Shown: positions 1 through 37,372 of the stretch, piece after piece
How the letters are laid out: the number at the start of each line of letters is the position of its first letter
How positions within the stretch are numbered: the stretch's first letter is position 1
NCBI GenBank assembly: GCA_903862465.1
Contig: CAIOYH010000228.1
Location: forward strand, 1 to 37,372
Source: an uncultured bacterium
Lineage (GTDB): Bacteria > Bacteroidota > Bacteroidia > Bacteroidales > CAIWKO01
Reading direction: 5' to 3'
Length of the DNA stretch: 37,372 bases
Notes under the pieces: generated by a model
What the model saw: only the letters and a program-made list of their open reading frames with translations
Database searches by the model: none
Told to the model about the DNA's origin: nothing
Position numbers and translations under genes: made by a program

Positions 1-215
1 ACTTTGAGTCGCTTACTATCAACTTTGAGTCGCTTACTGTTAACTTTGAGTCGCTTACTGTCATCTTTGAGTCGCTTACTGTCAACTTTGCGTCGCTTAC
101 TGTTAACTTTGAGTCGCTTACTGTCAACTTTGAGTCGCTTACTATTAACTTTGAGTCGCTTACAATCAACTTTTGTTCCCTTACACTCAACTTTTGGGCA
201 CTGAAAGTCAACTTT
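1..215. repeat. 21-bp tandem array 1 (cut by window edge)
   Basis: About ten consecutive 21-bp units of the form ACTTTGAGTCGCTTACT plus a variable four-base tail (ATCA, GTTA or GTCA). The first eight are nearly identical. The last two (169-210) keep only the ACTTT start and the TCA end and are strongly degenerate. The array is cut at base 1, so its true length is unknown. Because 21 is divisible by three, every frame gives a heptapeptide repeat, so the open frame through it is not evidence of coding. Its sequence is unrelated to the two other 21-bp arrays in the window. Confidence 0.95.
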
Positions 216-479
216 TGAAAAATAATTCATTACTAATAAATATAAACAGTAGATTATTAGTGCGTTATAATTTACTTATAGTAAAATCATACTTTCTGTT
301 CTTATGTGCTACATTATGTAGTTTCAAATGATAGAATAGCAAATGACACTAACGACAAATGACCACTAATGACTACCAATAACTATCAATAACAATGAAC
401 GAAAATTAAACCTTCGACCATCTCATCCATCTAACCAAAAATAAATGCAACAAATAATCCATAACATCAAAAAAAATAC
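216..479. other. AT-rich low-complexity intergenic tract
   Basis: No gene is seen between the tandem array and the promoter of the lipoprotein gene. From about 340 to 420 the sequence is built from loosely repeated words such as AATGACCACTAATGACTACCAATAAC. This resembles the other low-complexity intergenic tracts of this window. No hairpin terminator was recognised. Confidence 0.6.
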
Positions 480-487
480 TACCTTTG
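480..487 (+). promoter_or_regulatory. Promoter -7 box TACCTTTG
   Basis: Matches the Bacteroidota -7 consensus TAnnTTTG and lies 71 bases before the ATG of the lipoprotein gene. No convincing -33 TTG is present at the usual distance, so the call rests on the -7 box and its position. Confidence 0.55.
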
Positions 488-558
488 TGCAACGATTCAC
501 TCTAAAAAATCGTTCTATCATAATCAACAACAATATGCACCTTTAAAATGTATTTTAT

Positions 559-1008
559 ATGAAGCAAATTAAACAATTCATGCTGAGATTTCGTGCCCGC
601 GGCTTGAAATATACCCTTTGGGCATTAGGATTTGCAGGTTTCGGGGTGATGATGTCGTGCCATAAAATGCCCGATCCGATAGCGATGTATGGCGCGCCCT
701 ATCCCGACAATAGTATCAATTTCCACGGCAAGGCATCCTCGCAAGATTCGCTGAAACCCATTCCCAACCTGAAGGTGAAGCTTTATGTGGATGGTTTCGA
801 TACCGTTTATGGCAGCACCAATGCGCAGGGGGATTATTCTTTGTATCAATATGCCTACGAGAATCAAAACGTGAAACTGATTTTTTCGGATGTTGATGAC
901 TCGCTAAACGGGCGTTTCGTGACCAACACCACAGCCACTACGGTGAGCTTTCGAGATGTGAACAATGGAGAACATCAAGCGGATGTGGCGTTGGAGCGCA
1001 AACCCTAA
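559..1008 (+). CDS. Putative lipoprotein of the radical SAM/lipoprotein system
   Basis: A 149-residue protein with a basic N-terminus, a hydrophobic stretch (about 18-31) and a lipobox GVMMSC ending at Cys34, so it should be a lipid-anchored envelope protein. After the anchor comes a MYGAPYPD segment (43-50), then a small beta-rich region (about 62-147) with a G-D-Y turn like carboxypeptidase-regulatory or CNA-B folds. Its close pairing with the radical SAM gene 42 bases downstream matches the two-gene rSAM/lipoprotein system known from Bacteroidota (TIGR04133/TIGR04134, from memory). In that system the MYG-type motif follows the anchor. Its role is unknown; being the substrate of the neighbouring enzyme is an inference. 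The ATG follows a TAnnTTTG box by 71 bases. Confidence 0.8.
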   Translation: MKQIKQFMLRFRARGLKYTLWALGFAGFGVMMSCHKMPDPIAMYGAPYPDNSINFHGKASSQDSLKPIPNLKVKLYVDGFDTVYGSTNAQGDYSLYQYAYENQNVKLIFSDVDDSLNGRFVTNTTATTVSFRDVNNGEHQADVALERKP

Positions 1009-1050
1009 GGCGGGATGCCTCGGGGGACAAATCGAACCTAATAGAGTTTT

Positions 1051-2139
1051 ATGAAAGAGCATCGCCCAAGTTTTCGGCAGCGTATGTCGCTGAATGTGTT
1101 TAACCGTTATGTGAATGTGCAATCGCAGTTGCATGAATTGAGCTATTTATTTTGGGAATGTACGCTGCGCTGCAACATCAAGTGCATCCATTGCGGCAGC
1201 GATTGTCGGAGCGATGCGCGCTTTGGCGATATGCCCAAGGAGGATTTCCTGAAGGTGACCGAAAGCGTGAGTCGGGTGTATGACCCGAACAAGGTGATGG
1301 TGGTGATTACGGGTGGCGAACCTTTGATGCGCAAAGATTTGGAAGAATGTGGACGTGAACTGCATCGGCAGGGCTTTCCGTGGGGAATGGTTACTAACGG
1401 TTTTGCGTTGACGAAGGAACGCTTCGGCAAGTTGTTGGACAGCGGCTTGCGTTCGATGACTATCAGCTTGGATGGCATGGAGGCAAACCACAATTGGATG
1501 CGCGGCAATCCGCATAGTTTCGAGAAAGCTGTGAATGCTATCCGTTTGGCTGCGAGTGCGGGTGAGGAAATCGTTTACGATGTGGTTACCTGCGTGAATC
1601 AGCGCAACTATGAGGAACTACACCAATTGAAAGACCTTTTGGTGATCCTTGGGGTGAAGCAATGGCGTTTGTTTGTTATCAGTCCGATAGGCAGGGCTGC
1701 GGAAAATCCTCTACTCGACATCAGCAACGAGCAATTACGCGGCGTGATGGAGTTTATTAAAAGCAACCGTAAGGAAGGCATCATCAAAACGAGCTTTGGT
1801 TGCGAAGGTTTCTTGGGCGCTTATGAATCGGAGGTGCGGGATGGGTTTTTCTTTTGTCGCGCGGGCGTCAACATCGCTTCTATCTTGGCGGATGGCAGCA
1901 TCTGCGCATGCCCCAACATCAATAGGGATGCCTTTTCGCAAGGCAATATCTATAAGGATGATTTCGTGACGGTGTGGAACTCCAAGTATCAAGCTATGCG
2001 ACATCGCGAATGGACGAAGGAAGGGCAATGTAAGGATTGCAAGGAATTCAAATGGTGTCGCGGCAATGGCATACATCTACGCGACACGGAAAATCATGAT
2101 GTGTTGCGCTGCCATTACAAGATGTTGCAGAGCGAATAA
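1051..2139 (+). CDS. Radical SAM/SPASM protein of the rSAM/lipoprotein system
   Basis: A 362-residue radical SAM enzyme. The CxxxCxxC cluster-binding motif CNIKCIHC starts at Cys41, and GGEP follows at about residue 90 in the place typical of the SAM-binding GGE motif. The C-terminal third carries many cysteines (CRAG, CACPN, CKDCKEFKWC and a final C before HYKM), the pattern of a SPASM domain with auxiliary iron-sulfur clusters. SPASM enzymes usually modify peptides or proteins. The gene sits directly behind the lipoprotein gene, probably in the same transcript, and matches the TIGR04133-type partner of that lipoprotein. It ends convergently six bases from the next gene, with no clear terminator between them. 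The chemistry performed is unknown. Confidence 0.85.
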   Translation: MKEHRPSFRQRMSLNVFNRYVNVQSQLHELSYLFWECTLRCNIKCIHCGSDCRSDARFGDMPKEDFLKVTESVSRVYDPNKVMVVITGGEPLMRKDLEECGRELHRQGFPWGMVTNGFALTKERFGKLLDSGLRSMTISLDGMEANHNWMRGNPHSFEKAVNAIRLAASAGEEIVYDVVTCVNQRNYEELHQLKDLLVILGVKQWRLFVISPIGRAAENPLLDISNEQLRGVMEFIKSNRKEGIIKTSFGCEGFLGAYESEVRDGFFFCRAGVNIASILADGSICACPNINRDAFSQGNIYKDDFVTVWNSKYQAMRHREWTKEGQCKDCKEFKWCRGNGIHLRDTENHDVLRCHYKMLQSE

Positions 2140-2145
2140 AAAAGC

Positions 2146-4296
2146 TTATTTCGGTTTATATTTTTGTGCGCGTTGCATGATGTCAAGCTCAGCGCCTTTG
2201 TCGCCCATAGAGCGATAGGTCTGCGCCATATTGGTGTAGATGGCATAACGGTCGGGTTGGATTTCCAAAGCTTTCTTAAAATAAGATATTGCGAGAGGAA
2301 AATTGCGACGAATAGCATAGACTATACCCATATTCTCTAAAGAAGATTCATTCTTGGGATCAATGTTCAAGGCACTGATGAAGTATTGCTCGGCTTGGTC
2401 GAGGCGATTCAAATCCTGACCATACACCTCGCCCATTTTGCTGAGGGCATCCACATATTTTGGTTTGATTTCCAAAGCACGATTGAGCGCCATCACAGCG
2501 GAATCCACCTTTTTGGCTTCGCGATAGGCGATACCCAAACCCAAATAGTTTTCCGCGACATTGGGCTTATATTGATTCAACATTTTATAGCATTTAATAG
2601 CTTCGCCGTATTGGGAGTTTTTGTTGGCAGTTTGCGCCAAGAACAATAGATTGTCGAGCGCAAAGCGATACTTGGGGTTCATCTTCAAACAATTCTCGAA
2701 ACATACACGACTCGCCTCATAATTCTTCAATTTGATGTTGGCATTGCCCAACAATAGCCATGCATTCAAATTCTGAGGATAAATCTCCACAGCACGATTC
2801 AAATAACCTATAGCATGCATCACATATTGCTCTTTTTGGGCTTCATTCTTGGTAGAATCGGCTTTCTCTAACAATTTTCCACCTGCCGAAGTATTGCATT
2901 TGGTGCTATTGGTGGAAACGTTTACGTCGGTGGTGAACAAGGTGAAATCATCCATCCACACGCGGTTGCGGGAAATGGTTTTGGCAGAATATCCAACAAG
3001 AATAATGCACAGCAAAACCGTCGCCATGGTGCGATAGGTTTTGGCGTCTTTCATTTTCTTGCGCATCACTTCGGTGATGAAATAGGCGACTATCACCGTG
3101 AAGCCCAAGAGGGAGGTGAACATGAAGCGTTCGTTCATAAACGCTCCGATATTGAACACGAGATTGGAAACGATGGAGAAGGTGATGAAAAAGAATAAGA
3201 GCGCAAAAGCGATGATGCCTTTCTTGGAAATTTTGAGGAAGGCAAAAACAAATAGTCCTGCAAAAATAAGCAAGGAGAGCAACGCCCGATAATCGTTGAA
3301 ACCAATGATAGGGATTTGTTTGGGATAATAATCGTGGGTTAATGGATGGGGGATGAATAATAAGCCAAGATATTTGAGCCATGTCAACATAATGGTGGCA
3401 TATTTCTGCATCAAGGTGGCACCGAGAAAGGGGTCGTTTAGGAGTTCCACGGCATTTACATTGCTGATACGCGAACCTATCATGCTTACACGTAAGACAA
3501 AATAAAATATCACCGACAATAGTAGCGGAGCCAACACCATCACATAATCGCGGGGCTTTGCTTTGGTGAAAACATACAGCATTAAGGGGATGATGGCGAC
3601 AAATGTCAGCGCGTTTTCTTTGGATAATATGGCAAGAAAGAAAAGTAACAGGTTAATCGCCAACAAATATATCCTAGGTTTTTCGATGTATTTCAAACTC
3701 AAATAAACCGTCAGCAAGGAGAACAAAAGGCAAAGGATTTCGTCGCGCCCTTTGATGTTAGCCACCACTTCGGTGTGTAAAGGATGTGCCACAAACAAAA
3801 TGGTGGCGACAAAAGCTAAGGATAAATACCACCGATTTGCTTTGAAGCCAACAAAAAGCTTTTGCAAAATCACATACAACAACATGCACGCGACGGCATA
3901 CAACAAAATATTCAACAAATGCCCTACAAAAGGGTTAAACCCAAAAATCTCCTTCTCAACAGCGAACATCACCTGCGACAATGGTCTGTAGCGACCGCCC
4001 GGCAGCAGATTATTCTTTCCCAAGAAACCTACAAAGGCATCGTTGGTAAAAATCTCCTTTATCCCTGCAACTCCTTTTTTGGTGAAGGTGTTTTGCGTCA
4101 CCATCAGAGAATCATCGAGGGTGTAGTTTAAATCGAGGGTATCAGCATAAAGAAGCAGGGCAAACAGAAACACTATCCATTTGACGTAGGTTGGATTGGA
4201 AAGAGTCGCCTTTTCCTGTTCGATTTTGGGAAGATTTTCGCGCACGACATTTTTGTGCACAGTCGCCTTGCGCTTTTCTACTTTGCCTTTCGCCAT
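2146..4296 (-). CDS. TMTC-like polytopic membrane protein with C-terminal TPR repeats
   Basis: A 716-residue protein. The first ~470 residues hold about ten or eleven hydrophobic segments, and the rest is a run of about six TPR units. The N-terminal part has features of GT-C fold glycosyltransferases and of TMTC (transmembrane and TPR) O-mannosyltransferases: DD at 61-62 after the first membrane segment, YRPL at 103-106, HPLHTE at 171-176 and GRDE at 183-186. GT-C enzymes use lipid-linked sugars and acidic residues in the first external loop. It is probably a membrane glycosyltransferase, but the substrate cannot be deduced. It starts six bases after the PP2C/LysM gene, so the two should be co-transcribed from the promoter at 5737. 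Alternatively it is a structural TPR membrane protein without catalytic activity. Confidence 0.72.
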   Translation of the reverse strand: MAKGKVEKRKATVHKNVVRENLPKIEQEKATLSNPTYVKWIVFLFALLLYADTLDLNYTLDDSLMVTQNTFTKKGVAGIKEIFTNDAFVGFLGKNNLLPGGRYRPLSQVMFAVEKEIFGFNPFVGHLLNILLYAVACMLLYVILQKLFVGFKANRWYLSLAFVATILFVAHPLHTEVVANIKGRDEILCLLFSLLTVYLSLKYIEKPRIYLLAINLLLFFLAILSKENALTFVAIIPLMLYVFTKAKPRDYVMVLAPLLLSVIFYFVLRVSMIGSRISNVNAVELLNDPFLGATLMQKYATIMLTWLKYLGLLFIPHPLTHDYYPKQIPIIGFNDYRALLSLLIFAGLFVFAFLKISKKGIIAFALLFFFITFSIVSNLVFNIGAFMNERFMFTSLLGFTVIVAYFITEVMRKKMKDAKTYRTMATVLLCIILVGYSAKTISRNRVWMDDFTLFTTDVNVSTNSTKCNTSAGGKLLEKADSTKNEAQKEQYVMHAIGYLNRAVEIYPQNLNAWLLLGNANIKLKNYEASRVCFENCLKMNPKYRFALDNLLFLAQTANKNSQYGEAIKCYKMLNQYKPNVAENYLGLGIAYREAKKVDSAVMALNRALEIKPKYVDALSKMGEVYGQDLNRLDQAEQYFISALNIDPKNESSLENMGIVYAIRRNFPLAISYFKKALEIQPDRYAIYTNMAQTYRSMGDKGAELDIMQRAQKYKPK

Positions 4297-4302
4297 AAGG
4301 TA

Positions 4303-5709
4303 CTACTTAATAGGAATCATCAAATCCCGACCGGCTCTCACCGATTTTTCGTCTTTGATATCATTGGCACGCATAACAGACGCCTTTTCAACCTTAAACC
4401 TTTTGGCAATAGCATCCAAAGTTTCGTTGGGAGCCACGGTGTAATCCGCACGTATGGGGATTTGAAGTTTTTGGTTCTCGCCTATGTTATCGTTCTTGAG
4501 TTTGTTTTTGAATTTGATGAACGACACAGGCACGCCAAACTTGGTGGCAATTTTTCCTAACACCTCCCCTTTCTTCACAGAATAGCTCACCCATAAAGTA
4601 TCGGGCTTAGCGGGAGGCGCATTGTTGGTGGCGATACTATCTTTTGTATGTTTCTGAATAGAGTCGGTGGTGGTGGGTTTCGAAACGGGAACCATGTTGG
4701 AGTTGACGCTTTCTTTGATAAACAAATCCCAAACGATATACGCCAAAAACAATACGCCCAAAATAATCACCACCATGCGAAGCTTGCGACGTGCATCGGC
4801 GGAAAGGTTTTTCAATATCGGCAGGTTCATCAGCTTCGATTCGCGAGGCGCTTTGGGTTCGCGGGCTTCTCTTTCGGGATGCTGTGCTTTGCGCTTTTCG
4901 GATTTTATTTCTTTTTGTTCCGCATTCGCCGTAACGAATTTGGATTTTCGGTTGGAAACATTATAGAACAATATCAATTGCTCGGTGATGTTGTCCACGC
5001 CGCCTTTTTCGTTGGCGAGTTGGGTTAGTTTCATGGCTTTGTGTTGCACGGAAACTGTGTCGCACAACACTTCTTCTATCTCGGCATCGCTCAACATGCC
5101 CGTCAAACCATCGGTGCACAACAACACGACATCATCATTGGCGGGAACCACAGGCGACACACCCACTTCCACTTCCACGTCGGGACCTATGCCCAATGCC
5201 CTTGTGATTTCGTTCTTACGCGGATGTTGCTCGGCTTCGGATGCTTGAATCAAGCCTTGATCCACCAAAGTCTGCACATAGGAATGGTCGCGGGTGAGTT
5301 GATAGAGTTTCTTTTCGGAAAACACATAGATGCGACTATCGCCCACATGCGCATAATACACTTTGTCGGAACGCACTATCGCCATCACGACGGTGGTGCC
5401 CATGCCCGAGAGTTCCATGTTTTCGCGTGATTTTTTATATACCACCGAATTGGCAAACTCTATGGCGGCAATCAGGGCGTCTTCGGGCATGTCGAAGTAG
5501 TGATTTTCGAGAAATGCACGTATATTTTCCACTGCAATGCGCGAAGCTGCCGCTCCACCCACATGTCCACCCATGCCATCGCACACGACAAACACATGTC
5601 CATTGATACATTCAAAATAACCCATATAGTCTTCGTTCTCTTGTCGCACTAAGCCTACATCGGTAGAGTTGCCGAAATCGAAGTTCTTTAAATCTTTTGT
5701 TTTTGCCAT
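4303..5709 (-). CDS. PP2C-type protein phosphatase with transmembrane anchor and two LysM domains
   Basis: A 468-residue protein with three parts. Residues 1-250 are a PP2C/Stp1-type Ser/Thr phosphatase domain with the metal-binding motifs NEDY (25-28), CDGMGGH (43-49), a later TDGLTGM and GGVDNIT. A basic linker precedes one transmembrane helix at about 315-335. The C-terminus has two LysM modules (about 372-418 and 420-467) expected to bind peptidoglycan outside the membrane. The ATG at 5709 is chosen because an upstream in-frame TTG at 5739 lies inside the promoter -7 box. It is followed six bases later by the TMTC-like gene. It could link cell-wall state to dephosphorylation of serine/threonine-phosphorylated proteins; no kinase is seen nearby. 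Confidence 0.85.
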   Translation of the reverse strand: MAKTKDLKNFDFGNSTDVGLVRQENEDYMGYFECINGHVFVVCDGMGGHVGGAAASRIAVENIRAFLENHYFDMPEDALIAAIEFANSVVYKKSRENMELSGMGTTVVMAIVRSDKVYYAHVGDSRIYVFSEKKLYQLTRDHSYVQTLVDQGLIQASEAEQHPRKNEITRALGIGPDVEVEVGVSPVVPANDDVVLLCTDGLTGMLSDAEIEEVLCDTVSVQHKAMKLTQLANEKGGVDNITEQLILFYNVSNRKSKFVTANAEQKEIKSEKRKAQHPEREAREPKAPRESKLMNLPILKNLSADARRKLRMVVIILGVLFLAYIVWDLFIKESVNSNMVPVSKPTTTDSIQKHTKDSIATNNAPPAKPDTLWVSYSVKKGEVLGKIATKFGVPVSFIKFKNKLKNDNIGENQKLQIPIRADYTVAPNETLDAIAKRFKVEKASVMRANDIKDEKSVRAGRDLMIPIK

Positions 5710-5736
5710 AACCGAATCATTAAATAATTGGAGGGG

Positions 5737-5744
5737 CAAATATA
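5737..5744 (-). promoter_or_regulatory. Promoter -7 box TATATTTG for the PP2C/TMTC operon
   Basis: Exact match to TAnnTTTG on the minus strand, 27 bases before the ATG at 5709. It overlaps the upstream TTG triplet, so translation from that TTG is unlikely. Confidence 0.65.
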
Positions 5745-5835
5745 CAAAAGATATTGTTTGGTGGGTTAAAAAAAATATTTCTTTTTAAAAGGAGGTGGTT
5801 AATAAGGGAAAATGAGGGGTGGTTTGGGGTAAGAA

Positions 5836-5925
5836 TTTTTGATTTTAGATTTGTGATTTATGGTTTGTGGTTTCGGGCATTTTTTACCACGGAGGCACGG
5901 AGAGCATAGAGAAACACTAAGGGCT
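5836..5925. repeat. Low-complexity intergenic words (two dispersed families)
   Basis: At 5836-5875 the sequence consists of GATTTTAGATTTGTGATTT-like words. Their reverse complement recurs at 16999-17040 and 23381-23415. At 5886-5921 comes ACCACGGAGGCACGGAGAG, a degenerate member of the CACAAAGGCACGAAG family also seen at 21781-21916 (opposite strand) and 29371-29411. No gene is present here. Confidence 0.55.
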
Positions 5926-5959
5926 TTCAGTTAATTCTATCCTTACAAATGCAGCAACC

Positions 5960-6403
5960 TTATTCCAAATCCTCCCCCTCTATCTTATCATTAAAGCTTT
6001 TTACAACCCACTCTTCTATTTTTTGTTGCTTAAATTCGAACCACATTTCGCGATAGTCTCCTGCATTGTCAACTTCATATTTGAATTCTCTGAAAGGCTT
6101 TCTTCTGTTTAAGGCGTTTACTAATCTTTGTTTTTCTGAAGCGGAATCGGGCAAACTCTCAGCAAAATCAGCCATGATTTGAAATGAATCGCTAGAGTCT
6201 AATCCATCAATTTCAATAAAATCCTTAGCATTTTTTCTTAGTTTCTTCTTATAATCCTTCCATGCATCTTCATCCGTTTCATAATGTTTGAGGGGATCAG
6301 GAAAGGATAAATACTCACCGGTTTTTTTGTTCAAAAAACATTTAAAACCCATATCAAGGTCTTCAGCAATTTCTTTTATTTGTTCTTTTGTGAGTGTTTT
6401 CAT
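5960..6403 (-). CDS. UPF0158 family protein
   Basis: A 147-residue soluble protein without signal peptide or membrane segment. The order of conserved pieces fits UPF0158: an N-terminal helix, a short hairpin CFLNKKTGEYLSF, then IDGLDSSDSFQIMADFAESL, NRRKPFREFK and a late aromatic stretch MWFEFKQQKIEEWV. Members are small acidic proteins of unknown function found singly in many bacteria. Its own -7 box lies 57 bases upstream, and the neighbours suggest no partner. Family assignment is by remembered motif pattern, so function is not claimed. Confidence 0.75.
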   Translation of the reverse strand: MKTLTKEQIKEIAEDLDMGFKCFLNKKTGEYLSFPDPLKHYETDEDAWKDYKKKLRKNAKDFIEIDGLDSSDSFQIMADFAESLPDSASEKQRLVNALNRRKPFREFKYEVDNAGDYREMWFEFKQQKIEEWVVKSFNDKIEGEDLE

Positions 6404-6459
6404 GTGCTGTTCAATATTCTTTTTTCTTTAGGTTGGTTCAACAAGATTTCAAAGCGATG

Positions 6460-6467
6460 CAAAGTTA
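6460..6467 (-). promoter_or_regulatory. Promoter -7 box TAACTTTG for the UPF0158 gene
   Basis: Exact TAnnTTTG match on the minus strand, 57 bases before the ATG at 6403. Confidence 0.55.
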
Positions 6468-6559
6468 CAAATTTTGCACATATCATGATTTAACCAAAGG
6501 GAAGTTTATAAGAATAGCATTGATTTAGGCACAGGCTAAACCGATTGAACTGCTAAATT

Positions 6560-7714
6560 TCATTCTTTAATTAATTTCACAACTTCAGTTTTGTCGTTAT
6601 AAACTAGTTTCAAAATATATAACCCTTCTCCAAGAATATCTAGATTAAGTTCAGTTTTTTCTTGTTGTAAAAGTTGTTCCAAAAGTAATTGTCCCTGTAT
6701 ATTGTAAATAGATATGATAGCACCCAAATTTTGTTCTTGGCTTTGAATTATAATTTTATCCACTGCGGGGTTTGGAAAAATACTAAACCTAGTGTGTTTC
6801 ATGTTTTCGTGTAATCCTAATTCGGATAAAGGACGACGCCAAACGCCTTGAGAAGTGGTTCCCACATAAAGATAAGGATCATCAACTGCAATAGAATAGG
6901 CTCCTGTTGATTCTAAACCCTGATTCATTGATGTCCAATTCTGACCTAAATTATATGAAATATATACTTTGCCACTATCAACTGCGATAAGGTTATTTCC
7001 AAAGGAAGCAATGGGTTCATGAGTAGCTGACAGTCCATTGTCAACATGAACCCAATTCGCACCATTGTCTGCCGACAAAAATCTCCCCCCAAATGTTGAC
7101 GCAAAAATATAAGTTCCACAAACGGCAAAGTTACGAACATCCATGCTAGTTAAACCATTGTTTACGGCAACCCAGTTTGCACCATTATTGGTTGATAAAT
7201 AAGCCCCATTAACCTCAACTCCTGTAAAAAAGTTTGTGCCATTGATGCCAACTGCATAGATATTATCAGCGCTTGGCAGACCACCAATGGGAGCATTCCA
7301 GGTTTGTCCATAATCATTTGATGTACGCACTCCCATCGAATTATATGCGCCTACCAACACCGTAGCACCTGATGCAGCTAATGAGGTTATACAACAAGAA
7401 GGAAAGCCATTGCCCATAATCGTCCATGTTAATCCGTTATCCGTAGAACGATAATCCCCTGCGAAAATGTACTGTCCGGATTTTGCAATTGCATTAATGT
7501 ATTTATAATCCGGTACGCCATTAGCCAATGACCAAGTTTGACCGTTGTTATATGACACATAAAGCCCTTCACCTAATGTGCCTGCAAATATGGTACTGCC
7601 TTTCGCCCCTACACTTGCTATATCAACACTAAATGGTCCGTTCAATTGCTGCCATTGAGCAGAAACAATTGAATAATTAAAGAGCAAACTCATAAGTAAA
7701 ATTTGAATTTTCAT
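6560..7714 (-). CDS. Secreted BNR-repeat protein with T9SS sorting domain
   Basis: A 384-residue protein that begins with a signal peptide (about 1-19, ending SAQ). The middle contains at least six BNR/Asp-box-like turns with the pattern N-G-x-x-W (for example NNGQTW, DNGLTW, NNGANW, DNGANW), as in beta-propellers of sialidase, sortilin or photosystem-stability type. The last ~75 residues start FSIFPNPAVDK, continue with ISIYNIQGQLL and LGEGLYILKL, and end VVKLIKE. This is a typical type A C-terminal sorting domain of type IX secretion, so the protein should be secreted or anchored at the cell surface. No catalytic function can be assigned. A promoter-like pair lies about 185 bases upstream. 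Confidence 0.88.
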   Translation of the reverse strand: MKIQILLMSLLFNYSIVSAQWQQLNGPFSVDIASVGAKGSTIFAGTLGEGLYVSYNNGQTWSLANGVPDYKYINAIAKSGQYIFAGDYRSTDNGLTWTIMGNGFPSCCITSLAASGATVLVGAYNSMGVRTSNDYGQTWNAPIGGLPSADNIYAVGINGTNFFTGVEVNGAYLSTNNGANWVAVNNGLTSMDVRNFAVCGTYIFASTFGGRFLSADNGANWVHVDNGLSATHEPIASFGNNLIAVDSGKVYISYNLGQNWTSMNQGLESTGAYSIAVDDPYLYVGTTSQGVWRRPLSELGLHENMKHTRFSIFPNPAVDKIIIQSQEQNLGAIISIYNIQGQLLLEQLLQQEKTELNLDILGEGLYILKLVYNDKTEVVKLIKE

Positions 7715-7898
7715 AAATTTATTTTTTTAAATTATTATTTCCATTTACGCTTGCAACATTTTTAATCTATAATGAGAGTAACACAAACCCACCCAATTTA
7801 AACAGGTTTCCTATTGTTATCATCATTTTTTCCTATTCTTTCAACCATAATAATTATACTTCAAAAAAATCACCATAATTGCTCTTCTTTTCAGGCAT

Positions 7899-7931
7899 CA
7901 AAAGTACAAAAAATTCCTCACATATACACAA
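7899..7931 (-). promoter_or_regulatory. Candidate promoter (TTG-N22-TACTTTTG) for the T9SS protein
   Basis: On the minus strand TACTTTTG (7899-7906) matches TAnnTTTG, and a TTTG lies about 22 bases upstream, inside the spacing range reported for Bacteroidota -33/-7 promoters. The leader to the ATG at 7714 would be long, about 185 bases. Confidence 0.45.
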
Positions 7932-8008
7932 AAAAACATATTTTAAATCAATTCAACTACAAAAATTTTAATTCGATAAAAAAAGAAATATCTCACTTAA
8001 AAAGTAAC

Positions 8009-8260
8009 GTTCGTCGCGATGCAAATTACGTTCGTTACGAATTAAATTACGAACGTCGCGATGCAAATTACGAACGTCGCGATGCAAATTACGAACGTCG
8101 CGATGCAAATTACGAACGTCGCGACGCAAATTACGAACGTCGCGATGCAAATTACGTTCGTCGCGATGCAAATTACGTTCGTCGCGATGCAAATTACGTT
8201 CGTCGCAATGCAAATTACGAACGTCGCGACGCAAATTACGAACATCGCGAAATAAATTTG
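8009..8260. repeat. 21-bp tandem array 2 (12 units, two alternating forms)
   Basis: Twelve 21-bp units of GAACGTCGCGATGCAAATTAC or GTTCGTCGCGATGCAAATTAC. Reading along the array, units 1-2 are the GTT form, 3-7 the GAA form, 8-10 GTT and 11-12 GAA. Units 2 and 12 are degenerate. The two forms differ only by AA versus TT, so the octamer ACGAACGT becomes its own reverse complement ACGTTCGT. Minor variants are GACGC for GATGC (units 6 and 11) and CGCAATG (unit 10). A 165-codon open frame from a TTG at 7814 runs through it, but a 21-bp period opens all frames, so coding is not supported. Confidence 0.95.
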
Positions 8261-8349
8261 ATTATAATAAAAATAATAAAACTTAGCAAGTTGCTAAACA
8301 ACAAGACATAAAGAAATGCTAGGGTCACAATCTTCAACCCCCCGTTGCG

Positions 8350-8383
8350 TGAAGGTTAGGCGGAGGTTCCACCTTCGTTTTTT
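8350..8383 (+). terminator. Terminator-like hairpin after array 2
   Basis: TGAAGGT (8350-8356) pairs with ACCTTCG (8371-8377), with one G-T pair, and is followed by six T. No recognisable gene lies upstream on this strand except the open frame through array 2. Moderate stem, so only tentative. Confidence 0.45.
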
Positions 8384-8514
8384 CTATCCTTTTAGGTTTC
8401 ACCTAATCTTTCATCCATAAAGCGACAGCCTCTACCTCTTCCCCAAATTAACCATCCAACCCATCCATCTATAAGCTTGTTTTTTTAGATAATTAAAACA
8501 CACCTCCACCTAAT

Positions 8515-8556
8515 AAACTTCCGAAGATGAAAATAATTCTTCGGAAGTTTTTTTTT
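8515..8556 (+). terminator. Strong rho-independent terminator
   Basis: A perfect 13-bp stem, AAACTTCCGAAGA (8515-8527) with TCTTCGGAAGTTT (8538-8550), a ten-base loop and a T run continuing to 8556. It ends transcription entering from array 2 and insulates the next gene, whose -7 box starts 17 bases later. Confidence 0.8.
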
Positions 8557-8572
8557 GAAAAGAATATTATTG

Positions 8573-8580
8573 TATCTTTG
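8573..8580 (+). promoter_or_regulatory. Promoter -7 box TATCTTTG for the Fib_succ lipoprotein
   Basis: Exact TAnnTTTG match just after the terminator. A TTTG at 8554-8557 is a possible -33 element, but the spacing of 15 is short. The ATG is 125 bases downstream, so the leader includes the REP-like hairpins. Confidence 0.5.
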
Positions 8581-8596
8581 TAAAAAATATTATGCC

Positions 8597-8664
8597 GTGC
8601 TCGCTCGGATTTATAATCCGAGTGGTCTAAAATTCGAACGGATTGCAAATCCGTTCGAGCGGAG
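8597..8664. repeat. REP-like double hairpin in a 5' leader
   Basis: Two adjacent hairpins share the core GGATT/AATCC. The first is CTCGGATT-tat-AATCCGAG (8604-8622, 8-bp perfect stem). The second is CGAACGGATT-gca-AATCCGTTCG (8635-8657, 10-bp perfect stem). A further GCTCG (8599-8603) pairs with CGAGC (8656-8660), so an alternative closing stem is possible. This paired arrangement resembles the REP/BIME elements mobilised by RAYT transposases. It lies between the promoter and the ATG of the next gene and should be transcribed. Confidence 0.7.
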
Positions 8665-8704
8665 TAAAAGGCAAATATTTCGTAATTTCAAAAATTTAAA
8701 AAGA

Positions 8705-9658
8705 ATGAAAAAGCAAGAAAGATTTTGGATTCAATTATTAACAATGGTAGTATTAATATTTTTTACATATAGTTGTAAAAAAGCTGATGTGCCTGTTATA
8801 ATTACCTTAGATGATTATGAGGTATTTGCTACATCCGCTAGATTTAATACTACTTTTACGAGTGATGGAGGTGCAGATGTAAAATCTAAAGGGGTATGTT
8901 GGAGTACGGAACCTTTACCTACTATAGACGCAAATAAAACAAGCGATGGTGATGGAATAGAAAGCTTTACAAGTACTATATCAGGCTTAATGCCTAATAC
9001 CACATACTATATTCGCGCTTATGCCTCGAATAGAAAAGGCATTTCTTATGGTGACCAAAATATGATTAAGACATTTGAAGATGAATTATATGATATTGAT
9101 GGCAATGTTTATCCAATTGTATCCATTGGCACACAAGTATGGTTGGCATCAAATCTTAAAGTAACACACTACCGCAATGGGGATCTTATTCCTTGTGTAC
9201 TTGATTTTGGCTTATGGAATGGTTTGACAACGGGAGCTTACTGCATGCCTAATAATCTTGGGGCTTTATATAATTGGTATTCAATAAATGATAATCGCGG
9301 TTTGGCACCATATGGTTGGCATATTCCTTCTAAAAATGAATGGACAACTTTGACCAATTTTTGCGGTGGTAAATACGTCGCGGGATATAAATTAAAGGAA
9401 AAAGGTTCCTTACATTGGAGAACTGATAAAAATGGAGTTATTAATTCTGCTGATAATGAAACGAGGTTTACCGCTCTTCCGGGAGGTTATGTACATGCGA
9501 TGGGGTATGGTGGCTTTGGGTCATGTGGTTATTGGTGGTCTTCTTCTGAGAATGGAACTCTTGCTTGGGGTTGTTCCATGACCTATAGTAACGCAATAGT
9601 TGACACTTCATACGAATCGAAAACTTACGTCTATTCTCTTAGATGTATAAAGGATTAA
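8705..9658 (+). CDS. Lipoprotein with FN3-like domain and Fibrobacter-paralogue (Fib_succ_major) domain
   Basis: A 317-residue predicted lipoprotein: MKKQ start, a hydrophobic segment (9-22) and a lipobox TYSC with Cys24. Residues about 28-123 form an FN3-like module with the GVCWST and NTTYYIRAYASN signatures common in Bacteroidota surface proteins. Residues about 130-317 are a Fib_succ_major (TIGR02145-type) domain: DIDGNVYPIVSIGTQVW, WLASNL, GALYNWY, GWHIPSKNEW, ALPGGY, YWWSSSE and a final LRCIKD. The ATG at 8705 is chosen because it gives a clean lipoprotein signal; the open frame extends further upstream, but that part lies over the REP-like hairpins and the promoter. Probable surface lipoprotein, function unknown. 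Confidence 0.88.
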   Translation: MKKQERFWIQLLTMVVLIFFTYSCKKADVPVIITLDDYEVFATSARFNTTFTSDGGADVKSKGVCWSTEPLPTIDANKTSDGDGIESFTSTISGLMPNTTYYIRAYASNRKGISYGDQNMIKTFEDELYDIDGNVYPIVSIGTQVWLASNLKVTHYRNGDLIPCVLDFGLWNGLTTGAYCMPNNLGALYNWYSINDNRGLAPYGWHIPSKNEWTTLTNFCGGKYVAGYKLKEKGSLHWRTDKNGVINSADNETRFTALPGGYVHAMGYGGFGSCGYWWSSSENGTLAWGCSMTYSNAIVDTSYESKTYVYSLRCIKD

Positions 9659-9935
9659 AAACAAAAACGATATCTTGTGCTTGTTTTCAATAGCAGTCTG
9701 ATCCTTCAATCCCCTTCAGCGCCCTCTTTCCCCTAATCAACAATTCAACAATAGAACAATTCAACAATCCCCCCCTCCTCCCCCCTCCCCCTTTGGTTAA
9801 AAAAAGTTAAAAGATTGAGGGTTGAAAAATATCATCCCTAAAACATTCGTGCTTTGTTTCTTTTGATACTAAAGAGATGTAGAAGATGCCTGAAAAAAAA
9901 ATAGCGTAAAATAGCCATTCTTGCTTGCAACAAAA
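9659..9935. other. Intergenic region with low-complexity tract
   Basis: No gene seen. Bases 9738-9768 read CAACAATTCAACAATAGAAC and further AACAATTC words, matching the tract at 18487-18571. A C-rich/T-rich stretch follows at about 9768-9794. No clear terminator for the preceding lipoprotein gene was found. Confidence 0.5.
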
Positions 9936-9967
9936 TTTGCCGAATCGGAATCAAAAATTTACATTTG
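9936..9967 (+). promoter_or_regulatory. Promoter TTTG-N20-TACATTTG of the leucine/isovalerate operon
   Basis: TTTG (9936-9939) and TACATTTG (9960-9967) are separated by 20 bases, a full match to the Bacteroidota -33/-7 promoter. The first gene starts 74 bases after the -7 box. Nothing in the leader suggests a specific regulator. Confidence 0.75.
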
Positions 9968-10040
9968 CAGACGATTTCTGAATAGAGCATTTTAGGCAGA
10001 TTTTTTTTTGACAACTAATTAATAACTTAATATAAAAAAC

Positions 10041-11648
10041 GTGTATAGACTGCAATCGAAAATTGACACCACAACCGAGGAGTTCAAAAAGAACAAGGAA
10101 GATTTTTTAGCCTTATTGAATCAATACAAAAGCATTCACAAAGAAGTGACCAAAGGCGGCTCGGCAGGCGCCATCCGCAAACATAAAGAACGCGGCAAAC
10201 TCTTGGCACGCGAACGCATAGATGTGTTGATAGACCCCAACACTCCCTTTTTGGAGTTGTCGTCCTTGGCTTGTTATGACCTGTATGATAATGGATTTCC
10301 TTCGGCAGGAATTGCCACAGGTATCGGATTGATACATGGCAGAGAAGTGGTGGTGATTGCCAATGATGCCACAGTGAAAGGTGGCACGTATATGTCGTTC
10401 ACCATCAAGAAACACCTCCGCGCCCAAGAAATAGCGATGGAGAATCATTTGCCCTGCGTTTATTTGGTGGATTCGGGTGGAGCCTTTTTGCCCGAGCAAG
10501 ATAAGGTGTTTCCCGATAGAGACCATTTTGGCAGATTTTTCTACAATCAGGCACGCATGTCGGCAATGGGTATTCCCCAAATCGCCATCGTGATGGGTTC
10601 GTGTACGGCAGGCGGAGCCTATATGCCCGCGATGAGCGACGAAACCATCATCATACGCAACCAAGGCACCATCTTTTTGGGTGGACCTCCTTTGGTGAAA
10701 GGTGCTACGGGCGAAATTGTGACGCCCGAAGAACTCGGAGGTGCCGAAGTACACACGTCTATCTCGGGCGTGGCAGACCATATAGCCGAAAACGATCATC
10801 ATGCCATACAGATTTGCCGCAATATTTTCCAATCTATGGAAAAGAAAGAGAAGCAGGTGTTGGATGTGACGCCTATAGAAGAACCTTTTTATGATCCCGA
10901 AGAGCTGTATGGCATAGCGCCCATTGATTTTCGGAAGATGTTAGACCCGCGCGAAATCATTGCCCGCATGGTGGATGGCAGCAAATTTCATGAGTTTAAG
11001 GAAAACTATGGCACCACCTTGGTGACAGGTTTTGCCCGTATCATGGGATTCCCCATCGGCATCGTTGCCAACAATGGCGTGTTGCTGTCTGAATCGGCAT
11101 TGAAAGGCACCCATTTTATTGAACTGTGCACCTCGCGCAAGATTCCTTTGTTGTTTCTGCAAAATATCACAGGCTTCATGGTGGGCAAAGAATATGAACG
11201 CAAAGGGATAGCCAAAGACGGCGCCAAAATGGTGCATGCCGTGGCGAATGCCAATGTGCCGAAGTTTACGGTTATTTTTGGCGGTTCGTTTGGAGCAGGC
11301 AACTATGGTATGGCAGGCAGGTCGTTCAGTCCGCGTTTGTTGTTTATGTGGCCCAACAGCAAAATATCCGTCATGGGCGGATTGCAAGCTGCCACAGTGC
11401 TCATCACCGTGAAAGAAGAACAGATGCAGTTGGAAGGCAAAGTGATGCATCCCGACGATATGGACAAAATGCGCAAAAGCATCATCGCCAAATATGACCA
11501 CGAAGGTTCTGCTTTGTATAGCACCGCCCGCATGTGGGACGATGGTATCATTGATCCTGTGGATACCCGCAAGGTGATCGCTATGGGCATCGCTGCCTCG
11601 CTCAACAATAAATTTAACGACCAAAAGAACGGCGTTTTCAGAATGTAA
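10041..11648 (+). CDS. mccB: 3-methylcrotonyl-CoA carboxylase beta-type carboxyltransferase subunit
   Basis: A 535-residue biotin-dependent acyl-CoA carboxyltransferase, the usual length of MccB. It carries the MccB hallmark VFPDRDHFGR followed by FYNQARMSAMGIPQ, the N-terminal oxyanion region GSCTAGGAYMPAMSDE and the C-terminal GGSFGAGNYGMAGRSFSPR. The enzyme exchanges a carboxyl group between carboxybiotin and 3-methylcrotonyl-CoA to give 3-methylglutaconyl-CoA in leucine breakdown. The start is a GTG; no ATG is well placed. It heads the operon behind a strong promoter. Normally its partner is MccA (biotin carboxylase plus carrier). Here the only biotin protein nearby is the 5S-type fusion at 12504, which has no biotin carboxylase domain. 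Confidence 0.92.
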   Translation: MYRLQSKIDTTTEEFKKNKEDFLALLNQYKSIHKEVTKGGSAGAIRKHKERGKLLARERIDVLIDPNTPFLELSSLACYDLYDNGFPSAGIATGIGLIHGREVVVIANDATVKGGTYMSFTIKKHLRAQEIAMENHLPCVYLVDSGGAFLPEQDKVFPDRDHFGRFFYNQARMSAMGIPQIAIVMGSCTAGGAYMPAMSDETIIIRNQGTIFLGGPPLVKGATGEIVTPEELGGAEVHTSISGVADHIAENDHHAIQICRNIFQSMEKKEKQVLDVTPIEEPFYDPEELYGIAPIDFRKMLDPREIIARMVDGSKFHEFKENYGTTLVTGFARIMGFPIGIVANNGVLLSESALKGTHFIELCTSRKIPLLFLQNITGFMVGKEYERKGIAKDGAKMVHAVANANVPKFTVIFGGSFGAGNYGMAGRSFSPRLLFMWPNSKISVMGGLQAATVLITVKEEQMQLEGKVMHPDDMDKMRKSIIAKYDHEGSALYSTARMWDDGIIDPVDTRKVIAMGIAASLNNKFNDQKNGVFRM

Positions 11649-11693
11649 CGTCCCTCTTGGATATCTATCAACAAAAAAACGCTCAGAAGAAGT

Positions 11694-12482
11694 ATGAAAA
11701 CTTACGAAACGCTCGAAATAGAAATAAACGAAGGCATTTGCACCGTGTGGCTCAACCGCCCCGACGTGCACAATGCGCTGAATCAACAACTGATTGCAGA
11801 TTTGATTGACTGCTTCGACATCATGAATACGATGACGGATGTGCGCATCGCTGTGTTGCGCGGCAGAGGCAAATCGTTTTGCGCGGGTGCCGATTTGAAT
11901 TATATGAAAGGCATTTCCACCTATGGTTTGGAAGAAAACTATCAAGACAGTTTGAAACTTGCCAAATGTTTCAATGCCATCTACACCTGCAAAAAACCTA
12001 CTATTGCTATTGTTCAGGGTGCTGCCATCGGTGGTGCCAATGGTTTGTTGGCGGCATGTGATTTTGTGTATTGCACCGATGACACCAAGTTTGCGTTCAG
12101 TGAGGTGAAGTTGGGCATTGCGCCTGCCACCATTTCCTTGTATGTCACCAAACGTATAGGCGAATATGGCTCACGCGAATTGATGATAAGCGGCAGAAGA
12201 TTCACAGGCAAAGAAGCCGAATGGTATCGTTTGGTGAACAAATCCTTGCCTGCTGATGAATTGGATGCGTATGTAAAAACTATTATTGATGGTTTGATGA
12301 CAAGCGGACCCGATGCAATGGCTGCCTGCAAAGAGTTAATCTATAACATATCCAACAAATTGAGCTTCGAGGATGCCATTGACTACACCGCACGCCTCAT
12401 TGCCGAACTGCGCGCCTCCAAAGAGGGTCAGGAAGGCATGGCTTCGTATTTAGAAAAAAGAAAACCCAATTGGGTGAATTGA
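11694..12482 (+). CDS. liuC: Methylglutaconyl-CoA hydratase (LiuC-type enoyl-CoA hydratase)
   Basis: A 262-residue crotonase-fold enzyme. Oxyanion-hole segments are FCAGADL (62-68) and GAAIGGANG (109-117). SEVKLGIAPATISLYV (136-151) resembles the LGLxPAxISPYV stretch of LiuC-type methylglutaconyl-CoA hydratases rather than the PGAGGTQ of ordinary crotonases. Glu137 fits the catalytic glutamate corresponding to crotonase E164. The second crotonase glutamate (E144) is replaced within GGANGLLAACD, as I recall for LiuC proteins. Expected reaction: 3-methylglutaconyl-CoA plus water to HMG-CoA. It lies 45 bases after mccB and 21 bases before the biotin fusion gene, which supports the leucine assignment. 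Confidence 0.85.
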   Translation: MKTYETLEIEINEGICTVWLNRPDVHNALNQQLIADLIDCFDIMNTMTDVRIAVLRGRGKSFCAGADLNYMKGISTYGLEENYQDSLKLAKCFNAIYTCKKPTIAIVQGAAIGGANGLLAACDFVYCTDDTKFAFSEVKLGIAPATISLYVTKRIGEYGSRELMISGRRFTGKEAEWYRLVNKSLPADELDAYVKTIIDGLMTSGPDAMAACKELIYNISNKLSFEDAIDYTARLIAELRASKEGQEGMASYLEKRKPNWVN

Positions 12483-12503
12483 TTCAATTGTAAAAAAGAA
12501 TAC

Positions 12504-14690
12504 ATGAAAAAAGAAATAAAATTTAGTTTGGTTTATCGTGATATGTGGCAATCTTCAGGGAAGTATGTTCCACGAGTTGACCAATTAAATAAAATTGCAC
12601 CCGTCATTGTTGATATGGGATGTTTCGACAGAATTGAAACCAATGGCGGTGCGTTCGAACAGGTCAACCTGTTGTATGGCGAAAACCCCAACACAGCCGT
12701 GCGCCAATGGACCAAGCCTTTTAACGATGCGGGCATACAAACCCACATGCTCGAACGCGCCTTGAACGGCATACGTATGTTTCCCGTTCCTGCGGATGTT
12801 CGTCGCTTGATGTATAAGGTGAAAAAAGCGCAAGGCGTTGACATCGCAAGGTCTTTCTGCGGATTGAATGACCATCGCAATTTGGAATTGTCTATCAAAT
12901 ATGCCAAAGAAGCAGGCATGATATCCCAAGCGGCATTGAGCATCACCCATTCGGAAGTGCATTCGGTGGCGTATTATATGGGCGTGGTTGACAAAGCCGT
13001 TGAATACGGCGCCGACGAAATCTGCTTGAAAGATATGGCAGGCATTGGCAGACCGACCACCTTGGGCAGATTGGTGAAAGCCATCAAAGATAAACATCCT
13101 CATATCGTGGTGCAATATCATGGTCATTCAGGACCGGGATTCTCTGTGGCTTCAGCATTAGAAGTAGCTCGGGCGGGTGCCGACTATTTGGATGTGGCTA
13201 TGGAACCGCTCTCATGGGGTATGATGCATCCCGATGTGATTACCATTCGCGAAATGTTGGCTGACGACGGATTTCTTGTCCCCGAAATCAACATGAACGC
13301 CTATATGGAAGCGCGCGCTTTGACACAATCTTTTATTGATGATTTCTTGGGATATTTTATTGACCCTAAGAATCGTTATATCTCGTCCTTGCTCATTGGC
13401 TCCGGCTTACCCGGCGGGATGATGGGTAGTTTGATGGCAGATTTGAAAGGAATTCACAGCGTGATAAACGCTACTTTGAAGAGTCAAGGACAGCACGAAC
13501 TCAACGAAGATGAACTCTTAGTGAAACTCTTTGACGAAGTTACCTATATATGGCCCAAACTCGGTTATCCCCCCTTGGTCACTCCTTTCAGTCAATATGT
13601 GAAGAATGTGGCGTTGCTCAACATTTTACAATTGACCAAGGGCGAAGAACGCTATTCGATGATAGATAACAACACTTGGGATATGATATTGGGCAAATCA
13701 GGGCTATTACCCGGACCTTTGGCACCTGAAATCACTCAGTTGGCGAAGAGCTTAGGTAAAGAGTTCTACACAGGCGTACCACAGGAAGCTTATCCCGATG
13801 TGTTGGATAAATTCCGCAAAGAAATGATTGAAAACAATTGGGAGTTTGGCGACGACGAAGAAGAATTGTTCGAGTTTGCCATGCACGAAACCCAATATAG
13901 AGAGTATAAATCAGGGGTTGCGAAAACGCGTTTTGAAGAAGAAATTGAAACAGCCAAATCACAATCCACCGAAAACAAACCAATAGCAAAGATGAAAGAG
14001 AAACAAAGTCCAAATCGGAGTTCCTATTCAAAAGAAAAAGTTTCTGCCAACCAAGCCATGACGGCGTTTGCCCTCTACACCTTGAACCAAAAAGCAGACA
14101 CCCCTGTTGAATATTCCAATCCAACCAACAATGTGTGGAACACGATTGGTTTTTGGAGAAATGTGTTGAAAGTGAGTATCAATTATGAAAAGAAGGATAC
14201 CGAACTCTATTACAGAAAATCGAAAGATGGTGTGTATGATATAGACATTCAGGGCGAAACCCTACAAGCTAAAGTGGACTATGTGGGCGAAGGCGAAGTG
14301 GATGTAACATTGAATGGCACCAAGATTTTTGCCGCCATCAGTTTGACCGCCGACGGAAAATCAAAAGTCTTGATCAACGGTCAGGAATTTATAATGCTCC
14401 GCAATGATTTGTTGATAGATACGGATGCTTCCGAAGAAATGGAATCTAATCAAGATTCAGGTTCATCACATAACTTATATTCACCCATCCCGGGTAAAGT
14501 ATTCAAGATTCTTGTGAAAGAAGGCGACACGGTTCATAAAGGCGACAATGTCATCGTGGTGGATGCCATGAAGATGGAAAACAATATTTTGGCAAAAAGA
14601 GATTCTGTGGTAAAGAAAATCCACGTAACCGTGAACCAAATGGTGAGCGGCAACTTTTTGCTTGTTGAACTTGAAGATATAAAAAGCTAA
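12504..14690 (+). CDS. Biotin protein: 5S-type carboxyltransferase fused to BT-like and biotinyl domains (putative transcarboxylase subunit)
   Basis: A 728-residue protein with no biotin carboxylase domain. Residues 1 to about 470 are a DRE-TIM carboxyltransferase like transcarboxylase 5S, oxaloacetate decarboxylase alpha and the CT domain of pyruvate carboxylase. Asp13 in RDMWQS, Lys176 in CLKDMAGIG, His206 and His208 in YHGHSG match, with near-identical spacing, the 5S metal ligands including the carbamylated lysine. Around 540-640, GFWRNVLKVSINY, GVYDIDIQG and VLINGQEFIM resemble the BT domain of MccA/PccA. A biotinyl domain follows with AMKMENN, Lys690 biotinylated. With MccB it may form a transcarboxylase linking an oxaloacetate/pyruvate-like acid to 3-methylcrotonyl-CoA (inference). 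The loop EPLSWGMMHPD differs from known 5S enzymes, so the acid substrate is uncertain. Its stop directly abuts the next ATG (TAAATG). Confidence 0.85.
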   Translation: MKKEIKFSLVYRDMWQSSGKYVPRVDQLNKIAPVIVDMGCFDRIETNGGAFEQVNLLYGENPNTAVRQWTKPFNDAGIQTHMLERALNGIRMFPVPADVRRLMYKVKKAQGVDIARSFCGLNDHRNLELSIKYAKEAGMISQAALSITHSEVHSVAYYMGVVDKAVEYGADEICLKDMAGIGRPTTLGRLVKAIKDKHPHIVVQYHGHSGPGFSVASALEVARAGADYLDVAMEPLSWGMMHPDVITIREMLADDGFLVPEINMNAYMEARALTQSFIDDFLGYFIDPKNRYISSLLIGSGLPGGMMGSLMADLKGIHSVINATLKSQGQHELNEDELLVKLFDEVTYIWPKLGYPPLVTPFSQYVKNVALLNILQLTKGEERYSMIDNNTWDMILGKSGLLPGPLAPEITQLAKSLGKEFYTGVPQEAYPDVLDKFRKEMIENNWEFGDDEEELFEFAMHETQYREYKSGVAKTRFEEEIETAKSQSTENKPIAKMKEKQSPNRSSYSKEKVSANQAMTAFALYTLNQKADTPVEYSNPTNNVWNTIGFWRNVLKVSINYEKKDTELYYRKSKDGVYDIDIQGETLQAKVDYVGEGEVDVTLNGTKIFAAISLTADGKSKVLINGQEFIMLRNDLLIDTDASEEMESNQDSGSSHNLYSPIPGKVFKILVKEGDTVHKGDNVIVVDAMKMENNILAKRDSVVKKIHVTVNQMVSGNFLLVELEDIKS

Positions 14691-15569
14691 ATGAATCTTG
14701 TCATAACTGAAAGTCCTCGTGATGCTATGCAAAGCTTGCACGATTATATTCCGGCGCAGATAAAAGCCGATTATATCAATCGTTTGTTGCAAGTTGGCTT
14801 TGATTGCATTGACGTGGGGAGTTTTGTATCCGAAAAAGCCATTCCGCAGTTGAAAGACACGAGCGAGGTGCTTCGATTACTTGACCTTTCAGCCACAAGA
14901 TCCAAAATAATGGTGTTGATAGCAAACGAAAAAGGCATAGAAACAGCTATGAACTTCGAAGAGATTTCGTGGCTCGCTTTCCCCTTTTCCGCCTCTCCCA
15001 CCTTCTTAAAACTCAACATCAATGCAGATGTCAAGCAAGCGCTGAATCTTACTGAACTTGCACGCAATAGTTGCGAAAGCCATAAGAAAAGCTTGAAAGT
15101 GTATCTAACGATGGCTTTCGGAAACCCGTATGAAGATAAATTCGATACAGATATTATTCTCGAAGCCGTAGCAAAACTTTCTGCCATGGGTATTCGTTAT
15201 ATCACCTTGTCGGATATCACAGGCGTGGCGACTCCCGAATTGATTGCAAGCACCTACAAACAAGTCCTTGCTGATTTCCCTGCCATTGAATTCGGATTGC
15301 ATCTTCATACTACCCATGAAACAAATTATGAGAAGTTAGACGCAGCTTACTTGAGTGGCTGCAGGAGTTTCGATACCGTGTTGAACGGCATGGGCGGCTG
15401 TCCTATGACAGGTTATGAGTTGGTGAGCAATTTGAACACCCTCGATTTGATGAAATACCTCAACCAAAACAAAATTAAAACAGAAATTCACAATATGGTG
15501 TTGGGTGAAGCATTAAAAATGAACAACGAACTGTTCAACACAAATATTAAATCCCCGATATTAAATTAG
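14691..15569 (+). CDS. Hydroxymethylglutaryl-CoA lyase
   Basis: A 292-residue DRE-TIM metallolyase of normal length for the family. SPRDAMQ gives Arg10 and Asp11 (human R41/D42), LHLHTTHE gives His204 and His206, and GMGGCPMTGYE holds Cys237 at the place of the catalytic cysteine in GGCPYAKGASGN. It should cleave HMG-CoA to acetyl-CoA and acetoacetate, the last carbon-cleaving step of leucine breakdown. The start codon touches the stop of the biotin fusion gene, so translation is probably coupled. A second, altered homologue lies at 17046; this copy has the complete catalytic set and is the better candidate for the true lyase. It ends with TAG. Confidence 0.87.
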   Translation: MNLVITESPRDAMQSLHDYIPAQIKADYINRLLQVGFDCIDVGSFVSEKAIPQLKDTSEVLRLLDLSATRSKIMVLIANEKGIETAMNFEEISWLAFPFSASPTFLKLNINADVKQALNLTELARNSCESHKKSLKVYLTMAFGNPYEDKFDTDIILEAVAKLSAMGIRYITLSDITGVATPELIASTYKQVLADFPAIEFGLHLHTTHETNYEKLDAAYLSGCRSFDTVLNGMGGCPMTGYELVSNLNTLDLMKYLNQNKIKTEIHNMVLGEALKMNNELFNTNIKSPILN

Positions 15570-15608
15570 AAAATATAAAAGCATTAATTAAAAACTAAAA
15601 TTATTCGT

Positions 15609-16301
15609 ATGCGAAAAGTTGTAAAAAATGCCATTGAAGCCATAGCAGGATTGACAGACAATATGTCAATTTCAGTGGGTGGATTTGGTTTATGCGGGAT
15701 TCCCGAAAACAGTATTCAAGCCATTTATGATGCCGGTATCATGGGCATCACCTGCTATTCAAACAATGCAGGTGTTGATGGTTGGGGATTGGGTTTGCTC
15801 TTGCAAAAACATCAAATTAAAAAAATGATTGCCTCTTATGTAGGCGAAAACAAAGAATTCGAACGTCAGTTGCTTTCGGGCGAGTTGGAAGTGGAATTGA
15901 TTCCTCAAGGCACTTTGGCTGAAAGATTGCGTGCGGGTGGCGCCGGTATTCCTGCTTTCTTTGTTCCTGCAGGCTATGGCACCGAAGTACAAGGTAACAA
16001 AGAAGTGCGCGAGTTCAATGGCAAAATGCACTTACTCGAAATGGGTATCGTCACCGACTTTGCCATCGTCAAAGCTTGGAAAGGTGATGAAAGCGGCAAC
16101 TTGGTATTTAGAAACACGGCAGCAAACTTCAATAATATGATAGCCACGGCAGGAAAAATCACCATCGCCGAAGTAGAAGAATTAGTTCCTATTGGAGCGC
16201 TCGACCCCAATCATATTCACACACCGGGCATTTTTGTTCAACGCATTTTCCAAGGAACAGATTATCAAAAGAAAATTGAATTTGTAACCACACGCGACTA
16301 A
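15609..16301 (+). CDS. scoA: 3-oxoacid CoA-transferase subunit A
   Basis: A 230-residue subunit A of the SCOT/AtoDA family. SVGGFGLCGIPENSI (about 22-36) is the typical glycine-rich N-terminal signature, and CYSNNAG follows at the expected place. With the next gene it forms the heterodimer that transfers CoA from succinyl-CoA or acetyl-CoA to acetoacetate, producing acetoacetyl-CoA. In this operon it would activate the acetoacetate released by HMG-CoA lyase. It is 39 bases behind that gene and 42 bases ahead of subunit B. Which CoA donor is used cannot be decided from the sequence. Confidence 0.92.
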   Translation: MRKVVKNAIEAIAGLTDNMSISVGGFGLCGIPENSIQAIYDAGIMGITCYSNNAGVDGWGLGLLLQKHQIKKMIASYVGENKEFERQLLSGELEVELIPQGTLAERLRAGGAGIPAFFVPAGYGTEVQGNKEVREFNGKMHLLEMGIVTDFAIVKAWKGDESGNLVFRNTAANFNNMIATAGKITIAEVEELVPIGALDPNHIHTPGIFVQRIFQGTDYQKKIEFVTTRD

Positions 16302-16343
16302 ACAAAGAAAACACTAATCAGAAAAAAAGTAAAGACTAAAATT

Positions 16344-17000
16344 ATGGCATTAGATAAAAATGGTATAGCACAACGCATAGCGCAGGAATTAAAAGATGGT
16401 TATTATGTGAACCTCGGCATCGGCATTCCTACCTTGGTAGCGAATTATATTCCGAAAAACATCGAAGTGGTGCTTCATTCCGAAAATGGTTTATTGGGCA
16501 TCGGTCCTTTTCCAAAAAAAGAAGATGTTGATCCCGATCTCATCAATGCAGGCAAACAAACCGTAACAGCCATCGAAGGTGCTGCCTTCTTCGACTCTGC
16601 AACAAGCTTTGGCATGATACGCGGTGGACACGTGGACTTAACCGTGCTTGGAGCTTTTGAAGTTTCCGTAGAAGGTGACATCGCTAGTTGGAAAGTCCCC
16701 GGCAAATTGGTTAAAGGTATGGGCGGCGCCATGGATTTGGTAGCTTCTGCAAAGTACATCATTGTAGCCATGCAACATACCGACAAAGAAGGCAAATCAA
16801 AACTACTCAACAAATGCACCTTACCCTTGACAGGCGTAAATTGCGTAAAGAGAATTGTTACCGAAATCGCAGTGATTGATGTAACAAAAGACGGCTTCAA
16901 ACTTATCGAAAGAGCTCCGGGTGTCACCGTAGAAGAAATCGTGAAAGCCACCGAAGGCAAACTAATCGTTGAAGGCGACATCCCTGAAATGAAATTATAA
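16344..17000 (+). CDS. scoB: 3-oxoacid CoA-transferase subunit B
   Basis: A 218-residue subunit B of the SCOT family. The segment [10 protein letters not shown] contains the catalytic glutamate that forms the CoA thioester intermediate, and [13 protein letters not shown] near the N-terminus is the usual CoA-transferase type-I signature. Later motifs ([15 protein letters not shown] and [10 protein letters not shown]) also agree. It pairs with subunit A directly upstream. Downstream, a short low-complexity stretch of AATCTTAATTCACAAATC words fills the gap to the next gene without a hairpin, so the operon probably continues. Confidence 0.93.
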
Positions 17001-17045
17001 AATCAAAAATCTTAATTCACAAATCTTAAATCAAAAATAAAACGT

Positions 17046-18056
17046 ATGCAATACCCTAAAAAAGTAACAATCGGCGACATCACCGTTCGTGATGGTTTTC
17101 AGCATGAAGAACAATTCATTTCCACAGATGCTAAATTATGGTTGGCTGAAGAGTTAATCCTTGCTGGATTTAAACATATTGAAACAACAAATTTTGGCAA
17201 TCCAACAGGCATGCCACAATTTAAAGATGCAGACGAACTCATGAAACGTCTGTGCTCAAGCAAAAAAGTCTCACATCTCATCAATGATGTATCCATCACG
17301 GCTATCACCATCCGCGAAAAGGCTGTTGAGAGAGCCATACAAGCAAAGAAAGATGGTTTCGGTCCCGACCGTATATTGTTGATGGTTTCCACGAGTGAAT
17401 CGCATCACAAAAAAAATTCAGGTCTTTCTTTGGAAGATTACTGGAAGATGAGCGAAAAATGTATTCGTGATGCTCATGATGCAGGTATCAAAGTGAACGG
17501 AACCGTTAGCACCATTTGGGGATGTCCTATTGAAGGACCTACCGATATGAAGAAAGCCATTGAATTCACCAAAAGATGGTTGGATATCGGTGCTGACGAT
17601 GTAGAACATGCCGACCACGATGGTTCAGCTTCTCCCAACAGAGTATATGATTACTATTCGATGTTGTTGGATAGCGTTCCTCGTCCCGAAAAACATATTG
17701 TCCATTTCCATACCACTCGCGGTTGGGGTTTAGCCAACGTGTTAGCAGCTTTACAAGCAGGCATGACAAATTTCGAATCCACCATGGGCGGCATTGGCGG
17801 TCAACCTGCTAATTTCGTAAGCGGCGTTCCCGTGGCAGGTACAGGCGCTTATTATTACAAAGACCCAAATCTTGTTGGCTTAGTTTCCACAGAAGACATG
17901 GTCGTGATGATGGATGAAATGGGCATAGATACAGGACTTAACATAGACAAAATTATTGAAATCGGTAATATGGTCGAAAGAATCACCGGCAGAAGATTGC
18001 GCTCAGAATCTATCAAAAACGGTAGGATTCCAAAGACATTAACAGGAAGAAGATAA
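17046..18056 (+). CDS. HMG-CoA lyase-like DRE-TIM protein lacking the usual cysteine
   Basis: A 336-residue paralogue of HMG-CoA lyase. It has TVRDGFQHEEQF (Arg15, Asp16), VHFHTTRGWGLANV (His220, His222) and a C-terminal STEDMVVMMDEMGIDTG segment as in HMG-CoA lyases. The cysteine loop GGCP is GGQP, with Gln at 253, and is followed by an insertion-like VAGTGAYYYKDPN. Residues 180-200 (GADDVEHADHDGSASP) also differ from the lyase consensus. It may act on a different 3-hydroxyacyl-CoA or condense rather than cleave. Automated annotation would probably call it HMG-CoA lyase. It follows scoB by 45 bases in the same orientation, so a role with the other operon genes is likely. Confidence 0.75.
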   Translation: MQYPKKVTIGDITVRDGFQHEEQFISTDAKLWLAEELILAGFKHIETTNFGNPTGMPQFKDADELMKRLCSSKKVSHLINDVSITAITIREKAVERAIQAKKDGFGPDRILLMVSTSESHHKKNSGLSLEDYWKMSEKCIRDAHDAGIKVNGTVSTIWGCPIEGPTDMKKAIEFTKRWLDIGADDVEHADHDGSASPNRVYDYYSMLLDSVPRPEKHIVHFHTTRGWGLANVLAALQAGMTNFESTMGGIGGQPANFVSGVPVAGTGAYYYKDPNLVGLVSTEDMVVMMDEMGIDTGLNIDKIIEIGNMVERITGRRLRSESIKNGRIPKTLTGRR

Positions 18057-18065
18057 GTAGAAATG

Positions 18066-18098
18066 GCTTTATTGTTCTATTGTTAAATTGTTTTTTTA
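18066..18098. repeat. TTGTT-word tract left of the four-helix-bundle gene
   Basis: TTATTGTTCTATTGTTAAAT and following bases are the reverse-complement style of the AACAAT-word tract on the other side of the gene (18487-18571), so the gene is flanked by inverted low-complexity sequence. Confidence 0.55.
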
Positions 18099-18110
18099 AT
18101 TTCTTGATAT

Positions 18111-18488
18111 ATGGAAAATAAGTTCTTACAATTGAATGATGTAACATCATACAAAATTGCTTTCAACTTGAGTAATTATGTTTGGGATGTGGTAATAAAA
18201 TGGGACATCTTTGCAAAGATGCATGTAGGCGGTCAATTTGTCGAAGCAGTTGATTCCATATCCGCTAACATTGCTGAAGGTTTTGGTCGCTATCATAAGA
18301 AAGATAAGATAAAATTTTATCATTACAGTCAGGGATCATTAAAAGAATCTTTCGATTGGAATGAAAAGTCAAAAGTACGGAAACTGCTCTCCGACGAAGA
18401 ATACAATCATATCTTTAGTGAACTTCAAAAATTACCAAAAGAAATAAACCAACTCATTAAATTCACCAACGAAAAACTAAAAATATAA
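18111..18488 (+). CDS. Four-helix bundle protein (23S rRNA intervening-sequence type)
   Basis: A 125-residue, mostly helical protein. AEGFGRYHKKDKIKFYHYS (about 56-74) is the characteristic centre of the four-helix-bundle family (TIGR02436, IVP type) originally seen inside 23S rRNA intervening sequences. The conserved A-x-x-E-A and NIAEG pieces are also present. Function is unknown; members occur both in rRNA insertions and free in the genome, often beside unrelated genes. Here it sits between the HMG-CoA-lyase-like gene and the acyl-CoA dehydrogenase, framed by AT-rich tracts in opposite orientation, which suggests that it was inserted into the operon. Confidence 0.88.
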   Translation: MENKFLQLNDVTSYKIAFNLSNYVWDVVIKWDIFAKMHVGGQFVEAVDSISANIAEGFGRYHKKDKIKFYHYSQGSLKESFDWNEKSKVRKLLSDEEYNHIFSELQKLPKEINQLIKFTNEKLKI

Positions 18489-18571
18489 CAATCCAACAAT
18501 AATACAGTCCAACAATATAACAATTCAACAATATAACAATTCAACAATATAACAATATAACAATCTAACAA
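18487..18571. repeat. AACAAT-word low-complexity tract
   Basis: Near-repeats of ACAATTCAACAATATA with small changes occupy the whole gap between the four-helix-bundle gene and the acyl-CoA dehydrogenase. The same words occur at 9738-9768 and, on the other strand, at 18066-18098 and about 36243-36283. Confidence 0.75.
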
Positions 18572-18579
18572 TTTATACC

Positions 18580-19728
18580 ATGGAACACCCATTATTAAAC
18601 GAAGACCATCATCTCATCCGCGAATCTGTAAGAGATTTCGCTGAAAGAGAAATCAAACCTATCGCCAAAGAATTAGACGACAAACAAGAATTCTCCGTTG
18701 AACTCACTCAAAAGATGGGCGAGATTGGCTTATTCGGCATGGTTGTTTCTCCTGACTATGGTGGACAAGGCATGGATTATCTTTCCTATATCATCACCGT
18801 AGAAGAACTTGCCCGCATCGACAGCTCACAAGCAGCCACCGTGGCAGCAGGAAACTCTTTAGGCTTGAATCCTATTTTCTACTATGGCAACGAAGAACAG
18901 AAGAAGAAATACCTTCCCGTTCTCTGCACCGGTAAAAAACTTTGGGGCTTTGGTCTCACCGAACCTTTTGCAGGCTCCGATTCAAGAAACTCAAAAACCG
19001 TTGCCAAGTTGGTTGACGGAAATTGGACCATCAACGGCTCTAAGATTTTTATCACCAACGCTTCCTCCGAGATTTCCATTGGCTCTACCATTCAATGCGT
19101 CTCAGGCGACAATGGCAAAGACAAAGAATTCACCGCCATCATCGTCGAAAACGGAACACCCGGCTTCACCGTAAAGACCATGCACGACAAAATGATGTGG
19201 CGTGCCTCCAACACCGCCGAACTCTATTTCGACGAATGTACGGTACCCGAAAGCGCCATATTAGGCAAACGCGGCGAAGGCTCCAAAATCATGCTCGGCA
19301 CTTTAGACTGCGGCAGATTGGCTATCGGTGCTATGGGCTTAGGCTGCGCTCAAGGAGCTTATGAACTCGCTTTGCAATACGCACAAGAACGCGTGCAGTT
19401 TGGCAAACCCATCTGCAAACAACAAGTCATCGCTTTCAAACTTGCTGACATGGCTCTTAAGATTGAACTTGCGCGCAACCTCCTCTACAAAGCATGTTGG
19501 TTGAAAGACCATCACAAACCCTTTGCGATGGAAGCTGCCATGTCCAAACTCTATTGCTCCGAAGTAGCACAACAAGTTGCCAACGAAGCCGTACAGATTC
19601 ACGGAGGCTATGGTTTGATGAAAGACTACGACATCGAACGCTTCTTCCGCGACCAACGTCTGTTGCAAATCGGTGAAGGCACATCCGAAATCCAACGCTT
19701 GGTTATTTCAAGATATATTGGTTGTTAA
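18580..19728 (+). CDS. Acyl-CoA dehydrogenase (short/branched-chain type)
   Basis: A 382-residue flavin-dependent acyl-CoA dehydrogenase. It has the FAD/substrate signatures GFGLTEPFAGSD and WTINGSKIFITNA, the ERVQFGKPI segment, and QIHGGYGLMKDYDIERFFRD near the end. The C-terminal motif is IGEGTSEIQ with Glu366, the canonical catalytic base position of short- and medium-chain enzymes. Authentic isovaleryl-CoA dehydrogenases have alanine there and use a glutamate elsewhere. Context suggests isovaleryl-CoA as substrate, giving 3-methylcrotonyl-CoA, but the sequence itself looks more like a butyryl- or short-chain dehydrogenase. It is the last gene before a terminator. The electron acceptor (ETF) is not encoded in the window. 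Confidence 0.9.
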   Translation: MEHPLLNEDHHLIRESVRDFAEREIKPIAKELDDKQEFSVELTQKMGEIGLFGMVVSPDYGGQGMDYLSYIITVEELARIDSSQAATVAAGNSLGLNPIFYYGNEEQKKKYLPVLCTGKKLWGFGLTEPFAGSDSRNSKTVAKLVDGNWTINGSKIFITNASSEISIGSTIQCVSGDNGKDKEFTAIIVENGTPGFTVKTMHDKMMWRASNTAELYFDECTVPESAILGKRGEGSKIMLGTLDCGRLAIGAMGLGCAQGAYELALQYAQERVQFGKPICKQQVIAFKLADMALKIELARNLLYKACWLKDHHKPFAMEAAMSKLYCSEVAQQVANEAVQIHGGYGLMKDYDIERFFRDQRLLQIGEGTSEIQRLVISRYIGC

Positions 19729-19750
19729 TAGAATCAATCCAATAAATAAA

Positions 19751-19781
19751 AACCCCGTCAGCTTCGCTAACGGGTTTTTTA
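19751..19781 (+). terminator. Rho-independent terminator of the leucine operon
   Basis: AACCCCGTCAGC and GCTAACGGGTT form a GC-rich stem with a three-base loop and small internal mismatches, followed by a T run. It ends the operon 22 bases after the acyl-CoA dehydrogenase stop. Confidence 0.8.
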
Positions 19782-19831
19782 TTGCCCTAAACTCTTGACT
19801 TCATCCCTCAGAAATTCATCCCCAAAGGACG

Positions 19832-21634
19832 CTAAAACAAATTCGACGATCGTTTCAATATCTTCCTATAATGATGTATCAGATTTGATTTCGAAATTAT
19901 CCCCACATATTTCTTCCCATCCAACACCACGATATACCATATCTTCATCGTCTCGAAATTTTGCATCACCTTCTCCATACTATCCTCCACTTGAACCGTC
20001 TCCACATTTTTATCCATCAGCTCCTCTATCGTAATCTTATTATACAATTCAGGCGTAAAAATATGTGATTTCACCTTCTCCAAATACACCACCCCCTTGA
20101 AATTACTATACATATCTATCACCGGAAAGATATTCCTTGTACTCTCCTTAAACCTTTCTACCAACACCGTAAACGTGTCCGAAGCCATCACCTGCGCAAA
20201 ATCAGTCTCCACCACATCTTTAATTTGCAACAGATTCAACGTATTGTGGTCTTTATCCTCCGTCATCAATTTCCCTTTCTGCGCCAAACGTTTCGTATAG
20301 ATAGAATGTGGCTCAAAATAGCGCGCTATGAAATACGACAGTGCTGAAACTATCATCAACGGAACAAACAGCACATAACCTCCCGTAACCTCCGCTATCA
20401 AAAATATCGCCGTCAGCGGTGCCCTCACCACCCCGCTCAACACCCCCGCCATACCCACAGCAATAAAATTCACCGTGCTCAACTGCATGATTCCCGTCGA
20501 ATTGATAAAAAACGCAACCGAAAACCCTATCAACGCCCCTGTGAACAACGACGGCGCAAAAATCCCGCCATTCCCCCCACTGCCTATCGTGATTGCCGTT
20601 GCCAATGGTTTAATGAAGATAATAACGCCCACAAACAGCAACACCACCTTCCAATTACCCGCCCATCCCTCAAAAAAACTATTCGCAAACAGCAGCGCCT
20701 GCGAACTATTCAACAAACTCTCTATAGACTTATACCCCTCGCCCCACAAAGGCGGAAAAATAAATATCAATCCCCCAAGCACCAATCCGCCCACAATCGG
20801 CTTCAAAATACTCTGCTGCTTACTTAGCTTCCCTTCCACAAACAGCGTCACCCGCGACATATACACCGAAAACAAACCCGCTATAATCCCCAACAAAATA
20901 TAAAACGGTATCGCATCATAATGCCATTTGTCTGTCGCCAAATAGAATAACTGTCCTTGATAAATAAGATTTGTAATAATGGCTGATGAAGCTGCAGCTA
21001 TCAACAACGGTATAAACACAGGTATCGAAAAATTCGTCAACAACACCTCCAACGCAAACACCACCCCCGCTATCGGGCTGTTAAACACCGCCGCTATCCC
21101 CGACGCAGCCCCACATGCCAACAGAATAACCCTTTCGTTATAACCCAAGCTAAACCATCTTGCCACATTCGACCCTATCGCCGAACCCGTCACCACTATC
21201 GGTGCCTCCAAACCTGCCGAACCACCAAAACCAACCGTAATCCCGCTCGTCACCGCATGCGAATACATCTTACTCTACTTCACCCGCCCCTCATGCCACG
21301 AAATATCATAAATCACGCTCCCCAAGCCCTTCTCCAACTTCCCCTTACTAAAATATTTGATAATCAAAAACGTAATCGTGATACCACACAGCGGCAACAC
21401 TATATACACAAACTTCACCGACTGCATTTGCGCCACCAAACCCGTCAAATACTGCAGATAATGCACCCCCAACTTCAGCACTATCGCCGCAAACGCCGTA
21501 ATAATACCTACAACAATGCTCGCCACAATCAAAAAATTACTATTACTAATATATTTCAATCGCCATAGCAAAGATTTAGTAAGCCACCTACTCAATCGAG
21601 TTTCTGCCTCCATGTTTTCTCCTTGTGATTCCAT
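19832..21634 (-). pseudogene. ClC-type chloride channel/antiporter with CBS domains, interrupted by in-frame TAG
   Basis: Reading from the ATG at 21634, the frame encodes the N-terminal helices of a ClC protein to SWHEGRVK, then a TAG (21277-21275). Without any frame change it continues SKMYSHAVTSG and the rest of the channel. Filter motifs are present after the stop: GLEAPIV (the G(K/R)EGP segment, with the gating glutamate) and GGIFAPSLF (GIFAP). Two CBS domains form the last ~140 residues. About 10 membrane segments in all. A single C to T change in a CAG codon would explain the break. Other genes here (gcvT, lolD, HMG-CoA lyase) end with TAG, so TAG is a normal stop. The ATG at 21268 just after the stop could re-initiate but would lack the first helices. 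An upstream TTG (21676) lies ahead of the promoter-like box and was not used. Confidence 0.85.
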
Positions 21635-21653
21635 CTTATATTTCTTTTTTTCG

Positions 21654-21661
21654 CTAAAGTA
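21654..21661 (-). promoter_or_regulatory. Near-consensus -7 box TACTTTAG for the ClC gene
   Basis: One mismatch to TAnnTTTG on the minus strand, 19 bases before the ATG at 21634. Weak evidence alone, but it agrees with the chosen start. Confidence 0.35.
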
Positions 21662-21780
21662 CAACTTTCCCCGCAATCCAAACCATATTTAACACAAAAA
21701 CATCTCCCCCATCCTTATTCGTAACCCTTCCTGTGCAAGAACAAGTGCCTTTGTCCTGTCCCGTACCGAAGGTCGGGAGC

Positions 21781-21916
21781 CTTCGTGTCTTAGTGCCTTC
21801 GTGCCTTTGTGCCTTCGTGCCTTCGTGCCTTCGTGCCTTCGTGCCTTCGTGCCTTCGTGCCTTCGTGCCTTCGTGCCTTCGTGCCTTCGTGCCTTAGTGC
21901 CTTAGTGCCCTCGTGT
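21781..21916. repeat. 8-bp tandem repeat array (CTTCGTGC)
   Basis: About seventeen head-to-tail copies of CTTCGTGC, most exact, the outer ones with TTAGTGC or TTTGTGC variants. It fills the gap between the ClC and NhaD genes. In reverse complement (GCACGAAG) it belongs to the GGCACnAAG word family also seen at 5886 and 29371. The gap 21662-22014 holds no gene. A TTGGTATTTGGATCTTGG tract follows at 21967-22010. Confidence 0.92.
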
Positions 21917-22014
21917 TTTTCCTCCTTGAGACTTTCTTAATAGGCTCTACTTTGATTCTTGGCTCTCGCCACTTGGTATTTGGATCTTGGTATTTGGAAT
22001 TTGGATCTTAAAAC

Positions 22015-23280
22015 CTATCCCATCATCAGCAGATACGTCCCCGTCCCCGCCAAAAACCCCATCAACGCCAACCAACTAATCTTCTTCAGATACCAAAAAA
22101 AGCTCATCTTCTCCATCCCCATTGCCGCCACCCCTGCTGCCGAGCCTATGATGATGATACTCCCCCCCGTCCCTGTCGTAAAAGCTATCAGCTCCCAAAA
22201 ATAATGATCCATCGGGAAGCTTTTCAAATCATACATACCGATAGCGGCAGCCACCAAGGGCACATTATCAATCACAGCCGAAATCAACCCCAACGCCACC
22301 CCTATCGCCGTATCGCTCTTCAGATGTGCAGCCAAAAACCCCGACAAGCCGTTCAAGATGCCTACCGACTGCAGCGCCCCCACAGCCAACAATATCCCCA
22401 AAAAAAACAGGATACTCGGACTATCCGCTTTCTGCAAGGCGGCATCCACCGAAAAATTCTTCCGCACCTCCTTCGTTTTCCCCCTATGCAACAAACTTAT
22501 CACCGACCATATCACCCCCAACGCCAACATCATCCCCATAAAAGGAGGCAGATGTGTCACCGTTTTAAACACGGGAACAAACAGTAGCCCCACCAAACCT
22601 ACCACAAACACAATCCGCTGTTCCCGTTCCGGTATCTGCGAACGCATCACCGCCTTTGGCATCTCGAAGGTTTTGTTCCCAAACTTTGCCCACAGAAACA
22701 CCATCGGCACCAAGCAACTCACCATCGAGGGCACCAACAACTTCACCATAATATTCCACGCGCTAATCTGTCCCCCTATCCACAACATCGTCGTCGTAAC
22801 ATCCCCCATCGGCGACCACGCCCCCCCTGCATTTGCCGCTATCACTATCATCCCGCTAAAATACCATCTATCCTCCTCCTTCTGCAACAGCTTCCGTATC
22901 AACGAAACCATCACTATCGTCGTCGTCAGATTATCCAACACCGCCGACAAAAAAAACGTAATCACACCCACTATCACCAACAACCTCCCCTTCCTTTTCG
23001 TGCCTATGCGCTTCGTGATAATCGAAAAACCATCGTGCGCGCCAATCAACTCCACTATCACCATCGCCCCCAACAGAAAAAACAAAATCGAAGCAATATC
23101 CCCCACATGCCGCAGCAGATTCTCATTCACCACTCCACTTTCCGCCCCCGAAAACATATACACCACCCAACACAACACACCCGTAACCAAAGCCGAAGCA
23201 GCCTTATGAATCCGAAGACTACCCTCAAACGCTATCGCAGCATATCCCAACACAAAAATCACAACAATCAGTTCAATCAT
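22015..23280 (-). CDS. nhaD: NhaD-type sodium/proton antiporter
   Basis: A 421-residue polytopic membrane protein of the ArsB/NhaD (IT) superfamily. Recognisable segments include FFLSAVLDNLTTTIV, ANAGGAWSPMGDVTTTM, SAVIDNVPLVAAA and FTTGTGGSIIIIGSAAGVAAMG; the DNxTT, NAGGAWSP and IDNVPL elements are conserved in NhaD. About 11-12 hydrophobic segments. It should exchange Na+ for H+ at the inner membrane for pH and sodium balance. The ATG at 23280 is chosen because an upstream in-frame TTG (23310) is part of the TAATTTTG -7 box. It is transcribed alone in the same direction as the ClC gene downstream, separated from it by the 8-bp repeat array. Confidence 0.9.
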   Translation of the reverse strand: MIELIVVIFVLGYAAIAFEGSLRIHKAASALVTGVLCWVVYMFSGAESGVVNENLLRHVGDIASILFFLLGAMVIVELIGAHDGFSIITKRIGTKRKGRLLVIVGVITFFLSAVLDNLTTTIVMVSLIRKLLQKEEDRWYFSGMIVIAANAGGAWSPMGDVTTTMLWIGGQISAWNIMVKLLVPSMVSCLVPMVFLWAKFGNKTFEMPKAVMRSQIPEREQRIVFVVGLVGLLFVPVFKTVTHLPPFMGMMLALGVIWSVISLLHRGKTKEVRKNFSVDAALQKADSPSILFFLGILLAVGALQSVGILNGLSGFLAAHLKSDTAIGVALGLISAVIDNVPLVAAAIGMYDLKSFPMDHYFWELIAFTTGTGGSIIIIGSAAGVAAMGMEKMSFFWYLKKISWLALMGFLAGTGTYLLMMG

Positions 23281-23307
23281 AATCCTATCTCTTAAAAAAC
23301 CATCCTG

Positions 23308-23315
23308 CAAAATTA
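23308..23315 (-). promoter_or_regulatory. Promoter -7 box TAATTTTG for nhaD
   Basis: Exact TAnnTTTG match on the minus strand, 27 bases before the ATG at 23280 and overlapping an upstream TTG triplet. This sets the start. Confidence 0.6.
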
Positions 23316-23380
23316 CACATTTCCCTTCAACTTCCCCTCACAATAACCTCTAAAATCCCATCAAACCTTAAACCACATCC

Positions 23381-23725
23381 AAAATCACAAATCTAAAATC
23401 TTAAATCACAAATCTTTTTTGGGCGCATCCCCCCGAGAAAATCGGGGGGTCGGGCTTTCCGTTCCTAGTCCTCGCGCCGCGAAGAAGCGGCGCTGTGGGC
23501 TATCCACTACAATCCCTTGCGCGCGAGCCCCGTATCTATCCCTTGGTCTCTTAATGACGTAAAACTATTGTCTCCATATTTATATTGGGGGCTAAAGCCA
23601 AACGCATTTTTACCGTATTCTCCCCCGTGCTAAAGCACAGGGTAATGCAACCTAATGAATTACCCTGCCCTTCAGGGCGGGGTATTCTACTATCTACACA
23701 GTAAGGGCTTTAGCCCATAACAATT
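23381..23725. repeat. Composite REP-like intergenic element
   Basis: After a tract of AATCACAAATCTAAAATC words (23381-23415) comes a chain of GC-rich hairpins. CCCCCCGA pairs with TCGGGGGG (23429-23449, loop GAAAA). GCGCCGC pairs with GCGGCGC (23474-23493). CCCGTGCT pairs with AGCACAGGG near 23625-23645, and CCCTGCCCT with AGGGCGGGG near 23665-23685. The palindrome GGGCTTTAGCCC is near 23705, with a related GGGCTAAAGCC near 23590. No protein is encoded between nhaD and the next gene (23311-23913). The pattern fits several REP-type repeats stacked together. Confidence 0.65.
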
Positions 23726-23913
23726 TGCTATCTACTCCCATCCTTCATCAACACCAACCCAAAACAAAAAAAACCTTCTTCAAATTTTCAACCTTAATAC
23801 AAAGAAAACTCCCCCAACACACTCCAACCTTCTAACCTTCTCTTAAACCTTAGTAGAAAAGCTAAACACCATAACAAACCAACCTTATTACCTTATTATT
23901 ACGCTCCAATCCA

Positions 23914-24471
23914 TTAATCTTTAAACTCAAAAATCAATCTAAACCTATTAAGCCCCTCACTGTTTATATAAAGCTCTTTCTTTTCTGTAAAACTTGGTGT
24001 CAATTTACTTCTAAGATAAAACCCCAAAAAACCAATCCCGATTGAAATAAGCATTATAATAATACCTATAACAAGAAATAAAACAAAACTAATAGTATTT
24101 GAACATTCAATTGATTTTAAAATAAGTATCCCCGGAAAAAGTCCATAGATTCCTGCTACGCAAGCCCATCCATAATATCGTGCCTTTCGAGTAATTGCAA
24201 AATAAACCATGGGTGCTGTCCAAAGAATCCCTATATAACTTTGCGCCAATAATAACAAAGTAATCAAAACAAAAAGAAGAACAAGAAACAAAACGTGTAT
24301 AAATTTATATCGTTTCAAAGCCTGTGCCGAAGGAATAGATTGAACGATGTCTGCTATAATTTTGCCTCCATTAAATTCATGATTAAGTTCTTCATAAATA
24401 ACTTGCTTTGTAAGTCCAAGCTTGATTTTTTCCTGAACCAAATTTTTAACCTGCTTTTTATCTATTTTCAT
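23914..24471 (-). CDS. Hypothetical membrane protein, four predicted helices
   Basis: A 185-residue protein not recognised as a known family. A charged N-terminal ~55 residues (helical, with VKNLVQEKIKLGLTKQVIYEEL) precedes about four membrane segments: 58-77, around 80-95, around 103-120 and 128-152. A polar, acidic-ended tail of about 30 residues follows. The N-terminal helix pattern resembles small domains that precede membrane segments in several Bacteroidota proteins, but no function follows from that. It has its own -7 box 29 bases upstream. Codon use is AT-rich like the 323-residue neighbour. Likely a real gene because of the good hydrophobicity pattern and plausible start. Confidence 0.65.
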   Translation of the reverse strand: MKIDKKQVKNLVQEKIKLGLTKQVIYEELNHEFNGGKIIADIVQSIPSAQALKRYKFIHVLFLVLLFVLITLLLLAQSYIGILWTAPMVYFAITRKARYYGWACVAGIYGLFPGILILKSIECSNTISFVLFLVIGIIIMLISIGIGFLGFYLRSKLTPSFTEKKELYINSEGLNRFRLIFEFKD

Positions 24472-24499
24472 ATCTATATTTTCATTCCCCTCTATTAAC

Positions 24500-24507
24500 C
24501 AAAACTA
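24500..24507 (-). promoter_or_regulatory. Promoter -7 box TAGTTTTG for the membrane protein
   Basis: Exact TAnnTTTG match on the minus strand, 29 bases before the ATG at 24471. Confidence 0.45.
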
Positions 24508-24523
24508 CCGCCACAAATGCATA

Positions 24524-24605
24524 TCATTAGTAATTCGCCCATTCGTAATTCGTAATAGCCAAAGCCGAATTCTGAACTCCAAACGCTGAACTACGAACTC
24601 TAAAC
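24524..24605. repeat. Low-complexity tract of ATTCGTAATTCG / GAACTCTAAACTC words
   Basis: Degenerate short words fill the gap between two unrecognised genes (for example CATTCGTAATTCGTAATAGC and GAACTACGAACTCTAAACTC). It is similar in style to the other low-complexity intergenic tracts. No hairpin was seen. Confidence 0.5.
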
Positions 24606-24612
24606 TCCGTAC

Positions 24613-25584
24613 TTATTCCAAATCCACCTCCTGAACAAAAACCCTAACCTTCGCCTTCTTAAAATTATCCGTATTCGTCAACTTAATATACCTACCTGTC
24701 CCCAACATCATCTTCTTCTGTCCAACCCACACCTCATTAAACGGCAATTCCGTCCCATCCGTAATCACACCCAACTTCAAATGCGTCTGTCCCACCAACA
24801 CCGTCACATTCTCAGTCAACAACGTCAACTGCAAATAATTCTTTCCAACAAAATCTGTATATAACAACAAACTCGACCCGGGCTTAATCACCTTCACAAC
24901 AGCTTTTCTTTGTGGTGTAATTCCCATACTTTTCAACACAGCAGCCTTCGATGCTTGCTTTGCTAACTCCTTATCTCCAATAGACATAGCATAAGCCTTA
25001 ATCACATTCAACACCTTTTGATCCTCCTTCAAACAAGCATTCAAAATCCTCTGATTTTCCTTACTTGTACTATTGATATCACCTTCTAAAGCAATTTTTA
25101 TATTTTGAATTGCCATGGCTTTATCATACCATGTCGTAATACTTTCAATCTGATCTTCCGTAAACCCAACTTCAACCAAAGCATCAGTATTCAAATCAAC
25201 CGCAGCTATCGTAATTTCATAACAAGAACTAAAATCCTCAAACTCTCTTCTAGAAATACAACGTTTAAAATTACTGATACCAAACTCAATCAAAGCCATC
25301 GTTATACTACCATCATCTATACATTTCTTCACCTTATATTCTAAATCATCCAATACAGGTATCAACAAATCCATCGCTTCATTACGTTGTTTTGTTTCTG
25401 CAGCATTCAATTGACGCATCGTAGCAGTAGTGCTAACATGCTGCGCAGCATTAATTCTCGGAAGCCATATTGTTGTAACGTATGTATCATTAAAATACAC
25501 ATCATAAGCTATTATAGCAGTTTTATTAGCATTATACAAAGCTTTAACTGCCATCGAATACAAATAAACATCTACTATTTTCAT
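24613..25584 (-). CDS. Unrecognised 323-residue protein
   Basis: No known family recognised. No signal peptide or membrane segment. Residues 1 to about 215 look mostly helical, with many E/K/D/A runs and few glycines. From about 225 to the end the sequence alternates hydrophobic and polar residues with glycine turns (KPGSSLLLYTDFVGKNYLQL, WVGQKKMMLGTGRYIKL), suggesting a beta-sandwich tail. This two-part shape could suit a structural or adhesion protein of the cytoplasm or envelope, but there is no export signal. A TACTTTTG box lies 44 bases before the ATG. The gene stands alone between a low-complexity tract and 21-bp tandem array 3. Confidence 0.7.
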   Translation of the reverse strand: MKIVDVYLYSMAVKALYNANKTAIIAYDVYFNDTYVTTIWLPRINAAQHVSTTATMRQLNAAETKQRNEAMDLLIPVLDDLEYKVKKCIDDGSITMALIEFGISNFKRCISRREFEDFSSCYEITIAAVDLNTDALVEVGFTEDQIESITTWYDKAMAIQNIKIALEGDINSTSKENQRILNACLKEDQKVLNVIKAYAMSIGDKELAKQASKAAVLKSMGITPQRKAVVKVIKPGSSLLLYTDFVGKNYLQLTLLTENVTVLVGQTHLKLGVITDGTELPFNEVWVGQKKMMLGTGRYIKLTNTDNFKKAKVRVFVQEVDLE

Positions 25585-25627
25585 AACAAACTATTTTTTT
25601 TGATTAATAAATAAAATATCTATACAA

Positions 25628-25635
25628 CAAAAGTA
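25628..25635 (-). promoter_or_regulatory. Promoter -7 box TACTTTTG for the 323-residue protein
   Basis: Exact TAnnTTTG match on the minus strand, 44 bases before the ATG at 25584. Confidence 0.5.
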
Positions 25636-25796
25636 ATCAAAATCATAATACGAAGTGCATTATTTTTAATTTATTTTATACATTGATTTTTCACATATTG
25701 AATTACAGTATGTTACAACCGATTTATTTATTATTTATTTTTATTTATTATTATACGATAACCCGATATTCTTTCAAAAACCCTATTTATTGCATT

Positions 25797-26006
25797 TGAC
25801 AACCGATTTATTTGAATTGACAACCGATTTATTCCATTTGACAACCGATTTATTTGATCTGACAACCGATTTATTTGATCTGACAACCGATTTATTTGAT
25901 CTGACAACCGATTTATTTGATCTGACAACCGATTTATTCCATTTGACAACCGATTTATTTGATTTGCCACCTTGATTATTTGATTTGACAACCGATTTAT
26001 TCACAT
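25797..26006. repeat. 21-bp tandem array 3 (10 units)
   Basis: Ten 21-bp units: a fixed 16-base core TGACAACCGATTTATT followed by a five-base variable tail (TGAAT, CCATT, TGATC four times, CCATT, TGATT, TGATT, CACAT). Unit 9 has a mutated core. A lone degenerate core copy occurs at about 25714-25728. On the minus strand one frame reads as a heptad INRLSDQ with Ile and Leu three apart, but its only start is TTG and all frames are opened by the period. The remaining gap 25636-26148 shows no gene. Confidence 0.95.
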
Positions 26007-26148
26007 CGTAAACCTCATTAATGCTTTCGCATCCCTATCAATTACTTCTATAACAATATACTAGCTATCCGTAAAGATAAATATCCAAACAGCACATAAA
26101 TTTAGCAATAAGAGATAGGTAAATTTGACTACTACACCCTTGAAACCC

Positions 26149-26802
26149 CTACCTCACTATCAATCCATCCTTCATCACCAACTTTCTGTCGGATAGGGCG
26201 GCAAAGTCTTCGTTGTGGGTAACGATGACGAAGGTTTGGGTGAACTTTTCGCGCAAGGCGAAGAAGAGTTTGTGCAATTCGCGGGCGTTTTCGGAGTCGA
26301 GGTTGCCCGAAGGCTCGTCGGCAAGGATGACATCGGGATTGTTGATGAGGGCACGCGCCACCGCCACCCGTTGTGCTTCGCCACCCGAGAGTTGAGAAGG
26401 TTTGTGGGAGATGCGATCTTTCAAACCGAGATAGTCCAACAGCTCCATGGCTTTGGCTTCGGCTTCGCGCCGCGACACTTTGGCGATGAAGGCAGGGATA
26501 CATACGTTTTCGAGCGCCGTGAATTCGGGCAAGAGATGATGAAACTGAAACACGAAGCCGATATGGCGATTGCGAAATGCCGCGAGACGTTTTTCGGAGA
26601 GTTTGTGCACCTGTATGCCATTGATTTCGAGCTCGCCCGTGTCAGGACGATCGAGGGTGCCTAGGATATGGAGCAGGGTGGTTTTGCCCGCGCCGGAAGC
26701 CCCCACGATGGAGACGATTTCGCCCCGAGCGATGTCTAAATCAATGCCTTTCAAGACGCGCAAGGCGGAATATGTCTTTTGAATGTTGCGTACTTTTATC
26801 AT
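26149..26802 (-). CDS. lolD: LolD-like ABC transporter ATP-binding protein
   Basis: A 217-residue ABC ATPase of the MacB/LolD/FtsE group, normal length. Walker A GASGAGKT (about 34-41), Q-loop in [17 protein letters not shown], signature [15 protein letters not shown], Walker [12 protein letters not shown] and the H-loop in IVTHNED are all intact. LolD drives release of lipoproteins from the inner membrane together with LolC/E permeases, which are not next to it here. Its ATG overlaps the stop of the DUF5916 gene by four bases (ATGA), so the two are translationally coupled. A MacB-like efflux role cannot be excluded without the permease. It ends with TAG. Confidence 0.85.
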
Positions 26803-29273
26803 TTTAGGTGGTTTTTTGTTTTGTTCTTATGAGCTAATGTCTTGATGTTTTGGTAATCTATGTAGTAAAGCACTTTAATGGACAAGGAGTTGAGCTGCTT
26901 TTGGGCAAACACGTCGCCAAAGTTACGAAAATAGGAGTTAATCACGCGATCTTTGTTGTCAGAAATGTTGTTTTTATAGGCAATATTCAAACTGCTACCC
27001 GGAGCGAACTCCCAAAAGAAGAGCAAATCAATGTTGAAAGCGTTGTAGTTGAAGTTGTAGGGCGATAAATCGCTGATGGCGGTGTTGACGACGGGGACGC
27101 CATCGTTGTTCAAGTTATACAATTCGGAATAGATCCCATCGGACCAATAGTGGCGCACGGTGAGCGACAAAGAGAGGTTGTTTTTGAAGATATAGCGCAA
27201 ATTCAGCTTGTTTTCGACGGTGTTGACGTCGCGTTTCCCGAAGAGGATGTTGCCTAGATTGTCGAAGTCGGCGAAACCGATGGCATTGTCGTCGTGAGAA
27301 AAGGTGGTGGCGAGATTGAAGTTGAAATGGTTGCTTACGCGGACGATGGGTTGGATGCGAAAGCCGTAGTAGTAGGCATTTTGATAGAATTTGCGATAGA
27401 AATCGGCATTGCAATCGAGGGCAAAAACCTTGCGATAGTCGCTAGAGGAGCCTGCATAGATGTAATAATATTCGTCCACCATATAAAACCTGCCCGGGAT
27501 GCGCGGTTCGTAGAAGTCGTTTACCTTGATGGGCTGCATGTCCAAGCCCGACCAAATGGTAAGGTATTTTTTTGTGGTGAAGTTATTGCTTAGGGAGATA
27601 GTGAAGTTCTCCACGTACTTAGTGAGATAGTTCTCGGTGTAAGCAATTGCGAAAGAACTCGACATGTCTTTGCATTTGCCAAAAGGCTTGAAGATATAAT
27701 AGTTGAGGTTGACGCCTGTGGCGGTTTGATTGTTGGTTAGGACCAAGCCTAGGTCGTTGGCGTCCCAGGTGTTGTTCATTTCGTTGCGATAGACCGAAAA
27801 TTGGAAGTTGCCGCTCATTTTTGAGAAGCCTAAGGCATAGCGATAGCCTAAGGTGGTTTGGAAATTGGTGGCAATGGAGTCGAAACGATGATAGAGCTGA
27901 CTGAGGGCAACGTTGGCGGTGAATTGATAGGCGTTCTTTTTGTCGTTCAGGCGCATGCCTAAGAGGGAAATGTTGCTGTCGTCGAACTTTTTGGCACGTA
28001 AGGTGCTTGTGTTTACGAAATATATCTTTGAATTGTGTTTGAGGATTTGGTCAAAAACGAAGATGTTGTAGTTGGTGAGGGGTTCGGTGAGGATTTTGCG
28101 TTTGTTGCCGAGGGAGTCTTTGAGGGTTGCATACATATTGTTGGTGATGGCGTTGAAAATGCCGATAGCGGTGCCATGTTTGTTTCGTCCCGAGAACTTT
28201 ATAGCGTTGATGAGCTTGGCAGTGGAAGGGTTTTTGTCTATCACTTCGCCTGAGCGGAGGGAATCATACGCAGCATAATAGCCCGTAGGCTCGCGACCAA
28301 TGCGTCGAGAGTAAAAGAGGTTTCCTTCCTTGAACAGGTCAATGGCTTCGGTGAAAAAGGGGCGATAATCTTCGTAAACGGTTTCGAAGGCAGAGATGTT
28401 TTTCACCTGATAGTCGGATTGGACCTGAGAGAAATCGGGGAGGAGGGTTACATCGAGGGTGAAGCTTTCGTTGATGCCGTATTTCAAGTCTAATCCACCG
28501 CTGAAGGAAGATGATAAATTGCTCTTTTCATTGATATTATAGGGATAATGACTGCCACTGACCGATAAGAATGGGGATAAAGACAAGCGTAAGGGTGAAT
28601 TGATGTCGTGGACTCCCTCGAGCTTTCCCCAATCTGCCAAAGTGTTACCCGAGCCTTTAATTTCTAACATCCATTGGTCAATTTCGCGATTGCGGCGAAT
28701 GGAACGTTCGAGTTGGAAGCCCCATTTCTGTGTGTTGGAGGTTGGAAAGCGAATTGCGGAATAGCTTATCTTCATCTCGCAAGCCCAACCGTTAGGCAGC
28801 AACTTGACAGCACTTTGCCATACGCCATTATAGGTACCATCGTTGTAGCGATAATCTTTTTGAACGCCCGAAGCATAGACCATGAATACGTAGGCATCCT
28901 GTTGGAGACCATAGGTGTCGAATTCAACGCCGATGTAGTCTGCATTCAGTTCGTCGTCGCGGTTGCCTAATTGGCGCAGGATGCTGTCGGGGGCGGTGTC
29001 GTACATCATGGCAGAGACATAGATGGCATCGTCGTCGTAAGCGATCTTAACGACGGTTTTTTGGGAGACATCTTTGTCGTAGTTGGGGTCGTATTGCTTG
29101 AAATCGTAAATGGCTTCGCAAGCATTCCAACACGTGTCGGATAAAACGCCATCAATCTTAGGGGGAAGGAGGCAACGATGGGCTGTGGCAACCTTATGCT
29201 GAGCGAATAGCGTCATTGGTATAAAGAAGATACAGAGTAGAGAGGACAATAAAAATATATAGAAACGGTACAT
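26799..29273 (-). CDS. DUF5916 outer-membrane protein (CBM9-like domain plus beta-barrel)
   Basis: An 824-residue protein with a signal peptide (about 1-24, ending LFAQ). Residues about 30-220 resemble a family-9 carbohydrate-binding-like domain: [56 protein letters not shown]. The rest follows the DUF5916 pattern, with [33 protein letters not shown] and many alternating aromatic strands, as in an outer-membrane beta-barrel. DUF5916 proteins are common in Bacteroidota; their function is not established. It overlaps the LolD-like gene by four bases. A TATTTTTG box lies 47 bases upstream of the start. Confidence 0.88.
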
Positions 29274-29320
29274 AAAAACAAGGATAAAATTTATATATCA
29301 ACATGAACAAAATTCGGTGG

Positions 29321-29328
29321 CAAAAATA
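29321..29328 (-). promoter_or_regulatory. Promoter -7 box TATTTTTG for the DUF5916-lolD operon
   Basis: Exact TAnnTTTG match on the minus strand, 47 bases before the ATG at 29273. Confidence 0.55.
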
Positions 29329-29370
29329 TATAAAAATTCATTACGATGATAAGAATGTTGTTTATTTTAC

Positions 29371-29411
29371 CACAAGGAGCACAAAGGAAAAATACACAAA
29401 GAACACAAGGC
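29371..29411. repeat. Low-complexity CACAAAG-word tract
   Basis: ACCACAAGGAGCACAAAGGA followed by ACACAAAGAACACAAGG. A member of the same word family as 5886-5921 and, reversed, 21781-21916. Confidence 0.5.
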
Positions 29412-29441
29412 TTTTGAATTTAGCTTACTAGTATTTGGTTG

Positions 29442-31307
29442 CTAATCTAAAGTACTGTAAATGGAGTTTTGGCTTTTGAAGTCTTTGACCAAAAGCTTCA
29501 TCTTTTTCACTAAACGCATATTATCATGTTCGGAAAGTAAAGATATCAATTCTTCGACAGAGGTTTCTACTTGATGGTGGTCGGGCATCTCTACTTTGGC
29601 AATCATGATTTTAGGATTGTGAGTGGGGATGGTGTTCTCGGTATCGTTTAGGAGTTCTTCATACAGTTTCTCGCCCGGACGTAAGCCCGTGTAACTAATC
29701 TGAATGTCCTTGCCCAATTCGAGGCGACTCAGTTTGATCATCTTTTTGGCTAAGTCAAGAATCTTGACAGATTTCCCCATGTCGAAGATAAATATCTCGC
29801 CACCATTGCCGAATGCACCTGCTTCGAGGACTAATTGGCAGGCTTCAGGGATGGTCATGAAGAAACGTGTGACTTCGGCATCAGTGATGGTGATGGGACC
29901 ACCTTTTTCTATTTGTTCGCGAAATAAAGGAATGACAGAGCCATTGGAGCCTAAAACGTTGCCGAAGCGCGTGGTAATGAAGCGGGTGATGTTCTTTTGA
30001 TTTAGACTCTGAGTGTAAAGTTCGGCTATCCTTTTGCTTGCGCCCATCACGTTGGTTGGGTTTACGGCTTTGTCGGTGGAAACCATGACGAACTTCTGCA
30101 CAGCATATTCAACAGACAAATCGGCGATGATTTTGGTGCCTTCCACATTGGTGTGGACTGCCTCAGCGGGATTGTTTTCCATCATAGGAACATGTTTGTA
30201 AGCCGCAGCATGAAATACCATCTGAGGACGGAAGGCTTCCATAATCTTACGCATACGCACTTTGTTGGTGACGTCGCCGACTATTATCTCTGCATTCACG
30301 GAGCGATATTTTTCCATCAGCTCCAATTCGAGATGATATAAAGGAGATTCTGCCTGATCAATTAATATCACTTTAGCAGGGGAGAACTTCGCAATTTGGC
30401 GGACCAATTCGCTGCCAATACTTCCTGCAGCGCCCGTAACCATTACTGTTTTTCCTAAGATATCTTGACGGATTTTCTTTTCGTCTAATTTAATCTCCTC
30501 ACGCTCCAAAAGGTCTTCGATGTTGATCTTCTTAATTTGTTTAAAACTGAGTTCGCCATTAATCCATCGGCTTACGGGCGGGACACTCAACACTTTGGTG
30601 TTATATGCCAAGCATTTCTCGATGATTTCTTGCTTTTTGGAAGCCTTAATGTTTTGAATGGAAATGATGAGATGTTCGATGGAATTTGAATCGAGTAGTT
30701 TGTCAAGCTTATCGGTACCATAGATTGGAATATCTTCGATTTTCATGCCGGATTTCTTGGGGTCGTCGTCAATAAAACCTAGCACTTTGTATTTAGTGCC
30801 TGCATCTCTGTCTAAGCTGCGTTTAGCAATCACACCGCTTTCGCCGGCACCATAAATCAGGACATTGGTTTTTTCTTTTGAAGGATTGTTTATTTCCATA
30901 TACATGATTTTTACCAAAATACGAAAGCCAACTAAGGCAAGTGTCGTGGTGATAAAATCAATAATGATAATAGAGTATGGTATGAAGTTTACTTTATTAA
31001 TTAGGTAGTAAGAAATCAAATCGGTTACAATAAAAGCCATCGTTCCGATGATGGACACGATAACGATACGGGTGGCGTCGTCGGTGCTTGTATAATGGAT
31101 AATACCTGTGTAGGTTTTTGTTACAATAAAAGTGATGGCTCTTATTCCGACGACATATAGTATGACTTTTGGCAAGGTGATTAAGTCTTGTTGGGGCAAG
31201 TCGAAATTAAAGCGCAACAAATATGCAAGCACTACAGAGAATACGCAGATTATTATGTCAATACAAAAGATTAGCCAGCGTGGAAGATTCAATTTTATGG
31301 AAAACAT
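29442..31307 (-). CDS. Membrane-anchored NDP-sugar 4,6-dehydratase (CapD/PglF/WbpM type)
   Basis: A 621-residue protein. Residues 1 to about 125 carry four hydrophobic segments. A first, CoA-binding-like Rossmann region (INVLIYGAGESG type) follows at about 145-250. The catalytic SDR domain starts near 285 with VTGAAGSIGSE (GxxGxxG). Active-site segments are MVSTDKAVNP and MGASKR, where methionine replaces the usual tyrosine as in PglF/WbpM/FlaA1. These enzymes make UDP-4-keto-6-deoxy-GlcNAc for capsule, O-antigen or glycoprotein glycans. Length agrees with PglF and WbpM. No other sugar gene adjoins it; a TATCTTTG box lies 24 bases before the start. Confidence 0.9.
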   Translation of the reverse strand: MFSIKLNLPRWLIFCIDIIICVFSVVLAYLLRFNFDLPQQDLITLPKVILYVVGIRAITFIVTKTYTGIIHYTSTDDATRIVIVSIIGTMAFIVTDLISYYLINKVNFIPYSIIIIDFITTTLALVGFRILVKIMYMEINNPSKEKTNVLIYGAGESGVIAKRSLDRDAGTKYKVLGFIDDDPKKSGMKIEDIPIYGTDKLDKLLDSNSIEHLIISIQNIKASKKQEIIEKCLAYNTKVLSVPPVSRWINGELSFKQIKKINIEDLLEREEIKLDEKKIRQDILGKTVMVTGAAGSIGSELVRQIAKFSPAKVILIDQAESPLYHLELELMEKYRSVNAEIIVGDVTNKVRMRKIMEAFRPQMVFHAAAYKHVPMMENNPAEAVHTNVEGTKIIADLSVEYAVQKFVMVSTDKAVNPTNVMGASKRIAELYTQSLNQKNITRFITTRFGNVLGSNGSVIPLFREQIEKGGPITITDAEVTRFFMTIPEACQLVLEAGAFGNGGEIFIFDMGKSVKILDLAKKMIKLSRLELGKDIQISYTGLRPGEKLYEELLNDTENTIPTHNPKIMIAKVEMPDHHQVETSVEELISLLSEHDNMRLVKKMKLLVKDFKSQNSIYSTLD

Positions 31308-31331
31308 TTTTTAGATTTTACAAATAAAGGT

Positions 31332-31339
31332 CAAAGATA
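31332..31339 (-). promoter_or_regulatory. Promoter -7 box TATCTTTG for the CapD-type gene
   Basis: Exact TAnnTTTG match on the minus strand, 24 bases before the ATG at 31307. Confidence 0.6.
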
Positions 31340-31392
31340 AAACAATATTTTTACATGTGATTCGCAAACGTAATGAAATTTTTTCAAATAAA

Positions 31393-31425
31393 TTGAAATT
31401 AGTACCTTAAAAATTTATATTTTTG
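31393..31425 (+). promoter_or_regulatory. Promoter TTG-N22-TATTTTTG for gcvT
   Basis: TTG at 31393-31395 and TATTTTTG at 31418-31425, spacing 22, give a good Bacteroidota promoter. The ATG is 86 bases after the -7 box. No glycine riboswitch-like structure was recognised in this short leader. Confidence 0.6.
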
Positions 31426-31511
31426 CCAAATGAAATCTTTTGTCTATACAATGATTTTAGCATTAAAGTTACTAACACTCTATTTTTTACTTAATTAATA
31501 AAAACTAAACA

Positions 31512-32600
31512 ATGAAAACAACAGCATTTAAAACAATTCACGAAGCGAACGGTGCCAAGATGGTTGAGTTTGCAGGATTTTATATGCCCATTCAGTATGA
31601 AGGTCTTCTTATTGAGCATGAAACTGTACGCAAAGCACTCGGTGTGTTTGACGTTTCACACATGGGCGAATTTTGGGTGGAAGGTCCCAAAGCACTTGAA
31701 TTTGTTCAGTATGTTACTTCCAATGATGCTTCAAAGCTATGGGATGGCAAGGTTCAATATTCATGTTACCCTAATGGTAAAGGTGGTATCGTAGATGATT
31801 TATTGGTCTATCGTTTCAATGCCGAGAAGTTTCTTTTGGTGGTTAATGCCGCTAATATTGATAAAGATTGGGCTTGGGTGAATCAAAACAATAATCTTGG
31901 TGCGAAACTTACCAATGCTTCGGATGGAACTTCTCAATTGGCTATTCAAGGACCTTTGGCATTGAAAGCTATGCAAAAATTGACAGATACGACTGTGACG
32001 GATATGGAATATTATACGTTTAAAGTATTGAAATTTGCCGGTGTAGATGATATTCTTTTTTCAACAACAGGTTATACAGGTTCGGGTGGATGTGAAGTTT
32101 ATTTCCCCAATAAATATGCGGAATTGATGTGGAATGCCGTGATGGAAGCCGGAAAAGAATTCGGTATAAAACCTATTGGATTAGCAGCTCGTGACACCTT
32201 ACGCCTAGAAATGGGTTTCTGTTTGTATGGAAATGATATCAATGACACTACGTCTCCAATGGAAGGTGGTTTAGGTTGGATTACTAAATTTACAGATGAA
32301 AAGAATTTTATAGATAAAGACTATAATCTAAAACAAAAACAAGAAGGCGTTACACGCAAGTTGGTGGGTTTTGAAATGATTGATCGTGGTATTCCCCGTC
32401 ATTATTATGAAATTTGTGATGCTGATGGCAACCTGATTGGTGAAGTAACTTCGGGCACTATGGCTCCTTCTCTTCAGGTAAATATCGGTATGGGTTATGT
32501 GAAAACAGCCTATTCGAAATTGGATACTGAAATTTATATCAAGATACGTGAGAAACTTATCAAAGCGAAAGTGGTGAAGACACCGTTTTATAAAGGATAG
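31512..32600 (+). CDS. gcvT: Aminomethyltransferase, glycine cleavage T-protein
   Basis: A 362-residue T-protein of full length. It contains [10 protein letters not shown] near the N-terminus, [14 protein letters not shown] with the conserved aspartate that orients folate, [13 protein letters not shown], and [18 protein letters not shown] in the second half. It transfers the methylene group from the H-protein-bound aminomethyl intermediate to tetrahydrofolate, releasing ammonia. Other glycine-cleavage genes are not adjacent, so the system is split in this genome. It is a single-gene unit with its own promoter and a strong shared terminator after a TAG stop. Confidence 0.95.
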
Positions 32601-32616
32601 CCAAAATAGTTTACAT

Positions 32617-32650
32617 AAAAAAAGCCTTGTTTTCACAAGGCTTTTTTTTT
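32617..32650. terminator. Bidirectional terminator between gcvT and the tRNA cluster
   Basis: GCCTTGT (32624-32630) pairs with ACAAGGC (32635-32641), flanked by an A run on the left and a T run on the right. It works for gcvT on the plus strand and for the tRNA transcript on the minus strand. Confidence 0.85.
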
Positions 32651-32656
32651 ATTCTG

Positions 32657-32730
32657 TAGCGAGAACGAGAGTTGAACTCGTGACCTCCGGGTTATGAATC
32701 CGACGCTCTAACCATCTGAGCTACCTCGCC
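32657..32730 (-). tRNA. tRNA-Met (CAT), elongator type
   Basis: Folds as a standard cloverleaf: acceptor GGCGAGG with TCTCGCT (G-T pairs at the ends), D-arm AGCTCAGATGGTTAGAGC, anticodon loop ATTCATAA, T-arm ACGAG-TTCAACT-CTCGT, discriminator A. The acceptor is not that of an initiator tRNA. A lysidine-modified Ile tRNA also has CAT and cannot be fully excluded. Confidence 0.92.
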
Positions 32731-32793
32731 AATTGTAGCATCAATTTTCTTATTTACCTACATTTGAGAATGAGAATCGGAATTCAAAATCAG

Positions 32794-32866
32794 TGATCCC
32801 GATTGGATTCGAACCAATGGCCCACAGCTTAGAAGGCTGTTGCTCTATCCACTGAGCTACGGGACC
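32794..32866 (-). tRNA. tRNA-Arg (TCT)
   Basis: Acceptor GGTCCCG with CGGGATC, D-arm AGCTCAGTGGATAGAGC, anticodon stem ACAGC/GCTGT with loop CTTCTAA (anticodon TCT), T-loop TTCGAAT, discriminator A. Confidence 0.95.
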
Positions 32867-32889
32867 GTTTTGTTTTCTTTTAATCGTAG

Positions 32890-32964
32890 TCGGGGTAGCA
32901 GGATTCGAACCTGCGACCCCCTGGTCCCAAACCAGGTACGCTAGCCGGGCTGCGCTATACCCCG
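32890..32964 (-). tRNA. tRNA-Pro (TGG)
   Basis: Acceptor CGGGGTA with TACCCCG, anticodon stem CCTGG/CCAGG with loop TTTGGGA (anticodon TGG), T-arm GCAGG-TTCGAAT-CCTGC, discriminator A. Confidence 0.95.
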
Positions 32965-33004
32965 ATATAAAAAATCTATTAAAAGAAAACACACCAATCT
33001 GAAT

Positions 33005-33094
<90 letters not shown>

Positions 33095-33171
33095 CGGTAA
33101 GCTGAATTAATATTGATCCATAAGAAAAAAAGAACGATTTACAATTTTCCACTCATTTCCGAATGGGAGTG

Positions 33172-33201
33172 CAAAAGTATAAAAAATTTTTATGTTGGCA
33201 A
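33172..33201 (-). promoter_or_regulatory. Promoter TTG-N19-TACTTTTG of the tRNA cluster
   Basis: On the minus strand a TTG (33199-33201) and TACTTTTG (33172-33179) are separated by 19 bases, a near-ideal Bacteroidota promoter. It lies 78 bases upstream of the first tRNA. Confidence 0.75.
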
Positions 33202-33239
33202 GCTTTTTTTTTATTTAATTTCAAAAAAAGACAAAAAAC

Positions 33240-34439
33240 CTACATTATTCTCCCTGGATAAACCTTTAAAGCTTCTTCCAAACACTTCATCGCCATCTTT
33301 AAATCTTCTACTTTTAAGACATAACTGATACGAACTTCATTCTTTCCTAAGCCACAAGTTGCATAAAAACCTGTGGCGGGAGCTAGCATAACTGTTTGAT
33401 TGTTATATTCAAAACCTTCGAGCAACCATTGACAGAATTTGTCAGAGTCATCAATAGGCAAACGAGCTACGGCATAAAATGCTCCTTTAGGGTTTGGGCA
33501 AAAGCATCCGGGAATTTTATTTATGGATTCTACAACAATATTTCTGCGCATAATATATTCTGCCATCACTTTGTCGAAATAAGATTGTGGGGTGTCAATG
33601 GCAGCTTCGGATAGAATTTGACCAAAAGTAGGAGGGCTTAGGCGTGCTTGAGCAAATTTCATTGCTACATTATAGATGTCTTTGTTGCGCGTGATGAAGG
33701 TGCCTATTCTAGCTCCACAAGCACTATAACGTTTCGAGACGGAATCCAACAAGATAACATTGTTGTCAATATCTTTCAAATTCATTACAGAGAAATGTTC
33801 TTCACCATCGTAGCAAAACTCACGATAGACTTCATCAGAGAAGAGGTACAAATCATATTTCAATATTAATTGTCGCAATTCTTGTAGTTCCGCTTCAGAA
33901 TACAAATACCCTGTGGGATTGTTGGGATTACACACCATGATAGCTTTGGTTTTGGGTGTAATCAGTTTTTCAAATTCGCTGATAGGTGGCAAAGCAAATC
34001 CATTTTCAATGTTAGAGATAACTGGTTTGACGACTACACCTGCTGTGATAGCAAAGCCGTTATAGTTGGCATAAAAGGGTTCCGGTATGATGACTTCATC
34101 GCCCGGGTTCATACATGCCATGAAAGCGAACAATATGCCTTCTGAGCCGCCACAGGTAACGATGATTTGATCTTCGGTGACATCAATGTTGCAGCGTTTG
34201 TAGTACGCTACTAACTTTTTTCGATAGGAAAGTATCCCTGCTGAATGGCTATATTCCACCACTTTTATGTTGGAATGTTTCAATACATCCATAGCACCTT
34301 CCGGTGTTTCAATGTCGGGTTGACCGATGTTTAAATGATAGACTTTTCGACCTTTACGTTTTGCTTCTTCAGCATACGGAACAAGTTTACGAATGGGAGA
34401 GGCAGGCATCGCCAAGCCTTTTTCTGATATTTTTGGCAT
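33240..34439 (-). CDS. PLP-dependent class I/II aminotransferase
   Basis: A 399-residue aminotransferase of the aspartate aminotransferase fold. Typical pieces are NIGQPDIETP, GGSEGILFAF (cofactor phosphate region), CNPNNPTGYLYSE with the substrate-facing Asn, YLFSDEVYREF, and the Schiff-base lysine in SVSKRYSACGARIG. A C-terminal RISYVL contains the arginine that binds the substrate carboxylate. Exact amino acid specificity cannot be set; broad aspartate or aromatic/branched-chain activity is possible. The ATG at 34439 is used because the longer reading runs back through a terminator hairpin. It stands between the DUF1573 genes and the tRNA cluster without an obvious partner. Confidence 0.9.
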   Translation of the reverse strand: MPKISEKGLAMPASPIRKLVPYAEEAKRKGRKVYHLNIGQPDIETPEGAMDVLKHSNIKVVEYSHSAGILSYRKKLVAYYKRCNIDVTEDQIIVTCGGSEGILFAFMACMNPGDEVIIPEPFYANYNGFAITAGVVVKPVISNIENGFALPPISEFEKLITPKTKAIMVCNPNNPTGYLYSEAELQELRQLILKYDLYLFSDEVYREFCYDGEEHFSVMNLKDIDNNVILLDSVSKRYSACGARIGTFITRNKDIYNVAMKFAQARLSPPTFGQILSEAAIDTPQSYFDKVMAEYIMRRNIVVESINKIPGCFCPNPKGAFYAVARLPIDDSDKFCQWLLEGFEYNNQTVMLAPATGFYATCGLGKNEVRISYVLKVEDLKMAMKCLEEALKVYPGRIM

Positions 34440-34460
34440 AAGTTTGAAATTATATGAATA

Positions 34461-34487
34461 AAAAAACCGGCATTTGAAATGCCGGTG
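34461..34487 (-). terminator. Rho-independent terminator after the DUF1573 genes
   Basis: ACCGGCATTT and AAATGCCGGT form a perfect 10-bp stem around one base, followed by a T run on the minus strand. It ends the upstream DUF1573 transcript just ahead of the aminotransferase ATG. Because of its place in that gene's leader it might also attenuate readthrough. Confidence 0.8.
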
Positions 34488-34541
34488 CAAATATTCAACT
34501 TTTTATTGAATAAAAAAAATAAATTTCGAAATAGTTTGAAA

Positions 34542-34946
34542 TTATTTTATTTCAGCGGCTACAACCTGCCCTTTAATGACTAAAGTAACCGTTGCATTTG
34601 TTGCATTGGAGATAACTGTAATCGTCTTATTGAAGGTTCCAATATTGTTGGTGTTATAGCCAATGTCTATTTTACCGGTTTGATTGGGAAGAACGGGTTC
34701 TTGGCTCCACGTAGGCGTGGTGCAACCACATGATTTTCTGACATCCGACAAAATCAATGGTTCATTTCCTGTGTTTTTGAAGACAAAGATACATGCGCCA
34801 TCTCCTCCTTGTGTCACAGTACCATAATCGTGTTCGAGATTGGTGAATGTGATTTCAGGACCATCAGGTTTTGGTGTGGCTGTTTGTGATTTGGCTGCAA
34901 AAGCAACAACAAATAGCAATGCGAAAATAATAGATAGTTTTTTCAT
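34542..34946 (-). CDS. DUF1573 protein, copy 1
   Basis: A 134-residue exported protein with a signal peptide (about 1-20, ending KSQ). The body is one DUF1573 Ig-like domain: HDYGTVTQGGDG, FVFKNTGNEPLIL, the invariant SCGCTTPTW and VISNATNATVTLVIKGQV. DUF1573 proteins are common, often duplicated, envelope proteins in Bacteroidota with no established function. The conserved CGC could bind metal or form a disulfide. It begins 27 bases after the second copy, in one operon, and is followed by a terminator. Confidence 0.9.
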   Translation of the reverse strand: MKKLSIIFALLFVVAFAAKSQTATPKPDGPEITFTNLEHDYGTVTQGGDGACIFVFKNTGNEPLILSDVRKSCGCTTPTWSQEPVLPNQTGKIDIGYNTNNIGTFNKTITVISNATNATVTLVIKGQVVAAEIK

Positions 34947-34973
34947 GATTAAGAATTATTGATTTTATTTATA

Positions 34974-35417
34974 TTAATTAGCTACGGGTGTGAAACCATT
35001 GTTTACTTGTTTTTCGGGTAATATTTCGCTTGGTTTTTGGATGATGCTACCCTTGATACTCAAGGTTACATTGGCAACCGTGGCATTGGAGGCAACATTA
35101 ATTTGTTTGCTGATGGTTCCCAATCTTTTGGTGTCGTAGGTGATTTGAATTACGGAAGTTTGACCGGGGAAGACAGGATCTTTGGGCCATTTAGGCACTG
35201 TGCATCCGCAAGAAGAAGTTACATTGGTGAGCAACAAGGGGGCGTCGCCTTCATTTTTAAACACGAACTCACAACTGCCATTAGCGCCTTGATAGATGGT
35301 GCCATAATCATAAACCACCGACTCAAATTTGATGACAGGTCCTTTTTCGGTTTGCGAAAAGGAGGTCAAGGAGAAGATGCCAACACATAATAAAAGGGAT
35401 ACTAAATACTTTTTCAT
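34974..35417 (-). CDS. DUF1573 protein, copy 2
   Basis: A 147-residue paralogue of the next gene. Signal peptide about 1-21 (ending SFSQ), then YDYGTIYQGANGSCEFVFKN, PLLLTNVTSSCGCTVPKWP and NVTLSIKGSI. Compared with copy 1 it has a C-terminal extension of about 20 residues. The two probably arose by tandem duplication. It is first in the two-gene operon with a TAATTTTG box 24 bases upstream. Envelope protein of unknown role. Confidence 0.9.
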   Translation of the reverse strand: MKKYLVSLLLCVGIFSLTSFSQTEKGPVIKFESVVYDYGTIYQGANGSCEFVFKNEGDAPLLLTNVTSSCGCTVPKWPKDPVFPGQTSVIQITYDTKRLGTISKQINVASNATVANVTLSIKGSIIQKPSEILPEKQVNNGFTPVAN

Positions 35418-35440
35418 AAGACGATGAATTTATTAAAAGG

Positions 35441-35448
35441 CAAAATTA
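35441..35448 (-). promoter_or_regulatory. Promoter -7 box TAATTTTG for the DUF1573 operon
   Basis: Exact TAnnTTTG match on the minus strand, 24 bases before the ATG at 35417. Confidence 0.6.
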
Positions 35449-35543
35449 CACAGAAAAAACTAATTTATGAGATACAATCTTCACTTTTTCAAATTTTATG
35501 CCAAAAATAGTTTTTGAGACAATTATTTTTAAAATTGATGAAT

Positions 35544-35906
35544 TTAGTTTTTCTTAGACGCATCCGGTTTTTTGCAGCATGGAGGCAGTTTGTCGTAAGC
35601 TGCTTGGTTTGCTTTGGTGTCGTCGGCATCGTAACCCAAACTGTTTAAAAGCAACCTGATTTTTTTATCATCGGTTTTGTTCGGGTTATAGACCACAGTG
35701 AGGATTTTTGTTGTTAAATCGAGGGTAGCTTTCTTTATGCCCGTTTCGTAAGCAAATGCACCTTCAATTCTGTCTTTACACATGCTGCATTGGGCAGAAG
35801 TTTGAATTTTTATTTCCACCTTTTCTTTTTGTGCGAATCCGCGAGTGGAAACCATCATACATAAGGCAACTATCAGCATTGTTAGGACTGCATTTTTTGT
35901 TTTCAT
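35544..35906 (-). CDS. Exported heavy-metal-associated (HMA) domain protein
   Basis: A 120-residue protein with a signal peptide (about 1-25, ending GFAQ), so probably periplasmic. One HMA fold follows: IQTSAQCSMCKDRIEG with the metal-binding CxxC, then KATLDLTTKILTVVYNP and LLLNSLGYDADD. A short tail holds PPCCKKP, a second possible metal site. Copper or another soft metal is the likely ligand; an export-side metal chaperone or sensor is possible. It is 27 bases downstream of a small cytosolic HMA protein, suggesting a two-gene metal-handling unit without a transporter in view. Confidence 0.88.
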   Translation of the reverse strand: MKTKNAVLTMLIVALCMMVSTRGFAQKEKVEIKIQTSAQCSMCKDRIEGAFAYETGIKKATLDLTTKILTVVYNPNKTDDKKIRLLLNSLGYDADDTKANQAAYDKLPPCCKKPDASKKN

Positions 35907-35933
35907 GTTTTTTGTTTTTAGATTAATTTACGT

Positions 35934-36149
35934 TTAAGCATCAAGGGGTTCGATTTCGAAGCCGACATTGTCCACCATTTCAATCACATCGGAAGCTTTC
36001 AGGGTGTCGGTTTCCACTGTGAGGATTTTATCCGGGTTTTCTAAGTCAATTTGCCACGATCTTATTTCGGCTCGGGCATCCAATACAGGTTTCACTTTCG
36101 ACAAGCAGGAGTTGCAATTGATACTGGTTTTGAAGATATAGGTTGGCAT
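35934..36149 (-). CDS. Small HMA-domain protein, putative cytosolic metal chaperone
   Basis: A 71-residue protein consisting of a single HMA-like fold: YIFKTSINCNSCLSKV with CNSC in the metal-loop position, then IRSWQIDLENPDKILTV and VIEMVDNVGFEIEPLDA. There is no signal peptide. Size and fold fit CopZ-type copper chaperones, although the residues around the motif differ from MxCxxC. It is the first gene of a pair with the exported HMA protein. No clear TAnnTTTG box was found upstream. Confidence 0.82.
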   Translation of the reverse strand: MPTYIFKTSINCNSCLSKVKPVLDARAEIRSWQIDLENPDKILTVETDTLKASDVIEMVDNVGFEIEPLDA

Positions 36150-36367
36150 GTTTGATTTTCTCTTTTAAACGATATTGGGGGGTATTTATTGTAGGAGTGG
36201 GGAATGAAAAATTAATAATGAAACATGAAAAATGGGGGAGGGTTCTATTGTTAGTTTGTTTTATTGTTGAATGGTTGATTGGTCAAATAGGCAGAGCCTA
36301 TATTGATATATTCAACTTAGGCTTAGCCTAAGCTGAACGGGAAATACAAATTTGTGTATGTTGATGT

Positions 36368-37007
36368 TTAATCACGTCCATAAAAAAGTCTTTCTTTTTT
36401 TGATTTCTTATTAATCCAATGGTTCAGTTGATATGTTAGATAGGCTGAACCACATCCAATGATTGCACCTGCCAATACATCGCTTGGGTAATGCACTCCT
36501 AAATCCATACGAGAGTATCCAACAGCACTCGCCCATAAAAACGAAGGCACAATAACATACCATTTCGGAAATGCAATACTTAATGAAGTCGCAGTTGCAA
36601 ATGCCATAGAGGTGTGCCCCGAAGGAAATGAAGGACTCCCTCCGTTAGTTTCTTTTTCTATATCGGGGTAAGTAGTAAAAGGTCGTTCTCGATTAATGCT
36701 ATATTTTAATGCTGTGGATATTAGAGCCGAAACTACAAATGTTTCAGCTATATAGATACCTTGTTTTTTTACAGTTATATCACCTTTAATTAACCCAACA
36801 GCATAAACAACTAATGGTGTTGCAATGCTAATAGCACTTGCAGTGTTTGTTATTCCCCTGAAAGTATTATCGAGTTTCCTATTCCTGTTTAAATTTAATT
36901 CTCTCAAGATTTTAATGTCAATATTTTGAGCATAAAGGGGTCGTTGAAAACAAATTCAATACAAATAGTAGGCAAAGGACTATTTTAAGCTTAAATATTT
37001 TCGTCAT
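36368..37007 (-). pseudogene. PAP2-family phosphatase with frameshift between signal peptide and enzyme
   Basis: The downstream frame encodes a complete PAP2 phosphatase: KYSINRERP (KxxxxxxRP), SFPSGHTSMAFATA (PSGH) and SRMDLGVHYPSD (SRxxxxxHxxxD), with about five hydrophobic segments. Reading upstream, that frame gives QRPLYAQNIDIKILRELNLNRN, a normal mature N-terminus after a signal cleavage site, but then meets a TGA with no ATG. The other frame begins with ATG at 37007 and encodes a signal peptide (MTKIFKLKIVLCLLFVLNLF), then stops soon after. Removing one T from the TTTT at 36947-36950 joins both. So the gene is frameshifted, read by slippage, or there is a sequence error. The only intact-frame alternative is TTG at 36907. 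Confidence 0.8.
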
Positions 37008-37071
37008 TTTTTGTTGTCTATTTTTTGAGGGAATTATAACGTTTCGGATATTACTTTTCGGTGGCATGTCA

Positions 37072-37079
37072 CAAAGTTA
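37072..37079 (-). promoter_or_regulatory. Promoter -7 box TAACTTTG for the PAP2 gene
   Basis: Exact TAnnTTTG match on the minus strand, 64 bases before the ATG at 37007. This supports that upstream ATG as the original start. Confidence 0.5.
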
Positions 37080-37145
37080 TCAAATTTGCAGTGTCTTTCT
37101 GCCTCTGAAAGCAAGTGCTTGTTATGCACCGCTTTTTCATTTAGA

Positions 37146-37372
37146 TTAACCTTGAAAGTCTCCACAATCATGTACTTTAAATTTAGACAATATACTTTTT
37201 AGAGTATAATATTTGACAATTCGTAGGTTTTTATTTTTTAGTTTTTTTCCGGATATGCTTAATTCATAAATTGGAATGGTTTCTATTTGAGTAAAAATAA
37301 ATTCATAATATTGGGTTTTTACTGAAAACTTATTTTTGGTAATTTCAGAATTAATAATATTATACTCGAGGC
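37146..37372 (-). CDS. 3' end of an unidentified gene (cut by window edge)
   Basis: On the minus strand an open frame of 74 codons enters from the right edge and ends with TAA at 37146. The translation is rich in Lys, Ile, Tyr and Asn (for example YYEFIFTQIETIPIYELSIS and NLRIVKYYTLKSILSKF), plausible for an AT-rich Bacteroidota gene. No start codon is inside the window, so it is easily missed. Family not recognised. Confidence 0.5.
   Translation of the reverse strand, partial: LEYNIINSEITKNKFSVKTQYYEFIFTQIETIPIYELSISGKKLKNKNLRIVKYYTLKSILSKFKVHDCGDFQG

Follow-up and report, generated by a model that had tools for sequence, protein, structure and literature searches.

The stretch of DNA analysed here (referred to as the window; 37,372 nucleotides, contig CAIOYH010000228.1 of an uncultured Bacteroidales bacterium) encodes a 728-residue protein which, as its domain make-up and homology show, consists of the BT and carrier domains of MccA type joined to a carboxyltransferase of the 5S/OadA type. 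In combination with the neighbouring MccB, this fusion is likely to constitute a biotin-dependent transcarboxylase that converts oxaloacetate and 3-methylcrotonyl-CoA to pyruvate and 3-methylglutaconyl-CoA. The reaction, its direction, the acid substrate and the docking of the two proteins are inferred; there are no data on activity or on a complex. The features of the locus are the following (evidence in parentheses).

10041..11648, + strand: MccB-type acyl-CoA carboxyltransferase, 535 aa, presumed partner of the fusion (Pfam, PDB sequence matches)
11694..12482, + strand: enoyl-CoA hydratase, probably 3-methylglutaconyl-CoA hydratase, role inferred (Pfam, NCBIfam)
12504..14690, + strand: fusion protein, 728 aa, 5S-type carboxyltransferase, BT and biotinyl carrier (open ORF, Pfam)
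12504..13949, + strand: carboxyltransferase with PYC_OADA domain, residues 1-482 (Pfam, fold, alignment)
12540-12542, 13029-13031, 13119-13121 and 13125-13127, + strand: metal ligands D13, K176, H206 and H208, respectively (alignment)
13950..14024, + strand: linker, residues 483-507 (model confidence mostly low)
14025..14423, + strand: BT domain, residues about 508-640, central helix and eight strands (model, fold, MccA homology)
14469..14675, + strand: biotinyl carrier domain, residues 656-724, with the biotin lysine K690 at 14571-14573 (Pfam, motif)
14691..15569, + strand: HMG-CoA lyase-like protein 1 (Pfam, NCBIfam)
15609..16301, + strand: 3-oxoacid CoA-transferase subunit A (NCBIfam)
16344..17000, + strand: 3-oxoacid CoA-transferase subunit B (NCBIfam)
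17046..18056, + strand: HMG-CoA lyase-like protein 2 (Pfam, NCBIfam)
18580..19728, + strand: acyl-CoA dehydrogenase, probably isovaleryl-CoA dehydrogenase, role inferred (Pfam, NCBIfam)

Pfam recognized HMGL-like (residues 130-233), PYC_OADA (344-482) and Biotin_lipoyl (659-723) domains in the fusion, and no biotin carboxylase or ATP-grasp domain. When the protein was compared with NCBIfam, at least 25 of 33 families stayed under their cut-offs. The AlphaFold model of the whole fusion had a mean pLDDT of 68.4. Besides the window, 15 full-length copies with conserved catalytic residues were found in public records; one of them (L008) is 99% identical to the window protein, and the remaining 14 are 65-69% identical to it.

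The BT assignment was studied with the region between the linker and the carrier. AlphaFold predicted a helix (residues 515-528) and eight strands (555-633) within residues about 508-640, and the pLDDT was above 90 in most core blocks when the region was modelled alone. In a fold search (VIA-align) the top 35 of the 50 best rows were acyl-CoA carboxylases, namely MCC, PCC, an engineered glycolyl-CoA carboxylase and ACC, and the next row had a Z of 4.4. The top match was human MCC (8xl6, chain residues 503-640; Z 13.3, rmsd 3.6, 117 aligned). In agreement with the fold, hhalign matched the C-terminal 229 residues of 15 fusions to the corresponding region of 21 Bacteroidales MccA proteins with a probability of 100 and an E of 7.4e-68 (35% identity, 215 columns). 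Because the BT region by itself had no Pfam match at E up to 10, and its profile found among PDB sequences three matches (E 0.29-1.1) with no carboxylase among them, the case for BT rests on the fold and on the MccA relatives. The PT domain of pyruvate carboxylase was absent from the 50 best fold rows, which does not exclude kinship with PT. Taken together, fold and sequence homology show that the BT domain, named BC-CT interaction domain in PMC3199775, and the biotinyl domain are of MccA type. The biotin motif was present in all 33 fusions identified in the survey described below (AMKME in 30, SMKME in 3); that the carrier can be biotinylated is inferred from this motif only.

The N-terminal half aligns with transcarboxylase 5S, oxaloacetate decarboxylase alpha and pyruvate carboxylase, and the best fold matches of the whole model were the beta subunit of two-subunit pyruvate carboxylase (5ks8, Z 25.9), OadA (Z 24.5) and 5S with pyruvate (Z 24.3). 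D13, K176, H206 and H208 align with the metal ligands of transcarboxylase 5S and of two-subunit pyruvate carboxylase; the last three are invariant in 33/33 fusions and D13 is kept in 32, the exception being L206, whose N-terminal end is truncated. Thus, the metal ligands of a 5S-type carboxyltransferase are intact. The comparison was extended to 66 paralogs of the Bacteroidales and two OadA-like outgroups: D13, Q16, R85, K176, H206, H208 and T360 are identical in all of these and in the 33 fusions wherever the residue is present (D13, Q16 and R85 are missing from the alignment in L206). In the HMMER alignment six of these residues agree with 5S, the exception being R85, which meets an arginine of human pyruvate carboxylase and not one of 5S or 5ks8, the segment being two residues off; in the MAFFT alignment R85 also meets an arginine of the two outgroups. 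Q16 and T360 match the classic enzymes. The pyruvate carboxylase residues corresponding to Q16, R85 and T360 hold pyruvate.

Two loops, EPLSWGMMHPD and HMLERALNG, are unlike those of classic 5S. E84, M92, W238 and H242 are common to all 66 paralogs; M92 and W238 thus arrived with the carboxyltransferase domain, and the unusual active-site loops are inherited from a Bacteroidales paralog. In the two outgroups a tyrosine occupies the place of M92, and the loop 236-244 also differs from theirs, which leaves the acid substrate uncertain. One fusion of 699 aa (L154, genome G072) has a gap around residues 228-245, including 237-242, beside the active site; this could be a true loss or an assembly error.

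Several claims of the initial annotation can be judged by these results. It had described a chimera of a 5S-type carboxyltransferase with an MccA-like BT and carrier, which was upheld by Pfam, fold and MccA homology, and a metal site of Asp13, Lys176, His206 and His208 as in 5S, which also held, these residues aligning with 5S and being conserved in the fusions. The carrier motif AMKMENN with Lys690 (AMKME or SMKME in 33/33) and the absence of an ATP-grasp biotin carboxylase from the protein (Pfam) were likewise confirmed. The BT-like region, placed at about 540-640, was found, although as a larger domain (about 508-640). Of the checks it proposed, a Pfam profile search found the PYC_OADA and biotinyl domains and not BT, and structure prediction of the fusion alone gave the BT fold. 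The two loops do differ from 5S, as had been noted, but E84, M92, W238 and H242 are shared with the paralogs. The suggestion that the partner acid may not be pyruvate is unsupported by these comparisons, taking into account that Q16 and T360 match the classic enzymes, that R85 matches pyruvate carboxylase and the outgroups, and that the loops are inherited; assay data do not exist.

The fusion ORF begins 21 bases past the hydratase ORF, and the ORF of HMG-CoA lyase-like protein 1 lies directly after its end. Judged from the protein families, the + strand gene run from MccB to the dehydrogenase is inferred to be an operon for leucine or isovalerate breakdown. The best match of the 535-aa MccB was a Legionella chain named PCC beta (9tps, 726 bits), whose sister entries (9tqc, 9tqg) bear the title L. 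pneumophila 3-methylcrotonyl-CoA carboxylase, followed by human MCC beta (699 bits), Pseudomonas MCC beta (691) and mycobacterial AccD1 (687). Geranyl-CoA carboxylase scored 492 and 12S 267 bits, and, except for 9tps and AccD1, chains named propionyl-CoA carboxylase did not exceed 260 bits. These matches show that the acyl-CoA partner in the window is an MCC-type beta subunit and not of the 12S type found in Propionibacterium. No gene for a biotin carboxylase, for the membrane subunits OadB or OadG, or for HMG-CoA synthase was detected among the nine neighbouring ORFs scanned. The two lyase-like proteins differ in conservation: compared with the fusion loci of other genomes (the near-copy L008 excluded), protein 1 is 43-59% and protein 2 is 77-88% identical, so protein 1 may have another role. 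A FISUMP (Fib_succ_major) protein is encoded upstream of the operon, at 8555-9658.

To determine the distribution of the fusion, we searched 393 genomes of the order with a profile built on residues 500-655 of 15 fusions. The matches fell into a group of 32 rows with E ≤5.7e-48 and a weaker group, in which most frames measured 660-690 aa. All four members of the weaker group checked with Pfam proved to be MccA, with the N, ATP-grasp and C domains of biotin carboxylase ahead of a biotinyl domain. With G088, a weaker-group row found to be a fusion from its locus, the fusion is present in about 33 of the 393 sampled Bacteroidales genomes. Frames are 706-780 aa in 29 of the 32 strong rows; G181 (598 aa) and G288 (372 aa) are short, probably cut by contig ends, and the reading of three fusions (G181, G189 and G288) was incomplete. 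Outside the order the fusion was not seen in a sample of 395 genomes drawn from the whole phylum: at E 1e-10 the BT profile picked out the genome of the window and none of the 394 others.

The gene order is MccB, enoyl-CoA hydratase and, in third place, the fusion or MccA, followed as a rule by acyl-CoA dehydrogenase. In the 84 loci scanned, MccB was accompanied by the fusion in 36 (29 distinct pairs, several loci being counted twice as the same records), by MccA in 33 (33 distinct) and by neither in seven; no locus had both. A protein of >540 aa with the MccA biotin carboxylase domain as best match is encoded in 36 loci. Among the seven loci with MccB alone, three have the fusion on another contig, L205 ends at a contig edge and L203 has no such gene. 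The operon slot and the lack of any locus with both genes show that the fusion took the place of MccA. Two clusters with distant MccBs, L201 (G141) and L212 (G284), contain the hydratase and the dehydrogenase and neither MccA nor the fusion, thus MccB can have other partners. These clusters continue with a 331-aa and a 442-aa ORF, which by eye resemble isopentenyl-diphosphate isomerase and HMG-CoA reductase; leucine might there feed the mevalonate route.

In a midpoint-rooted tree of 68 distinct MccBs (four rows unlabelled; L208, L209 and L210, in which MccB and the fusion are on different contigs, labelled as fusion partners by hand), the 31 distinct fusion-linked MccBs formed one clade with 100/100 support, nested in the MccA-linked MccBs. 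A quick tree of the carboxyltransferases, built from the 33 fusions, 43 of the 66 paralogs (23 were dropped for size) and two outgroups, placed all fusions in one group inside the paralogs (SH-aLRT 94). Both trees are compatible with one joining event within the Bacteroidales. Two long-branch MccBs inside the fusion clade, L180 (G287) and L185 (G233), stand beside an ordinary MccA; these could be reversals or gene swaps.

Biotin carboxylases were counted in 76 genomes: the 33 with the fusion and 43 with MccA, the latter picked by hand from the MccA-like rows and not representing all of them. One biotin carboxylase was found in 28/33 fusion genomes and none in 5/33, against two or three matches in 40/43 and one in 3/43 of the MccA genomes. 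Thus, genomes with the fusion have fewer biotin carboxylases. The three matches in G008 correspond to two genes, one of which is in two pieces. The five genomes in which none was found (G015, G036, G093, G150 and G288) have a reported completeness of 91-99%, and two of them, G036 and G150, share one genus. A 445-aa biotin carboxylase query at E 1e-5 had no match in two of the five (G036, G093). Its only matches in the other three were frames of ~1,080 aa with 23-25% identity, none of biotin carboxylase size; their size suggests carbamoyl-phosphate synthase. Many of the genomes are fragmented assemblies, the fusion frame of G288 being itself short, and absence of a gene is no proof. If the five genomes truly lack biotin carboxylase and the pair works, only a carboxyltransferase can charge the carrier, and the fusion contains one.

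One biotin carboxylase was found in the window's own genome, on another contig (G000:C172:476-1803); it is broken by a frame change in this assembly, whereas G003 of the same genus has it in a single frame. In the MccA genomes G104, G203 and G287, members of one family, MccA was the only biotin carboxylase found. Among G000-G038, none was found in 20/39 genomes (9/12 with the paralog, 11/27 without it), where malonyl-CoA could possibly be made by transcarboxylation. ATP-type PEP carboxykinase was over the cut-off in 23 of the 26 fusion genomes tested (of 33), and the GTP type was detected in the window's genome and in G003. G015, one of the fusion genomes without a detected biotin carboxylase, had neither type over the cut-off.

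In the proposed mechanism the 5S-type domain would move the carboxyl group of oxaloacetate onto the biotin of K690, and pyruvate would leave. The MccA-derived BT domain would keep the carrier beside MccB, the carrier would swing across, and MccB would carboxylate 3-methylcrotonyl-CoA to 3-methylglutaconyl-CoA, to be used by the hydratase and HMG-CoA lyase. The step would be free of ATP at the price of one oxaloacetate turned into pyruvate, and in most of these cells oxaloacetate could be remade via PEP carboxykinase. With respect to the remaining claims of the initial annotation, the idea that an acid-carboxyltransferase took over from the ATP-using half of an MccA is supported by the homology, the operon slot, the nested trees and one biotin carboxylase fewer per genome. 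Passage of a carboxyl group between MccB and an oxaloacetate-like acid remains the best reading, the MccB contact and the ATP-free activity being inferred only.

A bolder reading, toward which we lean without much margin, is that a new 3-methylcrotonyl-CoA:oxaloacetate carboxyltransferase replaced the ATP-dependent methylcrotonyl-CoA carboxylase once in the Bacteroidales, allowing leucine or isovalerate breakdown without ATP for carboxylation, and that lineages without biotin carboxylase may carboxylate CoA esters wholly by transcarboxylation from oxaloacetate. As it is taught, leucine breakdown spends ATP on the carboxylation of 3-methylcrotonyl-CoA. If this reading is true, the use of leucine and isovalerate by anaerobes would have a different energy balance, a domain would have been swapped between a carboxylase and a transcarboxylase in a single event, a ready test would be at hand for whether BT domains alone carry partner choice, and a possible tool for ATP-free carboxylation would be available.

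Several observations speak against the transcarboxylase reading: the gap in L154, the lack of PEP carboxykinase over the cut-off in G015, the MccBs that stand beside MccA inside the fusion clade or with neither partner, and the presence in 28/33 fusion genomes of a stand-alone biotin carboxylase able to charge the carrier. AccC could do so with ATP, as in two-subunit pyruvate carboxylase, the carboxyltransferase domain only adding pyruvate carboxylation; it is in keeping with this that the top whole-model match was the beta subunit of that enzyme. We regard this explanation as unlikely: no biotin carboxylase was found in five of the 33 genomes, two of them of one genus, nor in the nine neighbouring ORFs scanned, and the linking domain is the BT of MccA. 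Also unlikely is that the same machine uses another 2-oxo acid or a beta-keto acid as carboxyl donor. M92 in place of tyrosine and the loop 236-244, unlike the outgroups and present in 66/66 paralogs, speak for it, as does the failure of R85 to meet an arginine of 5S in the HMMER alignment; against it, the seven residues listed above, from D13 to T360, are those of both OadA-like outgroups, and six of them, R85 being the exception, are also those of 5S.

Transcarboxylases are reversible, and the enzyme could in principle transfer the carboxyl group of 3-methylglutaconyl-CoA to pyruvate, giving oxaloacetate and 3-methylcrotonyl-CoA for isovaleryl-CoA synthesis. This is very unlikely in an operon with HMG-CoA lyase-like genes, 3-oxoacid CoA-transferase and acyl-CoA dehydrogenase, and without HMG-CoA synthase among the nine neighbouring ORFs scanned. 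An assembly artefact or a decayed gene, conceivable in a genome fragmented into 230 contigs, is all but excluded by the 15 other full-length copies with conserved catalytic residues.

The transcarboxylase reading can be compared with several known systems. The Propionibacterium transcarboxylase (12S, 5S, 1.3S) consists of an acyl-CoA carboxyltransferase, the 5S acid carboxyltransferase and a biotin carrier, and is not known to include a biotin carboxylase. Its 5S fold matches the fusion (Z 24.3) and the working principle is the same, whereas the acyl-CoA partner of the fusion is MCC-type and not 12S-type, and 5S and carrier are in one chain with an MccA-type BT between them. A transcarboxylase of Giardia (Jordan et al. 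2003) is reported to be likewise fused and without biotin carboxylase; its acyl-CoA carboxyltransferase is reportedly part of the fused chain, and it has no reported tie to leucine breakdown. With 3-methylcrotonyl-CoA carboxylase (MccA/MccB) the system shares MccB, the BT and carrier domains, the place in the operon and the presumed product, but the biotin carboxylase half of MccA is missing and a 5S-type domain stands in its place. The beta subunit of two-subunit pyruvate carboxylase (5ks8) and oxaloacetate decarboxylase alpha resemble the fusion in being carboxyltransferases with a C-terminal carrier; in contrast to them, the linking domain of the fusion is by sequence an MCC-type BT, and its neighbour is an acyl-CoA carboxyltransferase and not a biotin carboxylase or a sodium pump.

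The closest relative of the N-terminal half is the Bacteroidales paralog of 578-646 aa, from whose group it branches in the quick tree and whose carboxyltransferase is 72-80% identical to that of the fusion (65 loci). The carrier-like domain of the paralog lacks the MKM biotin motif in 66/66 cases, whereas the fusions have it. No MCC-type MccB was found in the 65 paralog loci, many of which are cut by contig ends; in four of them a carboxyltransferase of a different type, 30% identical, is encoded. The paralog is widespread in the Bacteroidales (L022-L045, L047-L087, L116-L118). In the open-access literature searched (titles and abstract openings only) no report of a methylcrotonyl-CoA transcarboxylase was found. 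The transcarboxylase principle is known, whereas the acyl-CoA partner, the fused build with the BT domain of MccA and the pathway differ from the known systems, and the reaction itself is probably new.
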